Shown here in pieces: positions 1 to 44,839 of a DNA stretch of 44,839 nucleotides. The stretch is from assembly GCA_944323685.1 (NCBI GenBank), contig CALUTJ010000021.1:1-44839 (forward strand), read 5' to 3'. Source of the stretch: Candidatus Gastranaerophilales bacterium (lineage in GTDB: Bacteria; Cyanobacteriota; Vampirovibrionia; Gastranaerophilales; Gastranaerophilaceae). Below the pieces are notes generated by a model. It did no database searches. It saw only the letters and a program-made list of their open reading frames with translations, and was not told the DNA's origin. The translations under genes and the position numbers were made by a program. How positions within the stretch are numbered: the first letter of the stretch is position 1; every line of letters starts with the position of its first letter.

Positions 1-341
1 CATCGGCAGAGTGCCAACCGCCCATTTATTAAGTTTTTATCAAAGCCTCCGGCTTTGAGATGCGCTACCACCCTCTCCTCAAAAGTGACATTTAGTCACT
101 TTTGCGTCGGCAGAGTGCCAACCGCCCATTTATTAAGTTTTTATCAAAGCCTCCGGCTTTGAGATGCGCTACCACCCTCTCTCAAAACCTGACATTTAGT
201 CAGCTTTTGTTCGGCAGAGTGCCAACCGCCCATTTATTAAGTTTTTATCAAAGCCTTCGGCTTTGTGATGCGCTACCACCCTCTCCTCAAAAGTGACATT
301 TAGTCACTTTTGCATCGGCAGAGTGCCAACCGCCCATTTAT
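1..341. repeat. 104-bp tandem repeat, three units plus a partial fourth
   Basis: Near-identical units begin at 4, 108, 212 and 316, an exact 104-bp period; the fourth stops at about 341 and the array probably continues left of the window. Each unit starts with cggcagagtgccaaccgccc and carries two hairpins: caaagcc/ggctttg (41-57, 145-161, 249-265) and aaaagtgac/gtcactttt (81-103, 289-311). In the second unit (184-208) the second hairpin has a paired change, with GTGAC/GTCAC becoming CTGAC/GTCAG. No convincing gene runs through it. From 342 to 475 I see only AT-rich sequence and one short hairpin. Confidence 0.85.
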
Positions 342-447
342 TCAACTTTGTTTTGTGCCTCTCTATATTACCACAAAGATTATTTTTGCAAAATACATTA
401 TCAGAAAAATTGTTAATTTGTTATCGTGCAATGAAGCCAAAACTCAC

Positions 448-475
448 ACTGCATTTTTACCATGCAGTATTTTTA
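448..475 (+). terminator. Possible weak terminator hairpin
   Basis: A 7-bp inverted repeat, actgcat (448-454) and atgcagt (462-468), is followed by attttt. Read on the plus strand this resembles a weak intrinsic terminator; it lies just beyond the 3' end of the minus-strand adenine deaminase gene. There is no plus-strand gene upstream inside the window for it to serve, so the role is uncertain. Confidence 0.25.
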
Positions 476-2221
476 CTATACAAAAAGATTTGTAACCTCA
501 AACTTTGTTACATCAATAAGTCCTTTATCTGTAATTTTTAGCTCAGGTATAACCGACAAAGACAAAAATGCCATACTCATAAAAGGATCCTCTATGGTGC
601 ATCCCAGTTTTTGAGCGGCGTCTTCAAGTTCTTTTATCGTCTTTTGGACTTCTTGTGCGGATTTGTCAGACATCAATCCGGCAATTGGAAGTTTTAGATG
701 TGCTAACGTCTTTTGATTTTCGACAATAATTTTTCCGCCCTGTGACTTTACGAGTTCTACTGCTGCATAGTACATATCATCGTCATTTGTACCTATGACA
801 ATCATATTGTGAGAGTCGTGAGCAACCGTAGACGCAATTGCTCCAGATTTTAAGCCGAAACCTTTTACAAACCCGAGCCCAATATTTCCCGTTGCTTTGT
901 GTCTTTCGATTACTGCAATTTTTAGAATGTCATTTTTTGTATCCGGCAAAGCAAGTCCGTTTTCTACTGTGATTTTTTCATCGCTGCGTTTGGTTATAAG
1001 CTGTTTAGGGATAACATTTATGACCTTAACTGTGTTTGTTGCTGCTTTAATTTGCAAGTCTTCTTTGTATAAATATTTAATGTTAACGGAGCCTCTTATC
1101 GGAGGGGCTTTTAATATATCCGTATCAATAAGCAATTTTCCGTTTTGTGCAGCCAGTTTTCCGTTTTTAAATACCATTTCCGGCTCAAAATCAACAAGGT
1201 CTTTTAAAACAAGCATATCTGCTTTGTATCCGGGGGCAATAGCACCAAGATTATTCAGCTTAAAATATTCTGCCGTGTTTAAGCTGGCCATCTGTATTGC
1301 TTTAATCGGTTCAACACCGTTTGCAACCGCTTTTTTGACCATTCGAGAAATATGTTTTGCCAGATGTTTGGGGTGTCTGTCATCGGTTACGAACATACAT
1401 TTTCTGGTATTGCTTGTTTTAAGTACCGGCATCAACGCTTCCAAATCTCTTGCGCCAGTGGCTTCTCTAATCATCAAATACATCCCCAGCCGCAGTTTTT
1501 CTATAGCTTCTTCACAGGTTGTGCATTCATGATCGGAGCGTATGCCTGATGCTACATAAGCACACAAATCTTTTCCGCTTAAATGCGGAGCGTGTCCGTC
1601 TATACATTTGTGTTTTTCAAGCCCCAACTGTATTTTGCTCAGCACACTTCCGTCGCAATTGATTACACCGGGGAAATTCATCATCTCTGCTATTCCCAGC
1701 ACCCACGGGGCATCAATTAACAAAGCAAGGTCATAACTGTTTAAGTCCACGCCCGAGGTTTCCAGATTTGTCGCAGGCACGCAGGAAGGCAGGGTCATAT
1801 AAACGTCAAGAGGCAGTCTTTTAGTAGCTTCTCTCATAAAACTTATCCCTTGCAGCCCCATAACGTTAGAAATTTCATGCGGGTCTGCAACGACGCTGGT
1901 TGTGCCTGACGGAACCACGAGTTTTGCAAATTCCGAAGGCATAAGCATTGAGCTTTCCAGATGAACATGTCCGTCAATAAAAGATGGAGATACATAAGCC
2001 CCTTTTATGTCAATTTCTTCTTTGCCGTTGTAATTTTTTCCGATGCCGGCAATTACTCCGTTTGAAACAGCAATATCAGCGTCATAAATTTCTTCAGAAA
2101 GCACATTAATAAGCTTTGCGTTTTTTAGCACTAAATCCGCCGGAATTTCACCTTTTGCTGTTTTTATAATATCCTCTGTCTGCGTATTTACTTTTGTTTC
2201 AAAAATATCAAATCTGTCCAA
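476..2221 (-). CDS. ade: Adenine deaminase
   Basis: This 581-residue protein matches bacterial adenine deaminase (Ade/AdeC, amidohydrolase superfamily), which deaminates adenine to hypoxanthine and ammonia in cytosolic purine salvage. The metal-binding motif FIDGHVHLESS lies near residues 81-91, VVADPHEISNV near 110-120, and DGHAPHLSG and SDHECTT follow in the barrel. The C-terminal part (VIERHKATGNIGLGFVKGF, then STVAHDSHNMIVIG) is the conserved Ade C-terminal domain. Length is normal for the family. The ATG is preceded by a GAGG ribosome-binding site about 8 nt upstream. It is transcribed alone, divergently from the TPR gene, with 107 bp between them. Family assignment is secure; substrate is inferred from the family. 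Confidence 0.93.
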   Translation of the reverse strand: MDRFDIFETKVNTQTEDIIKTAKGEIPADLVLKNAKLINVLSEEIYDADIAVSNGVIAGIGKNYNGKEEIDIKGAYVSPSFIDGHVHLESSMLMPSEFAKLVVPSGTTSVVADPHEISNVMGLQGISFMREATKRLPLDVYMTLPSCVPATNLETSGVDLNSYDLALLIDAPWVLGIAEMMNFPGVINCDGSVLSKIQLGLEKHKCIDGHAPHLSGKDLCAYVASGIRSDHECTTCEEAIEKLRLGMYLMIREATGARDLEALMPVLKTSNTRKCMFVTDDRHPKHLAKHISRMVKKAVANGVEPIKAIQMASLNTAEYFKLNNLGAIAPGYKADMLVLKDLVDFEPEMVFKNGKLAAQNGKLLIDTDILKAPPIRGSVNIKYLYKEDLQIKAATNTVKVINVIPKQLITKRSDEKITVENGLALPDTKNDILKIAVIERHKATGNIGLGFVKGFGLKSGAIASTVAHDSHNMIVIGTNDDDMYYAAVELVKSQGGKIIVENQKTLAHLKLPIAGLMSDKSAQEVQKTIKELEDAAQKLGCTIEDPFMSMAFLSLSVIPELKITDKGLIDVTKFEVTNLFV

Positions 2222-2328
2222 GATAAACTCCTCTGTAAAAATCAGATAATTTTTTCTATTATATAAGTATATACTATATTTAGTGCAACATAATAGACAA
2301 AATTTAAAAATTTATTAATATAAAATTA

Positions 2329-3939
2329 ATGGACGAACAAGAAAACAACAAACAAAAAGCTAAATCTTTTCTGGATAACATAAAAAAACGGCAGGAGATA
2401 AAACCCTTCAAACCCGTTGATAAAAATTTTGCCGTAAAATATGAAGATTACACGGTTATTCAACTGATTGACGAGGGGTGTAGATTCGCCAGAGAAAAAG
2501 ATTATGAAAAAGCCCAAAAACTCTTTGAAATGGCATTAAAAAAAGAGCCCGGAAATATTTATGCCCTGTATGAATGTGCTCATGTTTATTATGTTCTTGA
2601 GGATTACCCTAAATGCCTGAGTTGTTTGCAAACACTGTTAAAAATCGAAGAATCAAAATCTTTTGTTGATTATGGAAAAAATGAACTACAGCAGCGTATT
2701 GCTGATGCGTATTATTATTCCGGCTACAAAAATTACGCAAAGGAAATATATGAAACTCTGCTTGAGGAAAAATATGAAAATGTATGGTTGTTTATTAGCC
2801 TCGGGTTTATATATTATTACGAAGATGATTACGATACGGCGTTGACGTTCTTTATAAAAGCTTATGAAAAAGAGCCTGATGACCCCGATATTAATATTTT
2901 TATCGGTGCAGTGTATTCCAAACAGGAAAAATACGAACTTGCGCTGGAGTTTATTTTGCATGGAGAAGAGCTCGGGTATAAAACAGATATTTATATGTAC
3001 GAAGAGGTTTCAAGAATATACTATATACTTGAAAATTATGAGCAATCGCGTGTTTATGCTCAAAAAATGCTTGATACGGATTCTGAATACGGAGAAGGAT
3101 ACAGGCGTATGGGTTATGCGCTTTTAGGTTTAAAAAAGGATTCTCTTGCAATAGAAAATTTTAAAAAAGCAATAGACGCAGATTATGCGGAAAGTTATAT
3201 GTATTATTTTATAGTACATTCGTTAATTGATACTGATTTTAAAACCTCTCAAAAATATACGGAGCTTATGAGCCCAAAATATCCTGATGAACCGGACACA
3301 TATTTTTCGCAGGGGCTTATATACTACAACACCGCTAAATATAAAAAAGCATTGCAATGTTTTGAAAAAGTTCCGGAAGCTTCTTATCTGTACGATAATG
3401 CTGTTTATTATAAATATCTTACTTTATACAATTTAAAAAAATACAGCCAAATTCTTGAAGCGTATCCGGCTTTGTCATATAACCAAGAAAAAAGTTTGCG
3501 TGCAGTTTTATTATACAGCAGTATTGAATTAAATCGAGAGGAAACCGCTAAAGAACTTATTGACGAAATAATATATACTCAAGACAAAAGCCGTGATATT
3601 TTAACTGCTTGTTGTTATTTCTACCTTATGCATTTTGATAAAGAAAACACCTTCAACTATGCTCTAAAAAGTTATAAAGCTGCCAAAAATGAAAAAACAG
3701 AACCTGATGAGTTGATTCAATTTTTAGTTGATAAATTAAACGGAAATAAAGTTTGTGTAAGTCAATTATCAAATGAGTTAAATTCTCGCGAAAAATGCAA
3801 CACGGCATTGATTGTTGATGATAAGTTATGGCTTGTATTTTATTTTATAAAAAGATTAATTTTAGCTGTTTTTCTGGGCGGATATCTCGGTTATACACTA
3901 ACAAGAATTTTTTTGTTTATTTTAACGACTCTTAATTAG
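2329..3939 (+). CDS. Tetratricopeptide-repeat protein with C-terminal membrane anchor
   Basis: The 536-residue protein has a charged N-terminus (about residues 1-35) and then a run of roughly 34-residue helical repeats with TPR spacing, for example AREKDYEKAQKLFEMALKKE, which begins near residue 53, and DYDTALTFFIKAYEKEPDDP. About the last 35 residues contain one hydrophobic segment (LVFYFIKRLILAVFLGGYLG and onward), so it is probably a tail-anchored membrane protein with the repeats in the cytosol. TPR proteins are protein-interaction scaffolds; no catalytic motif is seen. There is no Shine-Dalgarno sequence: an AT-rich -10-like element (taatat, 2316-2321, or tataaa, 2319-2324) sits directly before the ATG, suggesting a leaderless or near-leaderless mRNA. 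Partner and function are unknown. Confidence 0.8.
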   Translation: MDEQENNKQKAKSFLDNIKKRQEIKPFKPVDKNFAVKYEDYTVIQLIDEGCRFAREKDYEKAQKLFEMALKKEPGNIYALYECAHVYYVLEDYPKCLSCLQTLLKIEESKSFVDYGKNELQQRIADAYYYSGYKNYAKEIYETLLEEKYENVWLFISLGFIYYYEDDYDTALTFFIKAYEKEPDDPDINIFIGAVYSKQEKYELALEFILHGEELGYKTDIYMYEEVSRIYYILENYEQSRVYAQKMLDTDSEYGEGYRRMGYALLGLKKDSLAIENFKKAIDADYAESYMYYFIVHSLIDTDFKTSQKYTELMSPKYPDEPDTYFSQGLIYYNTAKYKKALQCFEKVPEASYLYDNAVYYKYLTLYNLKKYSQILEAYPALSYNQEKSLRAVLLYSSIELNREETAKELIDEIIYTQDKSRDILTACCYFYLMHFDKENTFNYALKSYKAAKNEKTEPDELIQFLVDKLNGNKVCVSQLSNELNSREKCNTALIVDDKLWLVFYFIKRLILAVFLGGYLGYTLTRIFLFILTTLN

Positions 3940-3950
3940 AGACTATAAAA

Positions 3951-4085
3951 TTACCTTTTAGTATAACTCTTTTGCTTGATAGGGGGTTCTGTTGTGATAT
4001 TATACTTTCCGTTATTTGGTTTCACATATTGAATACAAATAAATAGGGCTATAATTAAGCATAAAATTTGCTTTGGTTTATTCAT
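3951..4085 (-). CDS. Possible 44-residue membrane or exported peptide
   Basis: A minus-strand frame in the 316-bp gap between the TPR gene and the lipoprotein gene starts with ATG at 4085 and ends TAA at 3951. The product begins MNKPKQILCLIIALFICIQY, a positive start followed by a hydrophobic stretch typical of a signal or membrane segment, then a polar tail (PIKQKSYTKR). The ribosome-binding site is poor. I do not recognise it. The rest of the gap (4086-4255) is AT-rich, presumably promoter sequence for the lipoprotein gene. Confidence 0.3.
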   Translation of the reverse strand: MNKPKQILCLIIALFICIQYVKPNNGKYNITTEPPIKQKSYTKR

Positions 4086-4255
4086 TCAGATTTACTTTAA
4101 ATAGTAATACTCTATATGTAACATTATTGATATATATTTGCTGTGATTTTTTTATAAAATATAGCACATTTATTAGTCATATGCTATAATAGTAGTAGTA
4201 AAATTTTAATTGAATAATATCCCGCAATTGTGTTTGTTATAAGCAAGGAGCAGTA

Positions 4256-4495
4256 ATGAAGCTTTCAAATTATATTTTAATTTGCATGATTTGTGCTCTG
4301 ACAGTTGTTGCATACGGCTGTAGCAAAGTGAGCAATCAGGTAATAAACACAAGAAGCGGAATTGTTATACACAGTGAAGATTTTACGGGAGGCAGCAGTA
4401 AAGATGCTGTAGGCGATTCAAACGTAATACGTCTTGGTGACGGTTACGAAAAAATTGAATTGGATTTAAAACCTGATGATACTACTAAAATGTAG
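4256..4495 (+). CDS. Small lipoprotein
   Basis: A 79-residue protein with a type II signal peptide: a short basic start, a hydrophobic core (YILICMICALTVVAYGC) and a lipobox-like VAYGC with Cys22 as the expected lipidated residue. The mature part is about 58 residues, polar and acidic (ending LDLKPDDTTKM). An AAGGAG ribosome-binding site about 7 nt upstream fixes the start. No family is recognised. It may sit in a short plus-strand group with the BlaI-type regulator 92 bp downstream, but the AT-rich gap could hold a promoter. Confidence 0.72.
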   Translation: MKLSNYILICMICALTVVAYGCSKVSNQVINTRSGIVIHSEDFTGGSSKDAVGDSNVIRLGDGYEKIELDLKPDDTTKM

Positions 4496-4587
4496 ATAAA
4501 TTATCATATAAAAAAAACGAATTTTTTTATGTTTTTATATTTTAATTTATTTACTTTTATATTACGATAGGAGTTGTCGCTATTATT

Positions 4588-4974
4588 ATGAAAAAAGGAA
4601 CAACAATGAATTATACACACGGAAGCCTCGAAAATGAAATTTTGAAAACTATTTGGATGCTTGAAGAAATTGAAAGTTCTGATGTTTCTGTTACAGAAGT
4701 GCAGGAGATTATCAACGGAAATTCTTCCGTATCCCGCGCATATACTACCGTTAAAACGGTTATGGATAGATTAGTAGAAAAAAACATGCTTGTCAGATAT
4801 AAACAGGGTAAGAAATTCTTTTACAAAACAGTTTCTTCCCGTGACGAAATGGCTCAGGAAGCCATTAAAAAACTTGCAAGCCAGTATTTTAACAACGATA
4901 TGGAATCTCTTGCAAGAACAATCTCCAGCATGAGTTCCGTACAAAAAGAATGCAAGACACCGGTGCTGATATAG
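4588..4974 (+). CDS. BlaI/MecI/CopY-family transcriptional repressor
   Basis: The 128-residue protein has the winged-helix fold of the penicillinase-repressor family: LENEILKTIWMLEEI (helix 1), VTEVQEIIN, then the recognition region SRAYTTVKTVMDRLVEKNML and the wing VRYKQGKKFFYKT, followed by a dimerisation tail. Members repress their own or neighbouring genes. The usual sensor protease partner (BlaR1/MecR1) is absent; an overlapping gene of unknown function follows. Start is either 4588 (AGGAG about 13 nt upstream) or the in-frame ATG at 4606 (GGA about 8 nt upstream); the second gives the more typical N-terminus. Confidence 0.8.
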   Translation: MKKGTTMNYTHGSLENEILKTIWMLEEIESSDVSVTEVQEIINGNSSVSRAYTTVKTVMDRLVEKNMLVRYKQGKKFFYKTVSSRDEMAQEAIKKLASQYFNNDMESLARTISSMSSVQKECKTPVLI

Positions 4975-5330
4975 TAAAACAACGACAATTAGTCGGAAAT
5001 ATAATCATTGCAGTTTTAACCGAAAGAATAAGTGTTAAAGACGGCCTTTTACATTTTCCAAAAGGCTGTAATGATCCTTCGATTCATGCTGCATGGCATG
5101 CATTGTGCCATTATGAGGCGGACGAAGATATAAAACTCAAAGATTTGGATTATAACAACCAGCAGGTTGAACTTTTGGAATTTATTGCCTTCACGTTCAA
5201 AGACGGTGAACCTTTAGCTCAAAATATAATTGACGCATACAAACCGTATTACAAAGAAGACGACCCGATATCTTACGATTCGGGTCTTAAGGGTTTTATA
5301 AAAAAATTGTTCAGGTTTGTTAATTTTTAG
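4950..5330 (+). CDS. Hypothetical protein overlapping the BlaI-type regulator
   Basis: A 126-residue product whose ATG lies inside the end of the regulator gene (25-bp overlap, different frame), so the two are probably translationally coupled. The sequence is mixed charged and hydrophobic, with helical stretches such as IIIAVLTERISVKDGLLHFP and VELLEFIAFTFKDGEPLAQN, no signal peptide and no membrane segment. I do not recognise the family. It could be an accessory factor to the regulator or its regulated partner. Its stop overlaps by 4 bp the stop of the convergent CHASE2 gene. Confidence 0.6.
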   Translation: MQDTGADIVKQRQLVGNIIIAVLTERISVKDGLLHFPKGCNDPSIHAAWHALCHYEADEDIKLKDLDYNNQQVELLEFIAFTFKDGEPLAQNIIDAYKPYYKEDDPISYDSGLKGFIKKLFRFVNF

Positions 5331-7174
5331 TTTTTAGGTTTTTTGCCGACCTGATTTCTGCCGTTTTCTTTTGCTATATAAAGACAATCATCGGCATATT
5401 TAATCATTTCCTGCGGGGTTTGTCCATCCTGAGGATAGGTAGCGACCCCGAGGCTTATAGTTACCTGTACATCGTTGCCGTTGACCAGTTTCAGCGGGTG
5501 TTCGCTTACCGCTTTGCAGATTTTTTCGGCAGTAAATAACGCGCTTTCGTTGTCTGTATTTGTGAGGATAATAGACATCTCTTCTCCGCCGTAGCGGCAA
5601 ACAATATCGGAACTTCTTACGTTCTTTTTGAGAATCTGTGCCACCTGCCTTAAAACTGCATCGCCCGACTGGTGACCGTATGTGTCATTAAACTTTTTAA
5701 AGAAGTCAATATCTATCATTATCAAAGAAAACGGTTTTTCGTATCTTTTGCCGGTTTCTATGTTTTGAAGCATTTGTTCTTGAAAGTATCTGTGGTTATA
5801 CAGCTCTGTCAGACCATCGGTAGTTGCAAGAGCGTATGTGTATTCCAAATCTCTTGATTTAAGAATGTATTTTGCCAGATAACACGCGATAAATACGAGT
5901 AATATAGCGGTCAACTCAAACACAATACCCGTCCACAGGTTGAAATAAAACATCAGTGCAGTAGAGATAATTGTATATATAATGCCGGTTAAAATTGCTA
6001 CCAGTGAAGAAATTACTGTTGATTCGCTTCTTATAACAATCAAACCTACAAACAAACTTAATAAAAGGCTTATAAGAATATCAAATACAGGCGGTACTTT
6101 TTTAATAAAGTTGTTATCAAGAATGTTATTTACAAATGTTGTATGTATTTCTACCCCTGGGAAAATCCTGTCAGTAGGAACGCTTTTTAAGTCGAAAAGA
6201 GAAGTAGCGCTTGTGCCGATGTATACGATTTTATCTTTAAAATAGTTGTTGTGTAAAAGTTTTGCACCTTCATATATTTCTTTTTCGACTTTCCACATAG
6301 GAATATATTCAAAAGTTTTGTGACTGTTCATTCCGCTGGGGCCGTACCAGTTCAATATTGCGTTCCCGTTACCGTTTAAGGGGATTTTTCTTGTACCTAT
6401 AAGCAAATCACCGTGAGAATTTATTTTATATTCGTCAAGATTAAGATTTTCTGTTTTTTGAAGATACTTAACGGCAACTTTTAATGCAAGGTGAGGGTAT
6501 AAATCATTTTTGTAAGCAACAAACGGGGCAAGGTTTCTTGCGATACCGTCCTCGTCGCGGACAAGATTTATGTGACCGATGTTGGGGGTTGCATAAAGAA
6601 TTTGGTCAATAATCGCACGACAGTTTTTAAAGGTGAAATAATCACTTTTTAAATTAATATCAGAATCATTAACCACTTTTGCCTTTAAAGCCTGCGGAAG
6701 GTCAACAGGTTTTCTTAAAGCATATGACTGGTTATCAAAATTTATTGAAGTAAAAACGTTATCATATTTTGCTATGTTTCCGGCAAGTTTGTTATCGGCG
6801 TTGTTGCTGCTTTTTAAAGATTTTACAAACATAAGGTCAAAAGCGACAACGGCAGGCTTTTGTTTTTCAAGATATGTCACAATATCTGCGTAAATGTTGC
6901 GCGATATCGGCCATTCACCGTATTTGCCGAGAAAATATTCATAGCTTTCTTCGTCAACAGAGAGTATGACTATATCTTTATCTGCTTTTTTGTAAGAGGC
7001 CAGTATATTTTGTCTGACATCAAAAGTTTTATTTTCAATAATGCTGAAAAAATTTCTAATTGACGGTTGTCCTAAAAAAGCGAACAAAAGACCTGTTGTT
7101 ATAACAATGTAAATGCTGTATAAAAGATATTTTAAAAAGGTTTTGTTTTTTAAATATTCTTTAATTTTATCCAT
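5327..7174 (-). CDS. CHASE2-domain membrane diguanylate cyclase
   Basis: A 615-residue inner-membrane signalling protein. One transmembrane helix lies near residues 14-36. A CHASE2 extracytoplasmic sensor domain follows (KTFDVRQNILASYKKADKDI, VVAFDLMFVKS, ending with the typical VYIGTSATSLFDLKSVPTDR), then three transmembrane helices (about 365-435) and a C-terminal GGDEF domain (about 455-612). The active-site motif is GGEEM near residue 530, and RSSD sits five residues upstream as an inhibitory I-site, so an active, feedback-controlled cyclase making cyclic di-GMP is expected. GGAG lies about 10 nt before the ATG. This architecture is common in cyanobacteria. The sensed signal is unknown. 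Confidence 0.9.
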   Translation of the reverse strand: MDKIKEYLKNKTFLKYLLYSIYIVITTGLLFAFLGQPSIRNFFSIIENKTFDVRQNILASYKKADKDIVILSVDEESYEYFLGKYGEWPISRNIYADIVTYLEKQKPAVVAFDLMFVKSLKSSNNADNKLAGNIAKYDNVFTSINFDNQSYALRKPVDLPQALKAKVVNDSDINLKSDYFTFKNCRAIIDQILYATPNIGHINLVRDEDGIARNLAPFVAYKNDLYPHLALKVAVKYLQKTENLNLDEYKINSHGDLLIGTRKIPLNGNGNAILNWYGPSGMNSHKTFEYIPMWKVEKEIYEGAKLLHNNYFKDKIVYIGTSATSLFDLKSVPTDRIFPGVEIHTTFVNNILDNNFIKKVPPVFDILISLLLSLFVGLIVIRSESTVISSLVAILTGIIYTIISTALMFYFNLWTGIVFELTAILLVFIACYLAKYILKSRDLEYTYALATTDGLTELYNHRYFQEQMLQNIETGKRYEKPFSLIMIDIDFFKKFNDTYGHQSGDAVLRQVAQILKKNVRSSDIVCRYGGEEMSIILTNTDNESALFTAEKICKAVSEHPLKLVNGNDVQVTISLGVATYPQDGQTPQEMIKYADDCLYIAKENGRNQVGKKPKN

Positions 7175-7265
7175 AGAAAAAATTCTCCGTATTTATATAG
7201 GGAAATTAACACCTGTAATGGGGATTTAAACGGTGATTATCTGTATAATAATTGTAGTGCAAATT

Positions 7266-7388
7266 TTATACTTCTAATGCTGTTGTTAATGTGTAGCCCT
7301 GATTAAATTCAAGTAAAATTGCAGTCAAATCAACAAGTTCTTCAGGGTTTTGCAAATACTTTAAAAGGCATTCTTCATTCAAATTCAT
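7266..7388 (-). CDS. Possible small protein (40 residues), perhaps a gene remnant
   Basis: In the 409-bp gap before the histidine kinase a minus-strand frame encodes MNLNEECLLKYLQNPEELVD... ending TTALEV. The same frame stays open upstream to about 7493 for another 35 codons (including FAYKFCQNDNIHPNVLYP) without an ATG, GTG or TTG start. The whole 75-codon stretch reads like ordinary protein sequence, so this may be the 3' end of a decayed gene rather than a complete small gene. No family is recognised. The remainder of the gap is AT-rich promoter sequence. Confidence 0.3.
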   Translation of the reverse strand: MNLNEECLLKYLQNPEELVDLTAILLEFNQGYTLTTALEV

Positions 7389-7568
7389 TGTTCTTAAACT
7401 CTCTCTATTAATAGTCGGGTATAATACGTTGGGGTGGATATTATCATTTTGACAAAATTTATAAGCGAATAAATCACCTTGATAAAGGAATTTTCAATAA
7501 TTAAAGCTTATTTGGCATGACAAACAAAATTAAGAAAAACTTAAATTTTAACGATTATGTTCCGGAAT

Positions 7569-7577
7569 TGATATAAT
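7569..7577 (+). promoter_or_regulatory. Extended -10 promoter element for the histidine kinase operon
   Basis: The sequence tgatataat is a textbook extended -10 (TGnTATAAT). It ends six bases before the ATG at 7584, which places the expected transcription start at or next to the A of the start codon. No ribosome-binding site intervenes, so the transcript should be leaderless. Confidence 0.55.
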
Positions 7578-7583
7578 AAGAGT

Positions 7584-8591
7584 ATGGAAAAGCAGGAAAT
7601 TGATTTTAAAAGTATTATAGAAAATTTAAACGAGGCTGTTGCGGCTGTTGATTATGACAACAAAATAGTATATGCAAATAAATACTTTTGTTCGCTCTTT
7701 AATACAGGCTGTGAAATACTCTGCGGTAAAAATATTTATGAATTTTTACCAGAGAAACAAGACACAACAGTTATTAAGGACTGTTCTTATAAAATTATAA
7801 AATACGATGATGCGTATTTTTCTTACTATTATCTTTCTGTCGCAAACAGTCAGATGGAAAAAATCTATTCAGATTTTATCTCGACCGTAAGCCATGAACT
7901 CAGAACACCTCTTACAAGTATAAGGGGCTTTGCGGATACCATGCTTATGTCTTTTGACAAACTTGATAAAGCACAGATACAAAAGTTTTTGACGATTATA
8001 AAGGAACAATCTAACAGGCTGATAAAGCTTGTGGAAAACCTTTTGTCAATTTCAAAAATTCAGGTTCAACACAGCAACCTCGTTTTTAAATCGGTTAATG
8101 CAAAAGCACTGATAGAACAGGTCGCTGAAATTTTAAAAAACCAGTACCCGACACACCCGTTTGAGATAAAATCTTCTCTCGAGGTGCCGAATGTACTTGT
8201 TGATGAGAGCAAATTCCAGCAAATAATGATAAACTTAATGGATAATGCTGCAAAATATTCTTATGAAAAAGGTTCGATTACTATCTCTATAGACAATGCG
8301 GCAAAGGACAATTTTGTCAGCATAAAGGTGAAAGACCACGGAGTCGGAATTGAACCCGAAAACATGAGCAAAATTTTTGAAAAATTCACAAGGATTGAAA
8401 ATCACCTTACAAGAAAAACACAAGGCAGCGGGCTAGGGCTTTATATCGTAAAAGATTTGATAGAAAAAATGGGCGGTCAAATTTTTGTAGAAAGTTCTAC
8501 GGAACTGCCAAACAGCGGTTCTGTTTTTGAAGTGCTGCTGCCGGTTGCTTCATATACAAGCCAGAGCAAGAAAAAATTGGAGGACAAATAA
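7584..8591 (+). CDS. PAS-domain sensor histidine kinase
   Basis: A 335-residue soluble histidine kinase with no membrane segment. The N-terminal 80 residues look like a small PAS domain (LNEAVAAVDYDNKIVYANKY). The dimerisation H-box is STVSHELRTPLTSIRGFADT with the phosphorylated His at about residue 104. The ATP-binding domain has the N-box DNAAKYS, the G1 box DHGVGIEPE, the F-box region KIFEKFTRIE and the G2 box GSGLGLYIVKDLIEKMGG. It should autophosphorylate and pass phosphate to a receiver. The next gene starts in its stop codon (TAATG) and is the obvious partner. The cue is unknown; a cytosolic signal is likely. Confidence 0.92.
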   Translation: MEKQEIDFKSIIENLNEAVAAVDYDNKIVYANKYFCSLFNTGCEILCGKNIYEFLPEKQDTTVIKDCSYKIIKYDDAYFSYYYLSVANSQMEKIYSDFISTVSHELRTPLTSIRGFADTMLMSFDKLDKAQIQKFLTIIKEQSNRLIKLVENLLSISKIQVQHSNLVFKSVNAKALIEQVAEILKNQYPTHPFEIKSSLEVPNVLVDESKFQQIMINLMDNAAKYSYEKGSITISIDNAAKDNFVSIKVKDHGVGIEPENMSKIFEKFTRIENHLTRKTQGSGLGLYIVKDLIEKMGGQIFVESSTELPNSGSVFEVLLPVASYTSQSKKKLEDK

Positions 8592-9913
8592 TGTTATCCA
8601 AACTTGTATTGATTATTGATAAAAGAAAAGAATTGCCTGCAAAATACAAAAAGCTTATCGAAAATAACGGGGTAAGCGCTATTTTGACTGATAATTTCGA
8701 AGAAGGACTCGAGATTTTGACGGGTTACGAGCCTGATATGATACTTATTTCCGACAGCATTGATACACCGCTGCCGGACAATGTAAGAAAATTAAGAATG
8801 CTGAGTTATCCGTCAAGACCTTGCATTATTGCGGTTTCAAAATCCGATGACTTACAGGACAAGCTTGCCGTGCTTGATGCCGGAGCCGATGATTTGTTGA
8901 GTGAACCTATTGAATCAGAGGAGTTCAAAGCAAGAATAAACGCTCACTTGAGAAGACATTTTGAAACTATGTTAGATGACATAACCCGTTTGCCGGATAC
9001 AAAATTTTCTCTTAAAACTTTAAAAAGAACCATAATAGAAAACAATAAATGGGCCGGCATGCTTGTAAAAATCAATGAATTTGATGCGTATAAAGAAATA
9101 TACGGAGAACTCGCTTCCGATAAAATGCTGCAAACCTATACAGCCATAATCAGCTCTGCTTTAGATGAAAAAGATTTTCTCGGAGAGCTTTCGGAGGGCG
9201 AATTTTTGATTTTGACAAACCCTATCAAAGCAGAGCATGTAGCTTCATTTCTTGTTTACGCTTTTGAGTCGATTGTAGCGAAATTTTACAGCGAAGAAGA
9301 CGCAAAGTGCGGCTATATTACTTTAGACGGGGATGATAATGCAGGAAAAAGAGTCAATCTTGTTTCAACAAGTATAGGTATTATCTCGAGCGAATACCAG
9401 CCGTATATTAGTGTGAATGCGGCATTAACCGCACTCTATGCAGCCTGCAAACTTGCGAGATATTCAACCTCCGGCACTGATTCTTCTTATCTTGTTGAAA
9501 GAACCAAACTAAGCGCGGATAACGCTGTTTTGAACAAAGAATACAATAACAAAATACTTATTGTGGAACCAGATGAGGCTCTTAATTATCTTTTAAAAAC
9601 CACCGCACAAATGCAGGGGTATGAGGTTGCATCCGCTCAAAATTATACAACGGCGCAAAACCTTATTAAAACTTTTGACCCTGCGCTTATTGTGCTTGAT
9701 GCGGGTGATGCCGACACTTTAAAAGGTCTGGAGCTTTGTAAAAAGATTAAAAAAGACAAAAAATTTAAAAACAAAAAGATAATTCTGTCTACTATAATCC
9801 ATGATAAAAAGATGGTTTTAAATACAGGTGCAGACCTGTATTTGCCAAAACCGTACGAGCTTTTGGGCGTATTTAACTGGATTGAACAGATGATAAAAGA
9901 ATTTAATTATTAA
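8591..9913 (+). CDS. REC-GGDEF-REC protein with degenerate first receiver and cyclase domains
   Basis: A 440-residue protein, translationally coupled to the kinase (1-bp overlap, GGAG ribosome-binding site). Residues 1-120 form a receiver fold, but the phosphoacceptor position aligns with Ser in MILISDS (about residue 54) and the conserved Lys is replaced (LLSEPIE), so it is probably not phosphorylated normally. Residues about 135-300 resemble a GGDEF domain with the signature reduced to SEGEF (LGELSEGEFLIL), so cyclase activity is unlikely. Residues about 318-440 form a second receiver with intact features: acidic pair VEPDE, acceptor Asp in ALIVLDAGD and Lys in LPKPYE. It probably acts by phosphorylation-dependent protein interaction or nucleotide sensing. 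It has no DNA-binding domain. Confidence 0.85.
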   Translation: MLSKLVLIIDKRKELPAKYKKLIENNGVSAILTDNFEEGLEILTGYEPDMILISDSIDTPLPDNVRKLRMLSYPSRPCIIAVSKSDDLQDKLAVLDAGADDLLSEPIESEEFKARINAHLRRHFETMLDDITRLPDTKFSLKTLKRTIIENNKWAGMLVKINEFDAYKEIYGELASDKMLQTYTAIISSALDEKDFLGELSEGEFLILTNPIKAEHVASFLVYAFESIVAKFYSEEDAKCGYITLDGDDNAGKRVNLVSTSIGIISSEYQPYISVNAALTALYAACKLARYSTSGTDSSYLVERTKLSADNAVLNKEYNNKILIVEPDEALNYLLKTTAQMQGYEVASAQNYTTAQNLIKTFDPALIVLDAGDADTLKGLELCKKIKKDKKFKNKKIILSTIIHDKKMVLNTGADLYLPKPYELLGVFNWIEQMIKEFNY

Positions 9914-10644
9914 TGCATTGAAGTTAGCGCTTTTTTGAATTCTTCCACATCTTCTTTTGTATCAATACCGATAGGTTTGATATTAACTATAGATGTAATT
10001 ATTCTCATGCCGGATTGCAAAGCTCTGAGCTGCTCTAAGCTTTCTGCTTTTTCAAGCATAGTTTGATTAAGCGAGGTCATTTTAAACAGAGCATCTCTGG
10101 TGTAGCCGTACAACCCGATATGTCCGTAGAAAACAGCTTCGCCTTCGTTTCTTTCATAAGGTATTTTTGAGCGTGAAAAATAAAGCGCATAATTGTTGTT
10201 GTCGATAACACATTTTACAAGGTTAGGATTTTCGACTTCGTTTTTGTCGGTGATAACTCTCAATAGAGTTGCGATATCAGCGTCTTTTGTGTTCTTTAAA
10301 GCTGTTATAACTCCGTCTATAGCCTCGGGGGTAATCATGGGTTCGTCACCCTGAAGATTTATTATGTATTCCATATCCTCGTGACGGGAGGCTACTTCTG
10401 CTATTCTGTCAGAACCGCATTTGTGATTAGGGCTTGTCATTTCGACATTACCGCCAAAAGATTTTACGCAATCATAAATTGCTTCATGGTCAGTTGCAAC
10501 AATAACACAATCGGCCTGTTTTGCTGCGGAAGCTTTTTCGTAAACCCATTGGATAATAGGTTTTCCGTCTACTTCTATCAACGGTTTTGCATGCAGTCTT
10601 GTAGATGCGTATCTTGAAGGAATTATAATTGATGTTTTCGACAT
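9910..10644 (-). CDS. kdsB: 3-deoxy-manno-octulosonate cytidylyltransferase
   Basis: A 244-residue protein matching KdsB throughout: IIIPSRYASTRLHAKPL at the N-terminus (nucleotide binding), the region around PNHKCGSDRIAEV, and INLQGDEPMI. It activates Kdo as CMP-Kdo for lipopolysaccharide inner-core synthesis in the cytosol. This is the clearest evidence in the window for a Gram-negative type envelope with Kdo-containing lipopolysaccharide. Its stop overlaps the preceding plus-strand stop by 4 bp. It is divergent from ruvB with 83 bp between them, where a tataat box (plus strand) is visible. Other Kdo genes are not nearby. Confidence 0.94.
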   Translation of the reverse strand: MSKTSIIIPSRYASTRLHAKPLIEVDGKPIIQWVYEKASAAKQADCVIVATDHEAIYDCVKSFGGNVEMTSPNHKCGSDRIAEVASRHEDMEYIINLQGDEPMITPEAIDGVITALKNTKDADIATLLRVITDKNEVENPNLVKCVIDNNNYALYFSRSKIPYERNEGEAVFYGHIGLYGYTRDALFKMTSLNQTMLEKAESLEQLRALQSGMRIITSIVNIKPIGIDTKEDVEEFKKALTSMH

Positions 10645-10727
10645 TATCTCACACTTTCATTTTTTTTATTTTAAATTCTGATATAATTATATTACAAAAC
10701 CAAGGGAGAGGCTAAAGGAATAAATAC

Positions 10728-11810
10728 GTGGCAATTTTTTCAGACAATGAAAATATTCAAAAAACGTTAAAAATCGACAGAGAGAAAAAAAGCGAGAATC
10801 TGGAATCTAAAGAGATAGGCTATGATAGAGCTTTTGAAAACAATATCCGTCCGCAGACTCTTGAAGAGTATATTGGCCAGACTGCGCTGAAAAGTACGCT
10901 TAAAATTTCTATTGAAGCTTCTCAAAAAAGAAATAAACAAATTGACCACATGTTGTTTTACGGCCCGCCGGGGCTTGGAAAAACGACTCTTGCTTCGGTA
11001 ATTGCAAATGAATTAAAAACAAAAATAAAAATAACCTCTGCTCCGGCGCTTGAACGCCCAAGAGACATCATCGGCATACTTATGTCTTTAAAAAACGGAG
11101 AAATATTGTTCATTGACGAAATCCACCGCTTGAATAAAGTCACGGAAGAAATCCTGTATCCTGCAATGGAAGACTTTTTCCTTGATATGACAACAGGTAA
11201 AGCTCAGACAGTCAAAACTTTGAGAGTTCCCCTGCCTAAGTTTACGCTCATCGGGGCTACGACTAAAGCGGGAGCTTTGTCAGGGCCGCTTCGTGACAGA
11301 TTCGGAATAATACACAGATTGCAGTTTTACACGATTGAAGAACTGTCGCAGGTTATATCAAGAACAGCCAAAATTCTTGAGATTGATATTGATGTTGAAG
11401 GTGCTCAAATCATTGCAGGACGTTCAAGAGGAACTCCGAGAATTGCAAACCGCCTTGTAAAAAGGGTTGCTGACTATGCACTTGTTAAAGCAAACGGAAA
11501 AATAACAAAACAGGTCGCAAAAGATGCACTGGATAACCTGCATATTGACGAAAGCGGGCTTGATTCCACCGACCGTGAAATGATGAAACTTATTATAGAA
11601 AAATACGACGGCGGTCCTGTCGGTCTGGAAACAATTGCGGCAGCTCTCGGTGAAGACTCAAGAACAATAGAAGATGTTTATGAGCCATATCTCTTGCAGG
11701 AAGGTTTTATACAAAGAACCCCCCGCGGACGCAGAGTGTCGCCTGAGGGTTACAGACTGCTCGGGTATAAAATTCCTTCCGGCTATACGTCACAGCAGAG
11801 TCTTTTTTAA
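10728..11810 (+). CDS. ruvB: Holliday junction branch-migration ATPase RuvB
   Basis: A 360-residue AAA+ ATPase. Walker A is [12 protein letters not shown] near residues 80-91, Walker B is [10 protein letters not shown], the sensor 1 region is [20 protein letters not shown], and the C-terminal winged helix contains [26 protein letters not shown]. RuvB hexamers drive branch migration of Holliday junctions with RuvA; ruvA and ruvC are not in the window. The start is GTG at 10728, supported by AAAGGA about 8 nt upstream. The N-terminal extension of about 35 charged residues is slightly longer than in many homologues. Confidence 0.96.
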
Positions 11811-11837
11811 CCGGCTTTGTACAAAATAAAAGATTTG

Positions 11838-11990
11838 TTATTGTTTTTTTATGTCTGATATGTCTTTTTTTATATAGATATAATCTTCGGAAATTAAAGT
11901 TTCTATTTCGTCCAGAATATTTATCAAATCATTTTTTAAAGCTTGATAAATTGCCAGTTTAGTTTCTTTATTCATTATTATTTTTTTCAT
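11838..11990 (-). CDS. Small hypothetical protein divergent from an XRE regulator
   Basis: A 50-residue product starting ATG at 11990 (second ATG five codons in) and ending at 11838. The sequence (NKETKLAIYQALKNDLINIL, then DEIETLISEDYIYIKKDISD) is charged and predicted helical, with no signal or membrane segment. It is separated from the XRE regulator by only 70 bp on the opposite strand, and the shared gap contains repeated TACGTA palindromes, so joint control is plausible. I do not recognise the family; a regulated small effector or antitoxin-like partner are possibilities that the sequence does not settle. Confidence 0.5.
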   Translation of the reverse strand: MKKIIMNKETKLAIYQALKNDLINILDEIETLISEDYIYIKKDISDIKKQ

Positions 11991-12005
11991 AACTTAATTA
12001 TATCT

Positions 12006-12049
12006 ATTTACGTATTGCCAGACCGTATATTTAATAAAAATTTACGTAT
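12006..12049. promoter_or_regulatory. Candidate operator with repeated TACGTA palindromes
   Basis: The sequence atttacgtat occurs twice, at 12006-12015 and 12040-12049, 34 bp apart, each centred on the palindrome TACGTA. It lies in the 70-bp gap between the XRE regulator (plus) and the small gene (minus). This is the usual position and spacing for an autoregulatory operator of a small helix-turn-helix protein. Confidence 0.4.
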
Positions 12050-12060
12050 AGATTGTACAT

Positions 12061-12279
12061 ATGAGAGATGCTTTTTATCAGAGTCTTGGCAAGAATATCA
12101 AAAAATATCGTGAGTCTGCTAAAATGACTCAACAGGGTCTTGCTGACAAAGTAGGCAAATCTCTTAATTTTATCGGAAAGATTGAGGTTAACTTTTCACG
12201 ACCGTCACTTGATACAGTGATTGATATAGCAGAGGCTTTGAATATTAGTGTTTCCGAGTTAACAAATTTTGATAAATAA
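12061..12279 (+). CDS. XRE-family helix-turn-helix transcriptional regulator
   Basis: The 72-residue protein consists almost entirely of an HTH_3 (Cro/CI) domain: LGKNIKKYRESAKMTQQGLA, ADKVGKSLNFIGKIEVNFSR with the recognition helix, and PSLDTVIDIAEALNISVSEL. It should bind DNA as a dimer; there is no extra sensor domain. No ribosome-binding site is visible and a weak -10-like tatagatt lies just upstream, so the mRNA may be leaderless. Likely autoregulation through the TACGTA sites in the divergent gap. The target beyond the neighbouring small gene is unknown. Confidence 0.88.
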   Translation: MRDAFYQSLGKNIKKYRESAKMTQQGLADKVGKSLNFIGKIEVNFSRPSLDTVIDIAEALNISVSELTNFDK

Positions 12280-12283
12280 TCTT

Positions 12284-12853
12284 TTATTGCAGCTGGATTG
12301 AGGTTTCTTTTCCGTTGACTCTGTCCCAGCGGAAATAGCTGTAGTATATTCTTACGTTGCGTATAATCGGAAGCCAGTTATCGAGCTGGTATTCTCTGAA
12401 AGCTTTCGGGTTTTTGTTGATGTAGTGTATGGAAACAAGACCTTCATAAGAAGCAGTAACCCTCAAAATTTCGCATTGTGCTTCCATATTTTGGGTTTTG
12501 TCCGCACACCATACAGCTATTGAATCTTCGGCTCTGTCTTTTAGTATACGGCTTTTCATTGTCCGGTTTCTGTTGTAAACGTTTGCCAGAAGATTGGACA
12601 TAAATCTGTAGCTCGAATTTCCTTTTGCCCATTTGTAAGAATGGAACACAACCGATTCTGTCCATTTTTTGTTGTCTTCGTATGACGGAATCCATTGCGA
12701 AAGAACTTCGTCATACTGTTTTGCTCTGTATATCTGTTTCCAGTTTTTGTTGTAGTCGGGGTAGGTGATAAGTGCGGTTTCATATGCGTTTGCAGTATTT
12801 GCAAACACATTAAAAAACAGGATAAATATTATAAAATATTTTATCTTAGACAT
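12284..12853 (-). CDS. Exported protein of unknown function
   Basis: Starting at the ATG at 12853, the product has 189 residues and a clear Sec signal peptide (MSKIKYFIIFILFFNVFANT, cleavage probably after ANA). The mature protein is rich in Trp, Tyr and Asn (for example IYYSYFRWDRVNGKETSIQL at the C-terminus) with a few cysteines (VWCADK, AQCEIL). An upstream in-frame TTG or other start would put charged residues ahead of the signal, so ATG 12853 is preferred. It overlaps the end of the NIF3-like gene by 8 bp and is therefore cotranscribed. I do not recognise the family; a periplasmic protein reporting surface-exposed-factor style residues is possible. Confidence 0.7.
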   Translation of the reverse strand: MSKIKYFIIFILFFNVFANTANAYETALITYPDYNKNWKQIYRAKQYDEVLSQWIPSYEDNKKWTESVVFHSYKWAKGNSSYRFMSNLLANVYNRNRTMKSRILKDRAEDSIAVWCADKTQNMEAQCEILRVTASYEGLVSIHYINKNPKAFREYQLDNWLPIIRNVRIYYSYFRWDRVNGKETSIQLQ

Positions 12854-13592
12854 ATTCCCAGGCTTGTTTTTCTTTTGCGAGTACAACGTCTATTTCACTA
12901 TGTTTATGGGATTCCAGCACATTCTTAATTTCTTCGACAAACGGTTTTTCGGAATCAAAATGACCTATATCTAAAATTGCGCTGCGTCTGGAATCTATTG
13001 CATCGTGATATTTTATATCTGCCGTTACGTATGCATCAAGGTTGTATTTGTCTACGTCTTCAATAAATTCAGCCCCAGCACCTGCACACACGGCAACGGT
13101 TTTTACACGTGATTTGTTGCCGTTGTTGACGAATTTTACTTTTGTCACATTGCAAGCCAGTTTTACATAAGAGATAAACTCTTCTATCGTCATGTCGTAA
13201 GGTGCAAAGCCTGCTCTTACAAAGTCGTTCATCACTGCAACTTTTTTCAGGTTAAGTTTTTGAGCCAGTATATCGCTTGTGCCTTTGTTTGTTTTATCAC
13301 AGTTTGTGTGCAGAGAATAAATCTGAATCCCTCTTTGTACGGCTTTTATCAGTTTGACATCTTTTAGTACTTTTAACGGTTTAAAAATAACCGGATGGTG
13401 TGACACAATCAAATTGCATCCCAGCTCGACCGCCTGATTTATAACATCATTTGTCACTGTTAAGCAGACAAGTACTTTTGTTGTGTTGTCGTTGCCTAAA
13501 AACACCTGCCAGCCCGAGTTGTCCCAGTTTTCTGCAAGCTCAGGCGGAGCGTAATCTTCGAGTATTTTAATTATATCGGCTGTTTTGGCCAT
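12846..13592 (-). CDS. NIF3-like dinuclear metal-centre protein (YbgI/YqfO family)
   Basis: A 248-residue protein with family motifs: ILEDYAPPELAENWDNSGWQ at the N-terminus, metal-ligand region NLIVSHHPVIFKPLK, YSLHTNCDK, and the late motif ILDIGHFDSEKPFVEEI. In some bacteria the family includes GTP cyclohydrolase I type 2 homologues, but the general role is unsettled; a metal-dependent hydrolase is likely. Its start lies 22 bp inside the end of coaBC, and the exported-protein gene overlaps its 3' end, so the three are translated from one mRNA. Confidence 0.88.
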   Translation of the reverse strand: MAKTADIIKILEDYAPPELAENWDNSGWQVFLGNDNTTKVLVCLTVTNDVINQAVELGCNLIVSHHPVIFKPLKVLKDVKLIKAVQRGIQIYSLHTNCDKTNKGTSDILAQKLNLKKVAVMNDFVRAGFAPYDMTIEEFISYVKLACNVTKVKFVNNGNKSRVKTVAVCAGAGAEFIEDVDKYNLDAYVTADIKYHDAIDSRRSAILDIGHFDSEKPFVEEIKNVLESHKHSEIDVVLAKEKQAWEYV

Positions 13593-14764
13593 AAGTGCTC
13601 CAATATTTTTTGTGCAATGTTATCTTTTGTGTTTTTATCAATTTTTGTTATATTCAAATTTCTATCCAGAATAAAAACTTCATTGTAATCGCTTGAAAAA
13701 CCGGTATCTTTTCTCGAAATATCGTTTGCTATAAGATAGTCGCAGTTCTTTTTTTGAATTTTTTGTTTTGCAAATTCAATAAGGTTGTTGCTTTCTGCGC
13801 AAAAACCGATAACTTTTTGTCCGTCTTTTTTTATTTTACACATTTCTGATAAAATATCAGGATTTTTTACAAGTTTTAATACTAATTCTTCCGCGGAATC
13901 TTTTTTAAATTTTATTTCCGCCTCTTTTTCCGGTCTGTAATCTGCAACAGCAGCAGCCATAATCAGTACATCGGCAGTGTCAAACTCTTTTTTTACCGCA
14001 TCAAACATCTGCTGCGCGCTTTTTACATCAATTGTTTTGTAATCTCTCTGTAGCGGAAAGGTTTTGATAAGGCATACCTGAGCTCCTGCCCCGTAAGCTC
14101 TGTCCGCAAGAGCTGTACCCATTTTGCCTGAGCTGTAGTTGCCTATGTATCTTACGGGGTCAAAGTTTTCCTTTGTTCCGCCTGCTGTTATAACAATTTT
14201 TTTACCTTTTAAAAACTGTTTTTGATTCAGGCAATCACAGGTTTGTTCATAAATCTTGTTTATATCCGCAAGTCTGCCTTTGCCTTCCGTTCCGCAGGCA
14301 AGGAACCCTTCTTCGGGTTCAACAAAAACAGCACCGAAATCTTTTAGCTTTTGGATATTATTTTGTACTGCTTTGTTATTCCACATACCGGTATTCATCG
14401 CAGGTGCAAAAATCATTTGCTTTTGATAAGCGCAAGCCAGAGAAGTAAGCAGATTGTCGCATATGCCATTTGCTATTTTGCCGATAGTGTTGGCGCTTGC
14501 GGGAGCAATAACAAAAATGTCCGCCCAATCGCAAAGAGCAATGTGTTCCGGTTTTTGGTTTTCTGTTACAAACTGCTCAGTATAAACTGTTTCTTGCGAA
14601 AGAGTTTGTAATGTCAAAGGGGTAACAAATTCCACAGCATTTTTTGTGACAACCGTTTTGACATTTGCGTTGTTTTTTTTGAACAGTCTTATAAGCTCGC
14701 ATATTTTGTATGCGGCGATTCCACCTGTTATCCCTATTAAAATATTTTTGTTTTCAATTGTCAC
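13571..14764 (-). CDS. coaBC: Bifunctional phosphopantothenoylcysteine decarboxylase/synthetase
   Basis: A 397-residue fusion. The N-terminal flavoprotein half (about 1-180) has GITGGIAAYKICELIR, the catalytic His in HIALCDWADIFVIAPASANT, PAMNTGMWNNKAVQNN and the Cys flap FLACGTEGKGRL. The C-terminal CoaB half has ITAGGTKENFDPVRYIGNYS, then SSGKMG, and VIGFCAESNNLIEFAKQK. It condenses 4'-phosphopantothenate with cysteine and decarboxylates the product in coenzyme A synthesis in the cytosol. Length and order are typical. It lies 18 bp downstream of trpS and overlaps the NIF3-like gene, forming one operon. Confidence 0.95.
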   Translation of the reverse strand: MTIENKNILIGITGGIAAYKICELIRLFKKNNANVKTVVTKNAVEFVTPLTLQTLSQETVYTEQFVTENQKPEHIALCDWADIFVIAPASANTIGKIANGICDNLLTSLACAYQKQMIFAPAMNTGMWNNKAVQNNIQKLKDFGAVFVEPEEGFLACGTEGKGRLADINKIYEQTCDCLNQKQFLKGKKIVITAGGTKENFDPVRYIGNYSSGKMGTALADRAYGAGAQVCLIKTFPLQRDYKTIDVKSAQQMFDAVKKEFDTADVLIMAAAVADYRPEKEAEIKFKKDSAEELVLKLVKNPDILSEMCKIKKDGQKVIGFCAESNNLIEFAKQKIQKKNCDYLIANDISRKDTGFSSDYNEVFILDRNLNITKIDKNTKDNIAQKILEHLWPKQPI

Positions 14765-14782
14765 TTAAGGTGTCCTGTTTTT

Positions 14783-15814
14783 TTATTTGAACATGCCTAC
14801 AGCTTTTCTTACCTGTTGTATTACTTCGTCAGCTGCAATACGTGCTTGCTCATCGCCCCTTTTAATAATTTCATCAACGATTTCGGGGTGTTGCTCGTAG
14901 TATTTTCTTTTTTCTCTGATAGGTTTTAAGTATTCGTTAATCATTGCGGCGAGTTCGCGTTTGCAGTCAACGCAACCGCGTTTGCCGGCTATACATTCCT
15001 GCTGAACCTGTTTGATTTTTTCTTCCGGAGCAAAAGCTTTCCAGTATTCAAAAGCTACTTCGCATTTGTCCGGATGCCCGGGGTCGTCACGTCTTGCGCG
15101 GCTTCTGTCTGTTATTGACTTCATTATTTGTTTTGTAGTTGTTTCTTCATCATCACAAATTTTTATGTCATTATGGAAAGACTTACCCATCTTTTGCCCG
15201 TCAACGCCTTTTAACATGGGGACATTTGTCAATAAAGGCTTTGCCTCTTTAAAGAGTTCCGTCTTATAGATGTTATTGAATCTTCTTGCAATATCTCTTG
15301 TAATTTCAATATGAGCAACCTGATCGATGCCAACAGGCACATAATCAACGTTAAAAGATAAAATATCAGCTGACATCAAGACGGGATAACCTAAAAATCC
15401 GTAAGATACATTAGGTTTTGACTCGTCATCACCTGTGCGCAGCATTTTTGTTAAATCTTTTAAGGTAGGGTCGCGCTCTACCCAGTTTTGCGGGGTAATC
15501 ATACTGAGATAAATGTGCAATTCCGCAGTCTGCGGCAGATGTGACTGTATATATATGTTTGCTTTTTCAGGGTCAATGCCGGCAGCAAGCCAATCCAGCA
15601 CAATATTGCGGGTATCTTTCACAAGATTTTCAGTACAATCAAATTTGGTGGTAAGAGCGTGCCAATCAGCAACAAAAAAGAAACATTCATATTCGTCTTG
15701 AAGTTTTACCATGTTTTTTAATACACCGAGGTAATGCCCCAGATGCAATTCACCTGTAGGGCGCATACCTGTCATAATGCGGCCTTTTTTGTTTGCTGTA
15801 TTAGAACTACTCAT
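14783..15814 (-). CDS. trpS: Tryptophanyl-tRNA synthetase
   Basis: A class I aminoacyl-tRNA synthetase of 343 residues from the ATG at 15814. The HIGH-equivalent is TGELHLGHYLG and the KMSKS-equivalent is GQKMGKSFHND; DWHALTTKFD and GYPVLMSADILSFNVDYVPV are typical TrpS segments. An in-frame GTG lies five codons upstream, but AAAGG is spaced 7 nt before ATG 15814, which fixes that start. First gene of the trpS-coaBC-NIF3-exported protein group. The 263 bp upstream (15815-16077) are AT-rich and hold no gene that I can support. Confidence 0.95.
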   Translation of the reverse strand: MSSSNTANKKGRIMTGMRPTGELHLGHYLGVLKNMVKLQDEYECFFFVADWHALTTKFDCTENLVKDTRNIVLDWLAAGIDPEKANIYIQSHLPQTAELHIYLSMITPQNWVERDPTLKDLTKMLRTGDDESKPNVSYGFLGYPVLMSADILSFNVDYVPVGIDQVAHIEITRDIARRFNNIYKTELFKEAKPLLTNVPMLKGVDGQKMGKSFHNDIKICDDEETTTKQIMKSITDRSRARRDDPGHPDKCEVAFEYWKAFAPEEKIKQVQQECIAGKRGCVDCKRELAAMINEYLKPIREKRKYYEQHPEIVDEIIKRGDEQARIAADEVIQQVRKAVGMFK

Positions 15815-16077
15815 TACACTGCCTTTCACTGATAATATGCTTTTTAGCTACAAAAATTATATAACAGACAAATTGCAAATTCCAGATAAGTAAATAATCG
15901 CCATCAACAAATAATGCATAAATTTTTATAATTTAAAAATCCTGAAAACCTCTGGCACATATGTCTTGCAGCCAATTTTGGCGAGGTGAGTTTGTAACAA
16001 TTTCTTAATAAAGTGAGTCAAAAGTGTTATAAATTCAAAAAATTGGGTACTTAGCATATAGGTAGTATATACACAGG

Positions 16078-16537
16078 ATGTTAAAAACGATAGGAAACTT
16101 TAATAACAAAAAAAGAATCAAAACCCTTGTCCCACAAGGCTTTAAGAGTCTCGGGGGGGGGTAAACCGTATAAAATCAATGATTTAGCAGACTGTACAGA
16201 TGCACAATATAGTGCATCACTTGAGCCTGCGCAAGATTCAGCAAGACAACTTGGTTCAGGATCTGAACACACCTCGCAAACTGCAAAAGAACTTTTAGAA
16301 GAAGGAAAAGTATCAAAGAAAAATAACCCAAATTTTTGTTTTATGTTCCACCCATTCTTTGGAGCAAAGAACGGGTGGAGCCCAAGAAACTCCCGAGCTG
16401 CTGTTCCATTCATACAGAAAGTAACACAAACCTGTGCTCGGCAACTCGGGCTATATAAATTGCTCTCCCTCATTAAATTAAAGTGTTTGTTATATTTACA
16501 TAGCCCTCAAACAAACCTCGCTTGTGGTTGTTTGTGA
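16078..16537 (+). pseudogene. Reading frame split by a nine-G tract (possible contingency locus)
   Basis: From ATG 16078 the frame encodes MLKTIGNFNNKKRIKTLVPQ and then GFKSLGGG before a stop at 16162-16164 directly after G9 (16153-16161). With eight G the frame would continue through KPYKINDLADCTDAQYSASL and AKELLEEGKVSKKNNPNF to 16537, about 152 residues. A tatata box (16066-16071) sits six bases before the ATG, the spacing seen at several genes here. Slippage in the G-run would switch product length. The downstream half overlaps inverted repeats and looks partly non-coding, so the alternative is a decayed or repeat-derived frame, or a sequencing error in the homopolymer. I recognise no family. 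Confidence 0.35.
16348..16378. repeat. Strong inverted repeat
   Basis: The arms ccacccattctttg (16348-16361) and caaagaacgggtgg (16365-16378) pair over 14 positions with one G-T type mismatch and a 3-base loop. Further inverted segments surround it (cccgag near 16388 with ctcggg near 16446; cagaaagt near 16416 with actttctg near 16538). The region looks like a structured repeat rather than a gene. Confidence 0.6.
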
Positions 16538-16591
16538 AACTTTCTGTAATTCATTCCACAAAGCTCGGATGTAAAAAAAACAAGCACCGCG

Positions 16592-16700
16592 GCACCGTAG
16601 CACAGTAGGTTGGGCTTTCAGCACTGTAGGTTGGGCATACGTGCCCAACACAAATAAATAAAAAAGCACTGTAGGTTGGGCATACGTGCCCAACAAAAAA
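16592..16700. repeat. Cluster of short palindromic repeats (gtaggttgggc type)
   Basis: Two full copies of gcactgtaggttgggcatac followed by gtgcccaac lie at about 16621-16650 and 16666-16695, 45 bp apart, each a hairpin (gttgggca / tgcccaac). A shorter related copy with gtaggttgggctttcagc precedes them at about 16592-16622. A-rich spacers (aaataaataaaaaa) separate them. Confidence 0.7.
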
Positions 16701-16740
16701 AATAAAAAAGAATTAGTTATTACATAAAGGACATAAAAAG

Positions 16741-16950
16741 ATGAAAAAGATTTACCGTAAAAATAAAAAAGCTAACCTTCTTAAACATTCTTACCAGCCT
16801 TGCGATTCCTCTCAGAATTGGTCAGATTCTGAACACACACAATCATCGCAAACCTGCAACGACGGGCGCTTCAGAATGACAGTTGGGCTGAAAGCCCAAC
16901 CTACGGTGCTTTCGTTCACGAGGCGCCCGCCCGTTAATCCGCAAGAATAA
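16741..16950 (+). CDS. Doubtful small reading frame containing repeat sequence
   Basis: A 69-residue frame starts MKKIYRKNKKANLLKHS with a good ribosome-binding site (AAAGGA about 9 nt upstream). The second half is translated from the dispersed palindromic repeat (VGLKAQPTVL). The middle (SDSEHTQSSQTC) resembles the SGSEHTSQTA segment of the frame at 16078-16537, so both may carry a shared repeat. It may be a real gene start truncated by repeat insertion. Function unknown. The segment 16951-17027 shows nothing I can support. Confidence 0.2.
   Translation: MKKIYRKNKKANLLKHSYQPCDSSQNWSDSEHTQSSQTCNDGRFRMTVGLKAQPTVLSFTRRPPVNPQE
16881..16910. repeat. Inverted copy of the gtaggttgggc repeat
   Basis: agttgggctgaaagcccaac followed by ctacggtgct is the reverse complement of the repeat type at 16592-16700, with its own hairpin gttgggct/agcccaac. 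Together with the copies on the left it brackets the small frame at 16741. Confidence 0.65.
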
Positions 16951-17027
16951 CATGTGATTTATTACACCCTTCGGAAGAAAGTTTAGAGAAAGTGTAATGA
17001 TAATATTGAAAATAATTACTCTAATTC

Positions 17028-18044
17028 CTAAAACATATTAAACATACTGCCGTATAATTTTTTATAAAAAGTCACGGCAATATATGCAACAAGACATCCT
17101 ATAATAACAATTGTTGCAGGCTGCAATATCGCAACAAATGCCGCTAAAAACTTTTGAAGCTGGTTTTCGTAATCTCTGGCAATATCTTTAAACGCTTGCC
17201 CTAAACGTCCTGTTTTTTCACCTGTTGCAATCTGTGAAAGAGCATAAGGACTGAAAATTTGTGCACAAACAAATGCTGATTTAACATCTCCGCCCTGTTT
17301 TAACACAGAATTCGCTTTGTACATACCTGTCAATGATTGTTTTGTTTTAAACAGGGATGACGCAAGTTCCGTTGCTTCTCTGATAGGGATGCCTGCCTCG
17401 TAAGAGGCTGAAAGAACATAGAAAAAGTTTATAAAATAAATGTTATTAACAAGCGGTGCAAGAAATGTGTGCTCTACTATAAAATCAAGTGTTTGTTGAA
17501 ATATTTTTTTATTTGTTGCGACCCAAAACACTCCAAAAAATATAATTCCGTAAACAACTGCTATTTTAACCAGTGTTGTAACAAACAATATGAATTTTGA
17601 CGAGGAGCAAACACCTGTTGTGTACATCGAATCAAAAATCTTAAAGAAAAACGACTGGCAGAAAATTAATACCCCTATACATCCTAAAAACAGTAATACG
17701 GGATATGTTAAAGACGCTATCAACGAGGTTTTTAAATTTTCGTTCCTTTTTATATCTTCGTTTATTCTGCTGACGGATTCTTCAAGCTGGCCGCTTTTAT
17801 CTCCCGCGCAAAACAGCATTGCATATTGAGGGCCTACAATGTCTTTGTACCTCATCATCATATCAGTCACCGGTATACCGTCTTCAATACCGCTTCTGAA
17901 AATTCTTGCAAGCTGCACTATGCCGGCATTTGTCGAGGAAGATTCTATTGTTGAAAATAATTCAGTATAAGAAAAACCCGAACGATAGAGGCTGTCTATC
18001 GAGTTAAAAAACTGTTTTTTCTCCGCTAATGTCAATTCTTTCAT
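17028..18044 (-). CDS. Type II secretion / type IV pilus inner-membrane platform protein (GspF/PilC family)
   Basis: The 338-residue protein contains two copies of the T2SSF domain. The first (about 5-130) has FFNSIDSLYRSGFSYTELFS and a membrane segment (LTYPVLLFLGCIGVLIFCQS). The second (about 200-330) has NFFYVLSASYEAGIPIREAT, QIATGEKTGRLGQAFKDIA and a final membrane segment (ILQPATIVIIGCLVAYIAVT). Such proteins form the platform that couples the assembly ATPase to pilin polymerisation. An in-frame TTG lies 10 codons upstream, but a tataat box lies between it and ATG 18044, so the ATG is preferred. No GspE/PilB or pilin gene is adjacent, making it an orphan; the prepilin peptidase is about 1.7 kb away. 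Confidence 0.87.
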   Translation of the reverse strand: MKELTLAEKKQFFNSIDSLYRSGFSYTELFSTIESSSTNAGIVQLARIFRSGIEDGIPVTDMMMRYKDIVGPQYAMLFCAGDKSGQLEESVSRINEDIKRNENLKTSLIASLTYPVLLFLGCIGVLIFCQSFFFKIFDSMYTTGVCSSSKFILFVTTLVKIAVVYGIIFFGVFWVATNKKIFQQTLDFIVEHTFLAPLVNNIYFINFFYVLSASYEAGIPIREATELASSLFKTKQSLTGMYKANSVLKQGGDVKSAFVCAQIFSPYALSQIATGEKTGRLGQAFKDIARDYENQLQKFLAAFVAILQPATIVIIGCLVAYIAVTFYKKLYGSMFNMF

Positions 18045-18145
18045 AATGAATTTATTATACAATTTTTCTCTCAAAATTCATACTTTTTTAATTCTGTAGT
18101 ATGATAATTATGTCTAAACAGACAGAAAGGAAAAGGGGTACTGTT

Positions 18146-18352
18146 ATGATGTATCAGGTTTATACCAAAAAAGGCGGTTCCGACCTTACAAAAACGCAGG
18201 TAGGTGAGTTTGCCGATCTTGAAGAGGCTCTTGATTTTGCGGAAAAAACGATAGAGGGCAAACCTGACCTGAAATATATAGTTGAATCTACGTCAGGTCA
18301 TTTCAACAGCTACGGGGAACTTCTTGTCGAAGTTATTGCCGAAAGTGATTAA
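18146..18352 (+). CDS. Small hypothetical protein upstream of pgi
   Basis: From ATG 18146 (AAAAGGGG 7 nt upstream) the product is 68 residues: MMYQVYTKKGGSDLTKTQVG, then FADLEEALDFAEKTIEG and a C-terminal beta-rich part. A longer frame from 18101 lacks a ribosome-binding site. The pattern of short strand, helix, strands suggests a compact alpha/beta fold; no family is recognised. It is 39 bp upstream of pgi on the same strand and is probably cotranscribed. Confidence 0.6.
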   Translation: MMYQVYTKKGGSDLTKTQVGEFADLEEALDFAEKTIEGKPDLKYIVESTSGHFNSYGELLVEVIAESD

Positions 18353-18391
18353 CGAAATTTATTAACGGACAGAATATAAGGAGAAAACAAA

Positions 18392-19693
18392 GTGATTACC
18401 AAAAATCCCGATATTACTACAACTTTTAGCGGTGTGGATTTTTCTAAATACACATCTAAAGTATCAGAATTTGTTAACGAATTTTCTAAAAGAGCAAACC
18501 GGAAAGGTCAGTTTCTAAACTGGGTTAATCTTCCGCAGGAACAAATTAAACGTGTTGACGAACTTTATGAGCTTGCTTCTAAACTGAAAGCTCAAACAGG
18601 AGTAAAAAAACTCAGTGTTATGGGTATCGGCGGTTCTAAACATACTGTGGAACATATGCTCTCTATCAACGGTTTGAACGTAAAAGGCGATGTTGTTGAA
18701 TTCTATTCCGATGTTGATTCCGCAAGCCTTGAAAGATTTTTGTACAAACTGGACAACAATATTTTAGAATCAGCTTTTATGATTGCTTCAAAATCAGGTT
18801 CTACTTTTGAAACAAAAGACGGTTTCTTAAGAGTTATGGCAATGTTGGAAGAAGCATATAAAGCTAAAGGTCTTTCTGACCAACAGGCCAAAGAAGCAAC
18901 AAACAAACACTTTATTGCAGTAACGGACGCTAATGCGGAAAAAAGCGAATTAAGAAGAACTTCTAACGAAAACAACTGGCTCGGTGATTTGTACATCCAC
19001 GATGATGTGGGCGGAAGATTTTCCGCTTTTGATGATCATGCGTTGTTTGCTCTCGCATGGGCAGGTATGAAAAAAGAAGATATGGTTGAAATGCTTGCTT
19101 CCGCTCAAGAAATGTCAACTTTGTCTTTAAGCACGGATTTTGACAGCAATGATGCTCTTAAAGAAGGTATCTTCTGGGCTGATGCGAAATTAAACGGCAT
19201 TGAAGCTTCTGTACACCAGTACATGGGTGCTATTTTTGAAAACACCGTATACTGGCATGCTCAAATGCAAAACGAATCAGTAAAAGACACCCTAAAACAG
19301 GTGGCTAAAGTGCCTGACGCTATGCACCACAGTGCCGAAGCTCACTTTAACCCCGCTAACAAACTCGTTTTTGCGCTTACTGTTCCTGTTGACAACGGTG
19401 TATGCAAAGAAAACGCAGAAGCCTACATCGGTGCTTTAACAAAATCTTACGAGGTAACAGGCGCCACTTTTGTAGAAAAAATTGCTACAAAAGGTATGGG
19501 ATTGACTCCTAAAGCAGCAGGTGCAATGACTATGCTGAGAGCTTATGCAACTGTTTATCAGGAAATTGTTGAAAAAATTATGACAAATACACAGTTCCCT
19601 GAAGTCTTAGACAGCGTATTGCAGCCTCATGTTGAGTTCTACAAAAAGAATCTCAAAGGCGGAGTTGTTGTTCCGGGAAGAATTTCTAAATAA
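18392..19693 (+). CDS. pgi: Glucose-6-phosphate isomerase
   Basis: A 433-residue member of the bacterial short-form phosphoglucose isomerases, which interconvert glucose 6-phosphate and fructose 6-phosphate in glycolysis. Phosphate-binding SKSGSTFETKDGFLR, the loop VMGIGGSKHTVEHML and the segment DVGGRFSAFDDHALFALAWA are diagnostic; HHSAEAHFNP and a late Lys in the C-terminal third complete the active site. The start is GTG at 18392, with AAGGAG about 9 nt upstream. It is followed by an intrinsic terminator. Confidence 0.93.
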   Translation: MITKNPDITTTFSGVDFSKYTSKVSEFVNEFSKRANRKGQFLNWVNLPQEQIKRVDELYELASKLKAQTGVKKLSVMGIGGSKHTVEHMLSINGLNVKGDVVEFYSDVDSASLERFLYKLDNNILESAFMIASKSGSTFETKDGFLRVMAMLEEAYKAKGLSDQQAKEATNKHFIAVTDANAEKSELRRTSNENNWLGDLYIHDDVGGRFSAFDDHALFALAWAGMKKEDMVEMLASAQEMSTLSLSTDFDSNDALKEGIFWADAKLNGIEASVHQYMGAIFENTVYWHAQMQNESVKDTLKQVAKVPDAMHHSAEAHFNPANKLVFALTVPVDNGVCKENAEAYIGALTKSYEVTGATFVEKIATKGMGLTPKAAGAMTMLRAYATVYQEIVEKIMTNTQFPEVLDSVLQPHVEFYKKNLKGGVVVPGRISK

Positions 19694-19716
19694 TAAACTT
19701 GTCTGCAAATAATTCA

Positions 19717-19752
19717 GCGTCGTGATTAAAATAAAATCACGGCGCTTTTTTA
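19717..19752 (+). terminator. Intrinsic terminator after pgi
   Basis: gcgtcgtgatt (19717-19727) pairs with aatcacggcgc (19735-19745) with one G-T pair, followed by a run of T. It ends transcription of pgi and also lies in front of the stop of the convergent prepilin peptidase gene. Confidence 0.85.
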
Positions 19753-19769
19753 ATCTTTAAAATAATTGT

Positions 19770-20753
19770 TTACAGCAAAAACATAACAACAAACGCGCCA
19801 AAGATAAGAGCAGGCCCGTAGGGGATTACTGTCAGATTATTTCCGTTTTTTATCGATGCAATTAGATGCCTGCAGCAATAAAATCCGAGGCTTGCAATAA
19901 GCAAAAGAGCAAACCACTGGAAGATTACGGAATCAAATACATTTAAAATTTCTCCTGTCAAAAACAGAAGAACCGTTATTATAAAAAGCAGCATTCCAAA
20001 AAACAGTTTGTACTCTTTGCTTTTAAACCACTTATACATAAATACTGGTACGGACAGCCCTCCCCAGACAATAATGCTCAAAATCAATATAACAATCGCA
20101 TTTACTATTCCAAAAAATGCACCTAAAGCCCCTAAAATATAGGCATCTCCTTCTCCGAAACAATTGCGTTTTGTGATGAATTTTGTAATAGCGGAAATTG
20201 CGGCAAGAACGCCAAAACCGCCGATTAATCCTAACAAGGAATAGATAAAAGATTGATAAATAATAATTTTATGTCCGTAAAGCCAGAAAACAAGTTTTGT
20301 GTTTGTATCTCCTGCAATATTAAACAGGTTATAAACCAGCCCGAGCCCCATTAAGATATATGCATGCAAGTCGAGTATAACTTTTTCTTTAATATCTGTT
20401 ACTGTCATAACTATGCACAAGGACGCTGCGGCAAGCAGAAAGAATAATTTTAAATTTATTGCAGCAAATGAATACTTGTAATAAATTGCTGCAAAAATAA
20501 TACCTGTTGCCAGTTCCACAAGCGGGTATTGAGGGCTGATTTTTTCACCGCAATAGCGGCATTTGCCCCTTAAAAAGAGATAAGAAAACAACGGTATGTT
20601 GTCATACCACGCCAGTTTGTGATTGCAGCTTGTGCAGTGAGAAGGCGGAAGCACAATTGACTCTCCGCTTAAGCCTCTTAAAATAACAACGTTCAAAAAG
20701 CTGCCTATACAAAGGCCTATTATTAATGCATATAAAACCCAAAACCACTCCAT
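19770..20753 (-). CDS. pilD: Prepilin peptidase (type IV leader peptidase/methyltransferase)
   Basis: A 327-residue polytopic membrane aspartic protease. The N-terminal cytosolic part carries the zinc-binding cysteine pairs CTSCNHKLAWYDNIPLFSYL and CRYCGEKISPQYPLVELATG. The catalytic aspartates are in VTDIKEKVI and in the GxGD motif FGEGDAYILGALGAFFG. About eight membrane segments follow. It cleaves and N-methylates prepilin and pseudopilin leaders. It lies 18 bp downstream of the sigma factor gene on the same strand. Length is longer than the usual 250-290 residues, from extended membrane loops. Confidence 0.93.
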   Translation of the reverse strand: MEWFWVLYALIIGLCIGSFLNVVILRGLSGESIVLPPSHCTSCNHKLAWYDNIPLFSYLFLRGKCRYCGEKISPQYPLVELATGIIFAAIYYKYSFAAINLKLFFLLAAASLCIVMTVTDIKEKVILDLHAYILMGLGLVYNLFNIAGDTNTKLVFWLYGHKIIIYQSFIYSLLGLIGGFGVLAAISAITKFITKRNCFGEGDAYILGALGAFFGIVNAIVILILSIIVWGGLSVPVFMYKWFKSKEYKLFFGMLLFIITVLLFLTGEILNVFDSVIFQWFALLLIASLGFYCCRHLIASIKNGNNLTVIPYGPALIFGAFVVMFLL

Positions 20754-20771
20754 AGCCGTTTTTCTCTTACC

Positions 20772-21563
20772 TTATACTGCGTTCAAACGTTCTTGCACCA
20801 TATCATATAATATGCTTAATGCTCTTTTCAGCTTACGCGAAATCTGCATCTGTGATACGCCAAGCTTAACCGAAATTTCTTTTTGACTCAGATCTTGAAA
20901 ATATGTCATATCTATAATTTCTTTTAAATCAGGTTCAAGATTGTTTAAGCAATCCAATAACAGAAGCCTGTCTTCTTTAATATTTTGCATTTCTTCATAG
21001 CTTATATCAGGAATCCTGTCTGTCCAGTTTGTATATTCATCATCACTTTGCAAATCAAGCTGATCCAGTGAGATTATATTTTTTCGTCTGTCTTCATTAA
21101 TAACATATTTTAATTCTGTAACAGGCATTTCCATTTTTGCTGCGACTTCTTTGTCAGAAGGTTTTTCTCCGACTTCATCAAGAATTTCCGTGCTTATTTT
21201 GTTAAAACGGTAGCAAAGCTCTTGAATAGCTCTCGGTGCTTTTACAACAGAGGCTTTATCTCTTAAGTAATGTCTTATTTCTCCTGTAACAAGATATGTT
21301 GCATAAGATTTAAAATTGTTGCTGACGGAAGGGTCAAAAGACCTGATGGCTTTAATAAGACCAACGCTGCCTATTTGTATTATGTCTTCGATAGGGTCAG
21401 TGCTTCTTCTTGCGAGTGTATGCGCAATCCTTTTAACAATGGGCATGCACGTCATTGTTATCAAATTTTGGAGTTTTATCTTTTTTTGAGGATTCTCCAT
21501 TTTTAAGTATTCTTTGAGCCATTCATCAACCTGCTCAAAATTTACCAAGTTTACGTTTAGCAA
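20772..21563 (-). CDS. SigF-type (group 3) alternative sigma factor
   Basis: A 263-residue sigma-70 family protein lacking region 1. Region 2 contains DPIEDIIQIGSVGLIKAIRS and FDPSVSNNFKSYATYLVTGE; region 3 is around PSDKEVAAKMEMPVTELKYV; region 4 ends with LSQKEISVKLGVSQMQISRK. It should direct RNA polymerase to a separate promoter class. The start is TTG at 21563, supported by AGAGAGG 8 nt upstream. In cyanobacteria SigF-type factors control type IV pili; the prepilin peptidase immediately downstream fits that role. No anti-sigma factor gene is adjacent, so control of its activity is unclear. Confidence 0.88.
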   Translation of the reverse strand: MLNVNLVNFEQVDEWLKEYLKMENPQKKIKLQNLITMTCMPIVKRIAHTLARRSTDPIEDIIQIGSVGLIKAIRSFDPSVSNNFKSYATYLVTGEIRHYLRDKASVVKAPRAIQELCYRFNKISTEILDEVGEKPSDKEVAAKMEMPVTELKYVINEDRRKNIISLDQLDLQSDDEYTNWTDRIPDISYEEMQNIKEDRLLLLDCLNNLEPDLKEIIDMTYFQDLSQKEISVKLGVSQMQISRKLKRALSILYDMVQERLNAV

Positions 21564-21615
21564 ATACTGACCTCTCTGTGTTTTAATAATTATTATACCA
21601 TTTTAATAAAAAATT

Positions 21616-21624
21616 TGCTAAAAT
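21616..21624 (+). promoter_or_regulatory. Extended -10 element for the class II aldolase gene
   Basis: tgctaaaat (TGnTAAAAT) ends six bases before the ATG at 21631, so the transcript is expected to start at or beside the start codon. No ribosome-binding site is present between them. Confidence 0.5.
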
Positions 21625-21630
21625 AAACTC

Positions 21631-22275
21631 ATGACAATAAATGACATTTCTGAAATAAAAAAACAGATAATAAAATACGGCAAAAAACTTGGCGAAAAAA
21701 ACATGTCGCCGGCGACTTCCGGTAATATAAGCGTGCGCACAGAAGACAACATTGTGATAACGGGTTCCGGAACCTGCCTTGCTGATTTGTGTGAAGAGGA
21801 TATGGTTGTCATTGACAAAAATGCAAATTTAATTGACGGAAAAATAAAACCTTCTTCTGAAAAAAATCTGCATACAGCTATTTATGCAATGCGTCCTGAC
21901 ATAAACGCAATAATACACTGCCACTCACCTTATACCTCCGCTTTTGCTGTCTGCGGAATCCCACTTTCCAAACCAATTATCTCGGAAAATGTATTTTATT
22001 TCGGTGAAATTCCCGTAGCACCTTATGCTCTGCCTGGTTCTGACAAACTTGTTGAAAATACCGCAAAGTTTTTTGCAAAACATTCTGCGGTGCTTCTGGC
22101 AAATCATGGTATTATACTCGGGGCAAAAGATATTAAAAACGCATACTACCTTATGGAAACAGCTGAAACATACGCACAAATTTATCTTAACTCTATGCTT
22201 TTAGGCGGTGCAAAAGAATTAAGTAAAAAAGATATAGAAGAAATTTATGCGCTGAGAAATGCGGCAAAAAGCTAA
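21631..22275 (+). CDS. Class II aldolase/adducin family protein (fuculose-phosphate aldolase-like)
   Basis: A 214-residue class II aldolase. SPATSGNISVRTEDNIVITG is the N-terminal phosphate/substrate motif, HCHSPYTSAFAV gives two zinc-binding His residues, and LLANHGIILG gives the third; Glu in PSSEKNLH is the expected catalytic acid. The family includes L-fuculose-1-phosphate and L-ribulose-5-phosphate enzymes and methylthioribulose-1-phosphate dehydratase; motifs alone do not decide between them. It probably heads a two-gene unit with rsmD, 2 bp downstream. Confidence 0.85.
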   Translation: MTINDISEIKKQIIKYGKKLGEKNMSPATSGNISVRTEDNIVITGSGTCLADLCEEDMVVIDKNANLIDGKIKPSSEKNLHTAIYAMRPDINAIIHCHSPYTSAFAVCGIPLSKPIISENVFYFGEIPVAPYALPGSDKLVENTAKFFAKHSAVLLANHGIILGAKDIKNAYYLMETAETYAQIYLNSMLLGGAKELSKKDIEEIYALRNAAKS

Positions 22276-22277
22276 AT

Positions 22278-22817
22278 ATGCAAATTACAGGCGGATATTT
22301 AAAATCAAGAAAAATAATTTCTCCCAAAGGCACCAATGTACGCCCGACGCTTTCTCAAATTCGTGAAAGCATTTTCAGCATACTGTTTTCGCTGATTGAT
22401 TTTAAAGATAAAACTTTTTTAGATGCTTTTGCCGGTTCCGGCATTATGGGCTTTGAAGCAGTTTCTAGAGGTTTTAAAAAGGCTGCGTTCATAGAAAAAG
22501 ATAAAAAAACATTTTTCCTTTTAAAAGAAAATGCGCAGAAACTTAATATAAATGCTGATTTTTTTTACGGGGACTCAACTAAGGTTCTAAACAATATATC
22601 ATCCCAATTTGACGTTATATTCGTTGACCCTCCATATCAAAGCGGTTTGTACGATAATGTTGCAGATATAATATCTGACAGAAAACTTTTATCAAACAAC
22701 GGCATACTTATCTTAGAGCACCCTAAAGAATTGGTTATTGATTATCAGAAATTTGAAATTATAAAAATCAAAACCTACGCAGATAAATCGTTAACCTTTT
22801 TAAGTCATAAAAATTGA
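22278..22817 (+). CDS. rsmD: 16S rRNA (guanine966-N2)-methyltransferase
   Basis: A 179-residue RsmD homologue. The N-terminal motif ITGGYLKSRKIISPKGTNVR, the phrase RPTLSQIRESIFSIL, the SAM-binding FLDAFAGSGIMGFEAVSRG and the catalytic motif FVDPPYQSGLY (DPPY) are all present. It methylates G966 of 16S rRNA in the assembled small subunit. It starts 2 bp after the aldolase gene and is probably coupled to it. A bidirectional terminator follows. Confidence 0.94.
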   Translation: MQITGGYLKSRKIISPKGTNVRPTLSQIRESIFSILFSLIDFKDKTFLDAFAGSGIMGFEAVSRGFKKAAFIEKDKKTFFLLKENAQKLNINADFFYGDSTKVLNNISSQFDVIFVDPPYQSGLYDNVADIISDRKLLSNNGILILEHPKELVIDYQKFEIIKIKTYADKSLTFLSHKN

Positions 22818-22824
22818 TAAAATA

Positions 22825-22862
22825 AAAACGCCCTTTATTGAAGAAAACAAAGAGCGTTTTTA
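22825..22862. terminator. Bidirectional terminator between rsmD and fabF
   Basis: aaaaacgccctt (22825-22836) pairs with aaagagcgtttttat (22848-22862), with A-rich and T-rich flanks suited to both directions. It separates the convergent rsmD and fabF genes. Confidence 0.8.
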
Positions 22863-22879
22863 TTTAAAATCCAAGTTTT

Positions 22880-24136
22880 TTAAGCTTCGTATTTTTTAAA
22901 CAAGATAGAAGCGTTGTGTCCGCCAAATCCGAAAGAATTTGTCAAAGCATATTTAACGTCTGCCTTTTGAGCTTTGTGCGGAACATAGTTTAATTTTGCA
23001 ACAGCCTCATCCTGGTTATCAAGATTTATTGTAGGCGGTATGATACCGTGATTGATAGCTTCTATACAAACGATAGATTCAGCGGCACCTGTTGCACCTA
23101 ACATATGACCGTGCATTGATTTTGTAGAGCTTACTTTAAGATTCGGATTATTGTCAATATCGCCAAAGACTCTTGCTATTGCTTGAGATTCTGCGATGTC
23201 GCCAAGGCCTGTGCTTGTACCGTGTGCATTGACATAATCTACTTCTTTAGGGTCAATGCCTGCATCTTTAACGGCAAGTTTCATAGCCATTGCAGCACCT
23301 GAGCCGTCTGCGGCCGGAGCAACAATATCGTAGGCATCAGCTGTTTGACCGTAACCGACAATTTCCGCATAAATTTTAGCACCGCGTTTTTTCGCGTGTT
23401 CCAATTCTTCAAGTATAAGAACAGCTGCACCTTCTGCCATAATAAAGCCGTCACGGTCTTTGTCATAAGGTCTTGATGCTTTCTGCGGTTCATCGTTGCG
23501 TTTTGAGAGTGTTCTTGCGCTTGTGAATGCACCGATACCCAATTTTGTAATAACTGCTTCCGCACCGCCTGCAACGATAACATCTGCGTCATCCCATTGT
23601 ATTGAGCGGAATGCGTCACCTACCGAGTGAGCTGAAGTTGCGCAAGCTGTAACAACTGCTTTGTTAACGCCTTTTGCACCGTGTTTGATAGAAATTCTTC
23701 CTGCACCCATATCGGCAATAATCATCGGAACGGTAAACGGAGAACATTTTGTCGGGCCTTTAGCCGTAATAATATCGTGTTGTTTTTCAAAAGTATCAAA
23801 CCCGCCTGCTGCTGAGCCGACAATAACACCGTATCTGTAAGGATCAACATTTTCACCTGCAACAATGCCTGAATCTTTAATTGCTTCATCAGCCGCTACC
23901 ATTGCAAACTGGGTGTATCTATCCATTCTCCTTGCTTCTTTCGGGTCAAGGTACTCTTCCGGTTTAAAGTCTTTAACCTCACCTGCTATATGCACGGTGT
24001 GCCCGTCAAGAGGAATATTTTCTATGGTAGAAATACCGCTTTTGCCTTCCAAAAGGCTATTCCAAAACTTATCAATACCGACACCAAAAGGTGAAACAAT
24101 CCCTAAACCTGTAACAACAACTCTTCTTTTACTCAT
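22880..24136 (-). CDS. fabF: 3-oxoacyl-[acyl-carrier-protein] synthase II
   Basis: A 418-residue beta-ketoacyl-ACP synthase II. VVVTGLGIVSPFGVG opens the thiolase fold; the active-site Cys is in TACATSAHSVGDA; the two catalytic His residues are in NAHGTSTGLGD and KSMHGHMLGATGA; the C-terminus has NSFGFGGHNASILF. It elongates acyl-ACP with malonyl-ACP in type II fatty-acid synthesis. It follows acpP on the same strand, but a terminator and a perfect palindrome lie between them. AAAGG precedes the ATG. Confidence 0.96.
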   Translation of the reverse strand: MSKRRVVVTGLGIVSPFGVGIDKFWNSLLEGKSGISTIENIPLDGHTVHIAGEVKDFKPEEYLDPKEARRMDRYTQFAMVAADEAIKDSGIVAGENVDPYRYGVIVGSAAGGFDTFEKQHDIITAKGPTKCSPFTVPMIIADMGAGRISIKHGAKGVNKAVVTACATSAHSVGDAFRSIQWDDADVIVAGGAEAVITKLGIGAFTSARTLSKRNDEPQKASRPYDKDRDGFIMAEGAAVLILEELEHAKKRGAKIYAEIVGYGQTADAYDIVAPAADGSGAAMAMKLAVKDAGIDPKEVDYVNAHGTSTGLGDIAESQAIARVFGDIDNNPNLKVSSTKSMHGHMLGATGAAESIVCIEAINHGIIPPTINLDNQDEAVAKLNYVPHKAQKADVKYALTNSFGFGGHNASILFKKYEA

Positions 24137-24164
24137 TTTCTAACCTTTACTTCTCTGAGAATTA

Positions 24165-24186
24165 TTTACCGTATACTTACGGTAAA
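24165..24186. promoter_or_regulatory. Perfect palindrome upstream of fabF (candidate operator)
   Basis: tttaccgta (24165-24173) and tacggtaaa (24178-24186) are perfect 9-bp arms with a 4-base centre. The palindrome sits between the terminator behind acpP and the fabF start, 29 bp before the fabF ATG. It could be an operator for a fatty-acid regulator or an mRNA hairpin; it does not match the FapR consensus as I know it. Confidence 0.5.
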
Positions 24187-24216
24187 AAGTGGGGAGTATT
24201 TTAACATGCTCCCCAC
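24184..24216 (-). terminator. Intrinsic terminator or attenuator between acpP and fabF
   Basis: On the minus strand gtggggag (24216-24209) pairs with ctccccac (24196-24189) around a 12-base loop and is followed at once by five T. It should end or reduce transcription leaving acpP, so fabF probably receives readthrough or has its own promoter. Confidence 0.85.
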
Positions 24217-24234
24217 AAAATTTATTTGCATAAA

Positions 24235-24468
24235 CTATGAATGTGATTCAATGTAGTTTACTGCATCTTGTACTGTAGCGATTTTTTCAGCTTCTTCATC
24301 AGGAATTTCGCAGCCGAATTCTTCTTCAAAAGCCATAACCAATTCAACTGTATCCAAAGAATCAGCACCTAAATCTGCTGTAAAGCTAGCTTCAGGAGTA
24401 ACCAAATTTTCGTCTACGCTTAATTGTTCAACTACAACTTTTTTTACTCTCTCAAGAACTGTACTCAT
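24235..24468 (-). CDS. acpP: Acyl carrier protein
   Basis: A 77-residue acidic protein. The phosphopantetheine attachment site is the Ser in [20 protein letters not shown] (DSL motif), followed by the typical [19 protein letters not shown]. It carries growing acyl chains in type II fatty-acid synthesis. A tataat box is visible on the minus strand near 24520. The terminator behind it allows expression in excess of fabF, as is usual for ACP. Confidence 0.96.
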
Positions 24469-24650
24469 GTTTTTTCATCCTCTTTTTAATTAACTACGTA
24501 TATTTTTTAACATTATTATACTATTTCAATATAAATATGCAATTTTGTAAAGCATTAGTAAAGACTTTTAATGATTTTTAACATCTTTTGGAATAATTTA
24601 TGCCGGCTGTTTGTTTTATGAATACAAAATTTTTGTATTAAAATGAAGCT

Positions 24651-24803
24651 ATGGAAAATAAAAATAAATACAACCAGAAGAAAAAATGCCCGGAAATTAA
24701 AATTAAAAATATGGGTGTAGATATAGACAAAAATGAGTACAGAGAAATTGTACTCTCAAACTCCGCACGTCCCGAAGCATCTTTTTACGATAAATACAGA
24801 TAG
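24651..24803 (+). CDS. Small hypothetical protein (50 residues)
   Basis: The frame runs from ATG 24651 to TAG 24803, filling the gap up to the stop of the convergent gene. The product is MENKNKYNQKKKCPEIKIKN, a middle MGVDIDKNEYREIVLSNSAR and end PEASFYDKYR; it is basic then acidic, with no signal or membrane segment. A taaaat box (24639-24644) ends six bases before the ATG, the same spacing as at other genes here, which supports a leaderless gene. An alternative ATG at 24643 in another frame gives 25 residues. The family is unknown. The rest of the 24469-24650 gap is AT-rich promoter sequence of acpP. Confidence 0.5.
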   Translation: MENKNKYNQKKKCPEIKIKNMGVDIDKNEYREIVLSNSARPEASFYDKYR

Positions 24804-24807
24804 AGCT

Positions 24808-26286
24808 TTAGCCGTAAGCCTTTATTACGTTTTCAAAAATGTGATACACGCAGTTTCGATAATCGGTTGCTGCGGGGCTTGTGTTAAACGCGCCGTCGTA
24901 GTGACGTTCGCATTTTGTCCACGCGTCTGAGCCGCTCATTTGTTTTGCATGCATCATTACCTCGTGAGTGTTTGAATACGGCGAAAGCGGAAAAATATCG
25001 TGCATTTGCATAAATGAAGGCAATTTTTCGCCTATATTTCTGTAACCGAACAGGCAAGAGTTTATTCTGTTCAGTCGTTGCGGGTAAAATATTCCGCCGT
25101 CGTCATTGTCGTTAGAAACTTCCGGCCCCCCTGCATATTCACCTGACCAGCTCTGCTGCTCTGATTCCCATTTAACACTGTTGAAATCATCAGCTTTTCC
25201 CCAGTCAGTGCCTGCTGTGAAGCCCATTTCTTTATAATCGTATCTGTTATCGCATTTTTCACCGATAAAGGACAAATCATGCCTGCCGGTTTGTTCTCTT
25301 ATTTTGTAGAGAATATAGCCCATCTGGTTTTTGTTTGGCAAATCGCCTACACCGCTGTAGCCGTTTCTATCCGTGATATGTTTTGCGCTGTCAAAGTAAA
25401 TTGCGTCAAATCCCAGTTCTATTCCCCATACGCAGGCATCAATAAAAGCTTTTTCGTGGTCGTACCAGTTGAATTCCCTGCCCTGAACCCGTAATTGTCC
25501 GGCAGAGAGAGGAATTCTGAAGCCTGTTTTAAAGCCTAAAAGGTGAGCCATATCGTTAAAAGCTTTCACCTGTTCATCAGCACCCATTTTGCCGTAAAGT
25601 CCGTCTGCTGTCAGGGTCTGGCTTATTCCCGAATGAAGGTTGGCGCAGTACAATGAATCGGCATCACTGTAACCGTCACCGTATATGCAGGGATATAATT
25701 GTGACAGCACAATACAGTTGGCAAAAGAGTTAGGCGAAGTAGGAATTGCCCTCATAAGCTTCATTGTATTTAAAAGCCCGTCAGTCAGCCTGTTTGAGTC
25801 ATTGTCGTATTTTGCGATAACACGCGGATTTATTTCTATATAATTGGCTCTTCTTCCCCATTTATCCCCAAAATTAGGAGAAGGTATATAAGGCGGGATT
25901 CCCGGATATTGATTATCAGGTTTTATTAACGTGCATAGAGATTGAATTGTTTGTTCGGGTGTGTGCTTTAAAAGTTCGGCAGGGTGGGCATTAACCCATT
26001 TTTTTATCCCGACCTGATAAAGGTGGTCTTTTGTCCAGTTGTCTTCATAGACATCGTTTCTGCCGGTAGAAATCCAGAACAGCTTTTTCAACGGTTGCGG
26101 GTCGCCGTAATATCCTTTAAAGGACACCAGAGACTTATTCAACATTGCCCTGTTCATATCAAACAGTGCAAAAGTGTTTTTTATAGTCGGCTTAGTTGCG
26201 CAGGATAAATCCTTATTCCTGTTATTTTTATAGTTATAAGATATTCCCTGATATGCCGGATTTAATGCAGTAATTAGTAGTGGCAT
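24808..26286 (-). CDS. GH13-like (alpha-amylase-fold) protein
   Basis: From ATG 26286 the product is 492 residues. The central part follows the order of an alpha-amylase type barrel: GFKTGFRIPLSAGQ, then ELGFDAIYFDSAKHI, which matches region II of GH13 with Asp as nucleophile and the AKH that follows, then LSFIGEKCDN, matching region III with Glu as acid/base, and FMQMHDIFPL where region IV has HD. The N-terminal about 60 residues are low in order and have no signal peptide. A polysaccharide-acting role is likely, substrate unknown. The start at 26304 (TTG) is less likely. Overall similarity to characterised enzymes is weak, so enzymatic activity is inference. Confidence 0.55.
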   Translation of the reverse strand: MPLLITALNPAYQGISYNYKNNRNKDLSCATKPTIKNTFALFDMNRAMLNKSLVSFKGYYGDPQPLKKLFWISTGRNDVYEDNWTKDHLYQVGIKKWVNAHPAELLKHTPEQTIQSLCTLIKPDNQYPGIPPYIPSPNFGDKWGRRANYIEINPRVIAKYDNDSNRLTDGLLNTMKLMRAIPTSPNSFANCIVLSQLYPCIYGDGYSDADSLYCANLHSGISQTLTADGLYGKMGADEQVKAFNDMAHLLGFKTGFRIPLSAGQLRVQGREFNWYDHEKAFIDACVWGIELGFDAIYFDSAKHITDRNGYSGVGDLPNKNQMGYILYKIREQTGRHDLSFIGEKCDNRYDYKEMGFTAGTDWGKADDFNSVKWESEQQSWSGEYAGGPEVSNDNDDGGIFYPQRLNRINSCLFGYRNIGEKLPSFMQMHDIFPLSPYSNTHEVMMHAKQMSGSDAWTKCERHYDGAFNTSPAATDYRNCVYHIFENVIKAYG

Positions 26287-26369
26287 ATCTATAGTAAAAC
26301 ACAAATAAAATTATGTAGTCAACCGTGTTAGCAATAAATTTTAATAGTTTCGGGGATAAATTTTATGTA

Positions 26370-26548
26370 ATCTAATCTAGTGTCGCAGTTGCCGCTTCGA
26401 GCCTTCGAGCCGTCACGGCTCACCTTTGCCTTCTTTTTCGGCTGAACTGTGGTGAAGCCTGAAAAATGACTTCACTATGTGAACAATGTGACACTCCAAA
26501 AATTCGTTCACGTCGTTTTGCTACTTATCGCGAATTTTTCTCGGACAA
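26370..26548. repeat. 179-bp dispersed repeat, copy 1
   Basis: From atctaatctagtgtcgcag to ttctcggacaa this segment matches 31327-31505 with about ten differences in 179 bases and no gaps. It contains inverted segments: gtgaag/cttcac, gagcc/ggctc and aaaaattcg/cgaattttt. It lies between two minus-strand genes, with its ttgtccgag end beside the stop of the gene at 26554. No protein is encoded. The neighbouring bases 26305-26369 show nothing else. Confidence 0.9.
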
Positions 26549-26553
26549 ATTTA

Positions 26554-27273
26554 TTACCATCCGCTAAAAATTTTCTTGATGCCTTTGCCGATTGCTTTAG
26601 CTGCATTAGCAATACCTTTGCCTACGGCTTTTGCTGCTTTACCGATGCCTTCGCCTACAGCTTTTACGCCGTTAACAATACCTTTGCCCACTTTTTTAAC
26701 ACCGTTTACAATGCCTTTGCCGACTGCGGCAATACCTTTGCCTATACCTTTAATAGGCTGCCATATTGAATTGCCTATACCTTTGAAGATAGAGCCTATG
26801 CCGCCGAGGATATTACCTTTGAATATCTGTCCGAAACCGCCAAAAACTCCGCCGAATAAGCTTTTTACGCCGCCTAAGGCTCCGTTAAATGTATGGCCGA
26901 AATATCCGCCGATGCCTTTTAATATTGTCCAGCCACCGCTGGCTGCACCGCCTATTACGCTTCCTACGTGAGTCAAAACCCCGCCTGCAAAAGCAATACC
27001 TCCTTTGACTGAACCTGCAATAGCTTCAAAAGGTGCACGTGCTATAGTCCATAATCCTGAGCCAAAATTTTTGATGTTATCAAAATCTCCTTCTTTTTCT
27101 TCAATCTGCACATCTCCTTCTGCATCTTCCGAGGCGTATTTTGCGATAAATTCCGCGTTTGAATATAATTCATCCGAGCTCACAATACCGTCTTGATTTG
27201 CATCCAGTTGTAAAATTTCACTTGCAGATAGCGCAGTGTTAGTAAACGGATTAATAACAATTCTGTCTGACAT
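26554..27273 (-). CDS. EF-hand protein with C-terminal 11-residue cationic repeats
   Basis: The 239-residue protein starts at ATG 27273 (MSDRIVINPFTNTALSASEI), with a ribosome-binding site (GGAATAGG). An EF-hand loop DANQDGIVSSDE is near residue 24-35. The region about 60-180 is Gly-rich and hydrophobic (SVKGGIAFAGGVLTHVGSVI). The C-terminus has five consecutive 11-residue units: VGKGIVNGVKK, VGKGIVNGVKA, VGEGIGKAAKA, VGKGIANAAKA, IGKGIKKIFSG, then W. These form amphipathic cationic helices. There is no signal peptide. A membrane-active or scaffold role could fit; the function is not known. The 3' end adjoins repeat copy 1. Confidence 0.7.
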   Translation of the reverse strand: MSDRIVINPFTNTALSASEILQLDANQDGIVSSDELYSNAEFIAKYASEDAEGDVQIEEKEGDFDNIKNFGSGLWTIARAPFEAIAGSVKGGIAFAGGVLTHVGSVIGGAASGGWTILKGIGGYFGHTFNGALGGVKSLFGGVFGGFGQIFKGNILGGIGSIFKGIGNSIWQPIKGIGKGIAAVGKGIVNGVKKVGKGIVNGVKAVGEGIGKAAKAVGKGIANAAKAIGKGIKKIFSGW

Positions 27274-27454
27274 AATACCTATTCCCTGTTTTTCTTTTTG
27301 TAATACCAATTTTCCTGACTAATATATGTATCGGCAGATTTAAGAAAAAATTTAGGCTTTTCGTAAGAAAAATTTTTGCATTTTCGAAAAAGCTTGATAT
27401 AATTGGTTTTTAGAGGTAAAATCGATTTTACAAAACTTTACAAAAGGTGTTTTT

Positions 27455-28771
27455 ATGAAAATCGCTTTAATTATGGTCAAATCTAAGGTATATGCATTTA
27501 AGAACCGCTCGATGTTTTTTAATAAAATGTCAGACAGCCTGACCCTCGGGATGTTGCATGCAATCATAAAAAACGCTTTTGAAGATATTGAAATAGAACT
27601 TTATGACGAGACAGTCGAAATTGTAAAAAAAGAAGATATTGATGCCGATTTGATAGGGATTTCGGCAATTACGCCCTGCATAAACAGGGCATATGAGTAC
27701 GCAAGGTATTTCAAAAATAAAAACAAAACCGTTTTTATAGGCGGAGTACACGCAACATTAAACCCTGATGAAGTAAAAAAACACTGCGACAGCGTAGTTG
27801 TAGGGCTTGCTAACGAAACACTGCCAGCGTTGATAAAGGATTTTTGTGAGGGAAAATTGCAAGACATTTATTGTCAAAGTTCGGGTATGTCTTTTGAGAA
27901 TATGGTTTTTCCCACAAGAAATATCTATGAAGCAAAGAGCTTTTTCGGTGATGAACTAAATATGGTGCAGGCAACTTTCGGCTGTATGAATATGTGCGGA
28001 TTTTGCGTTCAGCCGTATGTCTGTTTAGGGCATCACAAAAGACCCGTGCAGGATGTTGTAAAAGAAATTAGTCAAATACAAGACGGTTATGTGGAATTTT
28101 ATGATCCCAACCTTGCCAAAGACAAAGATTATTTAAAAGAACTGTGTAAAGCATTGATTCCGTTAAAGAAAAAATGGTTTGCCCCGATGACGATTTCCGT
28201 ATGTTATGATGATGAACTTCTTTCTTTATTGAGTAAAGCGGGCTGCTGCGAGGTTTTGATAGGGTTTGAATCGGTAAGTCAGGAGTCTGTAAAGTCAATA
28301 AACAAAAAATTTAATACGGTTGAAGATTATAAAAACTGTGTAAAAAAATTGCACGATAACAACATTAAAGTAATGGGCAGTTTTGTGCTGGGGCTGGACG
28401 GTGATGACGGAAATTCTTTCAAAAAAATTCTCGATTTTGTAAACGAGGCACACATAGATTTTGTACGTTACACAATAAACACGCCTTATCCCGGGACTCC
28501 TTATTTTGAAGAATTGAAAAGACAAAACAGGATTATTAATACCTGCTGGGATTTTTATGACTGCCGTCATTGTGTTATACAGCCGGCTTTAATGACAAAA
28601 GAAGAGTTGGAGAAAGGCTATGATTATCTGTGGCATAAGACATACAGCCTGAAAAACGTAATAAAAAGGTTAAACTACAATCAGTCAAAACTCAAATTTT
28701 TAAAACAGGTCATTATTAACTTTGTTTTCGGCGTTGTTTATAATCGTATGATGTTTAAAAAATACTATTAA
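27455..28771 (+). CDS. B12-binding-domain radical SAM protein
   Basis: A 438-residue protein. The N-terminal about 140 residues form a cobalamin-binding-like Rossmann domain (DADLIGISAITPCINRAYEY, VFIGGVHATLNPDEV). The radical SAM cluster motif CxxxCxxC is FGCMNMCGFCV at about residue 178-188, followed by the SAM barrel (GFESVSQESVKSINKKFNTV, MGSFVLGLDGDDGNSF, RYTINTPYPGTPYFEEL). Such enzymes perform methylations or other radical chemistry, often on lipids, sugars or peptides. AAAGG is upstream of the ATG. It stands alone; the substrate is not evident. The next gene is 41 bp on. Confidence 0.88.
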   Translation: MKIALIMVKSKVYAFKNRSMFFNKMSDSLTLGMLHAIIKNAFEDIEIELYDETVEIVKKEDIDADLIGISAITPCINRAYEYARYFKNKNKTVFIGGVHATLNPDEVKKHCDSVVVGLANETLPALIKDFCEGKLQDIYCQSSGMSFENMVFPTRNIYEAKSFFGDELNMVQATFGCMNMCGFCVQPYVCLGHHKRPVQDVVKEISQIQDGYVEFYDPNLAKDKDYLKELCKALIPLKKKWFAPMTISVCYDDELLSLLSKAGCCEVLIGFESVSQESVKSINKKFNTVEDYKNCVKKLHDNNIKVMGSFVLGLDGDDGNSFKKILDFVNEAHIDFVRYTINTPYPGTPYFEELKRQNRIINTCWDFYDCRHCVIQPALMTKEELEKGYDYLWHKTYSLKNVIKRLNYNQSKLKFLKQVIINFVFGVVYNRMMFKKYY

Positions 28772-28800
28772 TTAAGGATTCGAACAGGTATTTAAGGGGT

Positions 28801-28806
28801 TAAAAT
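28801..28806 (+). promoter_or_regulatory. -10-like box for the exported protein at 28813
   Basis: taaaat ends six bases before ATG 28813. aagggg lies further upstream (about 28793-28798), too far for a good ribosome-binding site, so a leaderless transcript is possible. Confidence 0.35.
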
Positions 28807-28812
28807 TATAGT

Positions 28813-29802
28813 ATGAAAAAGTTTCTTACACTGATTGTTCAGGTATGCTTTATTTGCGTGCAAATATTTTCGCCGGTCTTTGCCGGAGAAAAACTCCCTG
28901 ACCTGCCAGATTTGCCGCCGGAATTTGATGCTGTGATTCCGCCTGAGGGCGTTGATGTTTTTTCGCCTTCAACAACGCCGGCAGAAGTTGCCCCTAAAAA
29001 TCCGGTGCAGCAAACCGTATCAACACCTGCCTCAACAAAGCAGACAAATGAAAACTATTGTGCAAAGCCGGTGCAAACTGCACCCGCACAGCAGCAAACA
29101 AACGTAAAAACGCAACCCGTAAAATCAAGTTTAACCCCTGTTAAAACAACATTACAAACAAAAAACAAAATTATCACGCCGCAAAAAACGTATACGTCCA
29201 AAACAACTGCGACAAATACATATGTTGTTCCTAAAGGGAAAAAGTTTAATGTAAGGCTGCAACAATCGATTTCAAGCAATTCGCCGGTCGGGACAAGGAT
29301 AAGCTTTGTAAGCAGATATCCTGAAACTTCGCCGTATATAACTATTCCGGCAGGTACGGTTTTTAAAGGCCGTATTACGGATTCTCATCCCCCGCAGCTT
29401 ACAGGCAACGGCGGTTTGATAGTTATAAACGTTGATCAGATGGTTTATAACGGAAAAACATACGAAATTGATGCAAAAATAAGCGTAGCAAATGACAAAC
29501 ATATCTTTTTTAACAACATAAAAGGCAAAAGAATGTATTTGAGAAGCATTCCAAAATCTATAAAACCCGGCAGCAGATTTTTCAAAAAAATGTGGAGAAA
29601 GACAACTAATCTTGCCAGAAATGACAACGGGGTTGAAATTATTCTGACTCCGTTTACCTTCCTTACCGGTGCGGTTGTTTATGCAGTAAACTTTGTTTCC
29701 TCGCCTGTACTGGCTTTGTTTTATAAAGGACAGTCCATAACAATTCCCTCCGGAGCATTGTTTAAAATTCAGTTAAGAGATGATGCAATCATCAGAAAGT
29801 AA
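28813..29802 (+). CDS. Exported protein with Thr/Pro/Gln-rich linker and C-terminal beta domain
   Basis: A 329-residue protein with a Sec signal peptide (MKKFLTLIVQVCFICVQIFS, cleavage probably after VFA). Residues about 30-135 form a low-complexity Pro/Thr/Gln/Lys linker. A C-terminal domain (about 136-329) begins VPKGKKFNVRLQQSISSNSP and contains YITIPAGTVFKGRITDSHPP and ITIPSGALFKIQLRDDA, resembling duplicated beta modules with IPAG/IPSG turns. It is likely periplasmic or surface-attached. No catalytic motif is seen and the family is not identified. Confidence 0.72.
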   Translation: MKKFLTLIVQVCFICVQIFSPVFAGEKLPDLPDLPPEFDAVIPPEGVDVFSPSTTPAEVAPKNPVQQTVSTPASTKQTNENYCAKPVQTAPAQQQTNVKTQPVKSSLTPVKTTLQTKNKIITPQKTYTSKTTATNTYVVPKGKKFNVRLQQSISSNSPVGTRISFVSRYPETSPYITIPAGTVFKGRITDSHPPQLTGNGGLIVINVDQMVYNGKTYEIDAKISVANDKHIFFNNIKGKRMYLRSIPKSIKPGSRFFKKMWRKTTNLARNDNGVEIILTPFTFLTGAVVYAVNFVSSPVLALFYKGQSITIPSGALFKIQLRDDAIIRK

Positions 29803-29828
29803 AAAGTCTATGCAGATTATAAACAGAG

Positions 29829-30911
29829 CTATTTTTTTATCGATTTTAAAAACTCGAGTTTCTGTTTTGTGGTTTCATAAAGTTCTTTATACATAGCATT
29901 TTCGCTTTTTTTAAAAATCCGGAATTTGCATTCTCTTGCAGCAATACATTTATAGTCTATATTGCTGTCATTTACATTTTTAAAGCAAAGTTTAAAAAGT
30001 AAACAGTAGAGCAGTCTTTTAAATCTGTTCTGTCCAGTTTTTCCGGCATGTCCGGTGCTTTCTTTACGTAGATTTATATGCGGAGATATTTCTATATCGG
30101 AGGGCATTGACATAAAATTCGGATACTGTCTTTGTGCGTAAGCCGCAGGTTGATTTTGGATTGTGATTTCAGAGTCTTCAAATTTTATTTTTTGAAGGGG
30201 AAAAATCATCTCGTATGTAAAAAAATCTCTGTGGCGGAGTATGTAATTGTCAATATTGTCAAGCCCGTAATAAATCCGGTTGCTGAGCGGTACAAATGCG
30301 GTATTGGTTTTTCTTTCTTTTGCAAAGAACGAAAGAATTTCTTTGTAATTATCTTTATGGTATTTTTCTTTGTTGATTCTGGTTATGTACTCTCTGTACC
30401 ACTCCATTGTTATATCTTTTCTGTAGTAATCGTGCGGGAAGATGTCGATATTGACGCAATCATCAATATTTGTTCCGTAAATAAGCTGCGTGTGGTGAGG
30501 TGTTTGAGAGTAAATAACTTTTTGGGGGTGTTTTTTTAAATATTCATTCCAGACTTCTGCTCTGTTATTTTTAGAAAAATATATTTTTTCCGGCGGAATG
30601 CGAAAACAATTCTTTCTGCAAAACGCCAAAAAACTGTCATAATCTTCTCTCATCATACCTATGTCAAAATCATCATCCCAGGGGACAAAACCGCCGTGTC
30701 TGAGGGCGCCGATTAAAGTCCCTCCAATTGGAAAATAGGACAAACCAAGCGTATCAATTTGTTTGATAATTTTTTTGCAAAAATCAAAAGTCTTTAACTG
30801 ATATTCTCTAAGCTCACCCGTTGCACACCCCAGTTTTGTTGCATCAAGTGTTTGATAGAAGTCTTTATATTCTCTTATAATTTCGCCGTATAATTTTTTA
30901 TGGTTTTTCAT
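29829..30911 (-). CDS. LicD-family phospho-ligand transferase
   Basis: A 360-residue LicD/fukutin-type nucleotidyltransferase-fold protein. The signature is IGGTLIGALRHGGFVPWDDD (about residue 62-81), followed by FDIGMMREDYDSF, with acidic residues for metal binding. LicD enzymes transfer phosphocholine from CDP-choline to glycans. Here no licA or licB choline genes are visible; instead the operon makes a CMP-activated phosphonate, so transfer of a phosphonate such as 2-hydroxyethylphosphonate to a surface glycan is the best inference. It is the last gene of the group and is 13 bp from the small Rossmann protein. Confidence 0.85.
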   Translation of the reverse strand: MKNHKKLYGEIIREYKDFYQTLDATKLGCATGELREYQLKTFDFCKKIIKQIDTLGLSYFPIGGTLIGALRHGGFVPWDDDFDIGMMREDYDSFLAFCRKNCFRIPPEKIYFSKNNRAEVWNEYLKKHPQKVIYSQTPHHTQLIYGTNIDDCVNIDIFPHDYYRKDITMEWYREYITRINKEKYHKDNYKEILSFFAKERKTNTAFVPLSNRIYYGLDNIDNYILRHRDFFTYEMIFPLQKIKFEDSEITIQNQPAAYAQRQYPNFMSMPSDIEISPHINLRKESTGHAGKTGQNRFKRLLYCLLFKLCFKNVNDSNIDYKCIAARECKFRIFKKSENAMYKELYETTKQKLEFLKSIKK

Positions 30912-30924
30912 TGCTTTATTCTGT

Positions 30925-31323
30925 TTAACCCGATATTTGTTTTATTATAAAAGATAACGGTATATTCAACAAACGTTGAACCTCAATGTTTTCGTTTTTT
31001 GTGTTAACAAGCAGGTTGTATTTTATATACTGTCTGATTTTTTCGTGTTCTTTTAAGCATATAAGTATTGCATTGCATTCTGTTTCCTGTAGTTCTTGCG
31101 GACTGATGGTTTTGTGGGTAAAAAAGGTTTCTGAAGATTCGTTTTTGTATTTTGCATCACATACGGCTGTTATATTTAGCTTTGAAAGGTCAAAGTTTTC
31201 AAATAAAACATAAGACATTAGCCCCGCGCCGTAAATAACAACGGATTTGTTTTTATATTTTTTTGCCAGCTTGTTTATCTGCTTTTGGGCATTTATGTCG
31301 TTGTAAAATTTCAGGTAGTCCAT
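30925..31323 (-). CDS. Small Rossmann-fold protein of a glycan cluster
   Basis: From ATG 31323 the product is 132 residues; a longer frame to 31380 would use codons from the 179-bp repeat and is rejected. YKNKSVVIYGAGLMSYVLFE is a nucleotide-binding loop, followed by DLSKLNITAVCDAKYKNES and NAILICLKEHEKIRQYIKYN. Paralogous units occur at 39056-39457 and at the N-terminus of the FkbM protein. The fold resembles an NAD or NDP-sugar binding half-domain; on its own it may bind a sugar nucleotide or act as a partner of the transferases. Confidence 0.7.
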   Translation of the reverse strand: MDYLKFYNDINAQKQINKLAKKYKNKSVVIYGAGLMSYVLFENFDLSKLNITAVCDAKYKNESSETFFTHKTISPQELQETECNAILICLKEHEKIRQYIKYNLLVNTKNENIEVQRLLNIPLSFIIKQISG

Positions 31324-31326
31324 TTT

Positions 31327-31505
31327 ATCTAATCTAGTGTCGCAGTTGCCGCCTCGAGCCTTCGAGCCGTCACTGCTCACCTTTGCCTTCTTTTTCGGCT
31401 GAACTGTGGTGAAGCCTGAAAAATGGCTTCACTATGTGAATAATGTGTCACTCCAAAAATTCGTTCACATCGCTTTGCTCCTTATCACAAATTTTTCTCG
31501 GACAA
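31327..31505. repeat. 179-bp dispersed repeat, copy 2
   Basis: Same length and orientation as 26370-26548 with about 94% identity. Its ttgtccgag end supplies the last seven codons, including the stop, of the FkbM methyltransferase gene (LSEKNL then TGA), and its other end lies 3 bp before the ATG of the downstream gene. Same internal inverted segments as copy 1. Confidence 0.9.
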
Positions 31506-32639
31506 TTTTTGTTCAATAAGTTCATCAGGTATTGCGTACAAAACTGTTTCATGTACTTTTGCACTGTAGTGACCTAGGTGGAATGTATAATTTTGTCCTT
31601 TAAGTAATTCTGATAAATAGACAGGTATATCAGCAAAGTCGTCAATGCTGTGGTAAATTGAAATAGCCATTTGCGGACGGTCGGAGAGTATGGTTTTTTC
31701 TCCGCCTTTTAGGGCATTTAGCTCGGAACCTTCTATATCCATTTTTATAAAATCGATTTTTTCTATACTATTCGATTGTTTAAACCTATCTATTGTGGTG
31801 GTTTTTATTGTATAAATATTATCAATTTCATTAAGAGGTCTGCTGTTTTTAGCTTCCTGAACATACGAACCTGCCTGATTGTTTGGGGTTTCTACAAAAG
31901 AAAGTTCTTCTTCCTTATTCCATAAACCTTTGTCTATAATCTCAACTTCAGGCATTTTTTGTATAAAAAAGTCATAAGTTTCTTTTTTAAATTTGTCATA
32001 CATCGGGTCAAAGCCGTAGATTTTTTTCAAATTTTTAAATAATTTTTTGTAGACAAAAAATTGGACTCCGTTGCAGACACCTGCATCAAAAATTGTTTTT
32101 ATTGAATCTTTGTTTATAAATTCCATATACTGTTTATGGTAGTTTCTGACAGGGCCAAACAGCTTGATACCGTGTCTATCCAAAACATATTGTCTTATTT
32201 TTTCATCGTCTGAGCCGAGTAAAAATTCGCAAAGTATTTTATACAGCTTTTTGTCATCATTTGTTTTTAATACATCACAGGCTTTTTCAAATTTTGGAAC
32301 ATAATCCTTGCGTCTACAGTATCTTTCTTCTTCTCTGGATATTATCAGGTATTTGATATCCATACAGGTAAAAATTTCTGAAAGCTCATGTATTGATTTT
32401 CTTGTCGTAAAAACAAGAATATCAAAAGAGTCTTTAACTGCTTCAATTTCCGTCAGATTATATATTTTTAGACCGTTCATTTCTCCTTGAGCAAAGGAAT
32501 CTATGCAGCAGACCATATTTATATCGGGACGGTTTTCTTTTATGTAATTGAATAAATGCGAAGCAACAACACCTGCTCCAAAAAATGCGATTCTTGTTTT
32601 TTGAGGAATTTTCTCTATGAAATCTTTATCTGTTTGCAT
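31485..32639 (-). CDS. FkbM-family methyltransferase with N-terminal Rossmann domain
   Basis: A 384-residue protein. The N-terminal about 110 residues (KTRIAFFGAGVVASHLFNYI) are the same Rossmann type as the small proteins of this region. The C-terminal part is an FkbM-type SAM methyltransferase: TIFDAGVCNGVQFFVYKKLF (SAM loop), KIYGFDPMYD, IDFIKMDIEGSELNALKGGE and DRPQMAISIYHS. FkbM enzymes O-methylate sugars or other hydroxyl groups; in this operon the acceptor could be the glycan or the phosphonate hydroxyl. The extreme C-terminus (LSEKNL) is encoded by repeat copy 2. It starts 10 bp after the Ppd fusion gene. Confidence 0.85.
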   Translation of the reverse strand: MQTDKDFIEKIPQKTRIAFFGAGVVASHLFNYIKENRPDINMVCCIDSFAQGEMNGLKIYNLTEIEAVKDSFDILVFTTRKSIHELSEIFTCMDIKYLIISREEERYCRRKDYVPKFEKACDVLKTNDDKKLYKILCEFLLGSDDEKIRQYVLDRHGIKLFGPVRNYHKQYMEFINKDSIKTIFDAGVCNGVQFFVYKKLFKNLKKIYGFDPMYDKFKKETYDFFIQKMPEVEIIDKGLWNKEEELSFVETPNNQAGSYVQEAKNSRPLNEIDNIYTIKTTTIDRFKQSNSIEKIDFIKMDIEGSELNALKGGEKTILSDRPQMAISIYHSIDDFADIPVYLSELLKGQNYTFHLGHYSAKVHETVLYAIPDELIEQKLSEKNL

Positions 32640-32649
32640 ATTTACTCCG

Positions 32650-34851
32650 TTATTGTTTAAACAATTCTTTTAAATCTTCAATTATCACTGGATTATTTTT
32701 TAACCTGTCTTTGTTGACAGAGTTTGTGATGTTTTCAATATCTTTTATACCGAGTTTTTTTAAACTCTGTTCAAGAGCGATATTTTTAAAAAGTTTTTCA
32801 AAATATTTGTCGATATTTTTTATGTTGAGTATTTGTTTGATTTCTTTAACCGTATTTTTTACGTATTGAGACCCGCGCGTGTCTGTTGTATTCAGGGCTT
32901 TTTCGTTTTGTTTCATAAGGGCGGCAATGCTTAAGGAAACAGCGTGTCCGTGCGCAAGATTGTAATCCGTCGTTATTTTGTAAGACAGCGCATGAGCTGC
33001 TGTGGTTTTGGAAATATTTATTGCTCTGCCTGACAGAAATGCTGCCTGTATCATTTTTTGTGCGTATAGTTCGCTTTTTGAGTTAACGTATTTTTCAAGG
33101 TAATCGCGGCAAAGTTCCATTGCTTTTTTTGCGTAAAATTTACTTTGAGCGGTTGAATTAACCGACCAGTAAGATTCTATTGCCTGACACAATGCATCAG
33201 CAGCGCAGCAGGCTTTAAGATATTTAGGATTGTCCTTTACTAAAGCGGCATCAAGTATTGCATAATCCGGCATTATAAAGTCGTGTTCAAAAGATTGCTT
33301 TTTGCCGTCAATGTATACAACAGCAAACTTTGTGGCTTCGGCTCCGGTGCCGGCGGTTGTCGGTATTGCTAAAAGAGGTGTTGATTTTATTGCGCTTTCG
33401 GTTGCAGTTGCCTTAACAACAGTGATTTTGTTGTCGTAACAGAACCTGAAAAGCTTTGCAAAATCCATTACGCTGCCGCCGCCTGCCGCTATTATAAAAT
33501 CAAATTTTTTTAATTTTTTAAGCGCTTTATCTATCTCCTGTGATTTAGGATTCGGGCTTATATCACTGTAAGTCTTAAATTTTATGCCTCTGAGCTGTTT
33601 TTCGATTTTGGATTTTATTTTTTTATAAGATTTTTTACCGGTAAAAACAAGAACATTTTTGGCATTTCTGCTTTTTATCAGCATTTTTATGTTTTCCAAC
33701 GAGTTTTTTTCGTCAAAAACAAGGTTTTGTTTTGCAAATTCCATAAATATTTCTTTGTTTTGCTGCGGCTTTTCTTTAGGTCTGCCGAGGTCTTTTCTTG
33801 CGCCGCATTTTACTTTTACTTCAAGAAGCGCAGGGCCTTGTGAGGCATTTAATTTTTTTAAGGCTTTTATAAGTTCCGTTTTGCTGCCTGCGCTTAAGAC
33901 TTCTTTGTAGCCGCAGGATTTTGCAAGTGTTTTAAAATCTATTGTATCTGCACTTGTCGGCTGTGCTCCGACAGAATCGTGTGCCTGATTGTTAAAGACA
34001 ATGTGTTTAAAGTTTTTTGCCTTTGTTTTGGCTATAACAGGCAGTGCACCTAAGTGCATGATAAAAGCACCGTCACCGTCAAAGCAGTACACATTTCTAT
34101 CCGGCTGTTCAAGTGCTATGCCGAGTGCTATTGAACTCGCATGTCCCATTGAACCGACCGTTAAAAAGTCCTGATTGTGCAATTGGTGCTGTGCTTCTCT
34201 GTATTCGTAAAGCTCCCTTGATATTTGTCCCGTGGTTGATACAATAAGCGCGTTTTTATCAACCGTTTGAGCAACCAGCTGTACTGCATCTTCTCTTGAG
34301 AGTTTGTAACCGTTATTTTTTGTATTTTTGAGTTTGTAGGCTTTAAAAGAACCTTTTTTTACGATTAAAGCAAAAGGCTTTTGCGTTTTTTCTATGTATT
34401 TGCAGGCCTTATCAAGAACCTCGAGTGCTTTTTTATTGTCCTGCGGCAAGATTTCATAATCAATGGAACAGGCTTTTAAAATTTTATCCGTAACTTTGCC
34501 CTGTTTTATGTGCTGAGGTTCGTCTTTGACCTCCGGTTCGCCGCGCCAGCCTATTATCATAAGCAGAGGAATTTTGTAGACTTCTTCATCGGTCAGGGAA
34601 AGCAATGGATTTATGCAGTTTCCGGTGCCTGAATTTTGCATATAAACAGCGGCAGGCTTTTGGCTTGCAAGGTAATGACCTGCCGCAAGCGCAATCGCGT
34701 TGCCCTCATTAGCTGTTATTATGTGTTTGTCAGCGGGTGCGTTGTCTGTTATGTATGCGCAAAGGTCTTTTAAGAGGCTGTCCGGTACCCCGCAGAAAAA
34801 GTTGATTCCGTTTTTAAGTAATGTTTGGTAAAAGTCTTTTGTTTCTATCAT
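32650..34851 (-). CDS. Phosphonopyruvate decarboxylase fused to iron-dependent alcohol dehydrogenase
   Basis: A 733-residue two-domain fusion from ATG 34851, which overlaps the previous stop (ATGA). Residues 1-375 match phosphonopyruvate decarboxylase (thiamine diphosphate): [12 protein letters not shown], the Glu in [20 protein letters not shown], and the cofactor motif [15 protein letters not shown] with a following NN. Residues about 390-733 are an iron-containing alcohol dehydrogenase: [29 protein letters not shown], and metal-ligand His in TAAHALSYK and LAHGHAVSL. Together they convert phosphonopyruvate to phosphonoacetaldehyde and reduce it to 2-hydroxyethylphosphonate. Absence of an aminotransferase argues against 2-aminoethylphosphonate. 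Confidence 0.9.
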
Positions 34852-36161
34852 TTTGCACCCGGTATTAATGTAATTATGTCTTTTATTTTCATGCAATAAT
34901 TTTCGGAAGCCTTCTGACAGCTGTGGTTTTCCAGAATTGATTTAGCTGCGTTTACCATAGCCGGATAAGCCGCTCTTAAAAGGTGGTTAGCATAGATTAC
35001 CACGTTTATTCCGTTTTCAGCAAGTTCATCTTCAGTTACCCGTGAATAAGACGAGGGCACAACAACAAGCGGTTTTCTGTTTTCCAGTTTATTGTATTCT
35101 TTTGCAAATTCTTTTATCTCGTCAAAAGAGGTTGAGCGCGAGTGTATCATAATTCCGTCAGCCCCAGCTGCAAGATAAGTTTTTGCTCTTTCCAGTGCAT
35201 CTTGCTGTCCTTTTTCGAGAATAAGGCTTTCTATACGTGCGATAATCATAAAATCTTCACCGACTTGAGCCTGTTTGCCTGCCTGTATTTTTTGTGCAAA
35301 AACCTCTTTGTTTTCCTGTTCTTGCGCGACCTCTGTTCCGAAAAGGGAATTCTTTTTCAAGCCTGTCTTATCTTCAATAATGATAGCCGAAACACCTAAA
35401 CGTTCGAGAGATTTTACAGTGAACACAAAATGCTCCTGAGGGCCTCCGTTGTCGCCGTCATAGATAATTGGTTTTGTTGTGGCATCTAAAATATCGTTAA
35501 GACCTTCAAGTCTGGAAGTAGTGTCTATGTAACCGATATCAGGTTTTGCTTTTGCTGCGGATTGAGTGAGCGAAGATATCCAGATTCCGTCAAATTCGTA
35601 TTTCCGGTTATTCTGCACTACGCTTGTGTTTTCAACGATTAAACCACTCAGTCCGTTATGAGCCTCACAGATTTTTACGATATCCTTGCTTGCTAGCAGT
35701 CTTCTCAGTCTTGCGCATCTTATCTCGGGTGTGGTGCCGATTTCTTTTAAAACATTATTTAGCTGAGTGGAAGAAATCCCTTTTGTATACGGAATATCAA
35801 TGACTTTTCCGCCCCATTCTTTCATGACATCGATTACTCTTTGTCTTGTTTGTGCTTGAACTCCTTCTTTCCAGTCGTCACCGTGCAAAACAAAATCGGG
35901 TTTTATTTTTTTCAGGTTCGGTACGTAGTCTAAAGTTTCCTGCGCAATTACCTGTGTTACGCCTTTTACGTTTTCTATAACCACTTTTCTCTGTTCAAAA
36001 TTCATATAAGGCAGTCTTTTGTAGCTTGCGATTGCCTTATCCGTCAGCAGACCTACTATAATTTCTCCGGTTTCTCCGGCTATTTTTCTTGCTTCGTTAA
36101 TAATGTTTAAATGTCCGGGGTGTAATAAATCCGCACTCATCCCTATATAGACTTTGGGCAT
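34848..36161 (-). CDS. Cytidylyltransferase fused to phosphoenolpyruvate phosphomutase
   Basis: A 437-residue fusion. Residues 1-140 are a nucleotidyltransferase with the HxGH motif in [18 protein letters not shown] and ISSTQL near residue 130. Residues about 150-437 are PEP mutase (PepM/AepX): [20 protein letters not shown], the signature [16 protein letters not shown] and IIARIESLI. The mutase makes phosphonopyruvate from PEP; the cytidylyltransferase domain activates a phosphonate as a CMP derivative, as known for PntC-type enzymes. First gene of the operon, with GAGGAGAGG in its leader. Confidence 0.93.
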
Positions 36162-36262
36162 TTGGTAAACCGTCCTCTCCTCTGCTCATTTGTTTTAATT
36201 TTATCACAAAGAAACTGCATAATCGGAAAAATAAAAACAAATAAAGATAATACTTTTTTACA

Positions 36263-36282
36263 ACCAATAATTGTACATTGGT
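36263..36282. promoter_or_regulatory. Inverted repeat in the divergent promoter gap of the phosphonate operon
   Basis: accaat (36263-36268) and attggt (36277-36282) are perfect 6-bp arms with an 8-base centre, in the 184-bp gap between the operon start at 36161 and the plus-strand gene at 36346. It is a candidate operator; short arms make chance occurrence possible. Confidence 0.3.
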
Positions 36283-36345
36283 GTATTTTAACTTGAGCAA
36301 AAGGAACGTAAACTGTCTATAGATATCTTAGAGAGGAGTCTTGTA

Positions 36346-36654
36346 ATGCTTACTGAAAGGTATATAGAAGGTCTTAATCAGCGTCATCAACTGGAATTTA
36401 ATAATGTGGGCAAGGAAATACTTCCCTGGCTTGAGGATGTTGCTGCTGAAAATAATTGTAAAATTGACCGAAAAGAATGGAAAAGTAAATATAACAGCTA
36501 TGTAATTTATGACTATGAGCCGTTTTGCTCTGACGGTTTTGAGATTAATCTGGTTATTTCATCTTTAAGCAGAGAGCATCTCGATTTTTTAAAATATTTG
36601 TACGAAAACAAACTTAATACAATCGAATATTTAAACAATTGCGTAATTAATTAA
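36346..36654 (+). CDS. Hypothetical protein divergent from the phosphonate operon
   Basis: A 102-residue product with a strong ribosome-binding site (GAGGAG 7 nt upstream). The sequence (LTERYIEGLNQRHQLEFNNV, then WLEDVAAENNCKIDRKEWKS) is helical and charged, with no signal or membrane segment, and ends LKYLYENKLNTIEYLNN. It lies alone on the plus strand between two minus-strand glycan groups and is followed by a terminator. I do not recognise the family. Confidence 0.65.
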   Translation: MLTERYIEGLNQRHQLEFNNVGKEILPWLEDVAAENNCKIDRKEWKSKYNSYVIYDYEPFCSDGFEINLVISSLSREHLDFLKYLYENKLNTIEYLNNCVIN

Positions 36655-36685
36655 AAATTTTAAGCTGTTGTAATATATAATTTTA

Positions 36686-36713
36686 AGGTTGGGTGTACGC
36701 CCGACCTTTTGTA
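36686..36713. terminator. Bidirectional terminator containing a palindromic repeat
   Basis: aaggttggg (36686-36694) pairs with the stretch cgcccgacctt (36699-36709), with T after it. The arms resemble the gtaggttgggc repeat found near 16.6 kb, so this repeat family may serve as a terminator here between convergent genes. Confidence 0.7.
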
Positions 36714-36735
36714 TGTTTTAAATTGAGTATGGCTG

Positions 36736-37737
36736 CTAAAGTGATATCGATTGTTTGATGGCGATGCAGGTCTTTTTTATTTTGTCCTGATATTCAAAAA
36801 TAAAATACGGCATTTTTAATACGTCAATATATTGTTTAAAAAATTCGCTTTTGCAAACAACATCATCTCCGATATTTTTGTGAATATATCGAAAAGTTTT
36901 TTGCATAACTTTGTAGAATTTTACTTTGTGAGAGGTTTTAATATGTTTGTAATGCCAGAAAAAATTTCTTATTTTCCTTAAAACAAATTGTTCAAAAAAC
37001 AGCTTTCCGTTTTTTGTTTTGGAAAGTTCTTTTTCGCATAGCAAAAAGTCTTCGTAAAACGCATTAATACATCTTTCCACCGTTCTTGTCGAGGAGTTGT
37101 CGCGTAATCTGTAATTGTAGACGCATTTGTTTAAAACACTGACTCTGTCAACATTAGCAAGAAAACAGAAAAACGGACTGTGGTCTTCAAGATGTTTGTG
37201 AGAAGCATATTTATAGCCGTATTTTTTCATACTGTCAAGACGATATATTCTAAACGGGCGCGGCGTTGTATTGTAAATAATATCTTTTGCGTCAACCGGT
37301 GAAAATACTTTCTCGCCAAATTTTTCATAATATGTTTGAGCAGGCTTAAAAATGTGCTTTTTATTGTCGCTTCCTGTTTCATAAACATTAAAAAACACAA
37401 TCTCCGAGTTATCCTGTTCAATTTTGTTGTACAAAAGCTCAAGAGCCTCCGGCTCAAGCCAGTCATCAGCGTCAACAAAAATCACGTATTTGCCCGTAAC
37501 ATATTGCAGTGCGTTATTTCTTGCGACTCCCTGTCCTGAATTTTTTTGATAAAGTAAACGGACTCTTTCATCGGCTTGTTGATATTCTGAAAGAATATCA
37601 ACAGACATGTCTGTTGAACCGTCGTCAACGCAAAAGACTTCGATATCTTTTAAAGACTGATTTAAAATGCTGTCAAGGCATTCGTGCAAAAATTCTGCGC
37701 AATTATAAACGGGTATTACAACGGAAACCAATGGCAT
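36736..37737 (-). CDS. Family 2 glycosyltransferase
   Basis: A 333-residue GT-A enzyme. VSVVIPVYNCAEFLHECLDS opens the nucleotide-binding fold; VFCVDDGSTD, SGQGVARNNAL and YVIFVDADDWLEPEALELLY (metal-binding DAD) follow. The C-terminal about 110 residues are basic and lack an obvious membrane anchor. It adds a sugar to a growing surface polymer, donor unknown. Its ATG overlaps the stop of the TagB/TagF-like gene (TGATG), so they are translationally coupled. Confidence 0.92.
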   Translation of the reverse strand: MPLVSVVIPVYNCAEFLHECLDSILNQSLKDIEVFCVDDGSTDMSVDILSEYQQADERVRLLYQKNSGQGVARNNALQYVTGKYVIFVDADDWLEPEALELLYNKIEQDNSEIVFFNVYETGSDNKKHIFKPAQTYYEKFGEKVFSPVDAKDIIYNTTPRPFRIYRLDSMKKYGYKYASHKHLEDHSPFFCFLANVDRVSVLNKCVYNYRLRDNSSTRTVERCINAFYEDFLLCEKELSKTKNGKLFFEQFVLRKIRNFFWHYKHIKTSHKVKFYKVMQKTFRYIHKNIGDDVVCKSEFFKQYIDVLKMPYFIFEYQDKIKKTCIAIKQSISL

Positions 37738-39047
37738 CAGTCAATCTCCAATACTTCTTTGATATCATTCAATATATTTTGTGCGGCATAATTATCCTGA
37801 TATCCGTACTGCTTTAAAGCTGCCGCTCTCTTTTCTTTTAAATAGTCATTGTTTTTAATTAAGACATTATCAAGAGCATGCTCAAGTTCCGACAAATTTG
37901 TGACATTGTAGTAGTTTTCCACAATATTTTGTACAGAAGGGTTAAAAGGTACTGCGTTGTCTGATTTTAGGTGAATAAGAGGTTTGCCGGTTAAAAAATA
38001 TTCCGTTTCAAACGAGCCGCAATCCGTTATCATTGCCCTAGAGCACATAAACATATCGAGGTAGTTCCCTGTTTCGCAAACAGTGCCAATATCTTCCCAG
38101 CTTTGCCAGTAGTTTTCAACTTCATTTTTTGTCATATATTTATGTTGAACCAAGTAATTTTTAAGACACGGGTGGGGTTTGAATACCCAGTTAATTTCTC
38201 TGTGTTTTTTTGCGTAATCAAGGATAAATTGTCCGTTTTGTAAAAATGTTCCCCAGCAAAGATTATTGTTCTCATCAACAGACCAGTGAGGAGCATATAT
38301 AACATACTCTTTTTTTTCAAATTGTTTGTCTTTATTTTCATAAAAGTAATCAAGCATCGTGTGTCCGACTGCTTTTAAATTGCTGCCTTTATTTGTATAC
38401 CATGTCAGATTTTTTGAATAATATTCTTTTATTACGTCGTTCAAAACATAATGTGTCTGCACATACTGGTGGAATCTCAAAGAATATTCTATGGGAGATA
38501 TCGAAGTCGCAACAAAATAAGGCACATAAAAAGTCAGTGCAAATTTTGAACACACAACAGGCCCCTGTGACGTTTCAACATACCACGGGTGTTGATAAAA
38601 AATTATGTCGGGCTCGGGTGTCATTTTTTCAAACGGAATATACCTGTCATTTTTTAAGTCATAAGCATAAGATACCCGCATATTTTGTGAATCAAAAAAA
38701 TCAAAAACTTTTTTTATTTCTTCATTTTTTTGAAAGTTAAAGTTATCAACGGGTGCTGCGTTTTTTGTTACAAAAATATGCGCTGCAAAATTCTCGCTTT
38801 TTTCAAACAAATCATATAGGCTCTGGCATTTCCATTTTGTTTCGTCATAGACATAAAAGGCCACATTAATTTTTTTGTGTTTGGCTTTTTTACGGAGTTT
38901 TTTTAAAACGGATTTTTTATTTTTGTTTATGTACAAAGAATTGAAAAAAACTTTTAAGTTTAATCCGAATTCGCGCAGCCCTTCTCTGTATTTTGAAGGA
39001 AGAAAAAGGGCAATTGTCTGTGTAATTTTGTCGTAAGGAATATACAT
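37737..39047 (-). CDS. CDP-glycerol glycerophosphotransferase-like (TagB/TagF family) protein
   Basis: A 436-residue protein with the two-domain transferase architecture. KEYVIYAPHWSVDEN, INWVFKPHPCLKNYL (catalytic-site KPHP) and MITDCGSFETEYFLTGKPLI correspond to the conserved motifs of the family, which transfers glycerol- or ribitol-phosphate from CDP-activated donors to polymers. The N-terminal 60 residues are basic and may contact the membrane. In an outer-membrane organism a phosphopolymer or phosphonate-bearing capsule is a reasonable inference. It is 8 bp downstream of the small Rossmann gene. Confidence 0.8.
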   Translation of the reverse strand: MYIPYDKITQTIALFLPSKYREGLREFGLNLKVFFNSLYINKNKKSVLKKLRKKAKHKKINVAFYVYDETKWKCQSLYDLFEKSENFAAHIFVTKNAAPVDNFNFQKNEEIKKVFDFFDSQNMRVSYAYDLKNDRYIPFEKMTPEPDIIFYQHPWYVETSQGPVVCSKFALTFYVPYFVATSISPIEYSLRFHQYVQTHYVLNDVIKEYYSKNLTWYTNKGSNLKAVGHTMLDYFYENKDKQFEKKEYVIYAPHWSVDENNNLCWGTFLQNGQFILDYAKKHREINWVFKPHPCLKNYLVQHKYMTKNEVENYWQSWEDIGTVCETGNYLDMFMCSRAMITDCGSFETEYFLTGKPLIHLKSDNAVPFNPSVQNIVENYYNVTNLSELEHALDNVLIKNNDYLKEKRAAALKQYGYQDNYAAQNILNDIKEVLEID

Positions 39048-39055
39048 AATTTACT

Positions 39056-39457
39056 TTAATTACTCCAGATTTCTTTTATTAAATCCGCAAGCGGAATCCG
39101 TGCTAAAGGATAGATTTTTGTTTTTGTTTTGTTAAAAACGTTAATCTCAAAATCTTCTGTTATACCAAGATATTTTAAAGTGGCGACAAGTACAACATCC
39201 GGCTTATAAGAGGTCATTTTGTCCTTGGGGATAATTTTGTATCCGAGAAAGTCCTCTCCCTCCTGTTTGGAATTGAATTTCATATCAGACACCCCGATAA
39301 TATTGAGTTTTGAGAGGTCATAATTTTTTTTGATATATTGAAATAACGAGCCTGAACCGTAAATTATAACGGTTTTGTTTTTGAGTTTTTTGTTTAATTT
39401 ATCAAGATATTTTTCAAATTTAATATGTTCCAGATATTCTTTTAAATCCCCGCTCAT
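39056..39457 (-). CDS. Small Rossmann-fold protein (second copy)
   Basis: From ATG 39457 (AAGG 8 nt upstream; a TTG at 39478 is less likely) the product is 133 residues. LKNKTVIIYGSGSLFQYIKK and NYDLSKLNIIGVSDMKFNSK align with the protein at 30925-31323, including DLSKLNI. It leads the TagB/TagF-GT2 group. Probable nucleotide or NDP-sugar binding; no catalytic residues can be assigned. Confidence 0.7.
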   Translation of the reverse strand: MSGDLKEYLEHIKFEKYLDKLNKKLKNKTVIIYGSGSLFQYIKKNYDLSKLNIIGVSDMKFNSKQEGEDFLGYKIIPKDKMTSYKPDVVLVATLKYLGITEDFEINVFNKTKTKIYPLARIPLADLIKEIWSN

Positions 39458-39529
39458 AAATCCAACCTTGTCGAACAATATATGTATTTTTATCTTATTG
39501 TATCAAAAAAACATATAAGGCGCCAAAAG

Positions 39530-42139
39530 CTAAATACTTATTCTTATGCCGAATAAAAGCGCAATGCCGTTTCGTCCGCCGTTACGGATTAATGTTTCAA
39601 AAAATCCAGTTACTCTGTCTCCATAGCGTTTTTGCATACCGGCACCGTATTGAACAAATGGTTCTATTGATATGTTTGGCAAATACACGTCATTTGCCTG
39701 AAATTTTGCGTGGTCAATTACATTCCATACCACGGATACACAAAGATAAGGCTGTAGATACTTTTTGAAGTTTCCTATCAGCTTTATTCTCGGTTCCAGC
39801 TGCAAGGCGTGCAGAGGCTCAGCGTTTATGCGTACATTTGAGGATGTTGTGTAATTAAACGTATTGATAAAAGAGTACGAAGCTAAAAATGCAGGTTGTA
39901 AGATAAGACGGCGTTTTAACAGTTCAAAATTGTAGCCGCTCATCTGGGCAATGCCTGTATTGAGCATTGCAAAGTTATCCCTTCCGTCAATAGTGGTTGC
40001 TTCCGAGGAATTGGCTCCTGCGTTTACCGTCCACACTGAAAAAAATTTGTCTTTATAAAAAGCCGTATCAAGCCCTAGGACTCCGCCGTTATTATAAATC
40101 CCGTTGCCCTGCCATGCCTGATGCGAGCCGTTATATCCTGCATACGCTCCGTATAAAGCATACCAGCCGTTTTTAAGTTTCTTTAATCCGCTTTCTGCCC
40201 CGACAAGGCTGCCGTAGCTGACGTTAGAAACCTCCGGTCCCCTTCTTAAAGAAACATTTTCAAACGTTGAATACGGTTTAAACCAGATTCCTGTTCTTTG
40301 TTCCGGCATTAAAAAAGGAGAGAACGTAAAGTTGTTGTCTGCTGCTGCCAGTTTGTTCATCTTGCTGTAAGAAGTAGTGTTATCAGGCGGTGTAATCATC
40401 ACCATATCAAGATTTGAAAACACATTTCTGTAAGTATCAATCTGTGTTAAATATCCGGCAAGCTGTGCTGCTATCGGAGCAGCAAGTATAGCAGAATTAA
40501 ATCCTGCCCTTATAAAATCAAAATTTCCGTTTGAAATGTCATAGCTGGACCTGTAGTCGTAGATTGATGTGTGTATTGTTTTGGGCACATACTTGACGGA
40601 ATCTTTTAAAACGTCATTTGCAAACGGTATTGAGATTTTTTGGTTTTCCGGTGCACCATGCAAAGCAAGATTGCGCACAAAAAGTGTTCCGTCTCCGCCT
40701 AAAGAATCGGCCGAAATTGTATCCATTGTATTGGTGTTAAAGTTGACATCGGCAAAAATATTGGCAGTTCCGTTTAAATTGAGGTTGTGAAAATTAATGT
40801 TGTTAATTTCATTATTAACAATATTAAAATTAATATTGTCAGCGAAATTTGTATTTTGTGCGTTAAAGTAGCTGCTGCCAGCAAGCAGGTTGACTGTGCC
40901 GGCATTAAAGTCAAAAGTGCCTGTATAATTTTGGTTTACACCGCCGAGATTTAACATACCGCTGCCGTTTTTGCTTAAAGTGCCGCTGCCTTTTATTCCG
41001 CTCAGGATATTTGTTGTACCGCTGCCGTTAAATTCGACAACGCCCGTTGAATTATTGTATATATCGTTTAAATCATTGTTTTTGTCAAAATTGTTTTTAA
41101 GCGTGGAATTTTCTATCTCAAGCCTGCCGGAGTTATACAAAGCTCCGCCGTCAGAATACGAAGTTGAAGAATCCACCCTGTTATTTTCAATAAGTGAATC
41201 AGAAATTGTTGTATTGCCGTTTACATCATTGTACAAAGCCCCTCCGTCTGCATAATACGGAGATTTTACGTAATTGTTTTTTATTACGGAATTGTTTATT
41301 GTTAAATTTGAATTGTTGTAAATTGCCCCGCCTAAAGACGGTGAATTTGTATCCCCCTGAGCGTAGTTTCCGTCAAAAGTTGCGCCGTCTAATGACATTG
41401 TACCTACGTTATACAGGGCTCCTCCGTAAACAATCATTGAGTCATCCCCGTAAACATAATTATTCTCAAAGCTTGTATTTCTGATATTGACGTTTCCGTT
41501 GTTATACAAAGCTCCGCCGTGAGGTACAACCGTTCCGTATGCGTAGTTATTGCGAAATATTGAATTATCAATCTCCATTTGTGCCACATAAACGCTTTCG
41601 CGGTAGCCGTTTGCAATAGCACCGCCGTATGATGAAGCTCCGTTTGTATGGTTGTTTTCAAACAATGTATTATCAATATCGGCACTGCCGCCGCTAAGGT
41701 TGTACAAGGCTCCGGCAACTCCAAAATTTTGCCCGCCGGCATCAACAAAATTTTCACTAAAGGCTGCGTTTTTTACCTCAAGACTGCCTCCGTCATTAAA
41801 AATTGCTCCTGCAAAAGTAGAAGATTGATAAGTCTGTCCCTGACAGTTTCTTATGCCTACTCCGTTGAAATTGCTGCTTCTGTTCAGAACAAATCCGCCA
41901 AAAGTGTTGTTGCCGTTGATATAATAATTATTTCCGTCAAAACTGATATCTAGACCTGAAAAGTGTGCGCCGATTGTTGCATCAGAGTTTAGATTGTCCG
42001 TAAACACAAGAGTATCACCGCTTGTAACATTGCTGTCAAGCAGTTCTCTGAAATTTGCTATATCTATATCATCCGCAAATACTGGAAGCGGCAATATCGC
42101 AAAACAAATGACCCAAAATATAACCTTTAAATCTTTCAT
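39530..42139 (-). CDS. Pmp-like autotransporter (type V secretion) protein
   Basis: An 869-residue protein. The signal peptide is KVIFWVICFAILPLPVFA. Residues about 40-420 form a right-handed beta-helix built from repeated units with GGALYN and FENNY/FRNNY motifs (chlamydial Pmp-type GGA[ILV] and FxxN). The last about 260 residues form the autotransporter beta-barrel (FKPYSTFENVSLRRGPEVSN on to FGIRISI at the very end). It is expected to be inserted in the outer membrane with the passenger on the surface, as an adhesin. A taatat/tataat box lies within a few bases of the ATG. It lies next to the glycan groups on the same strand. Confidence 0.9.
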   Translation of the reverse strand: MKDLKVIFWVICFAILPLPVFADDIDIANFRELLDSNVTSGDTLVFTDNLNSDATIGAHFSGLDISFDGNNYYINGNNTFGGFVLNRSSNFNGVGIRNCQGQTYQSSTFAGAIFNDGGSLEVKNAAFSENFVDAGGQNFGVAGALYNLSGGSADIDNTLFENNHTNGASSYGGAIANGYRESVYVAQMEIDNSIFRNNYAYGTVVPHGGALYNNGNVNIRNTSFENNYVYGDDSMIVYGGALYNVGTMSLDGATFDGNYAQGDTNSPSLGGAIYNNSNLTINNSVIKNNYVKSPYYADGGALYNDVNGNTTISDSLIENNRVDSSTSYSDGGALYNSGRLEIENSTLKNNFDKNNDLNDIYNNSTGVVEFNGSGTTNILSGIKGSGTLSKNGSGMLNLGGVNQNYTGTFDFNAGTVNLLAGSSYFNAQNTNFADNINFNIVNNEINNINFHNLNLNGTANIFADVNFNTNTMDTISADSLGGDGTLFVRNLALHGAPENQKISIPFANDVLKDSVKYVPKTIHTSIYDYRSSYDISNGNFDFIRAGFNSAILAAPIAAQLAGYLTQIDTYRNVFSNLDMVMITPPDNTTSYSKMNKLAAADNNFTFSPFLMPEQRTGIWFKPYSTFENVSLRRGPEVSNVSYGSLVGAESGLKKLKNGWYALYGAYAGYNGSHQAWQGNGIYNNGGVLGLDTAFYKDKFFSVWTVNAGANSSEATTIDGRDNFAMLNTGIAQMSGYNFELLKRRLILQPAFLASYSFINTFNYTTSSNVRINAEPLHALQLEPRIKLIGNFKKYLQPYLCVSVVWNVIDHAKFQANDVYLPNISIEPFVQYGAGMQKRYGDRVTGFFETLIRNGGRNGIALLFGIRISI

Positions 42140-42313
42140 AAGATTATATTATTTATTTACTTGAATAATAATATTAAACGGATGTGTATTTATAATTTAT
42201 CCGTCAGTAGTAAATAATACTGTCAATATATTTTTATTTGGCGAATCTGTTGCGTAACAGCTTCTATATTTGTAAGAGCAAATTATTTAATCAAAAATCA
42301 ATATAAATGCAGG

Positions 42314-42727
42314 ATGACTGTTTTCTATATATGGGCTAATCTTAGCTTAATGTTAAAAAGTACTTTTTTTAAATCAGCTGTAGTTTTTATTGTCATATTT
42401 TGCCAGTTTTTTGTTTTTTGCTTTGCAAAGACTCCGGATTTTGGCAATATCTGTCACGGTGACGAGCAAAATAACGTTTTTGAGGCAAATTGCTCCTGCC
42501 TTCAAAAATCAATAGAAAAAGAAGTAATACAAGCACCTGAACAAGAATCACTGCCTTCTGACGTAATTTCTACGGCAATACAACAGAGTGTTTTCAATAC
42601 GACAAATATAATTTATTTTTGTCTGCTTCCAATATCCTTGATAACCGCACCTTTTGCTTTGATTGCGTTATGGGTGACAATGTACTATGCTATTCACACA
42701 AATGATATGCTCACTGTATTTAGATAA
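42314..42727 (+). CDS. Small membrane protein of unknown function
   Basis: A 137-residue product. The N-terminal about 40 residues are hydrophobic (STFFKSAVVFIVIFCQFFVF), followed by a polar part with CHGDEQNNVFEANCSCLQKS (three cysteines), and a second hydrophobic region (IIYFCLLPISLITAPFALIA). The start may be 42314 (tataaa box 42302-42307 ends six bases before it) or the ATG at 42350; neither has a ribosome-binding site. I do not recognise the family. The gap 42140-42313 is AT-rich with short hairpins (ctgttgcgtaacag) and no gene. Confidence 0.55.
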   Translation: MTVFYIWANLSLMLKSTFFKSAVVFIVIFCQFFVFCFAKTPDFGNICHGDEQNNVFEANCSCLQKSIEKEVIQAPEQESLPSDVISTAIQQSVFNTTNIIYFCLLPISLITAPFALIALWVTMYYAIHTNDMLTVFR

Positions 42728-42771
42728 TTTTATAAAAGCCTGATATAATAAATGAATACAAAGGAGATTAT

Positions 42772-43185
42772 ATGAAATTTGCTACCGAGTATTTATGGTT
42801 TAACACACAAAAACACAGAGAATACATAAATATAACCGATGAGGTTGAAGAAATTGTGCAAAAAAGCGGCATCAAAGAAGGAATGGTGCTTGTATCAGCA
42901 ATGCACATTACTGCCGGCATATATGTGAATGATGCTGAAAACGGACTTATTGCAGACATAGACAAATGGTTGGAGGAGATTGCACCTTTTGATATAAATT
43001 ATAACCATCACGCAACAGGCGAAACTAACGGCGACAGCCATTTAAAAAGTCTTTTAATCGGACACGAAATTATTGTTCCGGTAACTGACGGCCGACTCGA
43101 TTTCGGACCGTGGCAGCAAATATATTATGCAGAGTTTGACGGACAAAGAAGAAAACGTGTTATAGTAAAAGTAATGGGTGAATAA
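42772..43185 (+). CDS. YjbQ family protein (UPF0047)
   Basis: A 137-residue member of the YjbQ/UPF0047 family. Typical segments are [58 protein letters not shown] and [20 protein letters not shown]. Members have been linked to thiamine phosphate synthase activity, but the physiological role is unsettled. An AAAGGAG ribosome-binding site fixes the start. The VWA gene starts 5 bp after its stop, in the same operon. Confidence 0.9.
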
Positions 43186-43189
43186 TTGT

Positions 43190-44137
43190 ATGAAAAAAAT
43201 ATTAACCGCTTCAATTTTGTTATCTGCTTTTTTTATAACGGCATTTTGTGTGACTTCTTTTTCTCACAAAGCTTTTGCTGCAAAGTATAAAGTAAACACA
43301 GGCGGTAAAGTCAAAGATAATAGAGGCAAAACCCAAAACAGCAGTCTGTTGAATACTCAAAATAATTTTTATACAAATTACAGTTCACAAAATTATGTAA
43401 ACTCAAAACAGGTACAAAAAAGCGGGGTTTCAACAATAGATATAGTAATGGACTACTCGGGCAGCATGTATTACTGGATAAATGAAGCCAAAAAATCAAT
43501 GACTGCCATAGTTTCACAGCTGCCGGCAGGGACAAGTGTCGGTTTTAGAGTTTTCGGACATGACGGTGGAAACAACCCTTATTCACCTATAGTGGCAAAA
43601 GTCAAAAGTATTACAAAAAAATCAAACGGCGGGTATAAAGTATCCGCTGCAACGCCTGATTATCTCGGCAATACAGGTGGCTCTTGCAGTGCTACGGAAC
43701 AAATTGTTAAAGTTGCACAAAATGACTCTGCTACACTGTTAAACGGTATGAACTCCGTTGATATGGGCGGTTCGACTCCGTTAACTTTAGCCTTAAAACA
43801 ATCTGTAGACGTAGATTTTGCAAATATGCCGCAAACTTTTCGCAAAAAAATAATTTTGATAACTGACGGTGGTGAAAACTGCGGCGGAGACCCGTGTACG
43901 TACGCAAAATTGCTTGTAAAACAAAGAAAAGATATAACAGTGGATGTAGTTCTTGTTTCTTCCTCTTCAAAATCATTGAAATGTCTTGCGGATACAACAG
44001 GCGGAAGATTTTATACAACTGACGATTTGTCAAGCTTTGCCTCTTCCTTATACAGTTCAATGACTGATCAGGGAAATGTTACAAACAATATTCCTCAACA
44101 GCCGCAGCCTCAACAGCATTATGAGTATGTTGATTAA
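43190..44137 (+). CDS. Exported von Willebrand factor A domain protein
   Basis: From ATG 43190 the product is 315 residues with a Sec signal (ILTASILLSAFFITAFCVTS, cleavage probably after AFA). A polar Asn/Ser-rich stretch follows to about residue 80. The VWA domain starts with the MIDAS motif VMDYSGSMYYW (DxSGS); the Thr of GGSTPLTLALKQS and Asp of ILITDGGENCGGDPC complete metal binding. Ligand binding outside the cytoplasmic membrane is expected. The C-terminus is a Gln/Pro tail. An in-frame GTG at 43178 is less likely. Confidence 0.85.
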   Translation: MKKILTASILLSAFFITAFCVTSFSHKAFAAKYKVNTGGKVKDNRGKTQNSSLLNTQNNFYTNYSSQNYVNSKQVQKSGVSTIDIVMDYSGSMYYWINEAKKSMTAIVSQLPAGTSVGFRVFGHDGGNNPYSPIVAKVKSITKKSNGGYKVSAATPDYLGNTGGSCSATEQIVKVAQNDSATLLNGMNSVDMGGSTPLTLALKQSVDVDFANMPQTFRKKIILITDGGENCGGDPCTYAKLLVKQRKDITVDVVLVSSSSKSLKCLADTTGGRFYTTDDLSSFASSLYSSMTDQGNVTNNIPQQPQPQQHYEYVD

Positions 44138-44165
44138 TAAGTTTTATCTTGTCCAGACAAAAAGA

Positions 44166-44195
44166 AATCCCGCGGCACGGGTGCCAACGGGGATT
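44166..44195. other. Strong interrupted hairpin
   Basis: aatccc (44166-44171) pairs with gggatt (44190-44195), and ggcac (44174-44178) pairs with gtgcc (44181-44185) inside it. T-richness after it is weak (ttggttaggttttag), so it may be a terminator between the VWA gene and the convergent minus-strand gene, or a structured RNA element. The region 44196-44292 shows nothing else. Confidence 0.5.
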
Positions 44196-44292
44196 GGTTA
44201 GGTTTTAGTTTGTTTATAATAGGTTTATGTTTAATTTAAATTTATGGCTAAATTTAAAAACATTATCTGCACACTTATTTTAAATCAGTTGA

Positions 44293-44839
44293 TTATGAAG
44301 CCTGCGCAGGAAGGAAACCTCTGATACCGCCTTGAAGGTTGTATTGATTGCCTGTGTTGTAATAATCCTGAATAGGTCTTAATTCAACTTTAGGAGTCGT
44401 TGCAGGTACACCGCCTTTTGCAGGTGCCGGCAAAGAGGCTTTAGGGCCTACTTCAAAGAACGGAACATCAACTGCTTCAGATTTCCAATCATATTTGATT
44501 CTGGGAGCATTTGTAGCTTTTGGCATTGTAATTGTAGTAGGAGTTATAACTTCTGCGCCAGCGATTGCCGGAGTATTTGCGATAGCACCGGGAGCTGTAA
44601 TTACGTTGCCTGATGACGGCAGATTCATTGCCGCAGCCTGTTTATTTAAAGCATTTTGCATTTTTGATGTATAAGGAGGTAAATAACCTGCTACCTGTGA
44701 CCCTTGCGGTGCCGGAAGACCGAGAGGGGGATTTTGTGTATTTCCACCCTTAGGAGCCGGAAGGCCGAGAGGAGGATTTTGTGTATTTCCGCCTTTTGGT
44801 GCCGGAAGGCCGAGAGGAGGATTTTGTGTATTTCCGCCT
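44293..44839 (-). CDS. Proline-rich repeat protein, 5' end outside the window
   Basis: The frame stays open from the right edge of the window to a stop at 44293, at least 181 residues. It begins inside repeated 15-residue units of the form KGGNTQNPPLGLPAP, continues through QGSQVAGYLPPYTSKMQNAL and a Pro/Ala/Thr-rich segment (KASLPAPAKGGVPATTPKVE), and ends GIRGFLPAQAS. An internal ATG at 44661 is not the start because the repeats lie in the same frame. It could be an extracellular or envelope-spanning linker; function unknown. Confidence 0.75.
   Translation of the reverse strand, partial: GGNTQNPPLGLPAPKGGNTQNPPLGLPAPKGGNTQNPPLGLPAPQGSQVAGYLPPYTSKMQNALNKQAAAMNLPSSGNVITAPGAIANTPAIAGAEVITPTTITMPKATNAPRIKYDWKSEAVDVPFFEVGPKASLPAPAKGGVPATTPKVELRPIQDYYNTGNQYNLQGGIRGFLPAQAS
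44711..44839. repeat. 45-bp tandem repeat within the proline-rich gene
   Basis: Units begin at 44711, 44756 and 44801 (gccggaag), an exact 45-bp period with few differences. The period is a multiple of three and encodes the 15-residue GGNTQNPPLGLPAP-type repeat. It runs off the right edge. Confidence 0.9.

Follow-up and report, generated by a model that had tools for sequence, protein, structure and literature searches.

The question raised by this locus is what a small bacterial protein does that joins an acidic head to a long glycine-rich region ending in lysine-rich 11-residue repeats. The gene lies in a 44,839-nucleotide stretch of Candidatus Gastranaerophilales DNA (the window). The original prediction gave its coordinates correctly, and we assigned it to the minus strand, read from the ATG at 27273 to the stop at 26554 (26554..27273, 239 aa). 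We refer to its product as the undecad protein. The reading that we favour, with roughly even confidence, is that of a peripheral membrane-coating protein which would bind through the amphipathic-helix mode of 11-residue repeats and is the partner of a radical SAM enzyme. The protein consists of an acidic head domain (residues 1-62, or about 1-63; 27088..27273, minus strand) and a glycine-rich region of 176 residues with 11/3 amphipathic periodicity (residues 64-239; 26557..27084, minus strand), helical in a low-confidence model. Its last 66 residues form the lysine-rich undecad tail, defined by lag-11 identity and hydrophobic moment (residues 174-239; 26557..26754, minus strand). The tail closes with the motif KAIGKGIKKIFSGW (residues 226-239; 26557..26598, minus strand), in which A227, I228, G229, G231, K233, K234, I235 and F236 are invariant in the nine homologues. 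The AlphaFold model of the full protein had a mean pLDDT of 43, with helices 36-40 residues long, and was too poor to be used for a fold search.

We then compared the tail with shuffled versions of itself. Five repeats occupy residues 185-239 (GKGIVNGVKKV, GKGIVNGVKAV, GEGIGKAAKAV, GKGIANAAKAI and GKGIKKIFSGW). Over residues 174-239, the lag-11 identity was 0.58, compared with 0.16 ± 0.05 after shuffling, and none of 5000 shuffles reached this value. At 98.18 degrees, the hydrophobic moment was 0.57, compared with 0.11 ± 0.06 in shuffles (reached in 0 of 2000). The results confirmed the five cationic repeats of the original prediction and its description of the tail as amphipathic and lysine-rich, with a net charge of +13. 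One repeat apart, 32 residue pairs were identical; 15 of these used the same codon, while 16.5 were expected, indicating that the repeats are kept at the protein level and do not reflect a fresh DNA duplication. In residues 64-173, the lag-11 identity was not significant, being equalled or exceeded in 749 of 5000 shuffles; the hydrophobic moment was 0.34 with its peak at 98 degrees, a value that none of 2000 shuffles reached. This middle part is amphipathic at 98 degrees and is not a sequence repeat. The amphipathic pattern thus extends further than first noticed, to include residues 64-173. Across residues 64-239, of which glycine makes up 27%, the moment was one-sided (phase 215-325 degrees per 22-mer) and kept a strict 11/3 register over 16 undecads.

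A periodicity of this kind is also found in phages. Repeats of 11 residues are described in tail tape measure proteins (PMC5099701), and the undecad protein shares with the tape measure proteins of PHROGs a glycine-rich hydrophobic 11-residue periodicity. PHROGs tape-measure profiles matched residues 64-239 (E 1.5e-8), and the two relatives found on viral contigs both code for one very long tape-measure-like protein that has repeats of this type. The protein could accordingly be a domesticated, membrane-inserting piece of a tape measure protein. In the controls, however, the reversed sequence still matched (5e-4), as did a shuffle that preserved wheel position (4e-4), while a plain shuffle matched nothing, indicating that much of the match comes from periodicity and composition. 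Unlike tape measure proteins, the undecad protein has 239 aa, and no tail genes were recognised around its gene. We consider this origin very improbable.

To return to the membrane-coating reading, the Kyte-Doolittle profile, the only method used here, showed neither a transmembrane segment nor a hydrophobic signal-peptide core in the undecad protein, and no 19-residue window reached 1.6 in any of the nine homologues. The helix therefore looks made to lie on a membrane and not to cross it. The lack of a signal peptide agrees with the original prediction. Its suggestion of pore formation gained no specific support, although the protein might still form oligomeric pores. On contact with lipid, 11-residue repeats of this kind form 3-11 helices in alpha-synuclein and apolipoproteins, according to PMC5889406. 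The tail had hydrophobic, aromatic and charged fractions of 0.45, 0.03 and 0.23, compared with 0.47, 0.02 and 0.24 for the alpha-synuclein helix (Table 1 of the same source). The respective moments were 0.57 and 0.30, the alpha-synuclein value being a mean of Heliquest windows and ours a single whole-tail value, which becomes 0.55 as a mean of 33-mers. The undecad protein thus resembles alpha-synuclein and the perilipins in its tandem 11-mers, its 3-11 helix moment and its low aromatic content, with composition classes like those of alpha-synuclein. It differs from them in its glycine content, in tail charges carried almost only by lysine, in its acidic EF-hand head and in being bacterial. No perilipin/PAT Pfam match was found up to E 1, and no synuclein consensus was seen by eye, so that neither a sequence relation nor membership in a named family was shown. 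The composition close to that of the alpha-synuclein helix, the stronger moment and the nearly exclusive use of lysine would place the protein on an anionic membrane surface. The 27% glycine, unusual for a helix, and the low pLDDT of the full model count against a coating helix.

The charge distribution allows another explanation. In the window protein, the head carried a net charge of -10 (first 60 residues) to -12 (first 63), and the tail +13. Such a tail could bind the acidic head of the same protein or a polyanion such as a nucleic acid or a polyphosphate-like polymer, with no membrane role. Binding a polyanion does not call for a strong hydrophobic moment kept up over 176 residues, however, and we give this explanation very little weight.

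We next turned to the head. The loop DANQDGIVSSDE (residues 24-35; 27169..27204, minus strand) has the canonical EF-hand positions, DxNxDGxVxxxE. A model of the head (pLDDT 63) showed a helix-loop-helix, with helices at residues 17-23 and 33-38. The second acidic stretch SEDAEGDVQIEE (residues 48-59; 27097..27132, minus strand), possibly a degenerate second loop, was disordered in this model. Its D50 and G53 are invariant in the nine homologues, and D50, E52 and G53 are kept in an alignment of 18 head domains. When a profile of these 18 heads was run against the PDB, it matched EF-hand proteins with a best E value of 4.6e-8, and 340 sequences matched at E ≤ 0.1. The single undecad protein stayed under the Pfam gathering score (EF-hand_5, 14 bits versus 25.9), and Foldseek with the head model found nothing at E ≤ 0.001, with S100-type and domain-swapped EF-hands among its six weak matches. 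The calcium-binding loop proposed before is therefore supported by its canonical positions and by the profile, from which calcium binding itself would be predicted. The loop was present in six of the nine homologues and absent from three (L008, L009 and L010), in which an acidic stretch like DxEGxVxIxE remains. As these three have lost the loop, calcium control, also suggested before, is not supported as a general mechanism. In this genome, three proteins carry the head: the undecad protein and a tandem pair, each of about 780 aa, encoded on a different contig (L070:5644-10512, about 6 kb from fliS). The pair showed no Pfam family above cut-off. Further matches had E values of 0.02 or worse.

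To follow the protein across genomes, we searched for relatives. Full-length relatives were found in 9 of the 23 genomes of one genus of Candidatus Gastranaerophilales. Among 286 genomes of the order, full-length matches were confined to this genus, and the other matches were to the head alone or the tail alone. A scan of named genomes returned eight loci, six titled Candidatus Gastranaerophilales and two uncultured bacterium. All nine homologues showed a moment peak at 98-100 degrees, a charge asymmetry (head net -8 to -12, tail +12 to +15) and the acidic stretch around the invariant D50 and G53; none lacked the amphipathic pattern. Repeat number varied, with one 11-residue unit missing in four of the nine. 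Length differences in multiples of 11 held for this tail gap and not for the middle region. The whole-gene dN/dS was 0.04-0.19 (five pairs computed), indicating that the gene is under purifying selection; by region, dS was saturated in four comparisons, which gave no ratio. Amino acid identity between the window protein and those of G013, G017 and G016 was 0.70-0.89 in the head and 0.76-0.80 in the tail, while it was 0.43-0.46 in the middle (0.89, 0.79 and 0.44, respectively, for G013). This divergence of the middle between a similar head and tail speaks for the coating reading, together with the 11/3 moment, the repeats, and the lack of a transmembrane window and the charge asymmetry in 9/9 homologues. 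The membrane association first proposed is thus supported at the level of sequence, by the 11/3 peak and by the acidic head and basic tail in all nine.

Similar tails occur elsewhere in the order. C-terminal xGxGIxNGxK-like 11-mers were found on several other small Gastranaerophilales proteins (L058, L061 and L174; L059 and L060; L175; L176), and the tails of L061 and L058 were 50-54% identical to that of the undecad protein. These proteins have unrelated N-termini, and L058 and L061 have tryptophan at some tail positions. With a tail profile, matches at E ≤ 1e-4 came from 18 of 146 genomes, including the nine with the full-length gene; matches in other families arise partly by construction, since 2 of the 10 profile rows came from one such family. 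A gene for a B12 radical SAM protein lies about 1.4 kb from one other undecad array, in L072, and none was seen in L075.

To find out what accompanies the gene, we examined its neighbours. A gene for a B12-binding radical SAM enzyme (27455..28771, plus strand; Pfam Radical_SAM and B12-binding above cut-off) is the divergent partner of the undecad gene. The results showed that 9 of the 23 genus genomes have both genes and that the other 14 have neither. Genes at least 59% identical to that of the enzyme were found in exactly the nine genomes with the undecad gene; distant relatives (30-47%) occur elsewhere in G002, G011 and G018, which have no cassette. The flanks are genes for a 498-aa protein (p498; 24808..26304, minus strand), directly downstream of the undecad gene, and for a 329-aa protein with a signal-peptide-like start (p329; 28813..29802, plus strand). 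In all nine genomes, the undecad gene is followed by p498 on the same strand and faces the enzyme gene on its other side. The gap between the undecad gene and p498 is 15-105 bases in the eight relatives and 249 in the window. We found p498 in 23/23 genus genomes, and in most of them there was a second relative as well, about 45% identical. Searches of Pfam, NCBIfam, PHROG and the PDB gave no match to p498. Among the 14 cassette-less genomes, p498 adjoins p329 in 10 and has different neighbours in the other four. Seven of these ten junctions had no ORF of note between the two genes. The remaining junctions held a pilin-like gene in G021 (L207:1681-2472), a 95-aa gene in G009 (L209:1620-1907) and a 94-aa ORF in G004, pilin-like calls being based on the type IV pilin motif. 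Because of such inserts (the pilin-like and 95-aa genes), the junction is a possible insertion hotspot. Cassette presence, mapped on a p498 tree with 26 rows (23 from the genus, 3 from outside), required six changes, at least four of them forced by well-supported branches, although p498 itself may have recombined. These findings indicate that the undecad gene and the radical SAM gene are a jointly inherited cassette. A joint function can only be inferred from this, since adjacent genes can move together and be gained or lost in a single event without working together. The partner gene, the promoter described below and the two further head-domain proteins had been missed in the original prediction.

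Two other features of the window were noted around the cassette. Between the undecad gene and p498 lies an interspersed repeat of about 180 bp (26360-26545), with at least 40 copies at 90-100% identity in the 2.3-Mb genome (40 scored of 181 candidates, query included) and related copies in 18 of the 23 genus genomes. Shorter copies seem to be missing query positions 69-124, the middle part, and their ends adjoin directly. A near-copy of the repeat's palindrome GAGCCGTCACGGCTC is found at 31364-31378, with a chance expectation of 0 in the window. For the bases that separate the undecad gene from p498, RNA folding was not convincing (z -1.5), and Rfam gave nothing up to E 0.1 across 24800-29900. 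On the other side, about 6.3 kb of genes (29829-36161) separate p329 from a 102-aa gene at 36346. These two are close neighbours in the eight cassette relatives, so that an insertion in the window is probable.

To assess what the partner might act on, we compared the enzyme with known models. The nearest NCBIfam models were HpnJ and BchE, both far below cut-off, and RiPP radical SAM models matched weakly, also below cut-off. In the PDB, the nearest sequences were those of an apramycin biosynthetic oxidoreductase (6fd2) and of a further radical SAM protein. The substrates of HpnJ and BchE are hydrophobic, which would make a lipid or membrane-bound substrate the simplest link between the enzyme and a membrane coat. 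The strict pairing of one B12 radical SAM gene with one small glycine-rich protein gene is also that of B12 radical SAM/RiPP pairs. The undecad protein could thus itself be the substrate, as a large RiPP-like or otherwise post-translationally modified membrane peptide, with the head as leader and the glycine-rich core methylated or cross-linked. Its conserved C-terminus, the conserved head stretch around DxEGxVxIxE and the glycine-rich core would suit such a role. Unlike RiPP pairs, however, the two-gene cassette has no peptidase, exporter or known leader family; the head also occurs on the proteins of about 780 aa with no enzyme beside them, and the enzyme is nearer to the HpnJ/BchE-type models, all matches being below cut-off. 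In addition, the loci of enzymes 44-51% identical to the partner in other genomes (L134-L141) gave no undecad gene match among their ORFs, indicating that this enzyme class does not need the undecad protein. The substrate explanation is the main rival, and we regard it as unlikely. We also looked for dedicated small partners of distant radical SAM relatives in 13 loci; the small proteins of L138 were unrelated by BLAST. Four small genes stand in a row there (L138:1176-3241), two genes from the distant relative; three of them have a common tyrosine/asparagine-rich start, and two of these three end in FxGW like the undecad protein.

We further analysed the promoters. A putative sigma28/SigF-type promoter, TAAA-N15-GCCGATA, lies about 55 bases before the undecad ATG (27329..27354, minus strand), a sequence that follows the sigma28/SigF consensus. 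On the undecad strand, 24-81 bases before the ATG, it was exact in seven of the nine cassettes and had one mismatch in the other two. For the radical SAM gene, a putative sigma70-like promoter, TTGCAT-N16-TATAAT, was picked out by eye (27376..27403, plus strand), and its TATAAT block was largely conserved in a nine-way alignment. The motif had 14 sites in its own genome, compared with 2 for a reversed-pattern control. Several of the 14 fall within ORFs or repeats. About six precede ORFs, and one of these ORFs looked pilin-like by eye. Both other head-domain genes of this genome carry similar sites, and when upstream scores were compared for 51 ORFs (150 aa or longer) from three stretches of the genome, all three head-domain genes were among the four best. 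A SigB/SigF/FliA-like sigma factor gene in the window (20772-21563), which matched the SigF, SigB and FliA models below their cut-offs, is a candidate reader of the motif. The genome has six Flagellin_N matches, and no good sigma28/SigF-type site was found before these genes at a spacer of 11, where all six scored 10-11 of 16. With a spacer of 12, L201 reached 13 in a sensible place; L199 reached 13 at 242 bases, which is unlikely. A flagellar regulon was thus not shown, with five of the six flagellin-domain genes having no good promoter of this type, and we restricted the name to "sigma28/SigF-type" for this reason.

Promoters of the sigma28/SigF type are often linked to motility and export. 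Together with the cationic amphipathic tail, this would suit an exported antibacterial protein or effector whose tail disrupts target membranes, and the head weakly matched the type III effector model XopAW. That match was far below the NCBIfam cut-off (14.8 versus 120 bits), however, and looks like the EF-hand alone; the protein has no signal-peptide core, no immunity-like gene lies between the flanks, and the cassette otherwise holds only the enzyme. PADLOC, a search for defence systems, gave nothing for three of the four proteins, the undecad protein included, and one weak match, to the radical SAM enzyme. We find an effector role very doubtful.

For the membrane-coating protein that we prefer, the following mode of action can be proposed. 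Residues 64-239 would be largely unfolded in solution and, like alpha-synuclein and other 11-mer proteins, would become a 3-11 helix upon binding an anionic membrane. The acidic head, presented or folded back onto the tail, may tune or present membrane binding, together with calcium in those proteins that keep the loop. The enzyme and the undecad protein may act together at the membrane, where the enzyme, most simply, would modify hydrophobic molecules, such as a lipid, in the coated surface. The promoter would bring about expression along with surface or motility functions. A bolder form is a two-gene module in which the radical SAM enzyme modifies the 3-11 amphipathic protein, or the lipid that it coats, so that chemical modification and, in some species, calcium bound at the EF-hand head would switch the coat; this we consider quite unlikely.

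If true, such a module would be a bacterial counterpart of alpha-synuclein and perilipin. Long membrane-coating helices of 11-residue repeats are mainly known from eukaryotes. Here, a gut bacterium of a non-photosynthetic cyanobacterial line would have such a helix joined to an EF-hand head, and its gene is inherited together with that of one enzyme. By title, no paper on such a protein was found in the literature on Gastranaerophilales and radical SAM, flagella or EF-hand. The pairing makes function testable for two genes to which family searches assigned no specific function. Since similar tails are found on several unrelated proteins of the order, a result on the undecad protein would help to read the whole set.
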